64,000 nt of DNA from Gemmatimonas groenlandica (lineage in GTDB: Bacteria; Gemmatimonadota; Gemmatimonadetes; Gemmatimonadales; Gemmatimonadaceae). Below are positions 1 to 64,000 of the stretch, one piece after another (within the stretch, counting starts at the first letter, position 1; each line of letters opens with the position of its first letter). The translations under genes were made by a program, and so were the position numbers. The notes under the pieces were generated by a model. It worked only from the letters and a program-made list of their open reading frames with translations, was not told the origin of the DNA and did no database searches. The stretch spans positions 1,550,001 to 1,614,000 of the forward strand of contig NZ_CP053085.1 of assembly GCF_013004105.1 (NCBI RefSeq), written 5' to 3'.

Positions 1-75
1 CGCTTGTTTCCGGTACTCACGCAACTTCCGTCGGCGCCGACGAGTGCGTCGGAACTCGCGGCGGCGGGTCGGTGA
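1..75 (+). CDS. C-terminal tail of an upstream gene (partial)
   Basis: Frame 1 is open from the window edge to a TGA at 73-75 and ends LPSAPTSASELAAAGR, an Ala/Ser/Pro-rich tail of the kind found at protein C termini. The stop lies 7 bases before the ATG of the next gene, as expected for an operon partner. Frame 3 is also open to a TGA at 78-80, so the choice of frame is uncertain. An ABC ATPase partner would fit the next gene, but nothing visible proves it. Confidence 0.3.
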   Translation, partial: RLFPVLTQLPSAPTSASELAAAGR

Positions 76-82
76 GCTGACC

Positions 83-1372
83 ATGTACATCGGGGCATTG
101 TTCCGGCTGTTCTGGCGGCCGGCGGCACTGTCGGCGCTGTTCCTGACGTCGCTGGCTGCGATGGCGCCATTTGCGATGTTCGGCGAGCAGGTGCGCGCGG
201 TGCAGTCGGCGGTGCACTTGGGGCTCACGTTGCCGCTCATCGTGGGAGTGCTCGCGTCGAGCGCGGCCGACGAGTTGTTGAGGCAACCAGGGAGCTGGAT
301 GCTTCCGGGGCTCAGGAGGTCACTGGCTGCAGGTGACGTGTTGATGGTGCTCGCGCTCAGTGCGATCGTCGGTGTGGTGGCGTGGCGTGCGGGCGGAGCC
401 GCTTTGGCGGTGGGTGTGGCGATGATTGCCCCGTTCTGGTACGCGGTTGGTGGTGCTGCCCGGCTGGCGGCGAAGCGGCCGAAGTTGATTGGCGCTTCGG
501 CGCTGGTGGTGCTCGCAATGGCGGCGGCTCCGGCCCTGTATACGCGGGCGGTCACCGGTGCCCTGCCCTTGGCCGCTGCCGTCGCCGCCTGCGCGACGGT
601 GCTGCTGATGCGGGCGCGGTGGTCGCCCGGCGTGGCGCGGATGCGGGCAGCAGTGGGCGAGCCGGAGGCGCTGCTGTCGGGTTCGACGGCGGTCTTCTCG
701 CGTGCGCGCGCGATGAGCCCGCCGGGGCACCTCGACGAAGGGCGTATGCCCACGCTTGCGTTCTGGGTGCGGGCGGCGGCGTACGAGCACATGGCCGGCG
801 GGCGGACGGCGTTCACGGTGAGCGGCGTGATGATGGCGGTCATTACGCACCTGTTCCAAACGCCGGTGCCGCTCGCGCTGATGTCGGTCTCGCAGCGCGG
901 ACTGCAGTTGGGTAGCGCGTTGGTATATCCGATCAGTCGCCGCGAGCGCGCTACGATTCTGTACGTGTGCAACGCGATCGACATTGCGTTGCTGGCGTGT
1001 TGTTTTACCGTGACCTACGTGGCGTTGCGGGCGGTACATGCGCCGACGGTGTCGTTCATGGCGTCACTCGCGCAGGGCGTGTGGCCCGTGATGTTGGCGG
1101 CGGCAGTGGCGTTGGCGCCGATTCTGCAGTGGGCGCGGATACGGGGCCCGATCCCGCCGTCACGCGCGTACCGCTTCATGGGATATGCGTTTGCGTTCAT
1201 GTTCGCCACGATGGCGCTCGGATTTGGCGCGGAGAAGTTGTTCGACGCGCAGCGCGGCATGCTGCCGGCGCTGGCGATGATCGTTGTCGTGGGCGTGGTG
1301 GTGCAACTGGTGCAGTTGGCGGCGCTACGGTGGGTGTATGCACGGGCGGACTTGGTGGCGCCGTTGGCGTAG
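83..1372 (+). CDS. Multi-spanning membrane protein, possibly ABC-2-type permease
   Basis: A 429-residue protein made largely of hydrophobic Ala/Val/Leu segments, with roughly ten or more membrane spans. It is an integral inner-membrane protein. Near residue 285 a loop reads YPISRRERATILY, which resembles the short cytoplasmic P-x-SRRE loop seen in ABC-2-type export permeases. That is the only functional hint, and a substrate cannot be named. I chose the ATG at 83 over the GTG at 44 because the extra N terminus is Arg-rich and overlaps the presumed end of the upstream gene. It converges on the phospholipase-D-like gene with only a 29-base gap. Confidence 0.75.
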   Translation: MYIGALFRLFWRPAALSALFLTSLAAMAPFAMFGEQVRAVQSAVHLGLTLPLIVGVLASSAADELLRQPGSWMLPGLRRSLAAGDVLMVLALSAIVGVVAWRAGGAALAVGVAMIAPFWYAVGGAARLAAKRPKLIGASALVVLAMAAAPALYTRAVTGALPLAAAVAACATVLLMRARWSPGVARMRAAVGEPEALLSGSTAVFSRARAMSPPGHLDEGRMPTLAFWVRAAAYEHMAGGRTAFTVSGVMMAVITHLFQTPVPLALMSVSQRGLQLGSALVYPISRRERATILYVCNAIDIALLACCFTVTYVALRAVHAPTVSFMASLAQGVWPVMLAAAVALAPILQWARIRGPIPPSRAYRFMGYAFAFMFATMALGFGAEKLFDAQRGMLPALAMIVVVGVVVQLVQLAALRWVYARADLVAPLA

Positions 1373-1401
1373 CGATCGCTTTACCTTGCCAGCCGACGCA
1401 A

Positions 1402-3101
1402 CTACGCTTCGTCCGACGTCTCGAACTTCTTGCGACGACCCGACGCGGCCGTCCACTTCTTCTTCGCTGACGCGAAGAACATTTCACGCCGTCGTGTCTT
1501 GAACGCCCCTTTCCTGAAGTACGACTTCGTCCACACGTCCGCTCCGCTGTCCCGCTCGTCGAGGAACGCGCCTGTCGCATCTCCGCCCTTGGCTTCGATC
1601 TCGTTGGCGACGTCGCGGAAGTAGAAGTGCCGGAAGAGGCGATCGAACTCCGTGAGATAGATGTCCGCGATGCGGGGAACGCCACGAATGAGTAGCATGT
1701 TCTCGTCGTTGGACTCGAGCGAGTTCTTCGAGTAGTTGGCGGAACCCGTGCAGACGAGCAGATCGTCCGAGAGCGGATCGATCAGCAGAATTTTTGTGTG
1801 GATAAAGAAGATGTTTCCCTGCTTGCGGTAGTGCTCCTCACGCGCGAACCACTTGTCGAGGCTGAAGTTCTCGATGCGCACCTTCTGAAACTGCTTGTTC
1901 TTGTACATCGAGGTCTTCCCAAGCTCCGCACCATAGGCGACCACCAGATCACGGTCGCTGCGCAGCTGCGCGGATTCGGCCGCAGTCGGTCGTTTCTCCA
2001 GCATGACAAAGCGAAGAAAGCTCCGGTCCTTCGTGAGCCGCGGAAGCAGCCGTTCATTGATGCCGAATGCGCCGGTGAACATCACGCCTTCGGCCGCGTC
2101 CTCGATGCGGTTCCCATACCAGTCCAGCATGTTGCTGGAGTGTCGTGGGGAAAAGACCACGGGCACTGGTGAGGAAGGGACGAGCTCCGGTGGATGCGGA
2201 GACAGTGCGACGACCGCGTTTCGCGCCTTGGCCAGCGTCGGGTCGAGCGAGAGCGCTTCGAAATAGTCGTAGTATGCCTGCGCGACGTGGCGGTCCTCGA
2301 CGATGAGTCCGACGTTGCTCTGGCCGAGGAAGCCTGATGGCGTGATGTTCGTCGAACCCGTCCACACCGCATGCGGCACGGTCTTCCGCACGCGCACGAA
2401 GAATTTGTTGTGCGGAATTTTCGGCTTGGTGCGCGGATAGAGCACCTGCTTGCCCTTCGAGCTGCGAGGGAGTTTGGCGGTGGCGATCGCCGCGCTGTTC
2501 ACGTCCGTCTCGTGATAGCTGAGTCGCACGCGAACGCCTCGCTTGATCGCCGCTTTGATGGCGATCAGCACCGGCTGATACGTGAACTCGTACACACAGC
2601 CGACAAGCTCGTCGCCCTTCGGGATGCAGTCGATGAAGGCGATGCATGCCTCCGCCAGTCCGCGAGAGAGCCACTTCGTGACCGGCACATCCAAGTCGTC
2701 CACGTGGTCGGCGGGTGACACATCGCCGAACTCGCGCGAGAAAGCCTGGCTCGCGATCGCTCCGCGATTGAACCACACGCCATGGCCATCGACGACCTCC
2801 TCCGCCTCCGTTCGCACCTCGACCTTGAGAGCGTCTGCGGCGTCGTCACTCAGCGAGCCCGGCGTCCCGTACTTCGGAATGATCCGGAACAGGTACGTCG
2901 TGTCTGGTTCGGCGGTGTAGTCACTCCAGAGAAAGATCTGGATCGGGTCGGTCTGCCTTTCGTCATGCGCCAGATTGCGAAGCCCCGCAAGCCTTGCAGT
3001 CGTTTGGGACTGCAGTCCATGGCGAGGAGAATGGCTCTCGTACCGGCTATGCCTCGTGCCTGAAACCCACCACTGGTGCTGCGAGCAATATCGGAACGCA
3101 T
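1402..3101 (-). pseudogene. Phospholipase-D-like protein, frameshifted near its N terminus
   Basis: The downstream frame carries two PLD repeats. The first reads HNKFFV then GSTN and lacks the usual Asp of HxKxxxxD. The second, HTKILLID then GSANYS, is complete. Such proteins hydrolyse phosphodiester bonds. The conserved N-terminal part is split over two frames. From an ATG at 3101 with a GAGG ribosome site, one frame reads AGTRAILLAMDCSPKR then GLRGFAIWR. The rest (DPIQIFLWSDYTAEPD, then LFRIIPKYGTPGSL) continues in the frame of the main ORF. The switch lies near 2950-2965. The main frame has no ATG, GTG or TTG until GTG 2817, which would delete this conserved block. So this is either a one-base error, a small out-of-frame deletion or a decayed gene. 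No convincing slippery site is present. The PLD family call is firm; functionality is doubtful. Confidence 0.7.
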
Positions 3102-3237
3102 GAGTGCCTCATCGGAAGCATCGTGAGACCCCCTCGCTCCGGAACCCGACGGAACTTTGGAGCCATTTTCGGAATATGTCTCTTTCCACCGCTCTCGTCT
3201 AACGGGCGCGACCACCGACGCCTCCCTCAGGATCGCC

Positions 3238-4497
3238 ATGGCCACGACCGCTATCGACGCCGACACGATGACCGAGCAGTTCGCGGCGGTCCGAGGCGCC
3301 ACCGAGGCGCTGTGCGACCCCCTCGAGGTCGAGGATTTCGTCGTCAGCAGCATGCCCGATGTGAGCCCGACCAAGTGGCACCTGGCCCACACCACGTGGT
3401 TCTTCGAGACGTTCGTTCTTGCTCCGCATCTCCCCGAATACCGCGCGCTCGAACCGCGGTACGCGTTCCTGTTTAACTCGTACTACGTACAGGCCGGTGA
3501 GAGGCACTGCCGCGCCCAGCGGGGCCTCGTCACACGCCCCACGGTGCGCGACGTCTTCGCGTACCGTTCGTATGTGAACGATGCGATGATGACCCTCCTG
3601 GACCGCGTCGGCAACGATCCGTCGCATCCCGCCAGCGCCGTGATCACGCTCGGCATGCACCACGAGCAGCAGCATCAGGAGTTGCTGCTGACGGACATCA
3701 AGCACGTGCTGTGGACGAATCCGCTACGACCGGCCTACCGGTCGGATGCGCCGGCGCCGGCCCCAGCGACGGCGCAGGGCTGGATCCCGGTTGCCGAAGG
3801 GGTCCATGACATCGGCCACGACGGCCACGGGTTCGCGTTCGACAATGAGGGGCCGCGACACCGCGTGTACGCGCAGCCGGCCGAACTGGCGCGGCGACTG
3901 ACCACGAACGCCGAGTATGCCGCGTTCATCGCGGACGGCGGCTACCGGCAGCCGGCGCTCTGGCTGAGCGCCGGCTTCGCGGCCGTGCAGGCGGAGCGCT
4001 GGTCGGCACCGCTGTACTGGGAGCTGGTAGACGGGGCCTGGCACGAGTTCACACTGCATGGCCTTCGTGAGCTCGACCCACAGGCGCCCGTGACCCACCT
4101 GAGTCACTACGAAGCCGACGCCTTCGCCCGATGGTCGGGGGCGCGACTGCCCACCGAGGCGGAGTGGGAAATCACGGCACCGGAACCGTCCGCCGTTGGC
4201 CGTTTTGCCGACTCGGGAGCGGGACATCCGTCGGCCGACGCCACCGACAAGCCCCAGCAGTGGTACGGCGACGTGTGGCAATGGACGCAGAGTGCCTATC
4301 TGGCGTATCCCGGGTTTCGCCCGGCGCCCGGGGCCATTGGCGAATACAACGGGAAATTCATGAGTGATCAGTGGGTGCTGCGAGGCGCCTCCTGTGCGAC
4401 TGCCTCGTCTCACGCGCGTCGCACCTACCGCAATTTCTTCCCGAGCGATGCGCGCTGGCAGTTCACCGGCGTCCGGCTGGCGAGGGACGTCGCGTGA
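3238..4497 (+). CDS. egtB: Ergothioneine synthase EgtB (iron sulfoxide synthase)
   Basis: A 419-residue protein with an N-terminal DinB-like domain and a C-terminal FGE-sulfatase domain, the EgtB layout. It catalyses O2-dependent C-S bond formation between hercynine and a thiol donor (gamma-glutamylcysteine or cysteine). Likely iron ligands are H51 (WHLAHTTWFFE) and H142/H146 (HEQQHQE). The FGE part shows ARLPTEAEWE, GDVWQWTQS and WVLRGASCAT. The ATG at 3238 has AGGA five bases upstream; the longer reading frame to 3157 adds a non-conserved leader. The stop overlaps the egtD start by four bases. No egtA, egtC or egtE lies nearby, so the thiol donor may be cysteine and the C-S lyase must be elsewhere; both points are inference. 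Confidence 0.93.
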   Translation: MATTAIDADTMTEQFAAVRGATEALCDPLEVEDFVVSSMPDVSPTKWHLAHTTWFFETFVLAPHLPEYRALEPRYAFLFNSYYVQAGERHCRAQRGLVTRPTVRDVFAYRSYVNDAMMTLLDRVGNDPSHPASAVITLGMHHEQQHQELLLTDIKHVLWTNPLRPAYRSDAPAPAPATAQGWIPVAEGVHDIGHDGHGFAFDNEGPRHRVYAQPAELARRLTTNAEYAAFIADGGYRQPALWLSAGFAAVQAERWSAPLYWELVDGAWHEFTLHGLRELDPQAPVTHLSHYEADAFARWSGARLPTEAEWEITAPEPSAVGRFADSGAGHPSADATDKPQQWYGDVWQWTQSAYLAYPGFRPAPGAIGEYNGKFMSDQWVLRGASCATASSHARRTYRNFFPSDARWQFTGVRLARDVA

Positions 4498-5474
4498 CCG
4501 CTCCCCTCCTTGTCACCACCGATGCCGTCGACGCGCGGCTGCGGAGAGAGGTGATCGCCGGGTTGAAGGCCACCCCGCGCACATTGCCGGCGACGCTGTT
4601 CTATGATGCGCGCGGCGCGGCCTTGTTCGAAGCGATCTGTCATCTCCCCGAGTACTACCCGACGCGCACCGAGCAGGAAATCCTTTCGGCGCATGCCGGC
4701 GACTTGGCCGACTTGATCGGACCGCGGGCCGCGATCATCGAACCCGGCAGCGGTGCGGCCACGAAAGTGCGGCAGCTCCTGCGCGCGCTGGACAACCCGA
4801 TCGCCTACGTGCCGGTGGATGTGGCGGAGGAACAGTTGGCGCGTGTCAGCGCCGAGCGTGCCCGGGAGTTTCCGGCGCTCCGCGTGCGCGCGGTGCTCGG
4901 TGACTATCGCGATGCCATTCCGCTTCCGCCGCTGCCGGGAGACGCACGCCGCGTCGTGTTCTTTCCCGGTTCGACGATCGGCAACCTGCAGCCGCATGAG
5001 GCCGCGCATTTCCTCCGCGACATCGCGGCGGTGGTCGGCCCCGACGGCGGCTTGGTGCTGGGCGTGGATCGCCGCAAGGACCCGCGCATTCTGCACGCCG
5101 CGTACAACGACGCTGCCGGCGTGACCGCGGACTTCAACCTCAATGTCCTCACGCGTCTCAACCGTGAGTTCCGCGGCACCTTCCACCGCGCTGCATTCCG
5201 GCACCGCGCCTTCTTCAACGACGCGGAGAGCCGAATCGAGATGCATCTCGAAGCCGTGTCCCCGCAGACGGCCCGCGTCGAGCACCTCGAATTGTCCTTC
5301 GCCGCCGGTGCGACCATTCGCACGGAAGTATCCTACAAGTACGACCGCGCTCGTCTCGATGCGGTGGCTGCGGCTGGCGGCTGGCGCGTCGTCGAGTGTT
5401 TCACCGACGCGAAAAACTGGTTCTGGGTCTGCTGGCTGGTGCCGGTGGGCGACACCTCTGAAACGAGTCTGTAG
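4494..5474 (+). CDS. egtD: L-histidine N-alpha-methyltransferase EgtD
   Basis: A 326-residue SAM-dependent enzyme that trimethylates histidine to hercynine, the substrate of EgtB. Family blocks are clear: FEAICHLPEYYPTRTE, the SAM-binding IEPGSGAATKVR, VPVDVAE, FFPGSTIGNL and LVLGVDRRKD, then YNDAAGVTADFNLNVL. Length matches the family. Translation starts at GTG 4494, inside the egtB stop (GTGA overlap), so the two are translationally coupled. The next gene begins two bases after its stop, which places egtD second in a six-gene operon. Confidence 0.95.
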   Translation: MTAPLLVTTDAVDARLRREVIAGLKATPRTLPATLFYDARGAALFEAICHLPEYYPTRTEQEILSAHAGDLADLIGPRAAIIEPGSGAATKVRQLLRALDNPIAYVPVDVAEEQLARVSAERAREFPALRVRAVLGDYRDAIPLPPLPGDARRVVFFPGSTIGNLQPHEAAHFLRDIAAVVGPDGGLVLGVDRRKDPRILHAAYNDAAGVTADFNLNVLTRLNREFRGTFHRAAFRHRAFFNDAESRIEMHLEAVSPQTARVEHLELSFAAGATIRTEVSYKYDRARLDAVAAAGGWRVVECFTDAKNWFWVCWLVPVGDTSETSL

Positions 5475-5476
5475 TC

Positions 5477-5758
5477 ATGAAGGCCATCTGGAAAGGCACC
5501 GTCGTCGCCGAATCGGCTGACACCGTCGTCGTCGAAGGCAATCACTACTTCCCACTCGCGAGTCTGGATCGACAGTACGTGGTCGACAGCAGCCATCAGA
5601 CCACCTGCTCGTGGAAAGGCGTGGCGAGCTATTACACGCTGCGCGTGGACGGTGCCGACAACGCGAATGCTGCATGGTACTACCCCACGCCGAAGGCCGG
5701 GGCGGAGTCCGTCGCCGGCCGCGTCGCGTTCTGGAAGGGCGTGCAGATCGAACAGTGA
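5477..5758 (+). CDS. DUF427 domain protein
   Basis: A 93-residue single-domain protein of the DUF427 family. Family blocks are KAIWKGTVVAES, GNHYFPLASL, SHQTTCSWKGVASYYTL and AAWYYPTPKAGAE, ending VAFWKGVQ. The biochemical role of the family is not established. It begins two bases after egtD and overlaps the next gene by four bases (GTGA), so it is made together with the ergothioneine enzymes. A second, longer DUF427 protein lies just downstream of the operon at 9678-10235. A role in ergothioneine handling is suggested only by position. Confidence 0.85.
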   Translation: MKAIWKGTVVAESADTVVVEGNHYFPLASLDRQYVVDSSHQTTCSWKGVASYYTLRVDGADNANAAWYYPTPKAGAESVAGRVAFWKGVQIEQ

Positions 5759-7167
5759 GTCCGCCAACCCTGGTGGACGCCGCCGTCATCGGGACCGGAC
5801 AGGCAGGTCCGTCGCTTGCGACAGGCCTGGCCTCGCGCGGACTCTCGGTGGCGATATTCGAGGGCGGAGCCCTAGGGGGAAGTTGTGTCAATGTGGGCTG
5901 TACGCCCACCAAGACGCTTCGGAAAACCGCGCGCGTTGCGCATCTCGCCCGACGCGCTGCCGACTTCGGCGTGCAGGTGGGCGACGTACGCGTTGACCTC
6001 CCCGCGGCGCTCGCGCGCATGCGCGGTGTCGTCACCCGATCCCGCAGCGGCCTTGAGAGCTTGCTGACCGGAACGCCCGGTGTATCGCTCGTGCGAGACT
6101 GGGCCCGTTTGGAAGGACGCGCCCCGGACGGCCGGTTCGTGGTGCGTGCGCGAGACGCGCAGTGGCACGCCGCGCGCGTCTACCTCAACGTGGGCACGGC
6201 ACCATCGTTGCCGCCGATCCCCGGACTGCGCGACGTCGCGGCGTTGACGAATGACTCGCTCCTGGCACTCAACGAGCTGCCTGCGGAGCTGGTGGTCATT
6301 GGCGGAAGTTACATCGGCCTCGAGTTGGGGCAGCTGTATGCGCGGCTCGGCAGCCGCGTAACCATCCTCGAGGCAGGACCGGCAGTGGCGTCTCGCGAGG
6401 ACGCCGACGTTTCGGCCCGCATCACCGCGATGCTCGAGGCCGAGGGGCTGCACATTGTCGCGGGCGTGAAGATCTTGACCGTCTCGCGCGACGCCGACGG
6501 TCGCGTGGCGGTCACCCTGCGTCGTCCCGACGGCACTGCGGATGAGCGCGTGACGGGAACACATCTGCTGGTCGCGACCGGACGCCGTCCCTGCACCGAT
6601 GGACTCGGTCTCGACACCGTCGCTGTGGCGATCGATGCCCAGGGATACGTGCCCGTGAACGGAGCACTCGAAACGTCAGTCGCTGGCGTGTTCGCTTTGG
6701 GCGACGTCAATCGACGGGGCGCTTTCACGCACACGTCGTATCAGGACTATGAGATCGTGTTGGCCAATCACAACGGTACGCCGCGCACGGCCGACGGGCG
6801 CATTACGACCTATGCGATGTACACCGATCCGCCGCTCGGGCGCATCGGCATGTCGGAGACAGAGGCGCGGCGCGCGCTCGCCGACGGTCGGCACTTTCTA
6901 CAGACGACCATCGAAATGGCCGCCGTCTCCCGCGCGAAAGAAGAAGGCGAGACGACGGGCGTTATCAAGCTCCTCGTTGATGGTGACACACATCGCTTCG
7001 CCGGGATCACGATGCTTGGCATCGGGGCCGACGAGGTCGTGCAAGTGATCGCCGCGATGATGGCGGCCGACGCGCCGTACGAAGTGCTGCGCGACTTCCT
7101 GCCGGTCCATCCCACGATCACCGAATTTTTTCCGACGATGCTTGGGCGCCTCAAGCCGCTCAGTTAG
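5755..7167 (+). CDS. FAD-dependent pyridine nucleotide-disulfide oxidoreductase (MerA/Lpd-like)
   Basis: A 470-residue class I flavoprotein disulfide reductase. The N terminus has a FAD-binding VIGTGQAGPSLATGLA. The redox pair is in GGSCVNVGCTPTKTL (CxxxxC). The NAD(P)H site is VIGGSYIGLELGQ, the second FAD motif is VFALGDVNRRGAF, and the C-terminal HPTITEFFP supplies the dimer-interface base (HPTxxE). It lacks the N-terminal heavy-metal domain and the Cys-Cys tail of true mercuric reductase. Start GTG 5755 overlaps the DUF427 stop. Genetic coupling to egtBD suggests a thiol or disulfide substrate such as oxidised ergothioneine; that is inference. A general NAD(P)H disulfide reductase is the safe call. 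Confidence 0.88.
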   Translation: MSPPTLVDAAVIGTGQAGPSLATGLASRGLSVAIFEGGALGGSCVNVGCTPTKTLRKTARVAHLARRAADFGVQVGDVRVDLPAALARMRGVVTRSRSGLESLLTGTPGVSLVRDWARLEGRAPDGRFVVRARDAQWHAARVYLNVGTAPSLPPIPGLRDVAALTNDSLLALNELPAELVVIGGSYIGLELGQLYARLGSRVTILEAGPAVASREDADVSARITAMLEAEGLHIVAGVKILTVSRDADGRVAVTLRRPDGTADERVTGTHLLVATGRRPCTDGLGLDTVAVAIDAQGYVPVNGALETSVAGVFALGDVNRRGAFTHTSYQDYEIVLANHNGTPRTADGRITTYAMYTDPPLGRIGMSETEARRALADGRHFLQTTIEMAAVSRAKEEGETTGVIKLLVDGDTHRFAGITMLGIGADEVVQVIAAMMAADAPYEVLRDFLPVHPTITEFFPTMLGRLKPLS

Positions 7168-7206
7168 CGACTCCGGGCATTTCGCCCTTCTCTTTCCTCC
7201 GCGCTC

Positions 7207-7959
7207 ATGTCGCTCACGCTCGAAGCCCGCCACCTGGGTCACCGATATGGATCGGTCGTCGCCCTCGACGACGTCAGTTTCGTGGTGCCGGCGGGAACGG
7301 TCGCTGCGATCGTGGGCGAGAGTGGGTCCGGGAAGACGACAGCACTGCGGTGCTTCAACCGACTCGTGACTCCGGATACTGGTGACGTGCGCATCGGCGA
7401 CAGCGGTGTCGAATCGGAGGCCATTGATGCGCTGCGCCGTCGTATCGGATTCGTTCCGCAAACGGGTGGACTTCTGCCGCATTGGAGTGTGCGTCGCAAT
7501 GTCATGCTCGTACCGCGTCTCACGGGAATGGAAGATGGGAACACTGCTGCGTGCGAAGCGCTCCGCCTTGTGGGACTTCCCGATGAGACGTTCGGCGATC
7601 GCTTGCCGCGCGACCTCTCGGGCGGTCAGCGTCAGCGCGCGGCACTCGCCCGCGCCCTCGCCGCGCGGCAGGAAGTGGTGCTGCTCGACGAGCCGTTCGG
7701 TGCGCTCGACGCGATCTCGCGCGCCGAGATCCATGGCGTGTTCGAGACCGTGCGCGCGGCGCGCGGCTTTACGGCGCTGCTCGTGACCCACGACCTCGCC
7801 GAGGCGGCGCGGTTGGCCGACCTCGTCATCGTGATGCGCGCCGGTCGAGTGGAACAGGCGGCACCCTTTGCCGCACTGCGGGACGCGCCCGCGACGCCGT
7901 ACGTGGCCGCACTGGTCGCCCGGGCGCGCGACGGCGCGCGCGCGATGGAGCCGGCGTGA
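7207..7959 (+). CDS. ABC importer ATPase, OpuCA/ProV family, EgtV-like
   Basis: A 250-residue ATP-binding subunit with Walker A GESGSGKTT, Q-loop IGFVPQTGG, signature LSGGQRQRAA, Walker B VVLLDEPFGALD and H-loop LLVTHD. It is of the quaternary-amine (glycine betaine/choline) type, but has no C-terminal CBS domains; it ends soon after the ABC fold. The start ATG is 39 bases after the flavoprotein gene. Its stop overlaps the partner permease by four bases. Partner architecture and position in an egtBD operon point to ergothioneine or a related betaine as cargo. Ergothioneine is itself a trimethylammonium betaine, so the family fits. Substrate is inference. Confidence 0.88.
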   Translation: MSLTLEARHLGHRYGSVVALDDVSFVVPAGTVAAIVGESGSGKTTALRCFNRLVTPDTGDVRIGDSGVESEAIDALRRRIGFVPQTGGLLPHWSVRRNVMLVPRLTGMEDGNTAACEALRLVGLPDETFGDRLPRDLSGGQRQRAALARALAARQEVVLLDEPFGALDAISRAEIHGVFETVRAARGFTALLVTHDLAEAARLADLVIVMRAGRVEQAAPFAALRDAPATPYVAALVARARDGARAMEPA

Positions 7960-9596
7960 TGACATCCTTGCACCGCCGCTGGGCCAGAGTCGGCTCGCTG
8001 GTGACGACGGTACTCGCGGTGATGAATGCGGCGTTGAATCCGGCGGAAGCGCAGCGCGTAGCTGCGAGTGCGCTATCGCCGTCCGCGGCGCAGCGAGGGC
8101 GTGCGGTGGTCATCGCGTCCAAGCCGTTCGGCGAGTCGTACGTGCTTGCCGAAATGTTCGCGCAGCTGCTCGAGCGCCGCGGTATCGCCGTGGACCGGCG
8201 GCTGGGCCTCGGAGCCACCGAGGTCGCGTTCGGCGCGCTGCAACGCGACGCGATCGATGTCTATCCGGAATACACGGGAACCGGACTCCTCGCCATCTTG
8301 CACGACTCGCTCACCGATGCGATGCGCCGCGATCCGCGGCTCACCTTCGCGCATGTCTCGGCCGCCTTCGACGCGCGATACGGCGTGCGATGGCTGCCGC
8401 CGCTCGGCTTCCAGAACGGGTACGCCATCGCTGTGCGGCGCGAGACAGCGGAGCGGTTTGGCCTGCGCACCTTGAGCGACCTGAAAGCACACCCGGGCGA
8501 GTTCACCGGTGGCTTCACCGCCGATTTCCTCGGACGCCCCGACGGCGCGCCCGGGCTTGCCAGCGCGTACGGCCTGCGCTGGCGTGCGGTGCGACCACTC
8601 GCCCCGGCCGTGAAGTACGCCGCCCTCGTCAGCGGCGACGTCGACATCATCGACGGCTACTCCACCGACGGACTGCTCAGCAAATACGACCTCGTCACCC
8701 TCGAAGACGATCTCCACTTCTTTCCTCCGTACGAAGCGGCCGCGATCGTTGGTCCGGGACTCGTGCGCGACCGCCCTGACGCGGTCGCCGAACTGGCGCG
8801 CCTGAGCGGTCGGCTCACGGAACGGCTGATGCGCGACGCGAACCGCCGCGTGGAGGTGGAGCAGACCGAAGTGCGCGTCGTCGCCGGCGAGTTGCTCACC
8901 GCGATCGGGCTCGGCACGCTGCAGCCAACCACGAGCGCATCAGTCGACCGTGCCTCGTTCGCCGCGTACCTCTGGAGCCAGCGGAGCACGATCGCGGCCC
9001 TCACGGCTCGTCATCTCGCCCTGGTGGCGATGGCGCTCGCGGCCGCGATCCTCGTTGCCGTTCCGCTCGGTCTCGCGCTCGAACGTGCCCCGCGTGCCGC
9101 CGAGCGCGTGCTCGGCGCGCTCGGCGTGATTCAGACCGTGCCGAGCATCGCGCTGCTCGCGTTCATGATCCCGGTGCTTGGCATTGGCACCGCCCCGGCG
9201 CTCGTCGCGCTCTGGCTGTACGCGCTCTTTCCGATCGCGCGTAGCACCTACACGGGCGTGCGCACCGCCGACGCCGATGCGGTTGCGGCCTGTGAGGCCA
9301 TGGGCGCGAGCCCGTTGCAACGGTTGTGGTGGGTGCGTGTGCCGTTGGCCATGCCCACGATCTTCATCGGCATTCGCACGTCGGCCGTGATCACCGTGGG
9401 CGCCGCGACGCTTGCGGCGTTCATCGGTGCCGGCGGCCTTGGCGACCCGATTGTCGCCGGCCTCGCGCTCGCCGACACGCGCATGGTGCTCTCCGGCGCG
9501 CTACCGGCGGCCGTGCTCGCGCTTGCTGTCGATCGCGTGCTCGCGCTGCTCGAATACGCGGCGACGCCCGGCTACCTGCGCCGCGCCACGCGCTGA
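7956..9596 (+). CDS. Fused substrate-binding/permease ABC importer subunit, EgtU-like with swapped domains
   Basis: A 546-residue protein. It starts with a signal-like hydrophobic segment (residues about 10-30). A periplasmic OpuAC-type binding domain follows (about 50-320), showing VIASKPFGESYVLAEMF, IDVYPEYTGTGLL and SGDVDIIDGYSTDG. The C-terminal permease (about 345-546) has several spans and the coupling loop EAMGASPLQRLWWVRVPLA. Known EgtU proteins carry the permease first and the binding domain last; here the order is reversed. The GTG at 7956 (or ATG 7959) overlaps the ATPase stop. It is the last gene of the egt operon. Uptake or recapture of ergothioneine is the leading hypothesis; glycine betaine or choline is the alternative. 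Confidence 0.87.
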   Translation: MMTSLHRRWARVGSLVTTVLAVMNAALNPAEAQRVAASALSPSAAQRGRAVVIASKPFGESYVLAEMFAQLLERRGIAVDRRLGLGATEVAFGALQRDAIDVYPEYTGTGLLAILHDSLTDAMRRDPRLTFAHVSAAFDARYGVRWLPPLGFQNGYAIAVRRETAERFGLRTLSDLKAHPGEFTGGFTADFLGRPDGAPGLASAYGLRWRAVRPLAPAVKYAALVSGDVDIIDGYSTDGLLSKYDLVTLEDDLHFFPPYEAAAIVGPGLVRDRPDAVAELARLSGRLTERLMRDANRRVEVEQTEVRVVAGELLTAIGLGTLQPTTSASVDRASFAAYLWSQRSTIAALTARHLALVAMALAAAILVAVPLGLALERAPRAAERVLGALGVIQTVPSIALLAFMIPVLGIGTAPALVALWLYALFPIARSTYTGVRTADADAVAACEAMGASPLQRLWWVRVPLAMPTIFIGIRTSAVITVGAATLAAFIGAGGLGDPIVAGLALADTRMVLSGALPAAVLALAVDRVLALLEYAATPGYLRRATR

Positions 9597-9677
9597 GCAT
9601 CGCGAGTCCTATAGGCTGCAGACCGTGTCTGCACGTTGACGTGCGCGCAGGGCTTCGAGCGCATTAGGGCCGCTTAT

Positions 9678-10235
9678 CTACCAGCCGCCGCTGCCCGCTC
9701 CACCCTTCCACGGACCGACGATTTCATCGGTGACCCATCCGCCATAGAACCCGCCATCTTGCGGGCGCACGCGTTCCCCGTTTACCAGACACTCGGCGTG
9801 CGTGGGGTACAGCGCCACATGATCGCGGAGCATTTCATACGGCTCGAGTGGCGCGTCGTACGACCACGCGGCACGCTCCAATCGTACATCGCCCGCCACC
9901 ACTGTCCAGTAGCGAGCGGTGCCCTTCCACTCGCAATGCGAGGACCCGGAGGCCGGCACGAACGCGGCGCGCAGAGCGTCGGTGACAGGCAGATAGAACG
10001 ACGGCGGGCTGGCGGTCTCCAACAGCCGCAAGGCCTTACGCGTGCGCAGGATTTCTATGCCGCCAACGCGCACGACCACTTCGCGTGAATCGGCGACCAC
10101 GCGCGGCGGGCGTGGGTAGTCCCACACCGACTCCTGTCCATCGCCTGGCTGGTGTGCGAACGGCGGACGGGTGTTTCCCGTCCACGTCCAAAGGGCCGCG
10201 GCGCGGCGAAGGCGGTCGTTCATACGGGTGTACAT
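9678..10235 (-). CDS. DUF427 domain protein (second copy)
   Basis: A 185-residue DUF427 protein, longer than its neighbour at 5477. The recognisable core is ESVWDYPRPPRVV, then VVVRVGGIEILRTRKALRL, SSHCEWKGTARYWTV and AAWSYDAPLEPYEML. An extra C-terminal part reads VNGERVRPQDGGFYGGW. It faces the egt operon tail to tail. Start choice is soft: the 10235 codon or the ATG five codons on both give a full domain. Function is unknown. Having two members of an uncommon family around one ergothioneine operon is the only functional clue. Confidence 0.8.
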   Translation of the reverse strand: MYTRMNDRLRRAAALWTWTGNTRPPFAHQPGDGQESVWDYPRPPRVVADSREVVVRVGGIEILRTRKALRLLETASPPSFYLPVTDALRAAFVPASGSSHCEWKGTARYWTVVAGDVRLERAAWSYDAPLEPYEMLRDHVALYPTHAECLVNGERVRPQDGGFYGGWVTDEIVGPWKGGAGSGGW

Positions 10236-10265
10236 CCGGATACGAGAAGTTCGTGTTGTGCGGTC

Positions 10266-11402
10266 TCAGGGCGAGGCCGCAGCACAGGCTGCCGCCTGCA
10301 GCGCATCGTACATCAGCCCGGGGCCCTGCCAGACTTCACCGAACACCACGTCGAGGCGATTCGTGAACATCATGAGTACCAACCCGCGCTCGGGCAGCAG
10401 CACGTTGCGCACCTGAATGCCGCCAATTTCACCGCGTCGCTCAATGAGACGTACGGGTGTCGCACATCCCGCCAAGCCGGCCTCAAACGCCCACGCACCG
10501 AGTGCGGCGTAGCCGAGCTTTGGTTCACCGCGCCACAGCTCGCCTTTTGCCGCCGGCGACAGCATGGTGCCGAGCAACAGCCGATCGAAGGCCAGCAACC
10601 CCTCGAGCGTGCCCGTGAGCGCGCCCGCTGATCCAAACGTCGCCAATTCAAATGGCGCCTCCGACGTGCTGTCGGTGAGATATCCACGCACGGTTTCGCG
10701 GGCGCCGGGCGTCCATGCGGAGCCAAGCTGCCTAGCCAGCAGTTGCGACGTGGTCTTGCCCGTGCGCGCGCGCAGCAACGCCCCGAGCACGAGGTAGTCG
10801 CAGTTGTTGTATTCGAAGCGGCTGCCCGGCGCCGCAACTGGCGCACCGCTGCAGAGCCGCGCGTATGCCGCGTCGCCCACGTTGGCACCACGCTCGCGAT
10901 AGGCGCGCGGCGTGCCATCGGCATCGCTCGGTCCGTCATTCAGGTTGGGAAGCCCCGACGTGTGCTGCAATAGGTGCCGCACCGTGATCTCAGCCCGCGC
11001 CCCGTCGGTGAACCCCGGCAGATACGTCGACACCGGGACGTCGAGCACGATGCGCTTCGCGTCCACCTCGCGCAGCACCAGCGCGGCGGTGATCTGCTTG
11101 GACACCGACGCGTACCGCCAGCGGTCTGAGGGCGTAATCGCGCGGCGGGTGGCGCGATCCGCCATGCCCATCGTCCGATACAGCAGCACTTGCCGCTGGT
11201 CGGCGAGCAGCACACTTCCGGAGAAGCCGACGCGCGCGAGGGAATCGACGAAGCGCGTGAACGCGATCGGCGTGGTGGTGCGGGCGGGCGTCTGCGCAGA
11301 CACCGCCGTGGTCAGGGCGCACGCGGCGAGCGACGCAATACAAAGCGTGGCGCGGGGCGCGCGGATGTGTCCTGCTGGCCGAAGGAGACCGTGTCGTGGC
11401 AT
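10266..11402 (-). CDS. Secreted serine hydrolase, class C beta-lactamase-like
   Basis: A 378-residue exported protein. An N-terminal signal peptide (hydrophobic residues about 20-37, ending VSAQ) precedes a penicillin-binding/class C beta-lactamase fold. The active-site SxxK is in RYASVSKQITAAL and the YxN element is in FEYNNCDYLVLG. HHLLQHTSG-type wording appears as VRHLLQHTSGLPNLN. Such proteins are esterases, D-aminopeptidases or peptidases rather than resistance beta-lactamases in most genomes. It stands alone, divergent from the dehydrogenase at 11623. Confidence 0.82.
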   Translation of the reverse strand: MPRHGLLRPAGHIRAPRATLCIASLAACALTTAVSAQTPARTTTPIAFTRFVDSLARVGFSGSVLLADQRQVLLYRTMGMADRATRRAITPSDRWRYASVSKQITAALVLREVDAKRIVLDVPVSTYLPGFTDGARAEITVRHLLQHTSGLPNLNDGPSDADGTPRAYRERGANVGDAAYARLCSGAPVAAPGSRFEYNNCDYLVLGALLRARTGKTTSQLLARQLGSAWTPGARETVRGYLTDSTSEAPFELATFGSAGALTGTLEGLLAFDRLLLGTMLSPAAKGELWRGEPKLGYAALGAWAFEAGLAGCATPVRLIERRGEIGGIQVRNVLLPERGLVLMMFTNRLDVVFGEVWQGPGLMYDALQAAACAAASP

Positions 11403-11622
11403 GGGAGTGAAACTGAACGGGCGTCGAGGTCGGTTCCATTAAGCACTGCTCCGACGCTTCCTATGGTCGCCTCCCCGACGACGAAGACTGCCGCCGGCAC
11501 GCAGAGATCCCCCCGCGCGCCTGAACCTTGCATAGGTCCGATATCCGTAACCAGGACGTCGGCAGGTCCGCCATCTCTCGCGGTCCCGCCTCCACGCATA
11601 GTCCGCCATCGGAGATTCGACC

Positions 11623-13020
11623 GTGACACGCATTACCACGATCAACCCCGCCACCGAACAAACCATCGCGACCTACGAACTCATGAGTACGGACGCGGCC
11701 TTTGAGAAGCTGGAGGCCTGCCATAGAGCGTTCCTTCAGTGGCGAACGACTAGCCACCACGCTCGCGCGTCCTGTCTTCGCGACATCGCGAACGCCCTGC
11801 GCACGAACGCCGACGCCCTCGCCGCGGTCATGACGGCGGAGACGGGGAAATTGCTGCGCGACGGCAAGCTGGAAGTCGAGCTGTGCGCGCTGCTCTTCGA
11901 GTACGCGGCCGAACAGGGTCCCGTGCTCCTGGCCGATGAAGCGCGAACCCACAGCGGGGGTACCAAGGCGGGCGTCGTCGCCTATTGCCCGATCGGCGTC
12001 GTGTACAGCGTGCAGCCGTGGAATTTTCCGCTGTACCAACCGGTCCGCGTTCTTGCCGACAATCTGATGGCGGGCAACGGCGTGATCCTCAAGCACGCCA
12101 GCATCTGCACCGGCAGTGGGCTCATGTTGCGCGATATCTGTCTCGCGGCAGGCTTGCCCAAGGGCCTGTTCGATGTGGTGGTCGTGGACCACGACACGTC
12201 GGACGCGATCATCGCGCACCCACGCGTGCGCGGCGTCACGATGACCGGCAGCGATGCGGCGGGACGGCACATCGGCCAGGCCGCGGCAAAGCAGTTGAAG
12301 AAAACGGTGCTCGAGCTGGGATCGAATGACGCCTATCTCGTGCTCGAAGACGCCGACGTGCCACTCGCCGTGAAGACTTGCGTGATCGGTCGCCTCTTCA
12401 ACAACGGCGAGACCTGCGTCTCTGCCAAGCGCTTCGTCGTCACGGCCGCCGTGTACGATGCCTTTGTTGGCGCGTTCGTCGAGCAGATGCAGGCCACCGT
12501 GATGGGCGAGCCAACCGACGAGCGCACGCAGCTCGGTCCGCTGTCGAGCAAGGAACAGTTCGACACCCTGTCCGAACAAGTCACCAAGAGCCTCGATGGC
12601 GGCGCCACCCTGCTCTGCGGCGGTGTTCCCGACAAAGGTGTCGGGTATTACTTCCCCGCGACCGTGCTGGCCAACTGCCAACCAGGGACGCCCGCGTACG
12701 ACGACGAACTGTTTGGACCGGTCGCCGCGATCATCAAGGCCAGTGACGACGTCGATGCCATGCGGATCGCCAACGCGAGTCGCTACGGTCTTGGCGGTGG
12801 GATCTTTACCCGCAACGAGGAGCAGGCGTTCCGGCTCGCCCGCGACCACTTCGAGACGGGCATGGTGCGCATCAACTCCTTCGGCACAGCCGACCCCAAC
12901 ATGCCATTCGGCGGTGTCAAGAATTCGGGATTCGGTCGCGAGCACGGTGGCTTCGGGATGAAGGAATTCGTCAACGCCAAGGCGATTTACATGCCGTCAA
13001 GCGCACGGAGCGCATCATGA
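11623..13020 (+). CDS. Succinate-semialdehyde dehydrogenase-type aldehyde dehydrogenase
   Basis: A 465-residue NAD(P)-dependent aldehyde dehydrogenase. The catalytic Cys is in FNNGETCVSAKRF and the general-base Glu in VLELGSNDAYLVLEDAD. PWNFPLYQ, KHASICTGSG and MPFGGVKNSGFGRE are further family motifs. The ELGSNDA block and overall length match the SadI/YneI branch of succinate-semialdehyde dehydrogenases, which oxidise succinic semialdehyde to succinate. Start is GTG 11623 with GGAG eight bases upstream. A 22-codon ORF overlaps its stop (ATGA at 13017) and ends at 13085; it is probably not a gene. Confidence 0.85.
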   Translation: MTRITTINPATEQTIATYELMSTDAAFEKLEACHRAFLQWRTTSHHARASCLRDIANALRTNADALAAVMTAETGKLLRDGKLEVELCALLFEYAAEQGPVLLADEARTHSGGTKAGVVAYCPIGVVYSVQPWNFPLYQPVRVLADNLMAGNGVILKHASICTGSGLMLRDICLAAGLPKGLFDVVVVDHDTSDAIIAHPRVRGVTMTGSDAAGRHIGQAAAKQLKKTVLELGSNDAYLVLEDADVPLAVKTCVIGRLFNNGETCVSAKRFVVTAAVYDAFVGAFVEQMQATVMGEPTDERTQLGPLSSKEQFDTLSEQVTKSLDGGATLLCGGVPDKGVGYYFPATVLANCQPGTPAYDDELFGPVAAIIKASDDVDAMRIANASRYGLGGGIFTRNEEQAFRLARDHFETGMVRINSFGTADPNMPFGGVKNSGFGREHGGFGMKEFVNAKAIYMPSSARSAS

Positions 13021-13065
13021 ACGCCGCTATCATCACCACGTCGCGCGACACCACGGCACAGATCC

Positions 13066-14646
13066 TCACGAGAGCGGCGCCGTAGCAACGCTACGCTCCA
13101 TCGCCCGTTCGGTTTGTAGACTCTCCTGGTCACGAAAGATCGTGGCCAGGGCCAACAGCTTGCCGTCCCGTTCATAGCGCACCGAGAGGTTGCGTTCGGC
13201 GGCCGAGCCATCGGTGTGCAGCGTGTCCCACGACTCGGCATGGCCGACGTAGCTGATCGTCATGTCGTAGTGCGCACTCCAGAAGTACGGGACGTGCACG
13301 AACGCTTCGCGCGCGCCGAGGATATTGCGCGCCGCCACCTGGCCCATGCGCTGCGCGACCACCCAGTGCTCCACGCGAAGGCGCTCTCCGCTGTGCGGGT
13401 CGGGCCAGCGGGCGATATCGCCGGCCGCGTAGATACCTGGCGCGCTGGTTTCGAGATATTCGTTCACGCGCACCCCACGGTCCATGGTGAGCCCGGCACG
13501 TTCGGCCAGGTCGAGCCGGGGACGGACGCCAACGCCAATGACCACGAGGTCGGCCGGGATGCGCTGCTGGTTGTCGAGGACGACGGTGTCGCGCTCAATG
13601 CGCAGTGGCTTACGCTCGAGGTGGAAGATGACGCCCTTCTCCTCGTGCAACGCGCGGATCGCGCCACCTAACTCCGGACCCAGGATACGTCCCAGTGGCA
13701 CATCCTCGGGCGCCACCACCTGCACCGGCAGTCCGCGTGTGGTCAGCGCCGCCGCGACCTCGAGTCCGATAAAGCTGGCGCCGATCACCACTATGTGGCG
13801 CGCCGTCTTGGCCGCGGCAATGATAGCGCGGCTGTCGTCGAGCGAGCGCAGATAATGCACATGCGGGAGCTCCGCGCCTTCCAGCGGCAGTCGAACAGGC
13901 TCGGCGCCCGTAGCGAGCAGCAGGGCGTCGTAGGGGAGCGCGTCATGGCCGGTGACCTCCACCACGCGAGCCTCGCGATCGATGCGCGCGGCGGGCGCCC
14001 GCACCACCTCGATGCCATGCTCGGCGTACACGCCGTCCGGGCGCAGGGGAATCCACTCCTCGGGCGCGTTGCCGGCGAGATAGTCTTTGGAAAGGTTTGG
14101 TCGGTCGTACGGCGCGTCGGTGTCGCTGTCCACCATGGTGATCGCACCGTCGTATCCGCACCGACGCAGCATCTCGGCGCCTGCCGCGCCAGCGGCGCCG
14201 GCTCCCACGATGACCACACGCCGCACCAGCGACGCCGCCGAACTCGACGTGGACGAACGCGACGTGGAAGACGGCATGGGAAACGATGCGGCGAGTGCGC
14301 CGCGCGCCTCCTTACCCGTCACGAACACCTCATCGCCACGTCGCTCCACCGTATAACACGGTACGGGTGAGAGCGCTGGTGCGGCCAGCGCCTCGCCGGT
14401 GCGGATGCTGAAGCAGGCATGGTGCCACGGGCATCGGACGGTGTCTCCTTCCACCAGCCCTTCCGCCAACGGACCGCCGTAATGCGAGCAGGTGGCGCCG
14501 ATGGCAAACGCGTCGTCGCCACGGCGCGAGAGCAGCACCGCCTCGCCCTGCGCGTGCCCCAGAAGCTGGCCTCCGTCGCTGAGATCGGCAAACGGAATGC
14601 CCTTGGAAAAGTCGGGGCCGCTCAGTGGCGTATCGGTCGTGCTCAT
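13066..14646 (-). CDS. Rieske ferredoxin / FAD-dependent reductase fusion (AIF-like)
   Basis: A 526-residue protein. The N-terminal Rieske [2Fe-2S] domain (about 10-110) has CSHYGG and CPWHHACF, the two Cys-x-His type ligand boxes. A Ser/Thr-rich linker follows, then a ferredoxin-reductase-like FAD/NAD domain: VIVGAGAAGAAGAEML, VVIGASFIGLEVAAAL and GIYAAGDIARWPD, with a C-terminal reductase domain. This is the AIFL / nitrite-reductase-small-subunit-like fusion. It probably moves electrons between NAD(P)H and an unknown acceptor. I chose the ATG at 14646 (MSTTDTPLSG) because the Rieske domain begins right after; the extended frame to 14742 is not conserved-looking. Confidence 0.87.
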   Translation of the reverse strand: MSTTDTPLSGPDFSKGIPFADLSDGGQLLGHAQGEAVLLSRRGDDAFAIGATCSHYGGPLAEGLVEGDTVRCPWHHACFSIRTGEALAAPALSPVPCYTVERRGDEVFVTGKEARGALAASFPMPSSTSRSSTSSSAASLVRRVVIVGAGAAGAAGAEMLRRCGYDGAITMVDSDTDAPYDRPNLSKDYLAGNAPEEWIPLRPDGVYAEHGIEVVRAPAARIDREARVVEVTGHDALPYDALLLATGAEPVRLPLEGAELPHVHYLRSLDDSRAIIAAAKTARHIVVIGASFIGLEVAAALTTRGLPVQVVAPEDVPLGRILGPELGGAIRALHEEKGVIFHLERKPLRIERDTVVLDNQQRIPADLVVIGVGVRPRLDLAERAGLTMDRGVRVNEYLETSAPGIYAAGDIARWPDPHSGERLRVEHWVVAQRMGQVAARNILGAREAFVHVPYFWSAHYDMTISYVGHAESWDTLHTDGSAAERNLSVRYERDGKLLALATIFRDQESLQTERAMERSVATAPLS

Positions 14647-14813
14647 GGCACCTCCAGTGCGGTGATTGCGTGGGGAGCATTCCTTTACAATTGGCTCGAA
14701 GTTGTCACACGGTAGTCTACGCGAAGGCCGTGCCGGCGGCACGGCGTCGGCCCGAGTGAAACGTTACCGCGCGACCGACTTGCATTGTGCGCGCGCGCGC
14801 CCAGACTCCTCGT

Positions 14814-15815
14814 ATGACCATTCCTTCGCTCATGCGCGCCGCCGTGATTACCAGACCCGGCGGCCCCGACGTGTTGGCCGTTCAACAACGGCCGGTGCCG
14901 ACACCCGGCCCTGGCGAAGTGCTGGTGCGCGTGCACGCGTCGGCGATCAATCGCGCCGACGTACTGCAGCGCTCGGGTCGATATCCGTCGCCTCCTGGCG
15001 TGCCGGCGGACATTCCCGGACTCGAGTTTGCCGGCGAAGTGGTGTTGAATGGCGCCGGCTCCACGCTCTGGTCGGTCGGCGCGCGCGTGTGCGGGTTGGT
15101 GGGTGGTGGCGCGCACGCCGAGTATCTGGTGACGCACGAACGCGCGGTCGCTGGTGTACCGGATGCCCTCGATTGGGCGCACGCGGGCGTCGCGCCCGAA
15201 GCCTGTATCACGGCACATGACGCCTTGGTGACGCAAGCGCAGCTGCGTCCTGGCGACACTGTTTTGATTCATGCCGTTGGCAGCGGCGTCGGGCTCACCG
15301 CCGTGCAGATCGCCCGTCAGCTCGGTGCGACGGTGTACGGCACGGCGCGCAGCGATGTCAAGCTGGACGTGGCCCGCGACCTCGGACTCACCGCGGGCGC
15401 CACACCGGGAGAACCCGGCTGGGTGGCGGCGGCCGCGCGTGGATGGACCGGCGGCCGTGGCATCGATGTGGTGCTCGACCTGTTGGGCGGGGATTACGTG
15501 CGAGAGAGCGTCGCCGCCCTCGCCCTCAAAGGGCGCTTGGTCCTGATCGGCACGTTGGCCGGTCTCGAAAGCTCGCTCGACTTGCGCTACATGCTCTCGC
15601 GTCGACTCACGGTGCGCGGCACGGTGTTGCGCAGCCGACCGCTCGAGGAACGCATTGCGGTCACACAGGCCTTCGCCCGTGAAGTCATGCCGTGGCTCGC
15701 CAACGGTGTGGTGCGCACGCGAATTGATGCCACGTTCCCGCTGGAGGCGTTGGCCGAGTCCCACGCGCTCATGGAAAGCAACGCAACGGCGGGAAAGATC
15801 GCCATCACCATGTAA
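14814..15815 (+). CDS. NAD(P)H:quinone oxidoreductase, zinc-less MDR family
   Basis: A 333-residue medium-chain dehydrogenase/reductase of the quinone oxidoreductase/PIG3 type. It shows VHASAINRADVLQRSGRYP, GLEFAGEVV, the NADPH-binding VLIHAVGSGVGLTAVQIARQ, and a GIDVVLDLLGGDY block. No structural or catalytic zinc Cys clusters are visible. Start ATG 14814 precedes the first conserved block by few residues. It is divergent from the Rieske reductase, with about 167 bases between them that must hold both promoters. The stop codon falls in a short tandem repeat. Confidence 0.85.
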   Translation: MTIPSLMRAAVITRPGGPDVLAVQQRPVPTPGPGEVLVRVHASAINRADVLQRSGRYPSPPGVPADIPGLEFAGEVVLNGAGSTLWSVGARVCGLVGGGAHAEYLVTHERAVAGVPDALDWAHAGVAPEACITAHDALVTQAQLRPGDTVLIHAVGSGVGLTAVQIARQLGATVYGTARSDVKLDVARDLGLTAGATPGEPGWVAAAARGWTGGRGIDVVLDLLGGDYVRESVAALALKGRLVLIGTLAGLESSLDLRYMLSRRLTVRGTVLRSRPLEERIAVTQAFAREVMPWLANGVVRTRIDATFPLEALAESHALMESNATAGKIAITM

Positions 15816-15847
15816 TTACCATGTAATCACCATGTAATCACTATGTA
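15804..15847. repeat. Four tandem 11-bp units across a stop codon
   Basis: ATCACCATGTA is followed by ATTACCATGTA, ATCACCATGTA and ATCACTATGTA, head to tail with no spacer. The first copy contains the last codons and stop of the quinone oxidoreductase gene. Because 11 is not a multiple of 3, changes in copy number could alter the C terminus only through the first unit. It looks like slippage-derived DNA between two convergent genes. Confidence 0.85.
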
Positions 15848-15862
15848 GGTCGGTCGTGCGCG

Positions 15863-16903
15863 TTAGCGACGCGGCATCAAGATGGTGTAGTCGAAATCCA
15901 GCACCACCGACGGATCGTAGGCCTCGGTGGCATCGCGATATGTGAAATCGGACGCGGAGCGGTCTTTGAGTGCCACCGTGCGGATTCTGAGCGCGCCGAC
16001 GTCGGTACGATCGCGTACGGCGTCGGCGGCGAGGATCTCCGACCACGCGTAGATCGTGTCGCCGGCAAACGTGGGGTTCGTGTGGCGACCGCCGTGGATG
16101 GCCGCGATACCGATCGTATTGGCCAGTCCGTTGAACGACAGCGCGCGACTGAGACTGATGACGTGTCCGCCGTACACGATGCGTCGTCCGAACCGTCCTT
16201 CCCGCTCCACATGCTGATTGAAGTGCACGCGTGCAGTGTTCTGAAAGAGGCGCGCCGCCAGCATATGATCGGCCTCTTCGATGGTAATGCCGTCCACGTG
16301 ATCGATGCGCTCGCCCACGTGGTAGTCGTCCCACAGGTAGGCACTTCCGCCGAGCTGCGTATTGTACGCGCCAACAGCGAACGACACAGGCACATGCAGC
16401 GACGCCGGCGCTACGAAGGTGGGCAGATCCGGCACCACGGTTTCGGGCGCCGCGCTCGTACCGTCGCGTTTGCGCACCATGACCCATCGTGCGTACTCCA
16501 CGACGATCTCGTCGCGCTGATTGCGACCCACCGAGTGTACGTACACCACGCCGGTGGTGCCGTCGCGGTTCAGCTTGATGCCGGTCACGCGTGAGATCGT
16601 CGACAGGGTATCGCCGGGATACACCGGTACGCCGAACCGTCCGTCGGCGTAGCCCAAATTCGCGATCGCGTTCAGCGAGATATCCGGTACGGTTTTACCG
16701 AACACGATGTGAAAGACCAGCATCGAATCGACCGGCGCACACGCAAAGCCCAGCGCTTGCGCGAAGGGCGTCGAGGAATGCACGGCAAAGCGTCCGCCGT
16801 AGAGCGCGGTATACATCGCCACGTCACCCTCCGTCACCGTGCGCGGTGTGGCGTGCACCAGCACCTGCCCGACGAAGAAATCTTCGAAGAAGTTACCGAT
16901 CAT
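15863..16903 (-). CDS. mch: Mesaconyl-C1-CoA hydratase (beta-methylmalyl-CoA dehydratase), MaoC family
   Basis: A 346-residue double-hotdog MaoC-like protein. The N-terminal half opens [20 protein letters not shown]; a second hotdog follows from about residue 180, with [20 protein letters not shown] and [15 protein letters not shown]. This layout and length are those of Mch/MeaC, which interconvert erythro-beta-methylmalyl-CoA and mesaconyl-C1-CoA. It overlaps the malyl-CoA lyase gene by four bases, so it is the last gene of a five-gene leftward operon. The neighbours (Mcl, three CoA-transferases) strongly support the assignment over a generic MaoC dehydratase. Confidence 0.85.
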
Positions 16904-17970
16904 AGCCCGTAGGCTTCAGCCAACGCGGGATCACGCTGCGCGACCAGGCGTGCCAGATCCACCACCACTTTGGCCTGCTTCCATGTGGCGTCGTCCTGCA
17001 TCTTGCCGTCGATCATGGCGACCCCGTTGCCATCGGGCATGGCCTCCAGAATGCGCATGGCAAACCGCACTTCCTTCACGTCCGGACTGAACACGCGGCG
17101 CGCGATGTCGATTTGATTCGGAGCCAGCGACCAGGCACCGCTGCATCCCATGATGAAGGCGTTGCGGAATTGTGCCTCGCAGCCCGCTTCGTCTTTGAGA
17201 TCACCGAACGGTCCGTAAAACGCGCCGATGCCGCTGGCCGCGCAAGCATCGACCATGCGGGCAACGGTGTAATGCCAAAGATCCTGCTGGGCGAACGCAC
17301 GCGGCGCCTCGTCGGCGCCGGGATCACTCAGTACGCCGTAAAACGGATGACCACCACCGACGCGCGTGGTTTTCATACCGCGCGACGCAGCGAGGTCGGC
17401 CGGACCGAGGCTCATGCCGTGCATACGCGGACTGGCCTGCGCGATCTGTTCCACATTCTTCACGCCCTCGGCGGTTTCCAACAGCGCGTGAATCAGAATT
17501 GGACGCGTCACATGATAACGCGCTTCGAGCAGCGCCAGATACTGATCGACAAAGTGAATATCCCACGGGCCTTCCACCTTGGGGATCATGACCGCATCCA
17601 CCGCATTGCCCGCCTCGCGAACGATCTGATCGAGATCGTCGAGAATCCACGGACTATTCAAGCAGTTCACGCGCACCCAGAGGGCGGTGCTGCCAAACGT
17701 ATTGTTTCTGGCCACCTCGATGAATCCCGCGCGCGCCGCCGCTTTGTCGGCGACCGGGATCGCGTCTTCCAGATTGCCGCACAACACATCCGCCTGCGCG
17801 ATCATATCGGGCACGCGCGCACGAATCTTTTCGATGTGCGGCGGGAAAAAGTGGATCATGCGTTCGGGACGGACAGGTCGCTCACGGAACGGCGTCGGCG
17901 CACCAATGGCGAGTGGCTTGTAGAAGTTGTTTGGTAAGCGCATGTGTGGGGCGGTAGAAGTCGACGACAA
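16900..17970 (-). CDS. mcl: Malyl-CoA / beta-methylmalyl-CoA / citramalyl-CoA lyase
   Basis: A 356-residue HpcH/HpaI (CitE-like) aldolase. Family features include the CoA-handling [11 protein letters not shown], acidic [12 protein letters not shown] for the divalent metal, [26 protein letters not shown], and [16 protein letters not shown] with the metal-binding Glu. The length and [17 protein letters not shown] match bacterial Mcl. In the 3-hydroxypropionate bicycle it cleaves malyl-CoA to acetyl-CoA and glyoxylate, condenses glyoxylate with propionyl-CoA, and cleaves citramalyl-CoA to acetyl-CoA and pyruvate. It sits between mct-like and mch genes, overlapping mch by four bases. Confidence 0.88.
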
Positions 17971-17987
17971 GAGTGAATCAGAAACCG

Positions 17988-19220
17988 CTACTGCGTGTCT
18001 CCCGCCACGACGCCTGCGTCATGCAGCGCGCCGACGGCGGACTCAGACAAGCCGAGCACACCGAGCAGGATCTCGTCCGTGTGCTGGCCAAGGCGGGGCG
18101 CGGGCCGAACCGGCACGCGATCACAGGCGCTAAACGCCAGCGGCGATCCGGGCGCGAGGTAGCGTCCGACACCGGGTTGGTCGATGTCGCTGAACATCGG
18201 ATTGGCCACCGAGAGATCGCGATCGAGCGTCATCGCTTCGCGAACGGTGCGATACGGCCCCCACGTGACACGCTTCGCATCGAGCGCGACGGCGACATCG
18301 GCGTACGACCGCGCCGCGAACCACGGCGACAGGAGATCGGCGATCGCATCGCGCGCCGCGAAGCGATTCCCTTCGAGTGCGAGGTCCAGCCCCGTCGTCT
18401 GCTCGAGCGCCGCCACATCCGCGTCGATCTCCGTGGCGGCGCAGAGCGTGCGCCACTGCATATCCGTGAGACCGACCACCATCACCCGCTTGCCATCACG
18501 GGTGGCAAAGTCACGCCCGAACGCGCCGTACAGATCATTCCCATAGCGCGCGCGGTCGACGTCGTTGATCGCCACCTCGGCCAACATGCCGAGATGCCCC
18601 AGCATGGCAAGCCCCACATCTTTCAGCGCGAGCGTTACCAACTGACCCGGGCCACCGCGTGCGCGATGGCGTTCGGCCGCCAACAGCGCCACCGCCAGCA
18701 GGTGACCGGTAATCGCATCCCACGCTGGCAGCACGTGATTCACCGGTGGGTCGCCGACGGCACTGTCGGTGGCAGCACCGGTAATGGCAGGAAATCCGAG
18801 CGCCGGATTCACCGTGTAGTCCACCTCGGAGCCACCATCGCGTCGGCCCACCACGTTCGCCATGATCAGGTCGGGGCGATGGGCTCGCAGCGCGTCGTAC
18901 GCGAGCCAGCCGCGTGCCGGAAAGTTGGTACTGAACATGCCGGCGTCGGGTCCCGGCAACGCGATGAGTTGCGTGAGGAGCTCCTGGCCGCGCGGCGATT
19001 TGATATCGACCGCGATCGAGCGTTTGCCCTTGTTGAGGCCCGCCCAAAAAAGACTCGTGCCATCGCGCGTGACGGGCCAACGCCGATAGTCCAAGCCACC
19101 GCCGATCGGATCGAAGCGAATCACATCAGCGCCCAACTGCGCCAGCGTCATGCCGCCCAAGGGCGCTGCGACGAAGGCCGATCCTTCGATTACGCGTAGG
19201 CCTGCAAGAATACCAGTCAT
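17988..19220 (-). CDS. mct: Class III CoA-transferase, probable mesaconyl-CoA C1-C4 transferase
   Basis: A family III (CaiB/BaiF) CoA-transferase of about 410 residues. It opens [20 protein letters not shown], the variant N terminus distinct from the two transferases upstream. The catalytic Asp is expected in [14 protein letters not shown] or in the adjacent [11 protein letters not shown] block. Its position next to mcl and mch, and its divergence from the smt pair, support mesaconyl-CoA C1:C4 CoA-transferase, an intramolecular CoA shift. I prefer ATG 19220; a TTG four codons upstream overlaps the preceding stop. The substrate is inferred from context; the family is certain. Confidence 0.78.
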
Positions 19221-19228
19221 GACCAAGC

Positions 19229-20458
19229 TCAAATCACGCGCTGCTGGCGCAGCCGGGCGATCTCTGCCTCGTCGATACCGAGGACTTCGCGCAGCACTTC
19301 ATCGGTGTGCTGACCGAGTTCCGGCCCCAGACTGCGTACGCGCGCTGGCGTCTCAGAAAGCTGTGGAACGGGCGACGGCACGATGATCGACTCACCGGTT
19401 TTCGGCTCCTGCATCGCTACCAGGTTGCGCCGCGCGTGAAACTGACGGTCGCCGAAGATGTCGGCGATGTTGTTCAACGGCCCGGCCGGCGTATCGGTGG
19501 CATAGCAGCGCTCCAGCACTTCCTCGCGGGTGAGCGACCCGCACCAATCGCGGACGATCTCGTTCACGTCGTGCCGATGTTCGAGGCGTGTCTTCTGCTC
19601 GCCGTACGTGCTCGACGACGCGAGCTCGGCGCGCCCCATCGCCACGGCGAGACGACGGAAGAGCTTATCGGTGGCGCAGGAAATCGCGACCCACTTCCCG
19701 TCTTTGGTAGCGAAGTGTCCGTGTGGACAGGCGAAATCATTGTGCGACGAGCCGAGTCGTTCACGCACGATACCGTACATGCCGAAGGCGGGCGCCAGTT
19801 CTTCGGTACAGCGAAACACCGACTCATACAGGGCCGCATCGACATACTGTCCCTCGCCGGTGAGATCGCGATGTCGCAGGGCCATCAACACGCCGATGCA
19901 GCCGTACAGTCCCGTCATGTAGTCACCCAACGTGGTGGAGCCGGGCGTGACGGGCGTGCCCTTCGGCATGCCGGCCAGATAGGCAATGCCCCCGACCGCG
20001 TGCGCGACACGGGCAAAGCCTGGGCGATCCTTGTAGGGCCCCGTTTGTCCATAGCCGGTGACGCGCAGCATGATGAGCCGCGGATTGATCTCATGCAGCA
20101 CATCCCAACCGAGTCCCCACTTCTCGAGCGTGCCGGTGCGAAAGTTCTCGCACAGTACGTCGGTCTTGGCGATGAGCTGCTTGAACAGCTCCACGCCGTC
20201 GGGCTGCCGCAGGTCGAGTGTAACCGAGCGCTTGTTCCGCGACTCGCTCAGCCACGTGTAGGTGTCACCGCGCTGCGATGGGGTCCCGAAGCGGCGCAAG
20301 GCATCACCGCCGATGGGATGCTCGATCTTGAGTACGTCGGCGCCGAATTCACCGAGCATCGTCGCACAGAACGGGGCCGCGATGACTGTCGCAATGTCCA
20401 TCACGCGAATGCCGGCCAACGGCAGCGGGGTCCGATCGGGTTCAGAGGCAATAGGCAT
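19229..20458 (-). CDS. Class III CoA-transferase, probable succinyl-CoA:malate CoA-transferase subunit
   Basis: A 409-residue CaiB/BaiF transferase, clearly paralogous to its upstream neighbour: both have a GEFGA(D/E)VLKIEHPI block, RRFGTPS, NFR.GTLE.WGL and TGYGQTGPY or SGYGQTGPY. In Chloroflexus, SmtA and SmtB are two such paralogues that form a heteromer moving CoA from succinyl-CoA to malate or citramalate. Catalytic Asp is likely in [12 protein letters not shown]. The gene lies 11 bases after its paralogue and runs into the next gene. Which of the two is SmtA cannot be told by eye. Confidence 0.8.
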
Positions 20459-20469
20459 CAGTGTCGCCG

Positions 20470-21705
20470 TCAGATGATTTTTCTGGTGTGCAAGCGCTTC
20501 AACTCGGCGTCGGCGAGTCCCAGCAGATCACGCAGGACCTGATCGGTGGCATCACCCAACGTGGGTCCAAGATTGGTAATGCGACCAGGCGTGGCGGACA
20601 GCGTGGGCACAACGCCGGGCACGACGACCTCGCCCGTCGCGTCTTCTGTTACGCGCACCAGATTACCGCGGGCGGCGAACTGTTCGTCTTCAAAAATGTC
20701 CGCGATGCTGTTCACCTTCCCCACCGGCACCTCTTCCTCCAAGCACCGGCGCAGGACCTCTTCCCGCGGGCGGGCCGCGACCCAATCAATCACCAGCTGA
20801 TTCACCTGATCGCGGGCGGCGAGTCGCTTCCGCTGATCCCCATAGAGACTGCTTGACGACAGGTGCGGCTGATCCATCGCGACCGCCAGCCGTTCGAACA
20901 TCTTGTCCGTGGTGCAGGCGATGGCGATCCACTTGTCATCCCGCGTGCGAAAGTGACCATGCGGGCAGGCGACGAAACTGCCCGACCCCTCGCGCTCACG
21001 AATCTTGCCGTTCGCGCCGTACACCGCGGCGATTTCCTCCAGCACACGAAAGACCGACTCGTAGATGCCCACGTCGATCACTTGGCCATGGCCGGTGGCC
21101 TCACTGTGCCGCAGCGCAATGAGTACGCCGATCGCGCCGAACAAGCTGGCGATGTAATCACCCAGCGGTACGGTTCCGGGGAGTACCGGCGTCTCGCCCG
21201 GGAAGCCGGCGAGGTAGTTGAGCCCACCGAACGCCTGCGCGATATGGGCAAACCCCGAGCGCCGTCGGTACGGACCCGTTTGCCCGTATCCGGACACCCG
21301 CAGCATCACCAGCTTGGGATTGGCAGCGCGGATATCCTCCCACCGAAGGCCCCATTCCTCGAGCGTTCCCGGCCGGAAGTTTTCGATCAGGACATCGGAT
21401 TTGGCGAGCAGCTTGAGAAAGAGCTGCACGCCTTCCGGTTGCCGCAGGTCGATCGTGACCGACTTGCGATTTCGCCCTTCACTCAACCACTTGAGCGTGG
21501 CGTCGGCCCGCGGCGATGGCGTACCGAAGCGTCGCATCGGATCACCAGCAATGGGGTGTTCAATCTTGAGCACTTCGGCGCCAAATTCGCCCAGGATCGA
21601 TGCGGCGTACGGACCCGCGAGAAAATTACCGACATCAACGACGCGCACTCCGCGCAACGGCAGTGGCGTGGCGGGTTTGGCTTCAGGCAACTCCGGAGAC
21701 CCCAC
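20470..21705 (-). CDS. Class III CoA-transferase, probable second succinyl-CoA:malate CoA-transferase subunit
   Basis: A 411-residue CaiB/BaiF CoA-transferase. It shows [54 protein letters not shown] and [18 protein letters not shown] with the expected catalytic Asp. I start it at GTG 21705, shortly before the first conserved block. The open frame continues to 21930, but that part overlaps the divergent hydratase and looks like antisense. It is the first gene of the leftward operon, with 32 bases separating it from the divergent meh start, so both promoters overlap the coding starts or this short gap. Confidence 0.8.
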
Positions 21706-21737
21706 GTGACGTGCTCCACATCGAAGACGGGACGGAC

Positions 21738-22586
21738 ATGACCACGGACGACCTGGCGAGCTGGCGCGGACGATCGGAAACGGTGCACGACGAATTGGCG
21801 TCGGCGCAGCTGCTCGCCGCCGCTGCCACCTTTGACGATGCCATCTTAACGTCCGACCGGCCCGCCACGATACCAGCGCTCTGGCATTGGTTCTACTTTT
21901 TGCCGCGCGCGCCGCACGCTCGGCTGTCACCGGATGGCCACCCCGAGCGTGGCGGATTCATGCCGCCCGTGCTCTTACCGAGGCGGATGTTTGCCGGGTC
22001 GCGTATGACGTTTCACGCACCGCTTCGCTTGGCCACGCCGGCACGTCGGGACGGCGTGATCCGTGAGGTCACGATGAAAGATGGAAAATCCGGGCCACTG
22101 GCGTTCGTGACCGTGGGGTACCGTATTTGGCAAGACGGGGTGCTGTGCCTCGAAGAGGAACAGGACATCGTGTATCGCGAACAGGGCGCGCCGGTGGCGG
22201 CACCGGTGCCGATCGCGCTCCCCGTCCCTCCCGCACACGCCATCACGCGCGACGTGACACCCGATCCGCGTCTGCTCTTTCGTTTTTCGGCGCTCACGTT
22301 CAACGCCCATCGCATTCACTACGACCGCGAGTACGCCACGCGCGTCGAGCAGTACCCCGGGTTGGTGGTACACGGGCCACTCACCGCGGTACTGCTTGCC
22401 AATCTCGTGCGACAGCACACGGCACGTGAGCTGGCGACCTTCTCGTTTCGCGGTGTCGCACCGTTGTTCGATCTCGCGCCGTTCCGCCTGGTGGCAATTC
22501 CCGATGGGGATACGGTGACGTGCCAGGCGCTCGGGCCCGACGGCAGGATCGCCCTCGAGGCGACAGCGACGCTCGCGCCGGCCTGA
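21738..22586 (+). CDS. meh: Mesaconyl-C4-CoA hydratase-like, HTD2 hotdog family
   Basis: A 282-residue protein of the HTD2 / FAS1-type dehydratase family. The N-terminal part has ALWHWFYFLPRAPHARLSPD and GFMPPVLLPRRMFAGSR. The C-terminal hotdog helix is in FRFSALTFNAHRIHYDREYA then YPGLVVHGPLTAVLL, with the catalytic His/Asp surroundings typical of hydratase 2 folds. In the bicycle, Meh hydrates mesaconyl-C4-CoA to (S)-citramalyl-CoA. Itaconyl-CoA hydratase is a close relative and an alternative. Divergent from the five-gene operon with a 32-base gap. ATG 21738 was chosen because the upstream extension is antisense to the transferase. Confidence 0.8.
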   Translation: MTTDDLASWRGRSETVHDELASAQLLAAAATFDDAILTSDRPATIPALWHWFYFLPRAPHARLSPDGHPERGGFMPPVLLPRRMFAGSRMTFHAPLRLATPARRDGVIREVTMKDGKSGPLAFVTVGYRIWQDGVLCLEEEQDIVYREQGAPVAAPVPIALPVPPAHAITRDVTPDPRLLFRFSALTFNAHRIHYDREYATRVEQYPGLVVHGPLTAVLLANLVRQHTARELATFSFRGVAPLFDLAPFRLVAIPDGDTVTCQALGPDGRIALEATATLAPA

Positions 22587-22601
22587 AGGCCCACCATGGC
22601 G

Positions 22602-24746
22602 TCACGGCACAACCTTTCCGCCGCCGCCCATGAGCTGGCGCATGAAATACGTGTACTCGAGCGCTGTCGTGTGCGCCTGTTGCTCAGCGTTGGCGCCCGA
22701 CCCGTGGCCACCTTCGATCACTTCGTAGAACAGATACGGCATCCCGAGGTCCGCCATCTTCGCGGCAAACTTGCGAGCGTGCTGCGGTCCGACGCGATCG
22801 TCCTTGGTGGTGGTCCAGATGAGCGGCGTGGGATATGTCACGCCGGGACGGAGGTTGTGGAACGGCGAGATCGATGCGAGGAACGCGCGCTCGTCCGGCT
22901 TTGACACGGAACCGTACTCGCCTACCCATGACGAACCTGCCTGGATCTGCTCGAAGCGCAGCATATCGAGCAGCGGCACCTGAATGTCCACTGCGTTGAA
23001 CAGCTCGGGATGCTGCGTCATCTCGACACCCATCAGCAGACCGCCATTGGAGCCGCCCATGATGCCCAATCGTCGCGGCGACGTGATCTTACGAGCAATG
23101 AGGTCCCGCGCCACGGCCGCGAAATCGTCGTAGATCACCTGTCGCTTGGTCTTGAGTCCGGCATCGTGCCAAGCCGGACCGAATTCGCCGCCGCCACGGA
23201 TGTTGGCCACCACGAACGCACCGCCACGTTCGACCCACAGCTTGCCGGAGTTCGCGTTGTAGCTCGGTGTGAGCGAGACCTCGAATCCGCCGTACGCGTA
23301 CAGGATGGTGGGGTTCGCGCCATCGAGCGGCATCGCCTTTGGATGCACGACGTAGTACGGCACCTTGGTACCGTCATTCGACGTGGCTTCGAACTGCTCC
23401 ACCACCGCCTTGGATGCATCGAAGCGCGGCGCCAGCGACTTGATCGGTCGCGCCGTGGCCGTCGCTGCGTCGGCAAGCAAAATGCTGCTCGGCGTGAGAT
23501 ATCCGGTGACACTCACAAACGCCTGGGCGCTGCTCCGGTCGACCGCGATGACACCAGTGGATACGTTGGCCGGAAGTGCCATTGGGCGGTGCGCCCATAC
23601 GCCGCTGGCCGTACGCGTGAATACCTGCACCGTGCCCTGCACATTGCGATCGACACCGACGAGCAGCGCGGCACGCGTGCCGGCGGCACCGGAGACCGAC
23701 TCGCGCGGACCGGGCGCGTACACGCTCACCGGGGCGAGCGCCGTCGGCGTCTGCTGTGCCTTGGCCACGTCGAACGCCGCCAGCGCGCCACTGGGTATGG
23801 TGACGGTGCCTTCGTTCCACGGCTCGGCCAGCAGGACGATCACCTGCCCCTGAAAGAGCTCCACCGGCCGGGCCTTCGCCGGCATCGCCAGTCGTGCGAC
23901 GTCGTTCGTGCGCACGAGGTAGTGCTCGAACTCGAAGGTGCTGAGCGGGCGGAGGATGAAGCTCGCACGATGGCCCTGCCCGTCCATCAGCGTGTACGGC
24001 GTCACGCCGTAGCCTCCATCATTTGCACTACCGCGGAAGAGCTCCGTTGCCTGAGCCAGCGACTGACCGCGCAGCACGCGCTTGACGATGAACGCGTAGC
24101 CGGATGTTGTCAGATCGCCGGGCTGCCATTCGCGCGCCACGAGCAGCGTGTCACGACCGGCCCACGCCACGCGCTGCTTTCCTTTGGACAGCTGGAAGCC
24201 GTCACGCACGAACGTCTTCGTCACCAGGTCGAACTCGCGCACCGTGCTGGCGTCCTCACCGCCATCGGAGAGATTCACCAGGCATCGTTGCTCGCCCGGT
24301 GAGTCGCAGTCCGCTCCCTGCCACACCCAGTTCGCCTTCTCCGACGCAGCGAGCGCATCGAGGTCGAGCACGGTGGTCCACATCGGAGTTGCTGTGCGAT
24401 AGCTGGCCATCGTGGTGGACCGCCAGATACCGCGCACATGCGTGGCGTCCTGCCAGAAGTTGTAGAGGCGGCCGCCAATCATGCTCACGTACGGGAGACG
24501 ATCCTTGGCCTGCGCCATGGCCAGCGCCGCTTGGTAGGTGCCCTCGTAGCGCGGATCCTTTTCCAGAATCGCCGACGTCTTGGCGTTCTCGGCACGCACC
24601 CACGCCATGGCGCTGTCGCCGAGCATGGCCTCCAACCACCGAAACTTGTCGGTAGTGTCGCGGGGGGCGGTCTGCGCGGGCAGCGCTGACGCCGAGGCGA
24701 CGGTGACGAGCGCAACGCGGGCAAGAGACCGCAGGGTCAGGCGCAT
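22602..24746 (-). CDS. Secreted prolyl oligopeptidase family (S9) peptidase
   Basis: A 714-residue exported S9A-type serine peptidase. A signal peptide (RSLARVALVTVASASALPAQ) precedes the N-terminal beta-propeller. The C-terminal alpha/beta hydrolase carries the nucleophile in MGGSNGGLLMG, the Asp in TKDDRVGPQHA and the His in VIEGGHGSGAN. A YAYGGFEVSLTPSYN oxyanion-region block is typical. It cleaves after proline or other residues in short peptides. ATG 24746 (MRLTLRS) or 24758 fit the signal peptide; the frame open to 25166 overlaps the neighbouring esterase gene and is not used. Confidence 0.9.
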   Translation of the reverse strand: MRLTLRSLARVALVTVASASALPAQTAPRDTTDKFRWLEAMLGDSAMAWVRAENAKTSAILEKDPRYEGTYQAALAMAQAKDRLPYVSMIGGRLYNFWQDATHVRGIWRSTTMASYRTATPMWTTVLDLDALAASEKANWVWQGADCDSPGEQRCLVNLSDGGEDASTVREFDLVTKTFVRDGFQLSKGKQRVAWAGRDTLLVAREWQPGDLTTSGYAFIVKRVLRGQSLAQATELFRGSANDGGYGVTPYTLMDGQGHRASFILRPLSTFEFEHYLVRTNDVARLAMPAKARPVELFQGQVIVLLAEPWNEGTVTIPSGALAAFDVAKAQQTPTALAPVSVYAPGPRESVSGAAGTRAALLVGVDRNVQGTVQVFTRTASGVWAHRPMALPANVSTGVIAVDRSSAQAFVSVTGYLTPSSILLADAATATARPIKSLAPRFDASKAVVEQFEATSNDGTKVPYYVVHPKAMPLDGANPTILYAYGGFEVSLTPSYNANSGKLWVERGGAFVVANIRGGGEFGPAWHDAGLKTKRQVIYDDFAAVARDLIARKITSPRRLGIMGGSNGGLLMGVEMTQHPELFNAVDIQVPLLDMLRFEQIQAGSSWVGEYGSVSKPDERAFLASISPFHNLRPGVTYPTPLIWTTTKDDRVGPQHARKFAAKMADLGMPYLFYEVIEGGHGSGANAEQQAHTTALEYTYFMRQLMGGGGKVVP

Positions 24747-24847
24747 GGCGAAGAGCATGATGAGGCCGATGAGAGGGTCATTCACTTGGCTCGAGAAATC
24801 TGCGGCTTGGCTCGTCACGCGTCGAGAGCTGTCACGGCCCCGGCTCT

Positions 24848-26743
24848 TCATCGATACCGCGGCGTGTGCACTGTGTCGATGAACAACACGCCATCGTATT
24901 CGTCGCGGGGCACGAACTGCTCGGGTTGCGTACCCCAGGACAATCCCGTGATGCGATTCCACATCCACTCGGTGCCGCGCTCGCGACGCGCCCGTGAGAA
25001 ATCGACGTACGCGTAGCGCCACGACGCCTGATGCAAGATCGACTCGAAGCTGCCGGTGCGCGAGCGGGCGATTTGATACGGCCGACGATCGTTCGCCGCG
25101 GCGGTCCCCCGGTACATGAACAATCCAATCGTATACAGCTCGCGCCGATGGCGCTCGGCGACCCACGTCCCCATGGTGCGCGCTGTCGCCATCGAGGAGT
25201 CGGCGGCCGTCGCGCGTGTGTTCTCGCGGTGCTGGATATGGAAGTTGTGCGCCCAGACGATGATCTTCTTGCCCGGATACAGCTCGTCACGCAGAAAGTC
25301 GAGATTGTTGGCCATGCCGAGGTCCCGGATCTCGGTGCCTTCCCGGTTGGGTCCAGCCGCGAGTTGGCGAACGAAGTACGTCATCGAGGTCGCCGCCTGC
25401 CGGCCGACCATCGCCGCGTTCGGGTCATCGCGGTGGGCGGCCTCGATCGCGCGCCGATGCGTGGTGATGAACGCGGCGAGCGAATCGTAGAAGGCGACCA
25501 ATCGATCTTTGTTCGCGGCCGCATACTCCGGGCGCCGATTGGCAAGGAATACGGAGTCCGTCGTATACACGTGCCTGGCGTAGGCCGTGTCGATGGTCGA
25601 TACCAGCGAACGCAGGACCCCGGGGCGCGCATTCGCCGTGAGCGAACTGGTCTGCTCGTCAAAGCCAGCCAGGATGAGCGGACGAGTCGTTCGCTGCGTC
25701 TCCTTGATGTACTCGAACAGCGGCACCACTTCGTCAGCGTGCCAGACGCCGAAGATGCAGGCGCGCATGAGCTCGAGCGCCGACAGTGACTGCACATTCT
25801 TCCGCGCGCGATCACACTCGAATGTCGAGCTCTCAAACGCCATCACGTCGAAGTCCATCTCTTCGTGGAGGTATTTGATGAGACGCACCTTGGCCAGACT
25901 GAACTCGGCGACACCGTGGCCACTTTCACCCAGTTGCACAATGCGCTTGCCGTTGAGCAGCGGCTTGAAGAACTGCAAGTCCGAGAAGTCGGTAGCACCC
26001 AGTGACCGGATAGGGCGAGCATTCTTCCGCATCCAGCCCGCGTACGCCGAGTCTTCGGAGATCACGACGCTGTCGCGCGGCACCGCCAACTCGGCGTCGG
26101 TCAGCAGCCGCGACATGTCTTCGGCTGTGCGGGGTGGAGGTGTGTACGACAACACCGTACGCGGCATGGGCTCGCCGAACACTTCGACGGTGATCGAGTC
26201 GAACCACGCGGTGCCGTCACCCGGATGGAGCAGCCCAAGGTAGATCGCCCCCGCGCCGGAGTCGACGGGCAGCTCGATGACGTGACGCGTCCACGGTGTC
26301 GTGCCACGGGGCCCGCGAGACGCCATGTTGTCGAAGGCCAGCGGCGCGGCGCCGTTCGGCGCGTCCACTCGCATCCAGAATCCGGCAAATCCTGTAGTAA
26401 TGCCTTCGGTGCGGATGTAGCCGCTGAGTCGCAGCCGTCGTCCGGCGGCGACGGCCACAGGAAAGGGCTGATTGGCCACAGCAAACTTACGCGAGTCCTC
26501 GGTATATCCCGCAGGTCCGATCCATCGCGTGCGCAAGCTGAATCGCCCCTCCATTGGTGAGACGGAGTCGGCAACGAGTTCGAACCCGTCGCCGCCCAGT
26601 CCCCATCCACTCGGCCTGCCGCCGATGCCTTGGGTCTCGAAGCCGAGGTTCACGAGTTGCTGTGCGCTGGCGGCGGAACTACCGACTACCGAGAGGACGG
26701 CCGCGAGGACACATCGGAGAGAAAGCACTTGGATCATCTCCAC
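24848..26743 (-). CDS. Erythromycin-esterase-family protein with N-terminal beta-sandwich
   Basis: A 631-residue exported protein. It has a signal peptide (LAAVLSVVGSSAASAQQ), then a carbohydrate-binding-like beta-sandwich (LVNLGFETQGIGGRPSGWGL to about residue 195). The erythromycin-esterase domain follows, with RIVQLGESGHGVAEF, DVMAFESSTFECD, ILAGFDEQTSS and IIVWAHNFHIQH. The conserved His and Glu residues of this family are thus present. Real substrates of most members are unknown; macrolide hydrolysis should not be assumed. It lies 101 bases upstream of the S9 peptidase on the same strand and may be transcribed with it. Confidence 0.85.
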   Translation of the reverse strand: MEMIQVLSLRCVLAAVLSVVGSSAASAQQLVNLGFETQGIGGRPSGWGLGGDGFELVADSVSPMEGRFSLRTRWIGPAGYTEDSRKFAVANQPFPVAVAAGRRLRLSGYIRTEGITTGFAGFWMRVDAPNGAAPLAFDNMASRGPRGTTPWTRHVIELPVDSGAGAIYLGLLHPGDGTAWFDSITVEVFGEPMPRTVLSYTPPPRTAEDMSRLLTDAELAVPRDSVVISEDSAYAGWMRKNARPIRSLGATDFSDLQFFKPLLNGKRIVQLGESGHGVAEFSLAKVRLIKYLHEEMDFDVMAFESSTFECDRARKNVQSLSALELMRACIFGVWHADEVVPLFEYIKETQRTTRPLILAGFDEQTSSLTANARPGVLRSLVSTIDTAYARHVYTTDSVFLANRRPEYAAANKDRLVAFYDSLAAFITTHRRAIEAAHRDDPNAAMVGRQAATSMTYFVRQLAAGPNREGTEIRDLGMANNLDFLRDELYPGKKIIVWAHNFHIQHRENTRATAADSSMATARTMGTWVAERHRRELYTIGLFMYRGTAAANDRRPYQIARSRTGSFESILHQASWRYAYVDFSRARRERGTEWMWNRITGLSWGTQPEQFVPRDEYDGVLFIDTVHTPRYR

Positions 26744-27104
26744 ACTAGAAATTGAATACTGCGGCGTGCCCCGAAATCGCTGGAGGAAGCGTACCGTGAG
26801 AATGCGGACCTAGTTCCGTGCGCGCTTAACGCCAATGTATAGAACGGGCCCAGCTAGGCTCCTTACGCGCCGCCCTGTCGACAGCAACGACCGTCATGTG
26901 GTGGGCGCGGCCACGACGCCTAGATGAGCTCGATATTTCATTCTTGATGAAATCAGCGTGACGGATAACGCTGAATGTGCTTGCGAGCGAAGTCCATGTA
27001 CCTGACGGTTCGCAACAGATCCTCGCCGCATCTCGTGATCTTGGAGCGCCGCACACGCGTCCGCAACTCTCGTCGCCGCGAGCACTCGAGCCCGCCAAAC
27101 GCAA
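26744..27104. other. Intergenic stretch, no gene seen
   Basis: Between the esterase gene start and the tRNA terminator I find no convincing coding frame. The open frames here are Arg/Ser-rich antisense-like translations without family resemblance. The esterase promoter should lie at its left end, but no clear -35/-10 pair stands out. Confidence 0.5.
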
Positions 27105-27134
27105 AACACCCCGCGCCGTTCGGTACGGGGTGTT
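27105..27134 (-). terminator. Intrinsic terminator after the tRNA-Ser pair
   Basis: AACACCCCG at 27105-27113 pairs perfectly with CGGGGTGTT at 27126-27134 across a 12-base loop. Read on the minus strand the hairpin is followed by TTTTGCGTTT. It starts ten bases past the 3' end of tRNA-Ser(GGA), so it ends transcription of the two tRNA genes. Confidence 0.8.
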
Positions 27135-27143
27135 CGCACTTAC

Positions 27144-27229
27144 GGATGGAGTGAGATTCGAACTCACGGTACGCTTTCACGCACACACGCTTTCCAGGCG
27201 TGCGCCTTAAACCACTCGGCCATCCATCC
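27144..27229 (-). tRNA. tRNA-Ser (anticodon GGA)
   Basis: An 86-nt class II tRNA on the minus strand. The acceptor arms are GGATGGA and TCCATCC. The T arm contains GTTCGAATC. The anticodon stem CACGC/GCGTG encloses a loop CTGGAAA with anticodon GGA, and a long variable arm lies between the anticodon and T arms, as in serine tRNAs. No CCA is encoded. It is 132 bases downstream of a second tRNA-Ser on the same strand. Confidence 0.93.
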
Positions 27230-27361
27230 TGAATACTGATCCCTCACCTGCACCTGCCACTGCTTCCTGATAGACGAACGCGCCGGCGCGGGGTTCCACG
27301 ACGGCGCGTCCACTCCCAGTTCCTGCTAATCGCTTGTCGCACACACAGCACCTGCTGCAGC

Positions 27362-27447
27362 GGACAGGGTGAGATTCGAACTCACGATACCGTTGCCGGT
27401 ACGCCGGTTTTCGAGACCGGTGCCTTCAACCACTCAGCCACCTGTCC
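27362..27447 (-). tRNA. tRNA-Ser (anticodon CGA), insertion target
   Basis: An 86-nt class II tRNA on the minus strand, acceptor arms GGACAGG and CCTGTCC. The anticodon stem CCGGT/ACCGG holds CGA in the loop, and a long variable arm and GTTCGAATC T arm follow. Its 5' 43 nt (27405-27447) form the left att repeat of the integrated element. The gene is intact, but its 5' half and all upstream DNA now belong to the element, so its original promoter lies at the far right junction beyond 54,321. Confidence 0.93.
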
Positions 27448-27450
27448 AAC
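27405..27450. repeat. attL: 46-bp direct repeat in tRNA-Ser(CGA)
   Basis: This 46-bp block is identical to 54276-54321. The match breaks at both sides: C versus A to the left, T versus G to the right. It covers the tRNA from its 5' end through the anticodon loop plus three flanking bases. The usual reading is that integrase-mediated recombination at the tRNA produced the duplication. Confidence 0.95.
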
Positions 27451-27564
27451 TCGCTCAAAAACGTTTAAACAGTTGCAAAACAACGATTTAATCGCAAATC
27501 GAGACGATCTTCTTCCCCCTAGACGTGCTTCTTGGGCCGATATAATGGCTCAAAAAATTGATAA

Positions 27565-27588
27565 AATGGGGACAGAGTGGGGACAAAT
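27565..27588. repeat. Left arm-type repeat (paired TGGGGACA)
   Basis: AATGGGGACA, three variable bases, then TGGGGACAAAT. The same arrangement in the same orientation occurs at 54175-54198, differing only in the three middle bases. It lies 115 bp inside attL. Tyrosine integrases of the lambda/Tn916 kind bind such short direct repeats with their N-terminal domain. The rest of 27451-27751 is AT-rich and shows no gene. Confidence 0.6.
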
Positions 27589-27751
27589 ATTACCAGTCCG
27601 TTTAACCACTCAGAACTCGTAGACTAAGTGGCTAGCGGGAGCGTGTCAACTCGCAGCGAAAGGCCGTAAGAATGACACCTGACTGTGCCCTAGCTTCTGG
27701 TGTTCGCGCTGGATGACGCAGCGATGACGACCCTGCCGAAGATTCCCACCC

Positions 27752-27937
27752 ATGCCGAATAGACGACCAATACCCGCCCTACTCGATTTAAACGACGGGG
27801 AAATAATCGTCTGTAACTCCGCTATCGAGGCCGAATTTCTGGCGCTGGTCTGGATGGCGTATCACGGGAATTCAGCAGCCTTCGCAACCCTGAGACAACG
27901 CGGAACGCCACCGATACCGACTTTCCCGAACAACTGA
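27752..27937 (+). CDS. Small protein, two-copy family with 32354-32590
   Basis: A 61-residue protein with no recognised domain. The core LLDLNDGEIIVCNSAIEAEF continues to VWMAYHGN. It is paralogous to the 78-residue product at 32354: both share LDL-x-DG, IVCNS, EA-x-FL and VW-x-AYHG in the same order. DNA just upstream is also similar (GATGACGCA, then ATGACG, in both copies). Conservation of the same residues in two diverged copies argues that it is real. The Cys and the acidic/aromatic pattern give no functional clue. Confidence 0.6.
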   Translation: MPNRRPIPALLDLNDGEIIVCNSAIEAEFLALVWMAYHGNSAAFATLRQRGTPPIPTFPNN

Positions 27938-27990
27938 GCTACCTCTTTTCGGCGTCGTCGGTTCCGCTGAAATGAGCTAGATACGGTCGC

Positions 27991-28443
27991 CTATTGTGGC
28001 GGCAAATGCGCTTCCCAGAATTCGACCAGCTGATCGGCTAAGTGAGAAACCGTCTCCAGCTTTCCCGATGAGAGGCGAACGTGAAGACCATCAAACGCGA
28101 AGGCGTCAGCGCTAAACATCGACGAGAACGCGTTTGCGCTAAATGCCCCATCCCGATCCTCGATGTCCGACACACTGGTATGACGCTTGTTCGTCAATAC
28201 GAAATGCTTCGCACCATTTGCCACGTGATCCGCTATTTGTAGAATGGAATTTTCATCTCGCAACGATCTTCGAATCGAAGCTTCTGAGGGGTCAGGATAC
28301 ATCCAGTCAAGAATATGCCACGCGGTCACGAAGAAATCATATGCTGCATACGTGTCGTGAGCGTCCAGCCGAATCCGATTGCGATCATGTACCAGCTTGG
28401 CCAACAAATCTCGCGGTTCTACAAGCGGTCCAAAACCTTTCAT
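27991..28443 (-). CDS. Hypothetical protein next to a McrA-like nuclease
   Basis: A 150-residue soluble, mostly helical protein. Notable parts are the N-terminal LLAKLVHDRNRIRLDAHD, a central YDFFVTAWHILDWMYPDP, IADHVANGAKHFVLTNKRH, and a C-terminal QLVEFWEAHLPP. The R-x4-H spacing typical of HEPN nucleases is not clearly present. I do not recognise the family. It ends just before, and is on the same strand as, the HNH nuclease at 28494, with about 50 bases between them, so it could be the second gene of that unit. Confidence 0.65.
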   Translation of the reverse strand: MKGFGPLVEPRDLLAKLVHDRNRIRLDAHDTYAAYDFFVTAWHILDWMYPDPSEASIRRSLRDENSILQIADHVANGAKHFVLTNKRHTSVSDIEDRDGAFSANAFSSMFSADAFAFDGLHVRLSSGKLETVSHLADQLVEFWEAHLPPQ

Positions 28444-28493
28444 ATAAGCTCTTTATCAAAGTTGACCGCCAGAGGCCGAGCGTGCTGCTTCCG

Positions 28494-30002
28494 CTAAGTC
28501 AGCAGCTTACGTAGCTCTTCGATTGCATATGGCTCGCGACGCGAATGGATCATCGCGTGGCAGTTAGCGCAGACAGGCCGAAGGTCGCGAACGGGATCGA
28601 GAATGTATTCGACGCCAGTTTCGGCGAAACGTTTGGCAAGCTCAGCCATGGTGACTAGGTGGTGCACGTGGATGTACCCGTGCCCCATTGCACCGTACGC
28701 AATCCCGAAGTCGAAGCCGCAGACCAAACAGGCGGCACCATAGTGGGCGATGCACTCTTTCCGAGCCGCTCGGCTTCTCTCGTATTTATTGACCGTGACC
28801 TGCCGACCGGCCCCGACCGGATACTGGCCAACAGAGTCATCCAGTTCCTCGGGAAGTTTGCTGTCATCGGCGGCGGACGGATCCAGCACGTCCCACACGA
28901 TTTGGATGGGTACCGAGTCCGTCACGGCGACTGGGACACCGACTCCGGCATACGTGAAGGGACCCCGATCTAAGGAGCGCCAGAAGATATGCGTGGTCAC
29001 TTCACGGCTTAGCATCGGCGCAATCTTGGCGTCGGTCCGTTTTGAGTTGGTCGTCCCGAACCAGCGGAATCGATCAGACCGGAGCCACTCATTCTGGTAG
29101 TCGTGCCCCGTGCGGCCCGCTGCATTGACCGCAGCGAAGATGAACATTTCGTCCCCTTCGCGGTGGTAGCCGGTCAGCCAGTCGCCGGAAGGTTTCGCTT
29201 CTATACCAAGGGCACGTGTAATGTCACTGCGGGTATAGGAACGATTTGGATGAAAGGAATGACGCTCCCTTGCGGCCCATAGAGTTTCAAGCGCAAGGTA
29301 TGCTTCCCCGTTGATACTGGTTCCCGACGACGGGATTGCCCAATTGATCTGGGAGAGTGCCCCTTCTGAGTTACGAGGATCGAGCGGCTCCGATTCGTCC
29401 GCAAGCACCGTATCAAAAAGCACCTCGACATAGTTCGCCGTCCCCCCCTTCGCGGCTAGCTCATCGTCCCAATGGGGTGCTTCGAAGGGAGAAGAGATCG
29501 TCCAGCCACTCGCGACGAATCCGCGTGGTTCGGCACCTTGCTTTAGAAGAAATGCGCGAGTGCCAATTGGAAGCGTACGGGTATTGCCGGAACTCCACCG
29601 CATGCGCACCGACTCGCCGCCATTAAACCTACGAACGACCTCGCTTCGGTCGGGCCATTCCCACCGATCAGGATTCCAAGTTAGGATGACCGCCCGTGTC
29701 TCGCCGGATGGGGAAACCTCCGACAGTCTGGTCCGGATGACAGTGAATCCGAGCGTATTCAGCGTCTTTTTGACGGTCTGCTCTCCCCCGCTGAAATCAC
29801 TAGCAGCGAGCGGTACGCCAGATACGCTCGATACTCCGTGTGCCGCTCCAACGATTGCCTTCGAGTCGTAGAATCGACCGTTGTAGAACAGGAAGAATTC
29901 TCGCGCTCGACCGAAGCCATACTTCGCAAGAAAGGCTTCACGGCCAAGGCTGTCAAACTCGGCAATCGCTCTGAGTACTGCTTCACGGTCATCGACCAGC
30001 AT
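28494..30002 (-). CDS. McrA-like HNH endonuclease with base-reader-like domains (type IV restriction candidate)
   Basis: A 502-residue multidomain protein. Residues about 1-95 resemble the ScoMcrA N-terminal head domain (FLLK-like FFLFYNGRFYDSKAIVGAAH). Residues about 100-215 open AVILTWNPDRWEW, as in EVE/PUA-like modified-base readers. A middle part (SYTRSDITRALG to HIFWRSLDRGPFTYAGVG) resembles the DUF3427 region of restriction-like helicases. The C-terminal HNH has CLVCGFDFG, YIHVHHLVTM and RPVCANCHAMIH, so zinc and catalytic residues are present. The likely job is cleavage of modified foreign DNA, inferred from domain order. It stands at the left end of the defence cargo. Confidence 0.8.
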   Translation of the reverse strand: MLVDDREAVLRAIAEFDSLGREAFLAKYGFGRAREFFLFYNGRFYDSKAIVGAAHGVSSVSGVPLAASDFSGGEQTVKKTLNTLGFTVIRTRLSEVSPSGETRAVILTWNPDRWEWPDRSEVVRRFNGGESVRMRWSSGNTRTLPIGTRAFLLKQGAEPRGFVASGWTISSPFEAPHWDDELAAKGGTANYVEVLFDTVLADESEPLDPRNSEGALSQINWAIPSSGTSINGEAYLALETLWAARERHSFHPNRSYTRSDITRALGIEAKPSGDWLTGYHREGDEMFIFAAVNAAGRTGHDYQNEWLRSDRFRWFGTTNSKRTDAKIAPMLSREVTTHIFWRSLDRGPFTYAGVGVPVAVTDSVPIQIVWDVLDPSAADDSKLPEELDDSVGQYPVGAGRQVTVNKYERSRAARKECIAHYGAACLVCGFDFGIAYGAMGHGYIHVHHLVTMAELAKRFAETGVEYILDPVRDLRPVCANCHAMIHSRREPYAIEELRKLLT

Positions 30003-30269
30003 TCAGTTCTCCAATGACTAAATGTTTGGTGTGAGATGGGTGTCGCGAACGTATCATCTGCCGCGAGCTTCATTCTTGTTCTACTGCCAAGCAAAAGATT
30101 TCCTTCGCTCCACAGAAGCCAAAGCCCGACTGAGACTACACGCGAAGCCTCAACCGCAGTTCGCCCAATTCTCGGAACATCTACGTCTAGGTTGGCTTAA
30201 CCTCACCCCGCGTCTCGCTCGTCTACCGCATCTGCTGAGTAAGCGCATCTCTAGTTGCGTCTCACTTCG

Positions 30270-30950
30270 CTACAGCGCACTGTTACGCGCTTTCGTGACC
30301 TCTTTCGAACACGCGTCGAAATTTTCGAACTCATAGCCGACGCGCAGCCAAGCCGTAGAGCGATCAAGCGCATGCGCTTGAAGCGCAATCGTCTTAACAT
30401 GACCTATGTTCATGCTGTCAGCTTTCTTCTCCCAGAGCGTAACGAACAAACGCTCCTTTTTTAGCAGGGCCATCATAAAGTCTTGGGGATCGTTCCAAAT
30501 GCTTCCGGTTTGGAGAACGTTGTGTTCCTCACTTGGCTTCCCGTATTTCTCGCTGACGCCATCTTCAAGCGACTTGAATGATCCCATAAGGACCGTGCCG
30601 TGTGCATCTGATTCAATATTGCGACCGACCGCAATGATCTTGCACAGTCCAGCTGACCCAAACATGAGGGTATAGGACACAAACGCATCGTGAGTGCGAG
30701 GAACCTTCTCAACCGTGAAGAATCCCTGCTCGATCATGCTCCAACCAGATGTCGCCGCTTTCGCCGCCTGCTCGGACATGCCCATGCTGAGACCGAAAGG
30801 GCCATCTCGCACTGGCACTTCCGTCGCTGCCTGTTTCACGGGTTGGGCAGAGTTCTCGTCATTTTTAGTGGATGTATCCCCGTTACTACACCCACTCAGC
30901 TGGCCCACGATCAATCCCAGAACTGCGGTGCTAATCAGCTTTCGTCGCAT
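30270..30950 (-). CDS. Small exported lipoprotein
   Basis: A 226-residue lipoprotein. The N terminus MRRKLISTAVLGLIVGQ leads to a lipobox LSGC, followed by a Ser/Asn/Asp-rich spacer. The folded part starts VRDGPFGLSMGMSEQAAK, a pattern seen in periplasmic proteins of unknown function, and includes KIIAVGRNIES and AWLRVGYEFENF. I chose ATG 30950 because the upstream extension spoils the signal peptide. No partner gene is evident; it sits between the McrA-like nuclease and an unknown gene. Exported lipoproteins on mobile elements sometimes act in exclusion, but nothing here shows that. Confidence 0.7.
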   Translation of the reverse strand: MRRKLISTAVLGLIVGQLSGCSNGDTSTKNDENSAQPVKQAATEVPVRDGPFGLSMGMSEQAAKAATSGWSMIEQGFFTVEKVPRTHDAFVSYTLMFGSAGLCKIIAVGRNIESDAHGTVLMGSFKSLEDGVSEKYGKPSEEHNVLQTGSIWNDPQDFMMALLKKERLFVTLWEKKADSMNIGHVKTIALQAHALDRSTAWLRVGYEFENFDACSKEVTKARNSAL

Positions 30951-31232
30951 GTTCACGTGACTCCTCCCTCTGATCCAATCTCGGGTCTTGGAACGATCCC
31001 GCAAGCCTTGGAAATTGGCCGGAGATTTGAGGTTCGTCAGCATTGATTGAGATATTTTCGTGGAACAGAAACTTCGATCAGGGTCGGTCTAATCTACGGA
31101 CCACGCGCAGACCGCGGGAGGCCTTCCGGAGGGCGGTGCCAATCTGTATATGCATGCGGAGTTTCTGTGCCCCCATAGGGCTGCATTTACTCAGCGACTG
31201 ACAGCTAAATCACAAGAGGCTGCAAAGACATT

Positions 31233-31934
31233 ATGAGCTACGACATAGGTGCGATTGGAAAGGTGGAAGTTGTGGTTGATGGCCGCTGGACTTTGGAGGA
31301 TCTGGCAACGTTCTCGAGCCATCTTAGCGAAACGTACGGGTTCGTTCTCTCGCTGAGTCTCGACAGCGAAGTGAAGCAATTCGGAGCGGCATATTCACGG
31401 TATCCGTTTGCGGGCGGGTGGAGCTACTACGATTTCTTCCGCGATCTGAATTTAATCATTGGTCCTGAGCGTCAGATTTCTGTTCGCAAGATTCAGTACG
31501 CCTCTCTCGGCGTCATTGAACTTACTGGGGCCACGGAACCGCTGAGGCAGGCATTAACGATAGCATTTCAGCTGGGTGTTACCGGCGTTGCCGTTCAGCG
31601 CCTGAGCGCCATCGTGCGCTCGATAAGCGGCACTATTAGACAGGTCCGCATAGACTGGGCGGCAGGAACAGACGCGGCCACGAACGCCGAGCGCAATAAA
31701 GTACAGCTACTACGCGATGCTTCCGCAACTCTAGGAGCAGAACTTGGCTTCTCGGAGGAACAAAGGCAGACTCTCTCACGACTCACTAACGATAGTCCGC
31801 TCTTGGCGGTGAAGCTGCTTCTTGCGGTGGCTCGACGTGCACTGAAGGCTCAGCGGATGCATTCTACAGGAAAGGTGGTGAAGGTAGATGTTGTAGATCG
31901 GACGACGCCTGTTGAAACGGAGCCGCCAGTCTAA
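31233..31934 (+). CDS. Hypothetical protein
   Basis: A 233-residue soluble protein without a family I recognise. The N-terminal half has alternating beta-like stretches (GKVEVVVDGRWTLEDL, then SVRKIQYASLGVIELTG). From about residue 105 it turns helical (LRQALTIAFQLGVTG, SAIVRSISGTIRQV). The C-terminal part is Lys/Val-rich. The beta-then-helix plan with a hydrophobic helix resembles sensor-effector proteins on bacterial islands, but that is a loose impression. It stands alone on the plus strand, with 280 bases before it. Confidence 0.65.
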   Translation: MSYDIGAIGKVEVVVDGRWTLEDLATFSSHLSETYGFVLSLSLDSEVKQFGAAYSRYPFAGGWSYYDFFRDLNLIIGPERQISVRKIQYASLGVIELTGATEPLRQALTIAFQLGVTGVAVQRLSAIVRSISGTIRQVRIDWAAGTDAATNAERNKVQLLRDASATLGAELGFSEEQRQTLSRLTNDSPLLAVKLLLAVARRALKAQRMHSTGKVVKVDVVDRTTPVETEPPV

Positions 31935-32353
31935 GGAACGCTCTTGTCAATTGTTCACTTGATCGGGCTTGGGACTACCCATTCGACATCGAAATCTCTC
32001 GACAATCAGAAGAACAGCTCTTGGCAGCCGTCAGGCGCTTCTTCAATGCGTCGATCTCGACCTCCAAAGCTTCAAACGCAAAGAGAGATCATGGAAATCA
32101 CGAATTGCCGTCCTTAGAAACGATTGCACTAGCCCGCCCGCCTGACGCGGCTTTTCATATCTTTACTTCACGACAAATCCTCGAGCTAGACAGGGTAGCT
32201 CCAACGCTCCAGCGCTCTGCAGCCTCCTGAAGCATCCCCAAAGGCATTAATGGCGTGCAGGGCGATAGGGATGAGAAGGGCGTCCGTGACCAGTTGTACC
32301 ATAAAGACGCTACCCGATGACGCACCAATGACGCGAGATCGTACGCTGTAGCC
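31935..32353. other. Gene-free gap with a start-less reading frame
   Basis: No gene with a proper start is seen. One frame open from about 31,905 to a TGA at 32,228-32,230 reads in protein-like fashion (AWDYPFDIEISRQSEEQLLA then AVRRFFNASIS) but has no ATG or GTG; its only start is TTG 32,021. It could be a decayed gene. The right end resembles the DNA before the paralogous small gene at 27752. Confidence 0.4.
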
Positions 32354-32590
32354 ATGATCAACGAACCGAGAATCATCGCCTCGCTGGACCTCGCTGATGG
32401 ATTGCCGCCAATCGTCTGCAACAGTGTGCCAGAGGCCCAATTCCTCTCCGACGTATGGAGAGCCTATCATGGGGATGAAAAGGCGCTCAGACGCCTGATA
32501 GACCAGCCTAGGCCCCGTCACTCGTCCCAAGCCGCTTCGACCGGTAGATGGGTCATCGGCCAGAGCGATAGGCATGCTGGAACGCTATAA
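32354..32590 (+). CDS. Small protein, second copy of the 27752 family
   Basis: A 78-residue protein whose first 48 residues align with the product at 27752: SLDLADGLPPIVCNSVPEA, FLSDVW and AYHGDEKALRRL. The C-terminal tail is unrelated. Start ATG 32354 matches the start of the paralogue in relation to the conserved core. It ends five bases before the possible TTG start of the TPR/HExxH gene, so the two are probably cotranscribed. Function unknown. Confidence 0.6.
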   Translation: MINEPRIIASLDLADGLPPIVCNSVPEAQFLSDVWRAYHGDEKALRRLIDQPRPRHSSQAASTGRWVIGQSDRHAGTL

Positions 32591-32595
32591 TTCCC

Positions 32596-34284
32596 TTGAA
32601 AGGCAATCTGCTGACAGTAGCTGGCTCTCCGACGCTCCCTCGATACTTCGTGACCTCACATTCGACAGTTGTCGTCCGTGTTGGCGACCTCCAGCCGACT
32701 TTTCAGGCGGAAGTGCTACGGGCTTATGCCGACGGACACTGGAATGCGTCCGTCCTTCAGAAGGCTGTGAGCCACGAGTTCAACTTCATGGGTCCGTGGG
32801 TAGAGGTGGCGGTCGTCGATAGTGCTACGGGTGTACCGGAAGACTCGCACCTCACGCTTCGATTCTCTCCGCCGACTGGCCGTGACTTAGCCGACGCTGA
32901 AAGGCGATTCGCCAAGGCAACACGACGGGCTGAGCGTGGGGATACTGCGGGCGCGGCCGACGATCTCAAGTCACTGACAACGACGTGGCCGGAGACGGCA
33001 AAGTATTGGCGGGCACTGGGACAGGCGCATCTCGTTCTTGAGGAGTGGGACGCATCGGAAGACGCCTTGCTCAAGAGCCTCGCCATCGACCCGCTCGACC
33101 CCGATTCGATGACCTTGCTCGGCAACCTATATGCTCGCCGAGGAAAGGCTGATCGCGCCATCGCTCTCTATCGACGATCCCTAGAACTGGATCGGAATGT
33201 GTACGCCATGGCAAACGTTGGCGCGATGCTGTCGAAGGCAGGTCAGCCTGACGAGGCGCTTCGCGTATTTCGGGAGGCTGTGAAGCTTGATCCCAACTAC
33301 GCGAACGCTTGGTATGGACTTGGCCTGACCCTCGCGAATCGTCGGGATGTCAACGTGCTGCCGGAAGCCATTGGCTCGTTGGATCAGGCACTCAGGGTGC
33401 TAAAAGAGCGGTCATCAGCGCCAGAGGTATGGGATGCTAGTCAGGGTCTACTCACCCAATTATCCAGCATAGCTGCTCACGACTGCGGCAATCGGGCTGA
33501 CTCCATGCTCTCCGCCGTGACAGACGAAGTCTCGGAGATCGGTGGACTCAGCGTCACGATTGAAGAAGCAACGCTACGTGGCATTCTCGCCAAGATTGAA
33601 CTTGGTTGGGTGCACGGGCGTGGGTATCACCGTGTGGTCGTAAGTCACGGAGCTGGCGTTGAGCGGGTTCATCAGATTCGACATGAACTCGAACATGCCC
33701 GACTCGCTGCGCTTGCCCGTCGTGCAGGAGTGAACAAGTGGTTCGCCAGTTCGATTGAGTCCTATGCGCTCGCGAACCGCGCAATTGCGAGCGACCTTGC
33801 ACGGCTCGGGAAGCTAGGAATGTCGTCGCTGGATCAAGTGGAGATGGGACGCCGTTGGATCGACGGCATTAACGGTCAGTTGTACAACTTCCCCGTTGAC
33901 CTGCTCATCGAATCAACGTTGATCAGAGAGCATCCGGAGTTCCGTGAGTTGTGGTTCTTCGCTGTAGAACGTCAGCTTCGCGTTGCACTGAAGATTGCTG
34001 AGGATCGTACCATTGCGAATTCAACCTCCCGCTTGATCTACAGGGCGAGCAACACGATGAATGGCGTGTTCGCCCTATGGCTTGAAGACCAGTATCCACG
34101 CCGAACAGACATCGCGTCGAGATTCAAGCGGATCGACACGTTCGCAACCGCGAAGAGACTGTACGAGTCTTGGCGTGAGGGCGCAGCGAGTTGGGCGGCT
34201 GGTGCCGAGCTTGGTTGGGTTGACGAATGGGCGGCGGTGCTGGGACTGAAGGGCTGGTACGTATGGACAGACGGGAATAACTAG
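32596..34284 (+). CDS. TPR protein with HExxH metallopeptidase-like domain
   Basis: A 562-residue protein with three regions. Residues 1-95 are beta-rich. Residues about 98-270 hold at least four TPRs (YWRALGQAHLVLEEWDASED, LLGNLYARRGKADRAIALY, ANAWYGLGLTLA). The C-terminal part has HELEH at 363-367 in VHQIRHELEHARLA, followed by a downstream Glu-rich helix (SSIESYALANRAIA). HExxH is the zinc site of gluzincin/metzincin peptidases, so proteolysis is plausible but unproved. Start TTG 32596 lacks a good ribosome site; GTG 32650 is the alternative. Ten bases separate it from the MazG-like gene, so it may head that operon. Confidence 0.75.
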   Translation: MKGNLLTVAGSPTLPRYFVTSHSTVVVRVGDLQPTFQAEVLRAYADGHWNASVLQKAVSHEFNFMGPWVEVAVVDSATGVPEDSHLTLRFSPPTGRDLADAERRFAKATRRAERGDTAGAADDLKSLTTTWPETAKYWRALGQAHLVLEEWDASEDALLKSLAIDPLDPDSMTLLGNLYARRGKADRAIALYRRSLELDRNVYAMANVGAMLSKAGQPDEALRVFREAVKLDPNYANAWYGLGLTLANRRDVNVLPEAIGSLDQALRVLKERSSAPEVWDASQGLLTQLSSIAAHDCGNRADSMLSAVTDEVSEIGGLSVTIEEATLRGILAKIELGWVHGRGYHRVVVSHGAGVERVHQIRHELEHARLAALARRAGVNKWFASSIESYALANRAIASDLARLGKLGMSSLDQVEMGRRWIDGINGQLYNFPVDLLIESTLIREHPEFRELWFFAVERQLRVALKIAEDRTIANSTSRLIYRASNTMNGVFALWLEDQYPRRTDIASRFKRIDTFATAKRLYESWREGAASWAAGAELGWVDEWAAVLGLKGWYVWTDGNN

Positions 34285-34293
34285 GAGCGCACA

Positions 34294-34671
34294 GTGTCAG
34301 AGGATTCGATAACGCAACTGATGTCCGAGATTCTGGCGTTTCGTGATGCGCGAGACTGGAAACAATTTCATACACCCAAGAATCTCGCGGCGGCGCTCTC
34401 CATAGAAGTGGGTGAGCTGCAAGAAACGCTTCTATGGAAAACCGACGAGCAGATAACTGAGTCGCTTCGTCAGACGGAGAAGTTCAATCGCATTCGAGAT
34501 GAAGTCGCGGATGTCTTGATCTATGCCTTGCTGTTTGCTGAAGCCACGGGTGTCGATCCAGTCACCGCGATCCGTTCAAAGCTCCAAGGAAATGCGGAGA
34601 AGTACCCCGTTGAGACATCGAAGGGGTCAGCATTGAAGTACTCGGAGCTGCCATCAACGCCAAAGTCCTAG
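34294..34671 (+). CDS. MazG-like nucleotide pyrophosphohydrolase
   Basis: A 125-residue protein of the MazG / RS21-C6 (dCTP pyrophosphatase-like) fold. The metal-binding pattern is visible: SIEVGELQETLLWK gives ExxE and EVADVLIYALLFAEATG gives the second acidic helix. Start GTG 34294. These enzymes hydrolyse (d)NTPs to NMPs and PPi, often removing non-canonical nucleotides. Five bases separate it from the HNH gene, which overlaps the DUF2075 gene, so the three form one operon. In a defence setting it could destroy modified phage dNTPs or a nucleotide signal; this is inference. Confidence 0.85.
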   Translation: MSEDSITQLMSEILAFRDARDWKQFHTPKNLAAALSIEVGELQETLLWKTDEQITESLRQTEKFNRIRDEVADVLIYALLFAEATGVDPVTAIRSKLQGNAEKYPVETSKGSALKYSELPSTPKS

Positions 34672-34676
34672 CTCCT

Positions 34677-35675
34677 ATGATTCAAACTATTGTATTGCCC
34701 GGACGTGAGAATTTCCCCAAGAGCGTCGATCCCGCGATTCCGCTAAGTCGGCTACAGCAAGCCGTTGACTCCAACATCTTCCGCGAGATACAGTCACGGT
34801 TTGGCTCTCGTCCCATTTCGACGTGGGGATTTACGCCGACGCTGGCCAACAAAACTCCGAAGAACTGGAACGCGCTAGAGGTCGGAGATCGCGCCCTCTT
34901 CACCGGCAACAACGAAGCGTTTGCAGTAGCTCGCATTTTCGACAAGGTGCATCACCCCGAGTACGCACGACAAATGTGGGGACCGACAGAGGACGGGCGA
35001 ATCTGGGAGTACATGATTCTCCTCGAAGACGTGCAACGATTGACGCCGCCGATCCCATATGTCGATTTGAACCCGCCGCTTGGCTACAGCAGCACCTTTG
35101 TGTACCCCGGTGCTCTGCTGCTCTCGCCGGAACGATCGTTGGTGTTAAGTGCCCTGTTAGAGGAGCGTGGCATCAAACCAACACCACAGACACCCAGTCC
35201 TCCCGCTCCAGCCCCCCTCCCATCACGGAAGGAGCTTGAAGGCCTCGCGAGTCTCGACAAGCCCTCGCTCGTTCAGCGGAGGGCCGAACAACAGTCGCTC
35301 CGACGCTTCTTACTAGAAGGCAACTCCACCGCCTTGTGCGCTCTCTGCGGCGAGAGCTTTAGTCAAGACCTGTTAATCGCCGCGCACATCAAACGGCGCA
35401 GTGACTGCTCGCATCAAGAAAGACTCGACTTCGACCACAATACGATGCTGCTCTGTCTCTTCGGTTGTGATGCCTTATTCGAGCGGCAGTACGTGATCGT
35501 CAACGCGGAGGGTACGGTGCATTTAGGACGCCGCGCCGAGACTGATGCCGTTCAACGAAGACAGGCTGAACTCACCGCCCGTCAAGTGCGAGGCTGGAAG
35601 CAACCGGCGCAGCCATATTTTGCAGCGCACGCCGAGCGCCTCCGACAGCCTGTCACTGACGAGAGTGAAGCGTGA
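34677..35675 (+). CDS. HNH endonuclease with PUA/EVE-like N-terminal domain
   Basis: A 332-residue protein. Residues about 40-150 (VGDRALFTGNNEAFAVARIF and WEYMILLEDVQRL) have the look of a PUA/EVE-type nucleic-acid reader. A Pro-rich linker (PTPQTPSPPAPAPLPS) follows. The C-terminal HNH has CALCGESFSQDLLIAAHIK, with R-S-D-C, then DHNTMLLC and FGCDALF, the His/Asn/Cys set of the LIAAHIKPRS family. The stop overlaps the DUF2075 start (ATGA at 35672). Probably a modification-sensing nuclease acting with its operon partners; specific substrate unknown. Confidence 0.8.
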   Translation: MIQTIVLPGRENFPKSVDPAIPLSRLQQAVDSNIFREIQSRFGSRPISTWGFTPTLANKTPKNWNALEVGDRALFTGNNEAFAVARIFDKVHHPEYARQMWGPTEDGRIWEYMILLEDVQRLTPPIPYVDLNPPLGYSSTFVYPGALLLSPERSLVLSALLEERGIKPTPQTPSPPAPAPLPSRKELEGLASLDKPSLVQRRAEQQSLRRFLLEGNSTALCALCGESFSQDLLIAAHIKRRSDCSHQERLDFDHNTMLLCLFGCDALFERQYVIVNAEGTVHLGRRAETDAVQRRQAELTARQVRGWKQPAQPYFAAHAERLRQPVTDESEA

Positions 35676-37546
35676 TCGTCTATTCCGCCGACAAGCGTCA
35701 ATTCCTGTCCGATATCGACGAACGTGAAATCGATGAGGTGATTCATCTCCGCTACAAAACGATCACGGGGCGCGGAGTTGGAACGAGCGAGCTTCGGTCA
35801 TGGCGTGAGTCTCTGACGCGAATGGCCAGCGTTCTGAGGGACGACAGTATTCCACCCAATGTGGGGATCGCAATTGAATTTCACATTCCGCAGAGTTCGA
35901 AGCGTATCGACGTAACCCTGACGGGACTCGACGATGAGAACGGGAAGAACGCGGTAATCGTCGAACTAAAGCAGTGGGAATCAGCCACGCGAACAGACCG
36001 CGACGCCATCGTAACTACGTTCGTGGGTGGCGGAAATCGCGAACTGGTCCATCCCTCGTATCAAGCGTGGTCGTATTCAACTTTGCTTGAAGGATTCAAC
36101 ACAGCGGTTCACGAGGGAGGCATCGTGCTTAGACCGTGTGCCTATCTTCACAATTACGTTCGCGATGGGCAGATAGACCACTCGTTCTACAATGGCTACA
36201 TCAGCAAGGCCCCCCTATTCCTGAAGGGTGAGGAGGAGAAGGCAAAGCTGCGCAGCTTTATCAGCACACACGTCAAGCGCGGCGATAGCTCCGGAATTCT
36301 CGAGGAGATTGAAGGCGCAAAGATCCGTCCATCGAAGGCGCTCGCCGATAGTCTAGCAGTCTTGATGAAGGGCAATCCCGAGTTTGTCCTCATCGACGAT
36401 CAGAAGACCGTATTCGAAGGTGTCGTGGCAGCTGCAAAATCCGCATCATCCGCCACGCCTCGGGTCGTTATCGTAGAGGGAGGTCCCGGTACTGGCAAAT
36501 CTGTGCTGGCCATCAACCTGCTTTCAGCGCTGACATCGGATGGACTCGTCTGCAAATATGTCTCACGGAATGCCGCGCCCCGTGCCGTATTTCAGTCCAA
36601 GCTCACTGGTAGTCTCACCAAAACGAAGTATGAGAGCCTGTTCGGCAGCTCTGGATCGTTCGTCGAATCAACCCCGAATGCCTTTGACCTGTTGATCGTC
36701 GATGAGGCGCATCGATTGAGTGAGAAGTCTGGCCTCTTAAACAACAAAGGCGAAAACCAGACCAAGGAACTCATCGCGGCAGGCAAGTGCACGGTCTTTT
36801 TTATCGATGAGGATCAACGGGTTACTCTGCGCGATGCTGGCTCAAAGGCTGCGATTCGCACGTTCGCCGAATCCCGTGGTGCCGTAGTCGAAGAGTACGG
36901 ATTGGCATCGCAGTTCCGGTGCAGCGGTTCGGATGGGTATCTCGCGTGGTTGGATCATGTGCTTGATATCCGCACCACGGCCAATACAACGCTCGATAGT
37001 GCCCAATACGACTTTCACGTTTTCGACTCCCCGTCAGAGCTTCACGACCTCATTGAGGCGATGAACACGGGCAATAAATCGCGGATGGTCGCCGGATATT
37101 GCTGGCCGTGGCTGGGTAAGAAGGATCCTGCCGTTCAGGATATCACTATCGGCAGCAACTACAAACGCCGATGGAACTTGGTCAAGGATGGCAGCCTCTG
37201 GATAGTCTCCCCTGACTCGGTAAACGAAGTTGGATGTGTACACACCTGCCAAGGGCTAGAACTCGATTACGTGGGCGTTATCATTGGCCCCGACCTGATC
37301 ATTCGAGATGGCCGCGTGCTGACCGTTCCATCCGCACGCGCATTTCAGGACAAGTCGCTCCACGGACTGAAAAAACTGGCCAAGACCGATTCGGCGAAGG
37401 CAGCGCAAGTCGCCGACCAGATCATCAAGAATACTTACCGCACACTGATGACTCGGGGAATGAAGGGCTGCTACATCTACTGTACGGATCCCGAAACGTC
37501 AGATTACTTCCGCAGTTGCCTTCGGCGAGAGTCGCCGGTTTCGTAG
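35672..37546 (+). CDS. DUF2075 NTPase with N-terminal PD-(D/E)xK-like nuclease domain
   Basis: A 624-residue protein. The N-terminal part has RIDVTLTG (D80) and AVIVELKQW (E98, K100), the D...ExK layout of PD-(D/E)xK nucleases. The central DUF2075 motor shows Walker A GGPGTGKS (270-277), Walker B/DEAH LLIVDEAHR (341-349), FFIDEDQRV and a C-terminal superfamily-1 motif VHTCQGLELDYVGVI. Such proteins combine helicase- or translocase-like ATPase and nuclease activities. It is the last gene of the MazG-HNH-DUF2075 operon and overlaps the HNH gene by four bases. Role in anti-phage defence is inferred from context. Confidence 0.85.
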   Translation: MIVYSADKRQFLSDIDEREIDEVIHLRYKTITGRGVGTSELRSWRESLTRMASVLRDDSIPPNVGIAIEFHIPQSSKRIDVTLTGLDDENGKNAVIVELKQWESATRTDRDAIVTTFVGGGNRELVHPSYQAWSYSTLLEGFNTAVHEGGIVLRPCAYLHNYVRDGQIDHSFYNGYISKAPLFLKGEEEKAKLRSFISTHVKRGDSSGILEEIEGAKIRPSKALADSLAVLMKGNPEFVLIDDQKTVFEGVVAAAKSASSATPRVVIVEGGPGTGKSVLAINLLSALTSDGLVCKYVSRNAAPRAVFQSKLTGSLTKTKYESLFGSSGSFVESTPNAFDLLIVDEAHRLSEKSGLLNNKGENQTKELIAAGKCTVFFIDEDQRVTLRDAGSKAAIRTFAESRGAVVEEYGLASQFRCSGSDGYLAWLDHVLDIRTTANTTLDSAQYDFHVFDSPSELHDLIEAMNTGNKSRMVAGYCWPWLGKKDPAVQDITIGSNYKRRWNLVKDGSLWIVSPDSVNEVGCVHTCQGLELDYVGVIIGPDLIIRDGRVLTVPSARAFQDKSLHGLKKLAKTDSAKAAQVADQIIKNTYRTLMTRGMKGCYIYCTDPETSDYFRSCLRRESPVS

Positions 37547-37594
37547 CTTATAGTTGTCGCAAGTATGATGATCGAGCATTCTCGGGAGTGCCCA

Positions 37595-37600
37595 TATAAT
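37595..37600 (+). promoter_or_regulatory. Candidate -10 box TATAAT before the ScoMcrA-like gene
   Basis: A perfect TATAAT lies 10 bases before a GTG at 37611. A transcript starting 6-8 bases downstream would be almost leaderless with respect to that GTG. The -35 region at 17-bp spacing (TCGAGC) is poor, so the call is tentative. Confidence 0.35.
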
Positions 37601-37610
37601 CGGCTATCTG

Positions 37611-38474
37611 GTGACCTCAACACTTTCGACGAAAATGGAACTCTTTGTCGGCAAAGAATACAGACGTCGTGAAGTCCACGATGCGTTTGGTGGGCAGCGG
37701 CAGGGCGGGATAAGCACACCTGCCAACAGCACCGAGATTCTGATCTTTACGGGCGCGAGCGGAGAACAGTACGGATATCAGGACGGCCCGCAGCCCGACG
37801 GTCTCTATTGGTACACCGGCGAAGGACAAATCGGCGATATGGAGTTTATTCGAGGGAATGCAAGACTTCGTGATGCTATCGCAAATCGGGATCGCATCCT
37901 CGTGTTTGAGCAGACTCGAAAGTCTTATGTGCGATTTAAGGGCGGCACAGAGTGCCTCGGGTTTCATGAGAAACATGGCCCAGACCTCGAGGGAAATGGC
38001 CGACGCATCATCGTATTCCACCTTGGCCTCGGGTTAGACTCGCCGGCGTCAATAGCTCCCGACGTTGTTCCCGACCTGAGACAAGATCGCGTGAGTCGCG
38101 CTGCTGCGCCTGTCTCACTCGAGGAACTAAGACGCCGTGCGCTACAAGAAGCGCCGGCCAGCGCGACACCTGCTCAACGCATTCAGAACGTCTACACACG
38201 CAGCGCCTCGGTAAAGGCGTATGTACTCAAGCGGGCAGATGGCACGTGTGAGAGCTGCCTAATTCCTGCGCCATTTACAAGGATAGATGGAACGCCGTAC
38301 TTGGAGCCGCACCACATCCGACGGCTCGCCGATGGAGGACCGGACCATCCAAGCTCAGTCGCGGCGATCTGTCCCACGTGTCATCGGCGAGTTCATCATG
38401 GGGCAGACGGCAACGAGGTCAATAGGCGCCTCGCCGAACGCGTCGCGACTTTAGAGAAAAGGGCCGTCGATTAG
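37611..38474 (+). CDS. ScoMcrA-type HNH endonuclease with SRA-like domain
   Basis: A 287-residue protein. The N-terminal domain contains GKEYRRREVHDAFGGQRQGG, ISTPANSTEILIFTG and DGLYWYTGEGQIGDMEF, the pattern of the SRA-like domain of ScoMcrA-type enzymes that recognise modified or phosphorothioated DNA. The HNH is CESCLIPAPF, then EPHHIRRLADGGPDHPSS and ICPTCHRRVHHG, with complete ligands. Start is either GTG 37611 (near-leaderless) or ATG 37635, just before the conserved domain. It sits 64 bases after the DUF2075 gene on the same strand but appears to have its own promoter. A modification-dependent (type IV) nuclease is the natural interpretation. Confidence 0.85.
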   Translation: MTSTLSTKMELFVGKEYRRREVHDAFGGQRQGGISTPANSTEILIFTGASGEQYGYQDGPQPDGLYWYTGEGQIGDMEFIRGNARLRDAIANRDRILVFEQTRKSYVRFKGGTECLGFHEKHGPDLEGNGRRIIVFHLGLGLDSPASIAPDVVPDLRQDRVSRAAAPVSLEELRRRALQEAPASATPAQRIQNVYTRSASVKAYVLKRADGTCESCLIPAPFTRIDGTPYLEPHHIRRLADGGPDHPSSVAAICPTCHRRVHHGADGNEVNRRLAERVATLEKRAVD

Positions 38475-38511
38475 TTCGGTCTGGCGTTCGCATGCGCCGG
38501 CGCGTTGGCTA

Positions 38512-38964
38512 TCAAAGATACTCGCCGGCGCGCCGCCCTCGATTGTAGAACCAGAAATCTGCCATACGATGAAGATCTTCCTTCCCCATCCACGTTTTTT
38601 CATGCAAATGGATTACCCACGCGAGCCAACTCACGGCCGATTGTGAGGGTGGAATGGAATACGCTTGCGAGTGGGATGCCGGAGCGCAATTCGAGCAGTA
38701 CGCCGTGAATCCAATATTCACAGGCCTGCTTAGCATCCACTGTAACTTTTGAAGCGTACGTTCGTTTACCTCGCTCGTCGTCGCGGCGTACGGATCCACA
38801 GTGACCGCCGACGCGTCTGATTGGACGTCAAGAGCTTCGTCTGGTGACGCGGCAATGGGATATGAACCGATTGCACCAAGACTCGAGTTGGAATTGAATA
38901 CGAGTATCGCGCCATTCGAGATGGGCTGCTTGCAGTCTTGGCAAATCCACGGGCCATCATTCAT
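38512..38964 (-). CDS. Zinc-ribbon-like hypothetical protein
   Basis: A 150-residue protein. The N-terminal GPWICQDCKQPIS and a later YCSNCAP supply two CxxC pairs, about 80 residues apart, that could bind one zinc. The C-terminal half (WLAWVIHLHEKTWMGKEDL) is aromatic-rich. No family is recognised. I chose ATG 38964 because it starts right before the first CxxC; the upstream extension to 39030 is Arg-rich and unlikely. It lies 113 bases after the GHKL ATPase gene on the same strand and may be its partner. Confidence 0.65.
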   Translation of the reverse strand: MNDGPWICQDCKQPISNGAILVFNSNSSLGAIGSYPIAASPDEALDVQSDASAVTVDPYAATTSEVNERTLQKLQWMLSRPVNIGFTAYCSNCAPASHSQAYSIPPSQSAVSWLAWVIHLHEKTWMGKEDLHRMADFWFYNRGRRAGEYL

Positions 38965-39077
38965 GAGTTCTCTCCTTGGGAATGAGCTTACGGCTCGGCA
39001 TGCGCGCTGCGAGTCGTATCCAGCCGGCATGCCGAGCCGCTTAAACCGAATTGAGTCGAAAACCGGAATGGCAGCGC

Positions 39078-40961
39078 CTAGTGCTGTACTTTCGTCACCA
39101 CTCGCGCGAGGTCCGTCTTGAGCGACCGAGCTACGCGCTCGATAACGTGAAATCTTGCCATCATTACGCTCGTGAGTGCATAAGGAGAGAGCGCTTGCTG
39201 TAGTTCAACTCCGGTCCACGTGCGCCCGTTCGCGAGATTTCGGATGGTCATTACCGCTTCGACCAATTGAAGCCCCATCCACTCCTGCACGTAGTCAACG
39301 ATCAGACGTTCTATCTCTAGGTCAGCATTGGGATTGAACACCAAAGCGAAATGGGATAAAACGTCGCGATAACCGCGAAAGTCCGCGTTAGCCTTGATGG
39401 TAGAACTGTTGAGTGCGTCGCCCGCTATCTCTGCCGCGACGTCCTCCATCTCGCCATCTTCCCTTCCCTTCCCTAACGTAACCCAGAGAACTTCTGGCTC
39501 TCTGGGTTGTGCCAGTACGGGTACTGCTTCGTCTCCCCCGCTCTCCACAAGATCGGCGAGATAGTCGTCACTTGCTCGACCGCCTCGACTACCGGAGAGG
39601 CGATGAGATCGAGGTTCACTGAGTTCTCCGTCGCTGCCGGCGGCTCCTCCTCGAACACTTCCTGCAGCTAGTACCACGCCTGAGGCACTCTTCCGGTAGC
39701 GACTAGGGCGGAGAAAATCGCGAATCCTCTTTAGTCGCTCCAGAATGCGTTCTCTCAGCTTACCGTGCGGGTCACTGTTAGAACGCGCCATAATCTCGTC
39801 GATCTTGGCTCTGATCTCAGCCGGAAGTTGGGTCCGAAACTCGGCTCCCCACCGTTCCCACCAATTGGCTTCCTCTACGTCTTCCCCGTTGATCAGAACA
39901 CGCGAACGAGCCGTGTCTGCACGGAGGTCCAAACCGGTGGTCCCCCCGCGCGGTTCGATGTAGATAATCACATGCTCAGCTCCAAACAGCACTCCGAAGC
40001 CTGCAAGAATGCGGCGTGAACTTGGAGGCGTTCTAAGAACGTACACCTCGTCTTGGAAGACGATGCCAGCCTGACCGGTTCGGCTTCCGCGCGAACTCAT
40101 CTCCTTCGATGACTTCGCGGGGTCGTCGAAAACCCACCAGTGCGCGTCCGCATTTGAGAGATGCACCGTACCGTGCGCGCTTGAATACTCGTCGAACAGA
40201 TGCTTCGTGCCGCGGATAGTCTGGAGATTGAATGTTTTCTCCGAGGGCGATGGCTCGCCCTTCGGCCAGCGTTCAACATCCTTCGTCAGCACGCGAACTT
40301 GAAGCTTCAGGTTCGCCGGCAGGCGGAAATAGCGACTGGTTAAGTACGTCACCAGCCAATTCATTCCCCCTGTTTCGGGCGGCACACAGGTGTTGCCTTC
40401 GTCGCTGACACCGAGAAGCGTCACCTTGGTCCCAGAGTCCTCGATGCCTCTAGGTCTATTGACGTCCTTGATCCGCGGAGTCCAATGGGGACCATCTGCG
40501 AGATCAAATGAGTCTAGTCCGTACTGCCCGATGGAGTCATCTCGGTGCAGCTTGACCATCGTACCACGGCCGTCACGCCAAGACTGATAGACGAGACCGA
40601 GGCTATTCCGGAAAAGGGCCGTGATCTTAGCACCAACTCCAAAATTCTCTGAGATGCTTTGGGTTTGATTGGCGCCCTGAACTGCAAGGCTGTTCAAGTA
40701 CGACGACATTTGCTCAGGTGTCATACCATCGCCGTTATCGACGATGCAGAGCTTAAACGTGTCCGTGCGGGCGAGATGCTCCCAATCAACGTCCCACCTG
40801 ATAAGCCCCTCTCCCCCCTCGCCGGCTTTCTGACGCCGTACGACCGCTTCGATGGCGTTCTGGGTCAGCTCACGGATCTGCTGATTGGGCGGGGTGTCTG
40901 CCGCGAGGCGGTCCAGAAGGAACGCGATGTTCGCGACGGTCATTGGCCGAGTCTGTGACAC
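39078..40961 (-). CDS. GHKL (MORC/Hsp90-like) ATPase
   Basis: A 627-residue protein with a Bergerat ATP-binding fold. The N box is QIRELTQNAIEAVVRR, the DxGxG box is CIVDNGDGMTPEQM, and the GxGxK box is NFGVGAKITALF. A transducer-like domain follows to about residue 390. A helical segment and a Gly/Arg/Ser-rich linker (about 430-480) lead to a C-terminal helical domain. This resembles prokaryotic MORC-like ATPases, several of which occur in defence islands. Start GTG 40961, or ATG 40943 six codons later. The target is unknown. It shares orientation with the zinc-ribbon gene. Confidence 0.8.
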   Translation of the reverse strand: MSQTRPMTVANIAFLLDRLAADTPPNQQIRELTQNAIEAVVRRQKAGEGGEGLIRWDVDWEHLARTDTFKLCIVDNGDGMTPEQMSSYLNSLAVQGANQTQSISENFGVGAKITALFRNSLGLVYQSWRDGRGTMVKLHRDDSIGQYGLDSFDLADGPHWTPRIKDVNRPRGIEDSGTKVTLLGVSDEGNTCVPPETGGMNWLVTYLTSRYFRLPANLKLQVRVLTKDVERWPKGEPSPSEKTFNLQTIRGTKHLFDEYSSAHGTVHLSNADAHWWVFDDPAKSSKEMSSRGSRTGQAGIVFQDEVYVLRTPPSSRRILAGFGVLFGAEHVIIYIEPRGGTTGLDLRADTARSRVLINGEDVEEANWWERWGAEFRTQLPAEIRAKIDEIMARSNSDPHGKLRERILERLKRIRDFLRPSRYRKSASGVVLAAGSVRGGAAGSDGELSEPRSHRLSGSRGGRASDDYLADLVESGGDEAVPVLAQPREPEVLWVTLGKGREDGEMEDVAAEIAGDALNSSTIKANADFRGYRDVLSHFALVFNPNADLEIERLIVDYVQEWMGLQLVEAVMTIRNLANGRTWTGVELQQALSPYALTSVMMARFHVIERVARSLKTDLARVVTKVQH

Positions 40962-41450
40962 TCTTTGCTCCTAATCGAGGCGGCGCTGCCGCGTGGATGT
41001 AGATGGCAGTCTTCCTTTCTCACTCGCGAAGGCGGAAGCCTCGGGGACTGATTAGGAAGATGCTGCCATTTTGAGCATAACCGCGTTCAAATAATCGCGC
41101 AAACCCGATTGGCGCGTCTCGAGCTATTCGGGCGACTTGATAAAGGGAACCCCGCTCATCCGTGGCCGCCTGAAGGCACGAACAAGAAGATCGCGCTTCG
41201 CCAGCTACAAGTCTGTGGTGTACTCGCGAATGAAATCAGGGGCTGGAGTATGCGGCCCAATCTCCTTGGATTAGATCGAATTCGAGAGGCCACTCTTAAC
41301 GAGGCAAAGGGATGGGGAATCTCGTGAACGTTCGGCGCTCATCTCGGAGTGAAGCTCATGGTCGCATCCATTGACCATGTCAGAACGAGGTTTACTTTTC
41401 TAGTAACGGTGGTAACTAGTACCGTTTAAACACACCTAGATGAGAATGAC
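40962..41450. other. Gap with an inverted repeat and one weak ORF
   Basis: An imperfect inverted repeat (ATGGCAGTCTTCCT at 41003-41016, AGGAAGATGCTGCCAT at 41054-41069) could be a hairpin, with TTTT after it on the plus strand. A TTG-started 72-codon frame (41109-41327) exists but shows no family resemblance. A 14-bp block at 41422-41435, just before the resolvase, recurs inverted near the iterons. Confidence 0.4.
41109..41327 (+). CDS. Possible small ORF, doubtful
   Basis: A 72-residue frame with a TTG start. It includes GTNKKIALRQLQVCGVLANE, which is protein-like, but no domain is seen, no clear ribosome site precedes it, and no paralogue exists in the window. It is listed only because it fills part of an otherwise empty gap between divergent genes. 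Confidence 0.2.
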   Translation: MARLELFGRLDKGNPAHPWPPEGTNKKIALRQLQVCGVLANEIRGWSMRPNLLGLDRIREATLNEAKGWGIS

Positions 41451-42143
41451 ATGGAATGCACACGTTTCGTCTCCTATCTTCGCGTCTCCACTGCACGACA
41501 AGGAAGCTCAGGACTCGGGCTGGAAGCGCAGCGCGAGGCTGTCCGTGGCTTCTTAAAGGGTCGCGATGCCAGTCTGATCGAGGAGTTTGTCGAGGTCGAA
41601 TCTGGAACCAACTCGGAACGTCCGGCACTGATGCGAGCGCTGGCCACCAGCCGCATTCACAAGGCGACTCTAGTCGTCTCGAAGCTGGATCGACTGGCCA
41701 GAAATGCACACTTCCTGCTCGGGCTGAAGGAGAGCGGCGTCGATTTCGTGGCTTGCGACATGCCCTTCGCTAACGCGCTAACCGTCGGGATCATGGCATT
41801 GGTAGCGCAAGAGGAGGCGAAGATGATCTCAGCTCGCACTATAGCAGCGCTCGAAGCCGTACGTGCGCGTGGAGTCAAGTTAGGCTCGCCCAAGCCGATC
41901 ACGAAGGCCACACAGCTGCTCGGACGGCGCGCGAGCGCGTCCGTGCGCCGCAAGCGAGCAGCACAGTGGATTTCCGATGTCTCGCCCCTCGTGAAGCACG
42001 CATTCGCCACCACAGATACGTTGCTTGGCGCAGCCAAGGTTCTCAACGCTCAAAGCACGCCAGCGCGAAGAGGGGGAAAGTGGTCCGCCGCTCAGGTAAA
42101 GCGGGTGCTGGAGAACTGCATAGACGGATCACCATCGAGCTAG
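41451..42143 (+). CDS. Serine recombinase (resolvase/invertase family)
   Basis: A 230-residue serine recombinase. The N terminus reads FVSYLRVSTARQGSSGLG with catalytic Ser13. The LVVSKLDRLARNAHFLLGLK block holds the active-site Arg residues. VDFVACDMPFANALTVGIMA and ALVAQEEAKMISARTIAAL lead into the long E helix. The C-terminal DNA-binding part ends WSAAQVKRVLENC, a short recombinase-like helix set. Resolvase of this size type can resolve multimers or cointegrates of an excised circular form. A start-less HTH-like frame (VIHIAKVLGVSTTTLINVRR) follows at about 42150-42255 and may be a remnant. Confidence 0.87.
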   Translation: MECTRFVSYLRVSTARQGSSGLGLEAQREAVRGFLKGRDASLIEEFVEVESGTNSERPALMRALATSRIHKATLVVSKLDRLARNAHFLLGLKESGVDFVACDMPFANALTVGIMALVAQEEAKMISARTIAALEAVRARGVKLGSPKPITKATQLLGRRASASVRRKRAAQWISDVSPLVKHAFATTDTLLGAAKVLNAQSTPARRGGKWSAAQVKRVLENCIDGSPSS

Positions 42144-42296
42144 AATGTGAAAGCTTCAGCGCGTCATCCACATCGCAAAGGTGCTAGGCGTCTCGACCAC
42201 CACGCTCATCAATGTGAGGCGAATGAGAGGGACAAGCAGACAGATCGACGCCTAGGCCGTTGCGATTCGGCACGCAACACCTAGGGGGCTGGGCAG

Positions 42297-43367
42297 CTAC
42301 ACTCGACCAGCCACGTAGTCTTGGGCACTCTTCCGAATCGACCCGAATCTCTCCATCTCAGCTGCGACGAATTCGAGACGAGTTATCGGATTATCCCAGT
42401 CTTTGAAAACTCGTTCCTGCACTTTGTCGTCCGGTATTAGCACGCTTGCCACGTCCCACAACCAGACGAGCGACCAGTCACGTGGATCGACTGCATTCGG
42501 TTGTCCGAGCGCGATACCGAAACGCTCGCGATAGTAGCGAAATGCACTAAACGGAAGATCGCTAGGCAATCGCGACAGGACCTTCTCTACGTCGCTCGGA
42601 AGCATCTGCATCTCATCGCGGAATCCTTCGCCATTCGTAAGCATCTGGTACAACATGAATGACGAGTAGCCCTGTGTCAGTGCAGCGCAGCTTTCACCGT
42701 CAAAGGATTGGGCATTCTGGAGCAGTGGGACAGGCTGACTTCTGCCACGTTGATCAACCAACCCGCCGAAAAACATCATGGTTGGAGCGATGCAGAACCA
42801 AAACTCCGCCGCTCGCGCCTGTGGGGACGAAACGTTCTTCTTGATGAAGTCTGAATGCACCTCGATTGATCGATTGAACGACCTTAGGAGTTGCGGGGAG
42901 ACATCAGCCGGTTTCCATGGATCGGGTTGGTTGCTGACTTGACCACGCGGTGATTCAGCCTGAGGACTGTCACTCGCCTGCGGTGCCTCAGCGAGTCCCT
43001 GAAGCACGCGTATTGCATCTGCGAGCCGCTGACGATCCTTGAATAGCCCGACGTCTTTGCTTAATTCGACCTCCGAGATTATCGCACCGACAGCGCTCGG
43101 GTAATTGGCAAAGCCCGCCAACTGCGTTGCAGCGTACCGAAGCTCCCCATCCGAAAGGGCACTCCACGGAGTTCGATGCCGAAGCGGAGAAATCGCCTGA
43201 AAGATCGACTCCTGCGCGTCGATTCCTGACTCACGCATGCGCATCATGGCCCCGACAGGAACGGCTGCCTTTCCAGCACGCCGAAGCCTCGGGTTGAATC
43301 GAAAGGCCAAGCGTACAGCGATGAAGAGAAAAGCGACTACGATTAAGGCCCATTGCCACCAGCTCAT
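42297..43367 (-). CDS. Membrane-anchored protein of unknown function
   Basis: A 356-residue protein with one N-terminal transmembrane helix (WWQWALIVVAFLFIAVRLAF) and a large soluble domain. The soluble part begins with helices (ELRYAATQLAGFANYPSAVG), has a Pro/Ser/Gln linker, and then a second region with FNRSIEVHSDFIKKN and EFWFCIAPTMMFFGG. No family is recognised. I chose ATG 43367 because it begins immediately before the membrane helix. It is divergent from the gene at 43517 with a 149-base gap. Confidence 0.65.
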   Translation of the reverse strand: MSWWQWALIVVAFLFIAVRLAFRFNPRLRRAGKAAVPVGAMMRMRESGIDAQESIFQAISPLRHRTPWSALSDGELRYAATQLAGFANYPSAVGAIISEVELSKDVGLFKDRQRLADAIRVLQGLAEAPQASDSPQAESPRGQVSNQPDPWKPADVSPQLLRSFNRSIEVHSDFIKKNVSSPQARAAEFWFCIAPTMMFFGGLVDQRGRSQPVPLLQNAQSFDGESCAALTQGYSSFMLYQMLTNGEGFRDEMQMLPSDVEKVLSRLPSDLPFSAFRYYRERFGIALGQPNAVDPRDWSLVWLWDVASVLIPDDKVQERVFKDWDNPITRLEFVAAEMERFGSIRKSAQDYVAGRV

Positions 43368-43516
43368 GTGGTTCCCTCTATTCAATTTCGTGGAGCCGTA
43401 CAGAGAATGTTCACGTGCCAACCGAACGACACGGGTAGCAAGTGGGCGAGCGTCTAAGCTGACGATACATTACCCAGAATCCGTTGCGCTAGCCTCCTAC
43501 CGCATTACTTGCCTCT

Positions 43517-44554
43517 ATGCGCGCACCTATCGATCCGCTTAAGGACTGCATTGCCCGTATTGGTACGATCCGTGACCGATGGATCGTGATTAATGATGAC
43601 ACCGTTGCGCCGTCGCTCCTAACGTCTATTCGGCGGATTCTACCGATACCGGGTGCTTTCGATGCCATTCCCTATCGGAAGCAGGCAGACGAGCTTCTGA
43701 GCATTGAGGCGGCCCTGAGTACCGAGCTTGATGCACTTCGCAACTTCGCACTCTCGGAGTTCTCGGGCACTTCAAGCAAGGCGCTAGCCTCAGCTGCGAT
43801 ACCATATACGCAAGTCCTTATGACGGTGGTTGGCACGCTGCGACAGATCAAGGCTAGATTCGCCGACGCATTGGAGAAGACTGGTCCAAGGTACCAGTGG
43901 CAGGCTTACAACAAGGATGTGGCGGAGTACGAAGTCCTCAGAAGCCAACTGGGACGCGTTGGCAGCCGCTTCAGTGCCATACTCAACTCGGCTGATCCGT
44001 CCGAACTAATCGAGGATGTCGCGCAGACCAGCGAGATCCGACTCGCGAACGCGATACCACTCTTTATGAGTCAGATTATCGCGCACGTGAATGCTGAGGC
44101 ACCGAGCTTAGTTGAAGCCGTCGTAAGCGAACAGATGTCAACTGGACAGCCAAAGGTTTTTGCCTTGCAGACCGACCATGCAATAAGGCTCCTCGCCTTT
44201 GCCATGATTGCCCATGAGATGCGAGAGGCGAAACGTTGTCTTCCGCCTCAAACCTTTCGACTGATTGAACCACTCACACTTGCGAGCATCCGGCAAGCAA
44301 GCACTGAGTTTGGCGAGGCATTTGAGCATGATGCTAAGCACTTTCTCATCGGCTACGACACAGCAGTCAGCCATAACGTCAATCCGATATTCGGCATCGC
44401 GGCATACTTTAATAGGATTCTAGCGTCGGAGCTTGGACTTTCCGTCTCTAAAGATGACGATAGCTATCTCGGGGACGCGGTATCTGAAGTTATTCGGCGA
44501 CTCAGACTCAACTGGTGGGCGAACCTCAGCTCTAGGGCAACTATCCTTGTCTGA
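43517..44554 (+). CDS. Hypothetical helical protein
   Basis: A 345-residue soluble protein, almost entirely helical by appearance, with no recognised domain. Features include ALSTELDALRNFALSEF and VLMTVVGTLRQIKARF, a RYQWQAYNKDVAEYEVLRSQ stretch compatible with a coiled coil, and AHEMREAKRCLPPQTF near the C terminus. It is followed closely by a small lipoprotein gene and a SIR2-like gene on the same strand. A combined operon is possible but the gap to the next start is 49 bases. Confidence 0.65.
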   Translation: MRAPIDPLKDCIARIGTIRDRWIVINDDTVAPSLLTSIRRILPIPGAFDAIPYRKQADELLSIEAALSTELDALRNFALSEFSGTSSKALASAAIPYTQVLMTVVGTLRQIKARFADALEKTGPRYQWQAYNKDVAEYEVLRSQLGRVGSRFSAILNSADPSELIEDVAQTSEIRLANAIPLFMSQIIAHVNAEAPSLVEAVVSEQMSTGQPKVFALQTDHAIRLLAFAMIAHEMREAKRCLPPQTFRLIEPLTLASIRQASTEFGEAFEHDAKHFLIGYDTAVSHNVNPIFGIAAYFNRILASELGLSVSKDDDSYLGDAVSEVIRRLRLNWWANLSSRATILV

Positions 44555-44603
44555 TTCTCTTGACTCCATCATCACGCTCTGGCGCGACTCGAAACGTCAC
44601 CTG

Positions 44604-44897
44604 ATGATTGTAAGCTTGATGGCTGCTACGATCATCGGCTGCAAAAGCGAAAGAAGATTTGCTGGTCGATACGCAGCAAAATCCTCAGACGGGATGACGG
44701 CGGTCTTTGAGTTCGACACGGCGAACCGATTCTGGGCTATCGAAAACCCTTCGAACGTTTCGTCGTATTATTTGAGCGGCGACACCCTGTACCTATCAAG
44801 CGTGACTCAGGCGACAGCCTATATTCGCAACGGGGACTCCTACCGTTATGCTGATTCTTCGGGCCGAGTGTTGGAGTTCATCCGAATCAAGGATTAG
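44604..44897 (+). CDS. Small lipoprotein
   Basis: A 97-residue protein. MIVSLMAATIIGC is a short lipoprotein signal with a lipobox-like ending, followed by KSERRFAGRYAAKSSDG. The rest is beta-rich (YYLSGDTLYLSSVTQATAY), typical of a small outer-surface beta barrel or sandwich. The open frame extends upstream to 44433, but that part overlaps the previous gene, so ATG 44604 is preferred. Function unknown. Confidence 0.6.
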   Translation: MIVSLMAATIIGCKSERRFAGRYAAKSSDGMTAVFEFDTANRFWAIENPSNVSSYYLSGDTLYLSSVTQATAYIRNGDSYRYADSSGRVLEFIRIKD

Positions 44898-44989
44898 TCG
44901 TACGGCTACCAAATTGGTCTGAAGGTTTGGGGGCGCGTAACGGCACCCTGAGCCTTCGAATACACGTTACCACCGAAACGAATTCCCAC

Positions 44990-46036
44990 ATGCTATTGAT
45001 CATTGCTGGCGCGGGTGCCTCGCTTGACTCCGTGCCATTCACGCCTCCTCACACCGAGTCTGCGGGATATCAGCTACCCCTCGCCGATCAGCTCTTCGGG
45101 GTCAGTCAAGCCTTTTTAGATATTCAGACCAAGTATCCAGCTCTAAAGCAGATATCGACGCGACTGCACTTCCGCTCGAATGGCAAAACCGTTGAGGATG
45201 TACTCGCCGAAATGCAGGAAGAGGCGAAACACAATCCGGCCCGCCACCGGCAGTTGGTCGCGGTGAGATACTACCTCCAAGAACTCATTGATACCTGTGA
45301 GCAGCGATGGTACCGAGGGCACTCCCTGCCCACCAACATGATAGCGCTACTTGACCAAATTGAAAACGCTAGGCTCAAGCACGGCGGCGGCGCACACCCA
45401 TGCTTCATCACCTTCAACTATGACCGCATTATTGAGAACGCGCTCAGCAATCGTGGACATACGTTCAATAACATATCTGACTATACGGCAGCGAATCGTC
45501 CTGCTTTATTGAAGCTCCACGGTTCCGTTGACTGGGTTCGACCGGTAACGGGTTTGAAGCGACCGCCAAGGGATAATTCGCGAAATGAGGTAGCCGAGCG
45601 AATGGGCGAGGAGTTTCACGAAATCGTCCCAGAGCAGGTTGGCGAAATCAAAATCATACGAAGCATTAGCTCCACAACTTCTGAGGAAGGAATCCACTTG
45701 CCAGCGATTGCGATTCCGACGAAGGGCAAGTCTTTTGAATGCCCGGAATCGCATGTGGAGGAGCTACGGAAGATTCTACCTGAGGTTCGCTGTATCCTGA
45801 CAATTGGGTGGCGCGCACAGGAAGATCATTTTTTGGTCGAACTTCGCAGACTTGCTACGAAGCCGATTGTTGGCATCTGTGTTGGCGCTAATGGGCACGA
45901 TGCTGATCCAGTCACTAAGCAGATGATGCGGACCATGCCCCGAAGTGAGTTTAGGTCATTTGACGGGAGGGGCTTTTCGGATTTCGTGCGTAATCACGGT
46001 GTCGAGAGACTTTCGAATCTCGAGTGGCATCGTTGA
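44990..46036 (+). CDS. SIR2-like family protein (candidate NADase defence effector)
   Basis: A protein of about 348 residues with SIR2 (Rossmann, NAD-binding) features: LLIIAGAGASLDSVPF at the N terminus, CFITFNYDRIIENAL in the middle, LLKLHGSVDW, and a C-terminal IGWRAQEDHFLVELRR. Prokaryotic SIR2-like proteins of this kind are NAD-degrading effectors in several anti-phage systems. No adjacent sensor such as a short Argonaute, HerA ATPase or STAND protein is visible; upstream lie a small lipoprotein and a helical unknown. ATG 44990 puts the glycine-rich motif at the N terminus as usual; ATG 44927 is an alternative. Confidence 0.78.
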   Translation: MLLIIAGAGASLDSVPFTPPHTESAGYQLPLADQLFGVSQAFLDIQTKYPALKQISTRLHFRSNGKTVEDVLAEMQEEAKHNPARHRQLVAVRYYLQELIDTCEQRWYRGHSLPTNMIALLDQIENARLKHGGGAHPCFITFNYDRIIENALSNRGHTFNNISDYTAANRPALLKLHGSVDWVRPVTGLKRPPRDNSRNEVAERMGEEFHEIVPEQVGEIKIIRSISSTTSEEGIHLPAIAIPTKGKSFECPESHVEELRKILPEVRCILTIGWRAQEDHFLVELRRLATKPIVGICVGANGHDADPVTKQMMRTMPRSEFRSFDGRGFSDFVRNHGVERLSNLEWHR

Positions 46037-46374
46037 TTGGCGAACCAATGAGGTAATGCACCTTAGGTAGATGTCCAATCAAAATGCCTCTCTGACAAAG
46101 GCGTGCAAAGCGTGGTACAGTTTGCCGCGATCCCCCTCTTCGATGATGCCGCTGCGACCGACGATTGAGCATTCATATCAAGAAGTAGTAGGTGCTGTGT
46201 TCGTATCATGGTACTTGAAGTTTGGAATCACAGATGAATTGGTCAAAACGATGACTGCTGGAATGTGGATTTATACTGCGAAGCGTCGGTAAAATGGTGT
46301 ATCGCGATCTCGCACGTACCGACCATAGGCGTTACTAAACCAATAGGAACGTGAGTTCACAGCAGACGGGCAGG
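46037..46374. other. Gap with one weak ORF
   Basis: A 73-codon frame at 46071-46292 (ATG start; EVVGAVFVSWYLKFGITDEL in its second half) is the only candidate. No family resemblance or ribosome site is clear, so I do not call it a gene. Nothing else is seen here. Confidence 0.35.
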
Positions 46375-46815
46375 TCAACCACCCAACGGCTCGTCCTCAG
46401 TGTCGTCCCACTTCGCGATGACAGCACGATGATCGGAATCCGGATGTACCGCAGCTAACATCGACGGATTCGCGATGAACGAACGGAGCATTGTCAGCCA
46501 GCCCTGAAGTTCCCGTTCTCCGTTCAACAGCTTTTCACGGCTCGCAAAACCGATAAACAAGTAGCCCATGCGGGGAAAGACGGCTCCGTGCCGTTTGTGG
46601 AGATCTCGCATGCCGCCCTCGTCGTAGATGAACCGTTCGACCTTGAGCGTTTGATGGGTGGCACACTGGGAAAGGACTTCCTCCGTCCGCCCTTGGAAGA
46701 GGAAGCCTCCCATTGGGTTCAGGACGACGAGCCAAGGGTATGGCGAGCCGCCCTTGCGCCAACCTCCCTGTGTGGACGGGAGGACGAATGGTGTCCCATC
46801 TGTAGGAGTCACCAT
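46375..46815 (-). CDS. Hypothetical protein
   Basis: A 146-residue soluble protein with no recognised family. It contains KGGSPYPWLVVLNPMGGFLF, FPRMGYLFIGFASREKLLNG and an acidic tail (WDDTEDEP). Its start overlaps the end of the 61-residue gene upstream by seven bases, so the two form a two-gene unit. The Pro/aromatic-rich centre suggests a compact beta fold. Its setting between SIR2-like and IS21 genes gives no clue to function. Confidence 0.6.
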   Translation of the reverse strand: MVTPTDGTPFVLPSTQGGWRKGGSPYPWLVVLNPMGGFLFQGRTEEVLSQCATHQTLKVERFIYDEGGMRDLHKRHGAVFPRMGYLFIGFASREKLLNGERELQGWLTMLRSFIANPSMLAAVHPDSDHRAVIAKWDDTEDEPLGG

Positions 46816-46994
46816 TTTTTTCGATCCTCCAACTCGTCTTGCAACTCGTCCTGCCGAGCCTCGAAAAGCATCGCAGCCCGCAATTCAGCGTCCTTGACCT
46901 TTGGCGACCAAGCCGGAACGTCGCCCAGCTTCCGGATCTCCACACGTTCGAATTCTTCGAGTGTCCGTGGATAGGCGTGGTTCTTCGACTTCAT
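46809..46994 (-). CDS. Small hypothetical protein, first of a two-gene unit
   Basis: A 61-residue, highly charged protein. It opens KSKNHAYPRTLEEFERVEIR and ends in a helix rich in Glu/Asp/Lys (LFEARQDELQDELEDRKKW), likely a coiled coil. Overlap with the next gene (46815) argues for co-translation. Small charged proteins paired with a larger one can be antitoxin-like, but no known family is matched. Confidence 0.5.
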   Translation of the reverse strand: MKSKNHAYPRTLEEFERVEIRKLGDVPAWSPKVKDAELRAAMLFEARQDELQDELEDRKKW

Positions 46995-47282
46995 GAAACC
47001 TCCTTGGGGATGTAATCGCCAGACCGCTCATCAGCTGGCGTATTGATCGGTCATTGAGACATCGACCGTGAATCAAGTGTATCGATTCGCGGCGCACTTG
47101 TCAACCCCTAACTCCTTGTGGGACAACGGTTTACGTCCGTTTATACGATGAGCGTTAGAGTCGCGCATGGCCACGGGGATTTCATGACCTCTGCACGCGG
47201 GTCGAGGCTGCCCACCAACCGTTCATCGGACATCACTGCTATTCGGGTATCGCGATCATTCGGCTATAACGGCTATTCAGAT

Positions 47283-47356
47283 ATCACGGTTATTCGGATC
47301 TCACGGTTATCACGGTTATCACGGTTATTCGGTTATCACTGTTATCACGGTTAATC
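47283..47356. repeat. Degenerate 9-bp tandem repeats
   Basis: Units of ATCACGGTT and close variants (ATTCGGTT, ATCACTGTT) run head to tail, three in a row exact at the centre; more degenerate copies with TATTCGG extend left to about 47,225. A frame across them (47118-47354) has the repeat in its C terminus and is not counted as a gene. They may be a protein-binding array or simple slippage DNA. 46,995-47,282 shows no gene. Confidence 0.65.
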
Positions 47357-47411
47357 GGGGCGGACCGCGGAGCTGACTGCGAAGTTGGAAGACAAGCCCG
47401 CCGATAAACAC

Positions 47412-47447
47412 GAGACCCCCTAGCCAGTAGATCGGTTCGGGGGTCTC
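47412..47447. terminator. Strong hairpin beside the IS21 insertion
   Basis: GAGACCCCC at 47412-47420 pairs perfectly with GGGGGTCTC at 47439-47447, and the inner AGCC/GGTT can extend the stem. Neither side has a long T run (GTGTTTA follows on the minus strand), so it may be a terminator or a structured RNA element. It lies 21 bases from the IS left end. Confidence 0.45.
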
Positions 47448-47468
47448 TCCAATTTCTAGCTGGACGTT

Positions 47469-47525
47469 TGTCAACACCAACGAGAATTGCGCACTTTCAC
47501 CAACAAGAATTGCGCACTTTGGGCG
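47469..47525. repeat. IS21 left end
   Basis: TGTCAACACCAACGAGAATT begins the element. AGAATTGCGCACTTT occurs twice in tandem here, about 24 bp apart, the multi-copy transposase-binding pattern of IS21 ends. Confidence 0.85.
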
Positions 47526-47544
47526 GGGGATGAGCCCGGTAGGG

Positions 47545-48375
47545 TCAGCCCTCCTGGCGTCGGGGGGAGCGGCCACGTACGGGGGCGCTGGAGGAGTCCG
47601 GCGCGGGTGGCGGGGCTAAGCGTGAGGCGAGCGCGCGATGTTCGCGCATGCGGTAGCTGTTGCCGCGGATGTTGACGATGTGGCAGTGGTGGACCAAGCG
47701 ATCAATGAGCGCGGCGGCCATGACCTCGTCCCCAAAGACCTCGCCCCACTCCTCGAAGGACTTGTTGCTGGTGAGCACCGTCGACGCGTGTTCGTAGCGT
47801 CGACTCATCAACTGGAAGAACAGCTGCGCGCCGGTGCGCGAGATCGGCAGATAGCCGATTTCGTCGACGACCATGAGGCTCGGCGACACGAGGGTGCGCA
47901 GCCGTCGCGTGAGATGGCCGGCCTGCTGCGCGTCTTCGAGCCACGTGATTAAGTCCGCCAGCGTCGCATAGTAGACGCGTCGTCCGCGCTCGGCCGCGAT
48001 CACCGCCAGGCTGATCGCGAGGTGCGTCTTCCCGACACCGGGCGGCCCGAGAAACACGACATTTTCTTTGCGCTCGAGGAACTGTAGCGTGTGCAGACTC
48101 TCGAGCTGATCGCGTTTCACCGACGGCTGAAAGGTGAAGTCGAAATCGTCGAGCGTCTTCACCGTCGGCAATCGCGCACAGCGCATCGCCGTTTGGAGGC
48201 GGCGCTGATTGCGGAGCGCGATGTGACTGCCGAGCAGCGCTTCCATCGCGGGACCGGCGCTCAACTCGCCGGCATCGATGCGGCGCAGAATGTCATCCAC
48301 CGCTTCCAACGCGCCAGGCATCTTGCAGTCGGCCAGCTGGGTGCGGAGTCGGTCGCGCAGCGTGCCGCCGCTCAT
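47545..48375 (-). CDS. istB: IS21-family helper ATPase IstB
   Basis: A 276-residue AAA+ ATPase that assists IstA in target choice and strand transfer. Walker A is LGPPGVGKTHLA; Walker B is SLMVVDEIGYLP; the FFQLMSRRYEHASTVLTSNK block is typical of IstB/DnaC-like proteins. The C-terminal tail is Pro/Ser-rich. The start codon overlaps the IstA stop (ATGA), so it is translationally coupled. Confidence 0.93.
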   Translation of the reverse strand: MSGGTLRDRLRTQLADCKMPGALEAVDDILRRIDAGELSAGPAMEALLGSHIALRNQRRLQTAMRCARLPTVKTLDDFDFTFQPSVKRDQLESLHTLQFLERKENVVFLGPPGVGKTHLAISLAVIAAERGRRVYYATLADLITWLEDAQQAGHLTRRLRTLVSPSLMVVDEIGYLPISRTGAQLFFQLMSRRYEHASTVLTSNKSFEEWGEVFGDEVMAAALIDRLVHHCHIVNIRGNSYRMREHRALASRLAPPPAPDSSSAPVRGRSPRRQEG

Positions 48376-49403
48376 GAGGCCTCCTCGGCGAGCAACGCGC
48401 CATAGTGAGCGAGGGCCCGTCGCTCGACGGCGATGTGCGGGACCCGACGTGTCGGCGCGGGCTCGACCTGCGGGGCGACCAAGACCATCGACCGATACGG
48501 TCGCGCGGCGAGCGGCTGGAGGGTGGCCTGCTCGTCGCGAAGAAAGCGGGCGGCCGGCGACTCACCGGTCGTCCCGTGGATCCGCACATTGGCGACCTCC
48601 GCGAGCCAGCGCGTGCACTGATCGGCCAAGTCCGCATCGCCGAGAAACTCCCGGCCGTAGAGAAAGCTGGTACGGAGGTAGCCGACCGGTCGCTCGACTT
48701 TCCCTTTGGTCTGCGCGCGATACGGACGGCACGCGCGAATGCGAAAGCCCCAGTGCGCGGCGAAGCGCCCGAACTCCGCATTTTCGAGCAGCTTCCCGCC
48801 ACCCGGACGCTGATCCTCGACGATGACGGCCTTGAGCTGATCGAACAGCATCTCCGACGGCACGCCACCGAAGTCCGCGAATGCGCGCTCCAAACTCTGC
48901 ATCACCGTCAGCGCCGTCTGCCGCGGCACGAACTCCACATACAACTTGCGCGAGTATCCGAGCACGACGAGCACCGCGTAGCGCTTGCCCCACGGCAACT
49001 TCACTTCGGCGAAATCGAACTGCCCCTGACATCCGGGCGCCGTCTCAAAGCGGATGAGCGGCTCCGGCTCCTGACGCGGCCGGACGCGGGCCACATAATC
49101 GCGGAGGCGTGTCACGCCACCGACATACCCGGCGGCCCGACACTCGGCGAACAGTCGCTGTGCGGACAGGGCCGGATACGACCCCAATCGCTCGTGAATG
49201 AGCGGCTTAAACGGATCCAGTCGCTGCGGACGCGGCGCGGTCGTCCGGATCACCGGCGACTCGACCACCCGCGTCAGCTGCCCAGTCGCGATCCAGTGAT
49301 GGACCGTCCGCGAGCTCACGCCTAACTGCGTGGCAATGGCCCGCTTCCCGAGCCCCTGATCCAACAAGTGCTGTAGCAACACGAGGGTATCCCTGCTGTA
49401 CAC
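48372..49403 (-). CDS. istA: IS21-family transposase IstA
   Basis: A 343-residue DDE transposase. An N-terminal HTH (LGKRAIATQLGVSSRTVHHW) binds the ends. The rve catalytic domain has GQFDFAEVKLPWGKRYAVLV (first Asp), a VPSEMLFDQLKAVI block (second Asp) and the Glu in the KGKVERPVGYLR region. Start GTG 49403 is supported by GGAGGAG four bases upstream; the frame continues to 49481, but that leader is not needed. Together with IstB it makes the element appear autonomous. Confidence 0.93.
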   Translation of the reverse strand: MYSRDTLVLLQHLLDQGLGKRAIATQLGVSSRTVHHWIATGQLTRVVESPVIRTTAPRPQRLDPFKPLIHERLGSYPALSAQRLFAECRAAGYVGGVTRLRDYVARVRPRQEPEPLIRFETAPGCQGQFDFAEVKLPWGKRYAVLVVLGYSRKLYVEFVPRQTALTVMQSLERAFADFGGVPSEMLFDQLKAVIVEDQRPGGGKLLENAEFGRFAAHWGFRIRACRPYRAQTKGKVERPVGYLRTSFLYGREFLGDADLADQCTRWLAEVANVRIHGTTGESPAARFLRDEQATLQPLAARPYRSMVLVAPQVEPAPTRRVPHIAVERRALAHYGALLAEEAS

Positions 49404-49474
49404 CAGTCTCCTCCCCCAAGGGAAGAGACCAAGGTCGCGTCGACACGAGGCCGGCGGAGGGCCTCGCAGGAAAG

Positions 49475-49531
49475 CTCCCAAGTGCGCAATTCATCTTGGT
49501 GACTCTGCGCAATTTCATACTGGTGATGACA
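49475..49531. repeat. IS21 right end
   Basis: On the minus strand it reads TGTCATCACCAGTATGAAAT, with AATTGCGCA repeated 24 bp later in GAATTGCGCACTT. It matches the left end in the same register, with scattered differences. Confidence 0.85.
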
Positions 49532-49658
49532 ACGTTTTCGATCTGCCACTTCTAAAACGTCCTGCTGATGATGTTTGCGTAGTAGATACATTGCGCAGGC
49601 GAGGCGCTCGAATTTGTGGCACGCCGTGAGCAGCTTGTCCTTCACCACCGAACACGTA

Positions 49659-49931
49659 ATGCGATTTACACCGTTGGTCAGAGTAGCAGCTGTACTCTTC
49701 TCGATGACGTTGCTTGGTTGCCCCAGCACACCTAAGACGCCGGAAGAACTGGCGAAGGCCGAAGCGGAGGCAGTTGACGAGAGACTTGCCGAAAGGGCGA
49801 ACGAAGAGGCCCAGCGCAAAGATGCTTGGGAGCGTGAGCAGAAGGCAAAGGACGACAAATTCTGGCGCGATGCCGCTGCTGCTGCGGAGCGCTCGAAGTG
49901 GGAACAGCAAGCGAGAGAGAAGCGCCGTTGA
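49659..49931 (+). CDS. Small lipoprotein with a charged helix
   Basis: A 90-residue lipoprotein. A signal segment (RVAAVLFSMTLLGC) with lipobox LLGC is followed by PSTPKTPEELAKAEAEAVDE and a long Glu/Lys/Arg/Ala-rich helix to the C terminus, compatible with a coiled coil. It resembles small entry-exclusion or surface lipoproteins of mobile elements in overall plan only. ATG 49659 was chosen because the upstream frame spoils the signal. A good terminator follows at 50043. Confidence 0.7.
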   Translation: MRFTPLVRVAAVLFSMTLLGCPSTPKTPEELAKAEAEAVDERLAERANEEAQRKDAWEREQKAKDDKFWRDAAAAAERSKWEQQAREKRR

Positions 49932-50042
49932 AGCATTAGAGGCCACGCGACTTCGCGCTAAGCCAAAGAGTTCGCTTCGCGGTCAGACTTTCGTTCACCC
50001 TTGAAGGGGCTTCGAGAGACACCATTCAGCATAAGTGAAAGG

Positions 50043-50073
50043 GCCGAGGGAGAAGATCGAATTCTCCCTCGGC
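50043..50073 (+). terminator. Intrinsic terminator
   Basis: GCCGAGGGAGAA at 50043-50054 pairs perfectly with TTCTCCCTCGGC at 50062-50073 (12 bp, 7-base loop), followed by GTTTTCATT. It ends transcription of the lipoprotein gene 49659-49931 on the plus strand, and the hairpin may also stop the minus-strand gene at 50081. Confidence 0.85.
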
Positions 50074-50080
50074 GTTTTCA

Positions 50081-50323
50081 TTACCTGAATTTTGAGTCAA
50101 GAATGGGCTGCGGAATGGGAAGCCACTCTGCGATCAGGATCGTCGCGTCACGCAAGCTCTTTCTTGCTCGGCGGGCTGCCAAAACATCCTGACCGTTGAG
50201 CGCACACGTCATCTCGAAGTCCAGAATGGCGACGAGCGAATCATCAACGAAGTCGAGCCAACGCCTAGCTAGCTCTTGAAGTGCGTCGAATTGCTCTTTG
50301 GTTTGGGGATTTCGTACGCTCAT
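50081..50323 (-). CDS. Hypothetical helical protein
   Basis: An 80-residue protein, mostly helical, starting MSVRNPQTKEQFDALQELAR and ending in EWLPIPQPILDSKFR. GGAAG four bases before ATG 50323 supports this start; a longer version from 50365-50371 is also possible. No family is recognised. It lies after the excisionase-like gene on the same strand. Confidence 0.55.
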   Translation of the reverse strand: MSVRNPQTKEQFDALQELARRWLDFVDDSLVAILDFEMTCALNGQDVLAARRARKSLRDATILIAEWLPIPQPILDSKFR

Positions 50324-50519
50324 AATCTTCCACCAGTAATGGGTATGGTTGTCATTGTCAGTCATTTGCATCTCCGAAATGGGTGATGCCTATACGTATC
50401 AGATTGCCGCGTTTTTCCACCTTTTTTAAGCCAAAATACCGATGCGGCGTACTGAAGGAGAGCGGCTTATCGAACGGTGCGGTGCTTTATCTCCATCGCC
50501 TAAATATTGTGGCCAGAGG

Positions 50520-50783
50520 CTACGCTTGCCATCCATCCTGCAAAAGCTTGCGGACATCGTCAGCGTGATATCGGAAGGAGCCTCCGATCCTGACGCCCGT
50601 GAGCATTTTGTGCTTCAGTAGTTTTCGAAGGGTCCGATCTGATACGCGGAGCATGGACGCAACTTCGGCTCGTCGCAAAAGCCGCGGGAAACGAAGCGCA
50701 AACTCGTCAGGTGCTTGGATGCCCTTATCGGGCGGCATTGAATCATATGTCATATAAGTCTCTGGTACGGGTCTCCCATACAT
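50520..50783 (-). CDS. Excisionase-like helix-turn-helix protein
   Basis: An 87-residue protein with a MerR/excisionase-type winged HTH: LLRRAEVASMLRVSDRTLRK, then LKHKMLTGVRIGGSFRYHAD, ending DVRKLLQDG. Such proteins bind the att region and steer the integrase toward excision, or act as regulators. I start it at ATG 50783, one base after the stop of the preceding 62-codon gene, which implies translational coupling. Position near the right end, with replication and integrase genes, fits an Xis or replication-control role. Confidence 0.75.
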   Translation of the reverse strand: MYGRPVPETYMTYDSMPPDKGIQAPDEFALRFPRLLRRAEVASMLRVSDRTLRKLLKHKMLTGVRIGGSFRYHADDVRKLLQDGWQA

Positions 50784-50784
50784 A

Positions 50785-50973
50785 TCATATGACGAACGGA
50801 AATTGCCGATCCCGCCTGCTCGCCTTCTCATTGATCGTGATGCGGGTGCGCCAGTTAACAGTTCGCTCTGCTATGACCTCAGCAAGCGACACTATCGGAT
50901 ATGCGCCTCCATGCTGCTCGTTTTCTTGGGCAGCGATTAGCACCAGCTGTTGGCAGAGTTCAGGCAAACGCAC
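50785..50973 (-). CDS. Small ORF between polymerase-like and excisionase-like genes
   Basis: A 62-residue protein starting GTG 50973: RLPELCQQLVLIAAQENEQH, then PIVSLAEVIAERTVNWR. It overlaps the end of the polymerase-like gene by 14 bases and abuts the excisionase-like start, so all three form one leftward operon. That tight packing is the main reason to believe it. No family is recognised. Confidence 0.5.
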   Translation of the reverse strand: MRLPELCQQLVLIAAQENEQHGGAYPIVSLAEVIAERTVNWRTRITINEKASRRDRQFPFVI

Positions 50974-52330
50974 ATGATCGTCGTCGGCTAGCGATTATTT
51001 CATGCCTGCGTCGGTTGCGATCTAGCTGCTGCAATGAAGCATACATCCACCACTCCCCCACATAGTGAGAGATAGAGAAGGAGATATAATTCTTCATAAA
51101 CTCCTTCTTATGATGCATGGAGACAGAAATAGTGGGATACGACTTCACATGCTGAGCTGATTCTAGTCCGATATCGATCCCCCAAAGCGCCTGACCCAAT
51201 CCCATCATATGCCCATGCACCATATTGAGATCATCGCGAAGCACCATGACGCAATCGTGAATACGAAACATCACTATCCCGTATTCTTCGGCCCATTTCA
51301 TGAGAGCGTCGAAATATTGCGCTTCAATCTTGCCAAGGGTTTTCTCAATTACGCACGCATTCTTCGTCTTCAACGCTTTCGCCCGAATTCGACACCGATT
51401 GTGAAACTCTTCGAGCATGTCAACCAGCTTGCCTAGACCCATTTTACTTAGGAACTTGTAAAACTTCGCTTTGATCCCTTGTAGCGAATCCATCACCATT
51501 CGCTGGCGGAACTCCTTTAGATCTTGCTCCGTGTAGGCCATATCATGTCGTTCAAAAAATGACCTAATGGCATGTTTAAGATGCAGTAGATCATCGAGGG
51601 CACCCAATTTGCTTGTCAGTATGGCTGCGAACGTCAGAAACGCCGAACTGATATCAATGGTCGCTAACTGACGAGAGCCGAACCTGAGATTATTGCGTAC
51701 TGTTTTGGGTAGCTGCGTGATAGATGTATAGACGCGCCCGTTCTGTGCCCGAAGATCACTCACACGGTAATCACGCATATTGAAGTCGAGCGCCCGCAGT
51801 TTCTCATACTTCGACCATCTGGGATCAATCTGAATATGCAGATGCTTGGCACATTCATGTTCCCAAGTGAGCGCATTCGTGGTTTCCCCAAGGGCTTCAA
51901 CTCCCCTAGCACGTTTATCGATCTGCTCACGCGTATTCTCTGCTTTCTCCAAGAGCCGCCAGACGTTGTTAAACTTGTAGCAACTCCGGAAGCATATCTC
52001 GGGGCAGTTTATGAATGAATATCGATAAGCGTAGGACTGCGTATAGTTGCCGTTGACGTGTTGATAGTGCCGAGTCCGAACGAGCCGGAAGTGTTCGTTG
52101 AGGTATTCAACAGCGACGCCTGAATCGTCTATAGCTCGGAGCATTCGCGAGTCACACGGTGCGTTATCCGGAGCTACATCGTCATTACTGTAGATATTGC
52201 CCGTAGCCACTCCACACCGGATGATGAGTGCGGCAGTCGCAAGAATCTTGTGGCGTTGATCGGGGCGCAGTGTCAAATCAGCGTTGACCTGCTGCTTCCA
52301 TCCCTTTGGAATTGCATATCCTTTTTTCAT
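50960..52330 (-). CDS. Replication protein with family-A-like polymerase palm motifs
   Basis: A 456-residue protein. The centre reads GRVYTSITQLPKTVRNNLRF then QLATIDISSAFLTF, which resembles motif A in the polymerase-like replication proteins of phages and mobile elements (a 'LP..LR...G..L..iDi..s' pattern). Near the C terminus VMFRIHDCVMVL resembles motif C (HD-x). A Lys/Arg-rich helical region lies between. It is therefore a candidate DNA polymerase or primase-polymerase for this element; the family call is by eye and could be wrong. ATG 52330 was chosen because the longer start is not conserved-looking. Iterons lie about 300 bases upstream. Confidence 0.55.
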   Translation of the reverse strand: MKKGYAIPKGWKQQVNADLTLRPDQRHKILATAALIIRCGVATGNIYSNDDVAPDNAPCDSRMLRAIDDSGVAVEYLNEHFRLVRTRHYQHVNGNYTQSYAYRYSFINCPEICFRSCYKFNNVWRLLEKAENTREQIDKRARGVEALGETTNALTWEHECAKHLHIQIDPRWSKYEKLRALDFNMRDYRVSDLRAQNGRVYTSITQLPKTVRNNLRFGSRQLATIDISSAFLTFAAILTSKLGALDDLLHLKHAIRSFFERHDMAYTEQDLKEFRQRMVMDSLQGIKAKFYKFLSKMGLGKLVDMLEEFHNRCRIRAKALKTKNACVIEKTLGKIEAQYFDALMKWAEEYGIVMFRIHDCVMVLRDDLNMVHGHMMGLGQALWGIDIGLESAQHVKSYPTISVSMHHKKEFMKNYISFSISHYVGEWWMYASLQQLDRNRRRHEIIASRRRSCAFA

Positions 52331-52903
52331 AATCTCACTGAGCAATAGAACGAAACCGCGCCCCCTCGATTCTCCCTGTACTGGCAGTGAAAATCTCAAA
52401 GACGCGGTTTCAATTGTCGGGTAATCACATTATCGGATCACTCCAGTAAGTGACGACCCGACATCTCATATATATCACGCACCATCGCCAAACGATCACA
52501 CGTTGCGGGATCGACTGGTGAGATCTCTTCATTGCAGTATCGGCGATTTTGTACGGTCCTGTCAACTGCCGACCAGCCCAGCGCACACCATAATGACGGC
52601 GCTGTAGTCTCAGATGCTCGCGCTAAATATTCGGTTCTGCATATCGGCCTTATGCATATCCCGCTTATGCGTATCCCGCTTATGCATATCCCGCTTATGC
52701 GTATCCCGCTTATGCATATCCCGCTTATGCATATCCACAAGCGTGTGTTTAAACGGACGAGCTATGTCGCATAGTCGGCCTGATTAAACAGTGCCGATCT
52801 GTTTGGAGAAAACAGCAGGGTACAATCGTCGATCTACATAGGCGGTGAACTCTACGAACGGGCAATCAAACGCAGAACGACTGCGTTTATACCCTCCGTG
52901 ATT
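52331..52903. other. Candidate replication origin region
   Basis: There is no convincing gene in this 573-base gap. It holds the 15-bp iterons (52634-52738), AT-rich DNA on their left, and a 14-bp block at 52743-52756 that is the inverse of 41422-41435. An ORF at 52438-52740 is built partly from the iterons (ISGICISGIRISG repeats) and is rejected as a gene. Position upstream of the replication gene is classic for an iteron origin. Confidence 0.5.
52634..52738. repeat. Seven 15-bp iterons
   Basis: The unit CTTATGCATATCCCG at 52649-52663 is followed by five more, ending 52738. Two copies (52664 and 52694) carry GCGTATC instead of GCATATC, and the last ends CCAC. A degenerate copy (TTCTGCATATCGGC) precedes them at 52634. 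All have the same orientation and exact 15-bp period, short of 1.5 helix turns. Confidence 0.9.
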
Positions 52904-54160
52904 TCAAAGCGCTGCCGACTGTAAAAGCATTTTGCGGGCGTGCTGTAGGTCCTTCGTGAGTGCTGCTATAGACTCTTCCAGTCGGGCTACTTCACCATCC
53001 CAATCGGTAATATTGATTCCCTCGGTGATGAACCAAGCCCGCATCTTCTCGTTCGCGTCATCCAAGTCCCGTTGCCAGTCTCGCTTATGCGGCCCGTTCG
53101 TCTTGTAATTCACTGACGTGGACCGTGTGTGACCGGCGAATAGGATGCTTGCGCGTGAGGATATGCCAGCCCACTCCCACCACTTTTGAGTCGATGCTCG
53201 TAGGTCGTATATCTCGTAGTCCTCTTCACCGCACGCCAGTTTGAACGCCTTCGCAATTGTGCTTAGGGAGTAATACTTCTGGGTTCCTGCCTTTTCTGGT
53301 GTCACTCGGCCCATTTTGGCGGTACGCTTACAGAGGACATTCGGAGCTGGCCCGACGCCGTCCAAACGTGGAATAAACCGTTTTGCGCGAGGGTTCTTGC
53401 CTTTTAGGACTCGGATTGCATCGTCGTGCCATTCGTAAACAACGGGCGTATGCATATCGAGTTGGGCGTATTCCTTCGGTCGCATTGCAGTGCACGCCAA
53501 GTTCCACACGTGTTGAGAAAAATGGCCGTTACCCTGCTCTCGCATTTTGGCCATGATCGCCTGCACTTCTTTCGGGTCGAGTGTCCGCCGCTCTCGCTTG
53601 CGCTCAGCATCCATATTCGGTGCTGCCTGTAGCTTGCTGAGGAGCCATTCATCGCCCGCGCTTCTGGCGAAGCTTCGACACATCGTCCTAGCCCGACGAA
53701 ATACCAGATTCATTTGTCGCTTTTCGCATTCGATCAAATATCGATTTAGCACGTCGGGGAGCGCGTAGACGGTGGCCCCACTATCCGCCAGTTTCAGGAG
53801 CGCGACCACGGCCTGCCTGTACGACTCGACCGTGGTTGCTGCTAGGGGCTTTCTGTTGCGGTCTACTGGATGAGACTCTATCCAACGCTTGAGGGCGTCT
53901 GCTAGTGGCTCAGAACTACCGAGGGGACGTGAGTTTTTTGTCCCCGTAATCGCCTCATTAAAGGCCCGAACGAGACCCTGCTTGCCATGGTCACGAATCT
54001 GCCTCAGCGTCACGTCGTCTTCAGCTTTTATGCGCTCCGATACGAACGTATAGATCTGGTCGAGAACGTCCCTATCTGTGACACCGGTACGTACATCGAT
54101 GCGCCCGAAATCGATTCCCCGAACGATTCCAACACGAATACGAATGCGATCATCGATCAT
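52904..54160 (-). CDS. Tyrosine integrase of the element
   Basis: A 418-residue phage-type integrase. The catalytic domain has the first Arg in LACTAMRPKEYAQLDM, the box-II Arg in YDLRASTQKWWEWAGI, the His in LFAGHTRS and the nucleophile Tyr in TSVNYKT. The first His of the HxxR motif is Tyr here, a tolerated variant. A coiled-coil C-terminal tail (EVARLEESIAALTKDLQHAR) is unusual. I start at ATG 54160 (MIDDRIRIRVG); the longer frame overlaps the arm-type repeats. It lies 116 bases from attR, as for most tRNA-targeting integrases. Confidence 0.9.
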   Translation of the reverse strand: MIDDRIRIRVGIVRGIDFGRIDVRTGVTDRDVLDQIYTFVSERIKAEDDVTLRQIRDHGKQGLVRAFNEAITGTKNSRPLGSSEPLADALKRWIESHPVDRNRKPLAATTVESYRQAVVALLKLADSGATVYALPDVLNRYLIECEKRQMNLVFRRARTMCRSFARSAGDEWLLSKLQAAPNMDAERKRERRTLDPKEVQAIMAKMREQGNGHFSQHVWNLACTAMRPKEYAQLDMHTPVVYEWHDDAIRVLKGKNPRAKRFIPRLDGVGPAPNVLCKRTAKMGRVTPEKAGTQKYYSLSTIAKAFKLACGEEDYEIYDLRASTQKWWEWAGISSRASILFAGHTRSTSVNYKTNGPHKRDWQRDLDDANEKMRAWFITEGINITDWDGEVARLEESIAALTKDLQHARKMLLQSAAL

Positions 54161-54174
54161 CGAAAATCTCGCAC

Positions 54175-54198
54175 AATGGGGACAACATGGGGACAAAT
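54175..54198. repeat. Right arm-type repeat (paired TGGGGACA)
   Basis: AATGGGGACA, ACA, then TGGGGACAAAT: the same arrangement and orientation as 27565-27588. It lies 78 bp inside attR and just upstream of the integrase start, so integrase binding here could also repress its own gene. Confidence 0.6.
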
Positions 54199-54223
54199 GA
54201 GCGAACTAACGAAAAACAAAAAA

Positions 54224-54253
54224 CGCTAAGTGCTTAAACATAAGCACTTAGCG
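54224..54253 (-). terminator. Strong intrinsic terminator at the right edge, reading into the element
   Basis: CGCTAAGTGCTTA at 54224-54236 and TAAGCACTTAGCG at 54241-54253 form a perfect 13-bp stem with a 4-base loop. On the minus strand it is followed by TTTTTTGTTTTTC. It stops leftward transcription entering from the chromosomal side, between attR and the integrase gene. Confidence 0.85.
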
Positions 54254-54275
54254 CGAATCTGCTCGACGGACGAAA

Positions 54276-54321
54276 CGGTTTTCGAGACCGGTGCCTTCAA
54301 CCACTCAGCCACCTGTCCAAC
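54276..54321. repeat. attR: 46-bp direct repeat
   Basis: Identical to attL at 27405-27450. It keeps the original 5' half of tRNA-Ser(CGA) and three flanking bases; the 3' half is absent, so this is only a tRNA fragment. The chromosomal DNA to its right should hold the native tRNA promoter; no clear -35/-10 pair is seen in 54322-54400. The 212 bases from 54322 to 54533 contain no gene. Confidence 0.95.
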
Positions 54322-54533
54322 GGGAAGAATCTCACAAATCTGCTGCCAGTTCTGTGCCCTTCATCCCGGCTCGCCATACCAGCGCCAACCGGATCCCGCA
54401 GAGTCTGGATAAGTAATCGGCGAGGCGACCCGATTCAAGGGTTCTCGACCAGACGCGCCAGCTCCGCTTCGGCCGCCACGGTGCCGACGGGCGCCGCGGA
54501 TGCCAGCGGCTCGGAGCAAAAGGAGCGCGGCGA

Positions 54534-55025
54534 CTACCCGCGTCGGGCGGCGAAGAATGCTTTCAATATCGCGCCCGATTCCGCCTCCTGCACGCCACCT
54601 CGGACCTGCGGACGATGGTTGAGCTTGGGATGCCGCACGACATCCCCCACCGAGCCGCACATGCCGGCTTTCTCGTCCCAGGCACCGAACACCAGCGACC
54701 CCACACGAGCCAATACGATGGCCCCGGCGCACATCGCGCAGGGCTCGAGCGTGACCACCAGGGTGCATTCGGTGAGTCGCGCGGCGCCGAGCGTGCGGGC
54801 GGCCTCACGCAACGCCAGCAGCTCCGCATGCGACGTGGCATCACCGTCGCGCATCATGCGGTTCTGCGCGAGCGCGACGACGTCGACACCGCACAGCACG
54901 ACCGCGCCGACCGGGACTTCCCCGACCAGCGCGGCCTCTCGCGCTTCGTGCAGCGCGAGTGTCATCGCGGCATCCACCTCGGGCGCCAATGGCGGCCCGG
55001 AGGTGGCACCGACGTCGTGACTCAA
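54534..55025 (-). CDS. tadA: tRNA-specific adenosine deaminase TadA
   Basis: A protein of up to 163 residues that converts A34 to inosine in tRNA-Arg(ACG). The zinc/active-site motifs are [11 protein letters not shown] (HAE) and [10 protein letters not shown] (PCxxC). [10 protein letters not shown] and [15 protein letters not shown] are family blocks. The TTG at 55025 overlaps the clpB stop (TTGA) and keeps the N-terminal helix; GTG 54974 is another option. Translational coupling to clpB is likely. It is the first chromosomal gene after the element. Confidence 0.93.
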
Positions 55026-57685
55026 CCCAGCATCTCCGCGAGCGGCGTCGGCGCCGAGAACGCGGCCTGCGCTGCGGCATCGGTGGCGTCACCGTGCGTG
55101 AAAGACAACGCGTCGGTGCCCGCTTGCACATCGGCCACGATCACATCGCCCTCCTTGAAGGTGCCCTCGAGTACGGCGAGCGCCAGTGGATTCTGCAGCA
55201 TGCGCTGAACGGCACGCTTGAGCGGTCGCGCGCCGAACACCGGGTCGTATCCCTCGTCGGCGAGCAACGTGCGCGCCGCGTCGGTGAGACGGATGGTGAG
55301 TTTGCGATCGGCCAGCAGCTTGCGCAGATGCGCCAGCTGCAAGTCGACGATGTGATCGATCTCGCCGCGACCCAGCGGGTGAAAGACGACAATGTCGTCG
55401 ATGCGATTCAGGAACTCGGGCTTGAACACACCGCGCAACGCCATGAGCACATCCTGCTCCACCGTGGCCCACGCTGTATCGCCCGCTTGCCCGCGCTCGA
55501 GAATCATCTGACTGCCGACATTCGACGTCATGATGATGACGGCGTTGCGGAAGTCGACGGTGCGTCCCTGCGAATCGGTGAGGCGTCCGTCGTCGAGCAG
55601 CTGCAGCAGGATGTTGAACACATCCGGATGCGCCTTCTCGATTTCGTCGAACAAAATCACCGAGTACGGGCGGCGACGCACTGCTTCCGTGAGCTGGCCG
55701 CCCTCTTCGTAGCCCACATAACCCGGCGGCGCACCGATGAGCCGCGCCACAGCGTGCTTCTCCATGTACTCGGACATGTCGATGCGCACCATAGCGTGTT
55801 CGTCGTCAAACAGGAATTCGGCGAGTGCCTTCGCCGTTTCCGTTTTACCCACACCAGTGGGCCCGAGGAAGATGAACGAGCCGATGGGCCGGTTGGGATC
55901 CTGCAGGCCGGCGCGAGAACGGCGCACGGCGTTCGACACGGCCTTCACCGCTTCGCGCTGTCCGACCACGCGCGTGGCGAGCACGTCTTCGAGTTTCGTG
56001 AGCCGCTCGCGCTCGCTCTCGAGCATGCGCGTGACCGGGATGCCAGTCCACCGCGCCACGACGTCGGCCACGTCATCGGCACCGACTTCTTCCTTGAGGA
56101 ACTGCGGGCGTCCGTTGTGGCTGCCGAGTTTTCCTTCGGCTACCTTCATGTCACGCTCGAGCTGCGGAATTTTGCCGTACGTGATCTCGGCGGCCTTGTT
56201 GAGGTCACCGACGCGCGTGGCCTGCTCCGCTTCGAACTTCGCCGTCTCGATTTCCTGCTTGATGCGACCGACGGCGCCGAGGGTTTCCTTCTCCTGCTGC
56301 CACTGGGCGCGCATGCCGGTGGTTTTTTCTTTGAGATCGGCGAGTTCGCCTTCAAGGCTGCCGCGACGCTCGACCGATGCCGCGTCAGTTTCCTTGCGCA
56401 GGGCCTGGCGCTCGATCTCCAGCTGCACGATGCGCCGATCGACTTCGTCGATCTCCTGCGGTACCGAGTCGATTTCGATGCGCAGCCGCGACGACGCCTC
56501 GTCGATCAGGTCGATCGCCTTGTCCGGCAGGAACCGATCGCCGATGTAGCGATTGGAGAGTGTCGCCGCCGCCACAACCGCGCCGTCGGTAATGCGCACA
56601 CCGTGGTGCGCTTCGTAGCGCTCTTTGAGTCCGCGCAGAATGGCGATCGTGCTTTCCACGCTGGGCTCACCAACAAACACCGGCTGGAAGCGACGTTCGA
56701 GCGCGGCGTCCTTCTCGACGTGTAAGCGATACTCGTCGAGCGTGGTGGCACCGACCACGCGCAGCTCACCGCGCGCGAGCATGGGCTTGAGCATGTTGCC
56801 CGCGTCCATGCTGCCTTCCGCCTTGCCGGCACCAACGAGCGTGTGCAGCTCGTCGATGAACACCACGTACAACCCTTCGGCGGCCGTGATCTCCTTCATC
56901 ACGGCCTTGAGACGCTCCTCGAATTCGCCGCGGAACTTGGCACCGGCGATGAGTGCACCCAGGTCGAGCGACACGAGCTTCTTGTTGCGGAGCCCCTCGG
57001 GTACGTCGCCGCTGATGATGCGCTGAGCGAGACCTTCGGCGATGGCCGTCTTGCCCACGCCCGGCTCGCCTATGAGCACGGGATTGTTCTTCGTGCGGCG
57101 CGACAGCACCTGAATGACGCGACGAATTTCTTCGTCGCGCCCAATGACAGGATCGAGCTTGCCCTTGCGCGCGGCTTCGGTGAGATCACGCGTGAACTTC
57201 TCGATCGCCTGGTACTGCCCCTCGGGGGATTGGTCGGTGACCTTGTGCGACCCGCGCACCAGCTTGAGCGCGTCGAGCAGCGCTTTGCGATGCGCGCCGA
57301 CGGTGGTGAGCACGCGCGTGCTGTCGGTGCCCTTGGCGTCAGAAAGCGCCAGCAGCAGGTGTTCGGTGGAGACGTATTCGTCGCCGAGTGCTTTGGCTTC
57401 TTTCTCGGCGGCGTCGACGACCTGCGTGAGTTCGCGACTGAAGGTCGGCTGCGCGTCGCTCTGCTTGGCGTACCGCGCGGCTTCCTGTTCAGCGGCAGCG
57501 CGCACGCTGGCGACGTTGGCTCCGACGCGCTGCAGCACCGGGACCACGATGCCCTCGTCCTGGGCCAGCAACGCCAGCAGGAGGTGCAGATCGTAGACGA
57601 GCGGATTGCCGGCCTTGCGCGCGAGCGCGACGGCTTCGTTGAGCGCCTCAGCGCTCTTCACGGTCAGACGGTCAGGATTGATCAT
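55022..57685 (-). CDS. clpB: ATP-dependent disaggregase ClpB
   Basis: An 887-residue Hsp104/ClpB chaperone that rescues aggregated proteins with DnaK. The N domain has two Clp repeats ([20 protein letters not shown]). NBD1 shows [19 protein letters not shown]. The coiled-coil middle domain runs about residues 400-530 ([20 protein letters not shown]). NBD2 shows [30 protein letters not shown] and [13 protein letters not shown]. The C terminus has [22 protein letters not shown] 57685 was chosen; a TTG at 57703 is possible. No CIRCE element or heat-shock promoter is evident upstream. Confidence 0.97.
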
Positions 57686-57881
57686 GGGGTTCTGTAGAGG
57701 CAATCACAGTGCCGCGCTTCTGCTGCCAATACTGCAGACCACTACCGCGAGTTTCGAGAGGGAAGCCCCTACATTGGCGAGAATCGAGGATCATGAATAC
57801 AAGACGGCGCGCCAGGTCCGTCCACCCGGCGCGCCATCGTGAGTTTTCGTTTGGGTCTCGTGGTGCTCGTTTACTCCCAGC

Positions 57882-58328
57882 TTACTTCACCACGATCATC
57901 TTTTTCACCAGCGGCACGCCATCCACTTCTAGGCGATACAGGTACACGCCCGAAGCGGCCTCCCGCCCGGTTGCTTGGACCTTGCCATCCCAATACGCGA
58001 CATAGTCGCCGCATTGGACAGACACTTTTTCCAGCGGTTGACCTCCGGCCACCCCTCCGGTTCCGCCCTGCAACACCGGCGTCGCTACAACCTGCATGAT
58101 CATGTTGTAGACCTTCAAACTGACGCGGTACTGCCGGCCAGGCTCGGTACAGTTGGGTGAATCACCCACACTGAACGGGATGCGAGTTTCAGGATTGAAC
58201 GGATTCGGATAGTTCTGTCCGAGCGTCGCTCCATTGCGGCGTTGCTTGCTATCCTGCGCGGCCGCGACTCGTGGCATGATCACGCTGAGAGCGAGCACCA
58301 GACCCAGTGCTCCCCACACACGTTTCAT
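57882..58328 (-). CDS. Secreted protein with FlgD/T9SS-type C-terminal sorting-like domain
   Basis: A 148-residue exported protein. A signal peptide (ALGLVLALSVIMPRVAAAQ) is followed almost directly by LGQNYPNPFNPETRIPFSV, the hallmark start of FlgD-Ig/type A sorting domains. The end is GVYLYRLEVDGVPLVKKMIV. Normally this domain terminates a large secreted protein; here it stands almost alone, so it may be a free-standing sorting-like module or a reduced protein. A GGCGCGCC inverted pair lies in the 178-base gap before clpB but has no T run. Confidence 0.8.
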   Translation of the reverse strand: MKRVWGALGLVLALSVIMPRVAAAQDSKQRRNGATLGQNYPNPFNPETRIPFSVGDSPNCTEPGRQYRVSLKVYNMIMQVVATPVLQGGTGGVAGGQPLEKVSVQCGDYVAYWDGKVQATGREAASGVYLYRLEVDGVPLVKKMIVVK

Positions 58329-58470
58329 GTTGCTTCTCCGACTGACGAATCAGGGTTGTGAGTCGAAGTCTCCAAGTGAAAGGTGGAAGTCGGACCTGAG
58401 TATCAGGTCTTCCTGAAGCTAGGACGCGTACACGGGGCCGTCAAGCAACATTCCCCGGCAGTCGGACGGG

Positions 58471-59220
58471 TTACCAGCGCCCCTGCTCCCATACCCCGAA
58501 CGCGCGCAACTCGCGGCTGTCGGGGAGGTGCTGAGTGACGAACTCCCTCAGAAGCCGCTGATGCGCCCGACAGTCGGCAGGCTCGACCGCGGGCTGCTCT
58601 CCCCGAATCCAGGCGGAAATGACCTCGCGAGCGGAGGCGGGCAGCCGACGACCGGATGGCGCCATTTTGGCACACAAGGGGCAGAGAACCCCGCCGGCGG
58701 CGTGACTGAAGCGGGCGTCCGCCTCCGGGGGGATCTCGGCGTGGCATTCGGCGCACCGATCGATGCTCGGCATAAAGCCGACCTCGCTCACCAGCCGCCA
58801 AAAGATGCCGAGGGTCAGGGCCACGGTATCGGCCTCTGAGGCCTCGGCGATAGCGTCCAGCCCCGCCGCGACCCCCTGATAGACCCGAGGCGCCGCCTCG
58901 TCGTGCACCACCCGCAGGACGCACTCCACGAGGGCGCTGGCGGCGGTGAACCGGCCGAGGTCGGTGGCCAGACCGGCCCGCGAACGGGTGACGTCGAAGG
59001 CGTTGAGGGCGTGCAGGTCGCGGCCTGGTTTGACCTGGATCTGCGCCTGCCCTTCCGCGAAGAGATCGACGCCACTGCCGAACCGTTTCTTCGATGAGCG
59101 GGCCCCGCGCGCGACCACCGACAGCACGCCAGCCTCACGAGTCGCCAGACGCAGGATGCGCGACGACTCGAGGTACGGCACGGCGTGCAGCACGATCGCG
59201 TCGGTGGTGATCAGGGACAT
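58471..59220 (-). CDS. recO: DNA repair protein RecO
   Basis: A 249-residue RecO with an N-terminal OB fold (TTDAIVLHAVPYLESSRIL then LSVVARGARSSKKRFGS). A C-terminal zinc finger is formed by CAECHAEI and LCPLCAKM. RecO loads RecA onto SSB-coated DNA with RecR in gap repair. Length and motifs match the family. It is flanked by unrelated secreted-protein genes and probably has its own promoter. Confidence 0.92.
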   Translation of the reverse strand: MSLITTDAIVLHAVPYLESSRILRLATREAGVLSVVARGARSSKKRFGSGVDLFAEGQAQIQVKPGRDLHALNAFDVTRSRAGLATDLGRFTAASALVECVLRVVHDEAAPRVYQGVAAGLDAIAEASEADTVALTLGIFWRLVSEVGFMPSIDRCAECHAEIPPEADARFSHAAGGVLCPLCAKMAPSGRRLPASAREVISAWIRGEQPAVEPADCRAHQRLLREFVTQHLPDSRELRAFGVWEQGRW

Positions 59221-59280
59221 GTGTGGAGCTTAGCGACTCCGCAGACGACCCGCCTACTCTGCAGACGGCGCCGACGGCAA

Positions 59281-60441
59281 CTACGGACGGATGGCCATGT
59301 CCACGCCGCCCTGATTCGCCGGCACGCGACGGACCTCGGTACCGGTCGGGCTGAACACGAGCAGCGACGTCACGGATCCCGTGCCGTTCTGGATGCAGTG
59401 CAGCCGGCCGAGGGCATCGGCCTGTCCACTGCCGCAGGTGACCGCGGTTCCGGTGGCTCCGGTGAGTACCAACCAGTCGGCCGACGCCGAGGTGACGAAG
59501 CTCAGATCGGCCGGGCGCACCTTGATGATACGGTTGGTGAACGAGGCGAGATCCTGGTACAGCGTGACGTACAGGAAGCCGTCGAGGCCGAGCTTGACGC
59601 CGGCACCGTACGTGTTGGCCGGCATCCTCTTGGCGGTGAGCACGCGCTTGCCGCGCAGATCAACCTTGGTGATGCCACCGGTGGAGATGAGCGTGTAGGG
59701 GAAGGACGCGAAGCTGGCATCACCACCGGCGCTGATGTAGGCCACGTCGCCGTCGACGAGTGCCGACGCACCGGATCCGCGCAGACCGGGCAACAGGATC
59801 GTGTCACGCGTGGTCCCGGTGTTTGGCACGCGAATGAGTCGAACGTCACCCTGCACCGCGTAGTTCACTTTGCAGTTGGCGTTGGCGTCGACGATCCAGG
59901 TGGCGTTGTCGAATTGAAACAGATCGGTCGGGCACGTGCCGACATTGCTGATGCGCGTGCTGGTGACCGTGCCGGCGCCAGCGAACGAGAGCAGCGCCAC
60001 GCTAGAGGAATCGCGCAGGGCCGCTCCGATGAGCGTCTGTCCGCCGGTTCCGCTGAGCAGGCGCGCACGCGAGGGGTTGCTGCGCGTGGGAAGCTGAATG
60101 CGACGCGTGGTGGATGTGCGCACGTCCGTGACGTACAACAAGTCACCCGCGCCACGACTGGACACGGCGAGTACGGTGTCGCGCAGCAGCGTGAAGCCAC
60201 CGGCATCGAACTCGGTGGTCGGGGCGAGCGTCAGCTTCGTACTGGCGCTGCCGGTGTCACCGAGGAACGTGAGACCGGGCTGAATGAAACCGTCGAGCAC
60301 GATGATACCGCGCGGCGGCTGCGGCGTGCTGTTGTTGATACCATCATCGCCGCAGGCGGCGATGGTCGAGAGCAGTGCTGCCGTGGTGACGGCGAACGCG
60401 CGGCTGCGAATAGACGAGCGAGAACGGACCTGCGGGATCAT
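59281..60441 (-). CDS. Beta-propeller-like lipoprotein linked to a TonB receptor
   Basis: A 386-residue lipoprotein. After a signal segment (RAFAVTTAALLSTIAAC) with lipobox STIAAC, repeated beta-sheet blades follow (GDLLYVTDVRTSTTRRIQL, GTTRDTILLPGLRGSGA, LGLDGFLYVTLYQDLASF). Similar surface propeller lipoproteins accompany TonB-dependent receptors for cobalamin or other cofactors. Its start overlaps the stop of the receptor gene (60438-60441, ATGA), so the two are made together. The ligand is not shown by the sequence. Confidence 0.78.
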   Translation of the reverse strand: MIPQVRSRSSIRSRAFAVTTAALLSTIAACGDDGINNSTPQPPRGIIVLDGFIQPGLTFLGDTGSASTKLTLAPTTEFDAGGFTLLRDTVLAVSSRGAGDLLYVTDVRTSTTRRIQLPTRSNPSRARLLSGTGGQTLIGAALRDSSSVALLSFAGAGTVTSTRISNVGTCPTDLFQFDNATWIVDANANCKVNYAVQGDVRLIRVPNTGTTRDTILLPGLRGSGASALVDGDVAYISAGGDASFASFPYTLISTGGITKVDLRGKRVLTAKRMPANTYGAGVKLGLDGFLYVTLYQDLASFTNRIIKVRPADLSFVTSASADWLVLTGATGTAVTCGSGQADALGRLHCIQNGTGSVTSLLVFSPTGTEVRRVPANQGGVDMAIRP

Positions 60442-62570
60442 CGTGGGGAGTGTTGCAGAGTGAACGAAATCGCCCAGGAGCGCCCGGGCGACGGAAAACC
60501 GCGGACCGACTGCCACGAGGCATCGGCGGCGTTCTCGAGCGAGAACGCGACCAAGGCGTCGAAGCGGGGCCACGGCCAGTGGGGCAGCGCGCGCAGCTGC
60601 TGCGCGACGGTGATGTCGACGAGCGACACGGCTGCCAATTCGAAATCGGGGTTGCGTGGGCCGGCGGTATATGGCCGGGCACCCATGCCGCGCCACACGA
60701 TCGTGGCGTGCTGCGCCGCGGTATTAAGCTGCAGCTGTGCCCCGCCGGCGAGACGGGGGACATACGGGGTGGGGATATGCAAACCGTTGGTGCTGAGCAT
60801 CGCATCGTATGCAGTGACCCACGTCGAGAGCGAGGCGATACCCGATGCCACTTCCGCGCGTGACTCCACGCCGCGGAGCCGTTCCACGCCGACGTTGGCG
60901 GGACTCCAGCCGAAGTTGCCGGGAAACCACACGATGGCGTCGCGTGTGTTGCGCGCGACGAGTGTGCCTTCGATGCTCGCGTGGCGACGCGCTCCACCGG
61001 CGATCACGCGCAAGCCGCTGCTGACGTCGAGATCGACGCGCTCGGGCGAGAGTGCCCGCACGAAGAGACGCTGCGGCGACGAGAAGTAGAGGTCGTACAG
61101 CGTTGGCACACGAACAGCTTGGGCGGCGCGTCCGAACGCGATCAGCCGCGCCCGCTCGCCAATGCGCACGATGCGGCGTTCCGCGCCGATCGAGGCGGTG
61201 GGCAACAATCCATTGCCCTCGATGAGATCCGCACGCGCCCCGACATCCACGCTCCATCCTGCGTCGCCGAGCGCGCTCCATGCGCGCTGCACGCTGCCGA
61301 AGCCTCGACTGCGTCGTTGCGTGATACCACCGGTCGCCGTGAGGCGATCAGCGCCGCCTCCCATGCGCCACGTGATGTCGCGTATCGCTCCGCGCCACTC
61401 GGCATCGGCAGCCCAGGCCACCGCGCGTGAATTGAGTGCAGGACGAGTGGGATCGACGTAGCGCAGCTGCATACGGCGGATACCAGACGACAGCGTGGTG
61501 CTGCGCGCAGTGGTTTGGGCACGCGCCAGCAGCCGATCGGTATGTGAGCGGTCGGCATCGTAGGCGCGCACGTTGGCGGGACCCACCATGCCGCGCTCGC
61601 TGGTGGAACCGAGCAAAGAGAATTGCGCGCGGCTGCCAATCACCCCAAGCGACAGGGTCGCGCGTTGTTCATCGTTGTTGACGCGCGCCTCACGCTGCGG
61701 CAGCACGCCGGCGTCATTGATAAATCCAAAATCGTTGGTCGCTGTGCGCCACGCGGCGCTGGCATGCCAGAGTGCGCCAGCGGACGACGCGTGCCACGCG
61801 CCTTCAACCGTCTGCTGCCCGAAGGCGCCCACGCGCAACGACGCCACGCGCTGCGCCGACGACGTGAGCGCCAACACGCCACCGGTAGCACCGGCGCCGG
61901 TGCCGACCGGATCGGCACCAAGGGCGACCGTCGCCGACTGCAGGCCGGCCAGCGGAATATCGGACACATCGGCGATACCGGTCGCGGGATCGTTGAGCGG
62001 CATTCCGTCGAGCGTGATTGCCACCTGCTCTCGACGCGCGCCTCGCAGCGAGAGGCCGGTTTCGCCACGCGCCGACCGCACGTTGGTGAACGGCATGAGC
62101 GAGAGCACGGCGTTGACCGTGGACGCGCCGGCGGTGCGGGCGTCGGTGGTCTGCAAGGTGACCGTGGTGCGTCCCGCCGTGCTTATATCGCGCGTGCTTG
62201 CGGCGGTGCGAGTCGCGGTGACTTGGACGGCGGCCAGACGCTCCGCACGCGTGGCATCGACCGCGAGCAGCGATACCCGGAGAGTGTCGCCGGCGGGCCG
62301 CGTCGCGAATGGCACCGCCACGCGGTGCGGCAGATATCCGGAGCGTACCACAAGCATGCTGTCGGCAGTCGTCCCCGCGCGCGTCACGGAAAGCCGCGCG
62401 CAGGCGTCGGATAGTCGACGCGATGGACTCCCCGCTTTCAGCGACGTGATCTCGGCACCCACCAGCGGCACGCGTGTGCGCGCATCGTCCACGCAGATGG
62501 TGACGGAGTCACGAGAGGCTGGACTCGGCTGCGCGATTGCACTCACCAGCAGGAGCACCACGATATTCAT
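60438..62570 (-). CDS. TonB-dependent outer-membrane receptor
   Basis: A 710-residue receptor. A signal peptide (MNIVVLLLVSAIAQ) precedes a carboxypeptidase-regulatory-like domain (about 20-110, DARTRVPLVGAEITSLKAG). The plug shows SLRGARREQVAITLDGMPLN and LAGLQSATVALGADPVGTG. The barrel runs to the end, which reads GRSWAISFTLQHSPR, with a terminal region expected to be an amphipathic strand. It takes up a large nutrient complex across the outer membrane. Its start overlaps the ABC ATPase stop. The operon with FecCD-type permease and ATPase points to a siderophore, haem or cobalamin. Confidence 0.9.
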   Translation of the reverse strand: MNIVVLLLVSAIAQPSPASRDSVTICVDDARTRVPLVGAEITSLKAGSPSRRLSDACARLSVTRAGTTADSMLVVRSGYLPHRVAVPFATRPAGDTLRVSLLAVDATRAERLAAVQVTATRTAASTRDISTAGRTTVTLQTTDARTAGASTVNAVLSLMPFTNVRSARGETGLSLRGARREQVAITLDGMPLNDPATGIADVSDIPLAGLQSATVALGADPVGTGAGATGGVLALTSSAQRVASLRVGAFGQQTVEGAWHASSAGALWHASAAWRTATNDFGFINDAGVLPQREARVNNDEQRATLSLGVIGSRAQFSLLGSTSERGMVGPANVRAYDADRSHTDRLLARAQTTARSTTLSSGIRRMQLRYVDPTRPALNSRAVAWAADAEWRGAIRDITWRMGGGADRLTATGGITQRRSRGFGSVQRAWSALGDAGWSVDVGARADLIEGNGLLPTASIGAERRIVRIGERARLIAFGRAAQAVRVPTLYDLYFSSPQRLFVRALSPERVDLDVSSGLRVIAGGARRHASIEGTLVARNTRDAIVWFPGNFGWSPANVGVERLRGVESRAEVASGIASLSTWVTAYDAMLSTNGLHIPTPYVPRLAGGAQLQLNTAAQHATIVWRGMGARPYTAGPRNPDFELAAVSLVDITVAQQLRALPHWPWPRFDALVAFSLENAADASWQSVRGFPSPGRSWAISFTLQHSPR

Positions 62571-63409
62571 GACGACGGACGCTCACGGTGACGACCGCTG
62601 CCGCGCAACGGGAGCAGCGCCGGTGCGCCGACGGCGGGATCGCGCGTGACGACCAGCGGCCACTCGTACACGCGCTCGAGAATCTCACCGCGCATGACCG
62701 TGGCCGCGTCGCCCGCCGCCGCCACGGTGCCGCGATGCAGCAGCACGATGTGCGACGCAAACCGTGCCACGAGATTGAGCTGATGACTCACGAGTAAGAC
62801 AGTCTGCCCGAGCTGAGCCAGCTCGTCGAGCAGTTCGAACACCGCCATCTCGTGCGCGATGTCGAGGAACGTGGTGGGTTCGTCGAGCACAAGTACCGGC
62901 GCCGCCTGCGCCAGCGCGCGGGCGATGCGCACGCGTTGCCACTCGCCGCCGGAGAGCGTGTCGGTGCGACGCCCGATGGCGTCACGGATACCGGCACGCG
63001 TCACAGCACTCTCGACCGCGGCGTGATCGTCGGCACTCATGCCGCCGAACGCGCTGCGGCGCGCGTGGCGACCGAGCGCGACGAACTCCTCGACGCGCAG
63101 GGGCAGCACCGGTTCCTCGCGTTGCGGCACGATGGCTACGCGGCGTGCAATGTCTCGGGCATCGAGTGACGCCACATCGACGCCGCCCACCGTTACACGG
63201 CCGGAGTCCATGGGAACGCGCCGCAGGAGCGTGCGCACGAGCGTGCTCTTTCCGCTGCCATTCGGACCGACGACGGCCGTCATCTTTCCCGGCTCGGCCG
63301 TCACCGAGACGTCATCGAGGGCGCGTTGCGTGCGACCGGCGTAGCGAACGCTGACGTGGTCAAACATGAGGGGCGCCCCCTGCTCGCTGCCGCCGATCGC
63401 GCCGTTCAT
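62567..63409 (-). CDS. FecE/BtuD-type ABC ATPase
   Basis: A 280-residue ATPase. Walker A is VVGPNGSGKSTLVR, signature DTLSGGEWQRVRIA, Walker B APVLVLDEPTTFLD, H-loop LLVSHQ. This is the pattern of iron-complex and B12 importers (FecE, BtuD, HmuV). Start ATG 63409 overlaps the permease stop (TGA 63406-63408). The upstream extension to 63667 is antisense of the permease. Partner of the FecCD permease and the receptor. Confidence 0.9.
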   Translation of the reverse strand: MNGAIGGSEQGAPLMFDHVSVRYAGRTQRALDDVSVTAEPGKMTAVVGPNGSGKSTLVRTLLRRVPMDSGRVTVGGVDVASLDARDIARRVAIVPQREEPVLPLRVEEFVALGRHARRSAFGGMSADDHAAVESAVTRAGIRDAIGRRTDTLSGGEWQRVRIARALAQAAPVLVLDEPTTFLDIAHEMAVFELLDELAQLGQTVLLVSHQLNLVARFASHIVLLHRGTVAAAGDAATVMRGEILERVYEWPLVVTRDPAVGAPALLPLRGSGRHRERPSS

Positions 63410-64000
63410 GCCGCCATCCGACGTAAGCGGAGCAAGAAGAACGGGACGCCGATCAGCGCCGTGACCGCGCCGAGCGGCAGGTCGGCAGGAGCACGAAGCG
63501 TGCGCGCCAACAGATCGGCAGCGACCAACAGCACGGCACCATACAGCGCGGACATGAGCAGCATCGATCGATGATGACGCGCGCCCAACGCGCGTGCGAG
63601 ATTCGGCACGACCAACCCCACGAAGCCGATCAATCCGGCCGCCGCGACGGTGGCGGCGGCGAGCCATGAGGCCACGAGAAACAGCTGTCGCGACACGCGA
63701 TCGACGTCGACGCCGAGCGCGGCGGCGGGTTCGTCACCCAACGACAACACATCGAGATCGCGCGCACGCCACACGAGTACGCCCCCCAGCAGCAGGAGCG
63801 CGCCCGCGCAGCGAGCAACGGCGGGCCACGTGGCATCGGCCGCCGACCCCATCATCCAGAAGAGCGCACCGCGCAATCGCTCCGGCGGTGCATCAGCCAG
63901 CGCCACGAGAATCGCCGCGTTGGCAAAAGCGCCGACCACGACACCGGCCATCAGCAGCAGCTTCGTATCGGCGCTTCCGCCGACGACGCGCGCGATGGCG
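63406..64000 (-). CDS. FecCD-type ABC permease (5' end beyond the window)
   Basis: The visible C-terminal 198 residues belong to a FecCD/BtuC permease: LLLMAGVVVGAFANAAILVA, FWMMGSAADATW, SLGDEPAAALGVDVDR, AAAGLIGFVGLVVPNLARAL and the final GAVTALIGVPFFLLRLRR. The frame stays open to the window edge with no start, so it is partial. It is the upstream gene of the ATPase-receptor-lipoprotein operon. The transported complex is iron- or cobalamin-like by family. Confidence 0.9.
   Translation of the reverse strand, partial: AIARVVGGSADTKLLLMAGVVVGAFANAAILVALADAPPERLRGALFWMMGSAADATWPAVARCAGALLLLGGVLVWRARDLDVLSLGDEPAAALGVDVDRVSRQLFLVASWLAAATVAAAGLIGFVGLVVPNLARALGARHHRSMLLMSALYGAVLLVAADLLARTLRAPADLPLGAVTALIGVPFFLLRLRRMAA

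What the first reader, a model, noticed from the sequence alone, without database searches (positions are those of the whole stretch)
34294..37546. MazG - PUA/HNH nuclease - nuclease-DUF2075 operon: candidate anti-phage system
Three genes lie in one tight operon (5-base gap, then a 4-base overlap). The first is a MazG-fold nucleotide pyrophosphohydrolase, the second an HNH nuclease with a PUA/EVE-like reader domain, the third a DUF2075 motor with an N-terminal D...ExK nuclease-like domain. Seen directly: the packing and the motifs. Known: each family occurs in defence or DNA-modification settings. Inference: the three act together, for example destroying modified nucleotides or DNA of phages. 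I do not know this exact trio as a named system. The TPR/HExxH gene ten bases upstream could be a fourth component.
Basis: partly seen in the sequence, partly recalled or inferred. Interest (0 to 1): 0.85.

Follow-up and report, generated by a model that had tools for sequence, protein, structure and literature searches.

The report
Mobile dNTPase–nuclease-helicase defence operon (candidate)
A bacterial mobile island carries a gene set, also found as a recurring unit in bacteria, archaea, plasmids and one phage record, that pairs an enzyme predicted to destroy DNA building blocks with a DNA-cutting motor, plus optional helper genes; it is probably an undescribed anti-virus defence, but no activity has been tested.

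Summary
Three genes abut (5-base gap, 4-base overlap), and a TPR/HExxH gene ends 9 bases upstream. The conserved unit is a pair: a MazG of the dCTP-pyrophosphatase (DCTPP1) type, and a 624-aa nuclease-helicase (HEL: PD-(D/E)XK domain plus SLFN-g3/DUF2075 helicase). MazG lies directly upstream of HEL in 64 of 80 genome loci from many phyla. In plasmids the two families share 12 records where 0.016 are expected. The middle gene and the TPR gene are optional parts that recur. MazG–HNH–HEL occurs in the same order elsewhere, and every TPR-zincin homologue found sits beside a MazG. The middle protein resembles VcaM4I, an EVE-HNH enzyme that cuts 5mC/5hmC DNA (low-confidence model). All active-site motifs are conserved. 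The operon sits in a 26.9-kb island integrated in tRNA-Ser(CGA), with 46-bp direct repeats and an empty site in a relative. Best reading: a mobile anti-phage module that limits (modified) dCTP and degrades phage DNA. Defence, substrates and joint action are inferred, not shown. I found no paper or PADLOC model describing the pair in the libraries searched.

The parts
27405..27450 (.). left 46-bp direct repeat (putative att site), inside tRNA-Ser(CGA) 27360-27447
   Evidence: identical copy at 54276-54321
54276..54321 (.). right 46-bp direct repeat of the tRNA-Ser 5' half; island = 27405-54321
   Evidence: in same-genus locus L183 tRNA-Ser(CGA) lies next to tadA without the island
32596..34284 (+). 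TPR protein with C-terminal zincin-like domain (HExxH at 363-367, E439); optional partner
   Evidence: HExxH plus GxxxQ....P.D...E invariant in 8 homologues; MazG adjacent in every homologue found
34294..34671 (+). MazG, DCTPP1-like all-alpha NTP pyrophosphohydrolase; core
   Evidence: PF12643 6e-16; DCTPP1 / RS21-C6 1.5e-21; E38, E41, E70, D73 conserved
34677..35675 (+). EVE/YTH-like reader (about 1-170) plus HNH nuclease (about 193-294), VcaM4I-like; optional partner
   Evidence: HNH_2; HNH part 6yex 3e-3; reader model McrB-N/m5C-DNA 1.4e-3 and 6yex Z 7.1
35672..37546 (+). HEL: N-terminal PD-(D/E)XK nuclease (about 1-210) plus SLFN-g3/DUF2075 helicase (264-606); core
   Evidence: PF09848 5e-102; motif residues 84/84; nuclease model pLDDT 86.5 with PD-(D/E)XK neighbours
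37611..38474 (+). second HNH protein (type IV restriction-like), possible fifth gene of the operon
   Evidence: PF01844 9e-8; PADLOC mREase_IV 2e-21; 64-base gap

Best explanation
A horizontally mobile anti-phage module. Its core is a two-gene unit: a DCTPP1-like MazG that hydrolyses dCTP and 5-substituted dCTPs to monophosphates, and an ATP-driven nuclease-helicase (HEL) that translocates on and cuts DNA. During infection MazG lowers the supply of (modified) pyrimidine dNTPs for phage replication, and HEL attacks stalled or broken phage DNA. In this window two optional genes are added: an EVE-HNH endonuclease that cuts DNA already carrying modified cytosine, and a TPR-metalloprotease that I take to be a sensor or activator. 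Shown: gene order, motifs, family membership, conserved linkage, mobile island. Inferred: that it defends, the substrates in vivo, the order of events and the protease's role.
For: MazG directly upstream of HEL in 64/80 genome loci spanning Proteobacteria, Bacteroidota, Desulfobacterota, Patescibacteria and others, and in archaeal and Bacillota plasmids. Independent plasmid searches: 12 shared records, 0.016 expected, p 4e-33. HEL nuclease and helicase residues invariant 84/84. MazG nearest to DCTPP1, which prefers dCTP and its modified derivatives (PMC7162842, abstract). The middle gene resembles VcaM4I in both halves; VcaM4I binds 5mC/5hmC, and an EVE-HNH relative, TspA15I, restricts T4gt (PMC7897488). 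MazG overlaps other modification-reader nucleases: MrcB_N-HNH in L020, EVE-NOV_C in L140. Flanking genes include type I, II and IV restriction enzymes; random stretches show only generic hits. Patchy (10/298 genomes, none of the 15 same-genus ones listed); tRNA island with att repeats.
Against: No phage assay or enzymology exists here. Linkage to restriction genes is guilt by association. MazG is also a common stand-alone housekeeping gene (49/143 genomes of one class; stand-alone plasmid copies). 13 of 80 HEL loci have no full MazG beside HEL, so MazG adjacency is not obligatory. The HNH model is poor (mean pLDDT 50). The TPR-zincin domain has no PDB sequence match beyond its TPRs.
Confidence: 0.5

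Rival explanations
1. Self-protection: MazG is the immunity partner. It clears modified dCTPs (from salvage of digested phage DNA or chemical damage) so that the host does not build them into its own genome and get cut by the module's nucleases.
For: DCTPP1 is a sanitising enzyme for modified dCTPs (PMC7162842). MazG pairs with modification-reader nucleases in several forms. 12 of 13 genomes whose HEL lacks an adjacent full MazG encode one elsewhere, against 48/142 in a baseline class.
Against: The baseline is one class and genome size is not controlled. Most MazG-HEL pairs have no recognised reader nuclease. Whether HEL prefers modified DNA is unknown.
Confidence: 0.2
2. Regulation: MazG is a nucleotide-sensing subunit that binds HEL and gates its nuclease when phage replication changes dNTP levels, comparable to NTP gating of Gabija (from memory).
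For: Tight 1:1 gene pairing with short gaps or overlaps. Distances in MazG and HEL correlate (Mantel r 0.31, 0/2000 permutations). TPR and protease partners suggest a regulated complex.
Against: MazG catalytic residues are nearly invariant, so catalysis rather than pure sensing is conserved. No complex was tested.
Confidence: 0.15
3. Housekeeping: a nucleotide-sanitation and DNA-repair operon for damaged bases, not a defence system.
For: MazG and related dNTP pyrophosphohydrolases are house-cleaning enzymes; a MutT gene lies upstream in L020 and a second dNTP pyrophosphohydrolase in L184.
Against: Patchy distribution, plasmids and a tRNA-integrated island with restriction-like and SIR2-like genes. 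Recurrent fusion or pairing with restriction-type nucleases.
Confidence: 0.13

Closest known systems
VcaM4I / EVE-HNH modification-dependent restriction endonucleases (type IV)
   Same: EVE/YTH-like reader followed by HNH nuclease in a protein of similar size; both halves match entry 6yex
   Different: Encoded in an operon with MazG and a nuclease-helicase; sequence similarity is confined to the HNH part and weak; reader pocket and specificity untested
DCTPP1 / RS21-C6 (MazG-type dCTP pyrophosphatase)
   Same: 1.5e-21 match over residues 15-121 including the EVGEL....ELSDVLIY motifs
   Different: Here a partner of a defence-type nuclease-helicase; activity untested. DefensePredictor (PMC13092281) lists MazG among predicted, unvalidated defence domains
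Nhi and AbiO (single-protein nuclease-helicase immunity)
   Same: Nuclease plus SF1-type helicase; PADLOC hits to the helicase half at 3e-9 and 1e-9
   Different: Different nuclease half; MazG partner; only part of the profile matches
Group III Schlafens (e.g. SLFN11)
   Same: Same helicase family PF09848
   Different: No Schlafen AlbA core; a PD-(D/E)XK domain stands in its place
PDC-S41 (PADLOC single-gene candidate)
   Same: 7e-14 match to two stretches of HEL
   Different: Partial match; no MazG in that definition

Membership tests
DCTPP1-like MazG pyrophosphohydrolase | MazG fold with EExxE and ExxD metal-binding motifs | tested here: met
   PF12643 6e-16; DCTPP1 1.5e-21; E38, E41, E70, D73 in at least 69 of 72 homologues
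DCTPP1-like MazG pyrophosphohydrolase | hydrolysis of dCTP / 5-substituted dCTP | not testable with these tools
   needs enzymology
EVE-HNH modification-dependent endonuclease | HNH catalytic domain | tested here: met
   PF13391 just above cut-off; homologue L104 4e-13
EVE-HNH modification-dependent endonuclease | N-terminal EVE/PUA-superfamily reader | tested here: inconclusive
   fold hits McrB-N, VcaM4I, YTH, ASCH (Z 8.0-5), but mean pLDDT 50; no Pfam EVE hit in the window protein
EVE-HNH modification-dependent endonuclease | cleavage of 5mC/5hmC DNA | not testable with these tools
   needs nuclease assays
Schlafen | SLFN core (AlbA) nuclease domain | tested here: not met
   no SLFN_AlbA hit; N-terminal PD-(D/E)XK motif and model instead
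SLFN-g3/DUF2075 helicase (PF09848) | full-length helicase domain with Walker motifs | tested here: met
   342 bits, 2-354/354; K276, D344-E345 84/84
PD-(D/E)XK nuclease | D...ExK active site on alpha/beta core | tested here: met
   E69, D80, E98, K100, Q131 84/84; model neighbours VC1899, Cdn1, Can2, EndoMS, Kpn2I (Z up to 7.6; Foldseek best E 0.04)
Nhi/AbiO | full-length match to the system's protein | tested here: inconclusive
   only the helicase half matches at about 1e-9
zincin metallopeptidase (TPR gene) | HExxH plus third ligand | tested here: met
   motif and E439 invariant in 8 homologues; fold not modelled
Any PADLOC 2.0.0 system | all genes match one system definition | tested here: not met
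   MazG, EVE-HNH and TPR genes have no PADLOC hit

The most novel reading that the evidence does not exclude
An undescribed, cross-domain prokaryotic immune module in which a dNTP pyrophosphohydrolase and a Schlafen-type nuclease-helicase attack precursor and polymer of phage DNA together, with a swappable front end (EVE-HNH reader, MrcB_N-HNH, TPR-metalloprotease). It would parallel, by convergence, the mammalian pairing of a dNTPase (SAMHD1) with SLFN11.
Probability: 0.35. Interest if true: 0.8.

Novelty: new variant of a known kind. Interest (0 to 1): 0.62.

Why it matters
It gives a compact, widely spread operon in which nucleotide hydrolysis and DNA destruction appear coupled. MazG has been predicted as a defence domain but not validated (PMC13092281). 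The pair is small (about 2.3 kb), is found with intact reading frames in cultured genera (for example Variovorax, Achromobacter, Rufibacter) and is directly testable in E. coli.

Tried and rejected
Trio as the obligatory unit: rejected, because the middle HNH gene has no homologue detected in the 80 genome loci. A direct viral-contig scan with the window HNH gave no relatives, as did one with the TPR-zincin; A2 was too diverged for a scan. TPR-only matches in the class were generic TPR proteins. HEL N-terminus by Foldseek alone was weak (best E 0.04); VIA-align rows are all under Z 8, so I rely on motif plus fold. PDB sequence search gave no zincin match. Literature: no paper with DUF2075+MazG, none on point for MazG+Schlafen, none with DUF2075+defense+phage; Burroughs 2015, cited by DefensePredictor for predicted nucleotide-centred defence domains, is not held, so prior mention of this pair cannot be excluded. 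PADLOC enrichment could be compared only by family lists, not by a per-gene count.

Full report
OBSERVATION. A further HNH gene follows on the same strand after 64 bases (37611-38474). Pfam: MazG-like 6e-16, HNH_2 2e-4 (marginal), SLFN-g3_helicase 5e-102, TPR 3e-17. No sigma-70-like promoter or terminator stands out from shuffles inside the cluster.

WHAT IS CONSERVED. I examined the 80 best loci. MazG ends within 100 bases of HEL's start in 64 of them, directly after HEL in one (L090), and about 0.7 kb upstream in two. The remaining 13 have no full MazG beside HEL (L099 has only 0.3 kb of sequence upstream; L083 keeps a 77-codon MazG-like fragment). These loci were chosen by HEL alone, so the MazG count is not circular. 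An independent check: MazG and HEL tblastn searches of 72,556 plasmids gave 27 and 42 records, of which 12 are shared (0.016 expected, p 4e-33), most of them adjacent and all within about 10 kb. The pair also extends to lactobacilli, where HEL's helicase half is only about 27% identical.

OPTIONAL PARTS. (a) The middle HNH gene. MazG-HNH-HEL in the same order occurs in viral contig L104 (4545-4916, 4920-5915, 5881-7737). HNH-MazG-HEL occurs in Nocardiopsis eucommiae L117, and MazG-HNH with HEL nearby or divergent in L118, L106 and L121; L120 has MazG-HNH only. In a Gemmatimonadota-class relative (L140) a MazG 60% identical to the window's overlaps a gene with the same N-terminal domain fused to EVE and NOV_C domains; the phylum name is my inference from GC content and kinship, since genome names are withheld. 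In Priestia an MrcB_N-HNH gene overlaps MazG. (b) The TPR gene. Homologues stand upstream of MazG in L035, L072, L084, L091, L096, L098 and L102 (found through HEL). In searches made with the TPR gene itself they stand next to MazG in Marivirga (L017), Hymenobacter (L122), a Microcystis phage record (L123, TPR-MazG-HEL) and two genomes of the class of Pontibacter (L138, L139). In L138 TPR-MazG is followed by a type III restriction enzyme and methylase; in L139 by a GIY-YIG plus SLFN helicase plus S24-peptidase protein. Genomes carrying it have it at a single place (in L084's genome the gene is broken into two pieces at that place).

ACTIVE SITES. HEL: E69, D80, E98, K100, Q131, Y135 and Walker K276, D344, E345 are identical in 84 of 84 sequences; only one of 84 loci (L023) is disrupted. 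A model of residues 1-261 from 30 homologues has pLDDT 86.5. Its best structural neighbours are PD-(D/E)XK nucleases (VC1899, Cdn1, Can2, Kpn2I, EndoMS, Card1; Z 7.6-5.4). Those Z values alone would not prove the fold; with the invariant D...ExK they make it near certain. MazG: catalytic acids conserved in at least 69 of 72; closest solved relatives are DCTPP1/RS21-C6 (1.5e-21). Human DCTPP1 has high affinity for dCTP and modified dCTPs (abstract of PMC7162842). Middle gene: the HNH half matches VcaM4I (6yex, 3e-3). VcaM4I is an EVE-HNH enzyme with preference for 5mC/5hmC DNA (PMC7897488). TPR gene: HExxH plus GxxxQ....P.D...E invariant in eight diverged homologues.

SETTING. The GC dip (mostly 52-57% against 63-68%) is bounded by 46-bp perfect direct repeats, 27405-27450 inside tRNA-Ser(CGA) and 54276-54321 next to tadA. 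In same-genus locus L183 tRNA-Ser(CGA) and tadA are neighbours. So the operon is cargo of a 26.9-kb integrated island, and HEL is absent from the 15 same-genus genomes listed. The island also holds restriction-like HNH genes (28494, 37611), a PD-T4-10_B-like gene (31233), a GHKL ATPase, a SIR2-like gene and IS21 genes. Next to HEL elsewhere, PADLOC finds type I, II and IV restriction enzymes and candidate systems; a control of 88 genes from 15 random stretches of HEL-bearing genomes (the window's own among them) gives mainly generic UvrD, subtilase or MotB-type hits. This comparison is of family lists, not a formal count.

MECHANISM. Two enzymes centred on (modified) cytosine nucleotides and two DNA-acting nucleases in one operon make a defence role most likely. 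MazG would cut the supply of dCTP-type precursors, EVE-HNH would cut DNA that already bears modified cytosine, and HEL would degrade stalled or broken phage DNA. The main open point is MazG's direction: weapon, self-protection or regulator. One hint for a requirement is that 12 of 13 genomes whose HEL lacks an adjacent full MazG have a MazG elsewhere, against 48 of 142 baseline genomes (p 5e-5), but genome size and clade are not controlled.

NOVELTY. No PADLOC 2.0.0 profile hits MazG, the EVE-HNH or the TPR gene, and HEL matches only in part. No relevant paper in the held library joins DUF2075 or Schlafen with MazG. DefensePredictor names MazG as a predicted, unvalidated defence domain. Every domain type is known; the module is not described as far as I could see. 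Hence 'new variant of a known kind'.

Noticed in passing
27405-27450 and 54276-54321: 46-bp perfect direct repeats of tRNA-Ser(CGA) bound a 26.9-kb island; a same-genus relative (L183) has the empty tRNA-tadA site. No recognisable tyrosine integrase was found: ORFs 50960-52399 and 52904-54196 near the right end have no Pfam match.
   Followed up: partly
28494-30002 (-): 502-aa protein with an HNH-type C-terminus, PADLOC mREase_IV match at the N-terminus and partial DUF3427: another candidate modification-dependent nuclease in the island.
   Followed up: no
31233-31934 (+): 233-aa protein similar to PD-T4-10_B (4e-15); a PD-T4-10_A partner was not looked for.
   Followed up: no
39078-40961 (-) and 44927-46036 (+): GHKL/HATPase protein and a SIR2-like protein, both of types seen in defence loci.
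   Followed up: no
47231-47351 and 52632-52736: Short tandem arrays with 17-nt (later mixed 17/9) and 15-nt spacing inside the island.
   Followed up: no
L123 (PP438423.1, 3843-8077 of the record): A deposited Microcystis phage genome carries the complete TPR-zincin / MazG / nuclease-helicase set.
   Followed up: partly
L138 and L139: TPR-zincin plus MazG also precede a type III restriction-modification pair and a GIY-YIG / SLFN-helicase / S24-peptidase protein, so the front end swaps effectors.
   Followed up: partly
L022, L047, L077: A second, distinct HNH_2 nuclease family with an N-terminus that reads like an EVE domain lies downstream of HEL (two of these loci lack an adjacent MazG).
   Followed up: partly
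L047 4529-5905: Prokaryotic Schlafen (AlbA_2) plus ATPase/HTH gene directly upstream of HEL.
   Followed up: no
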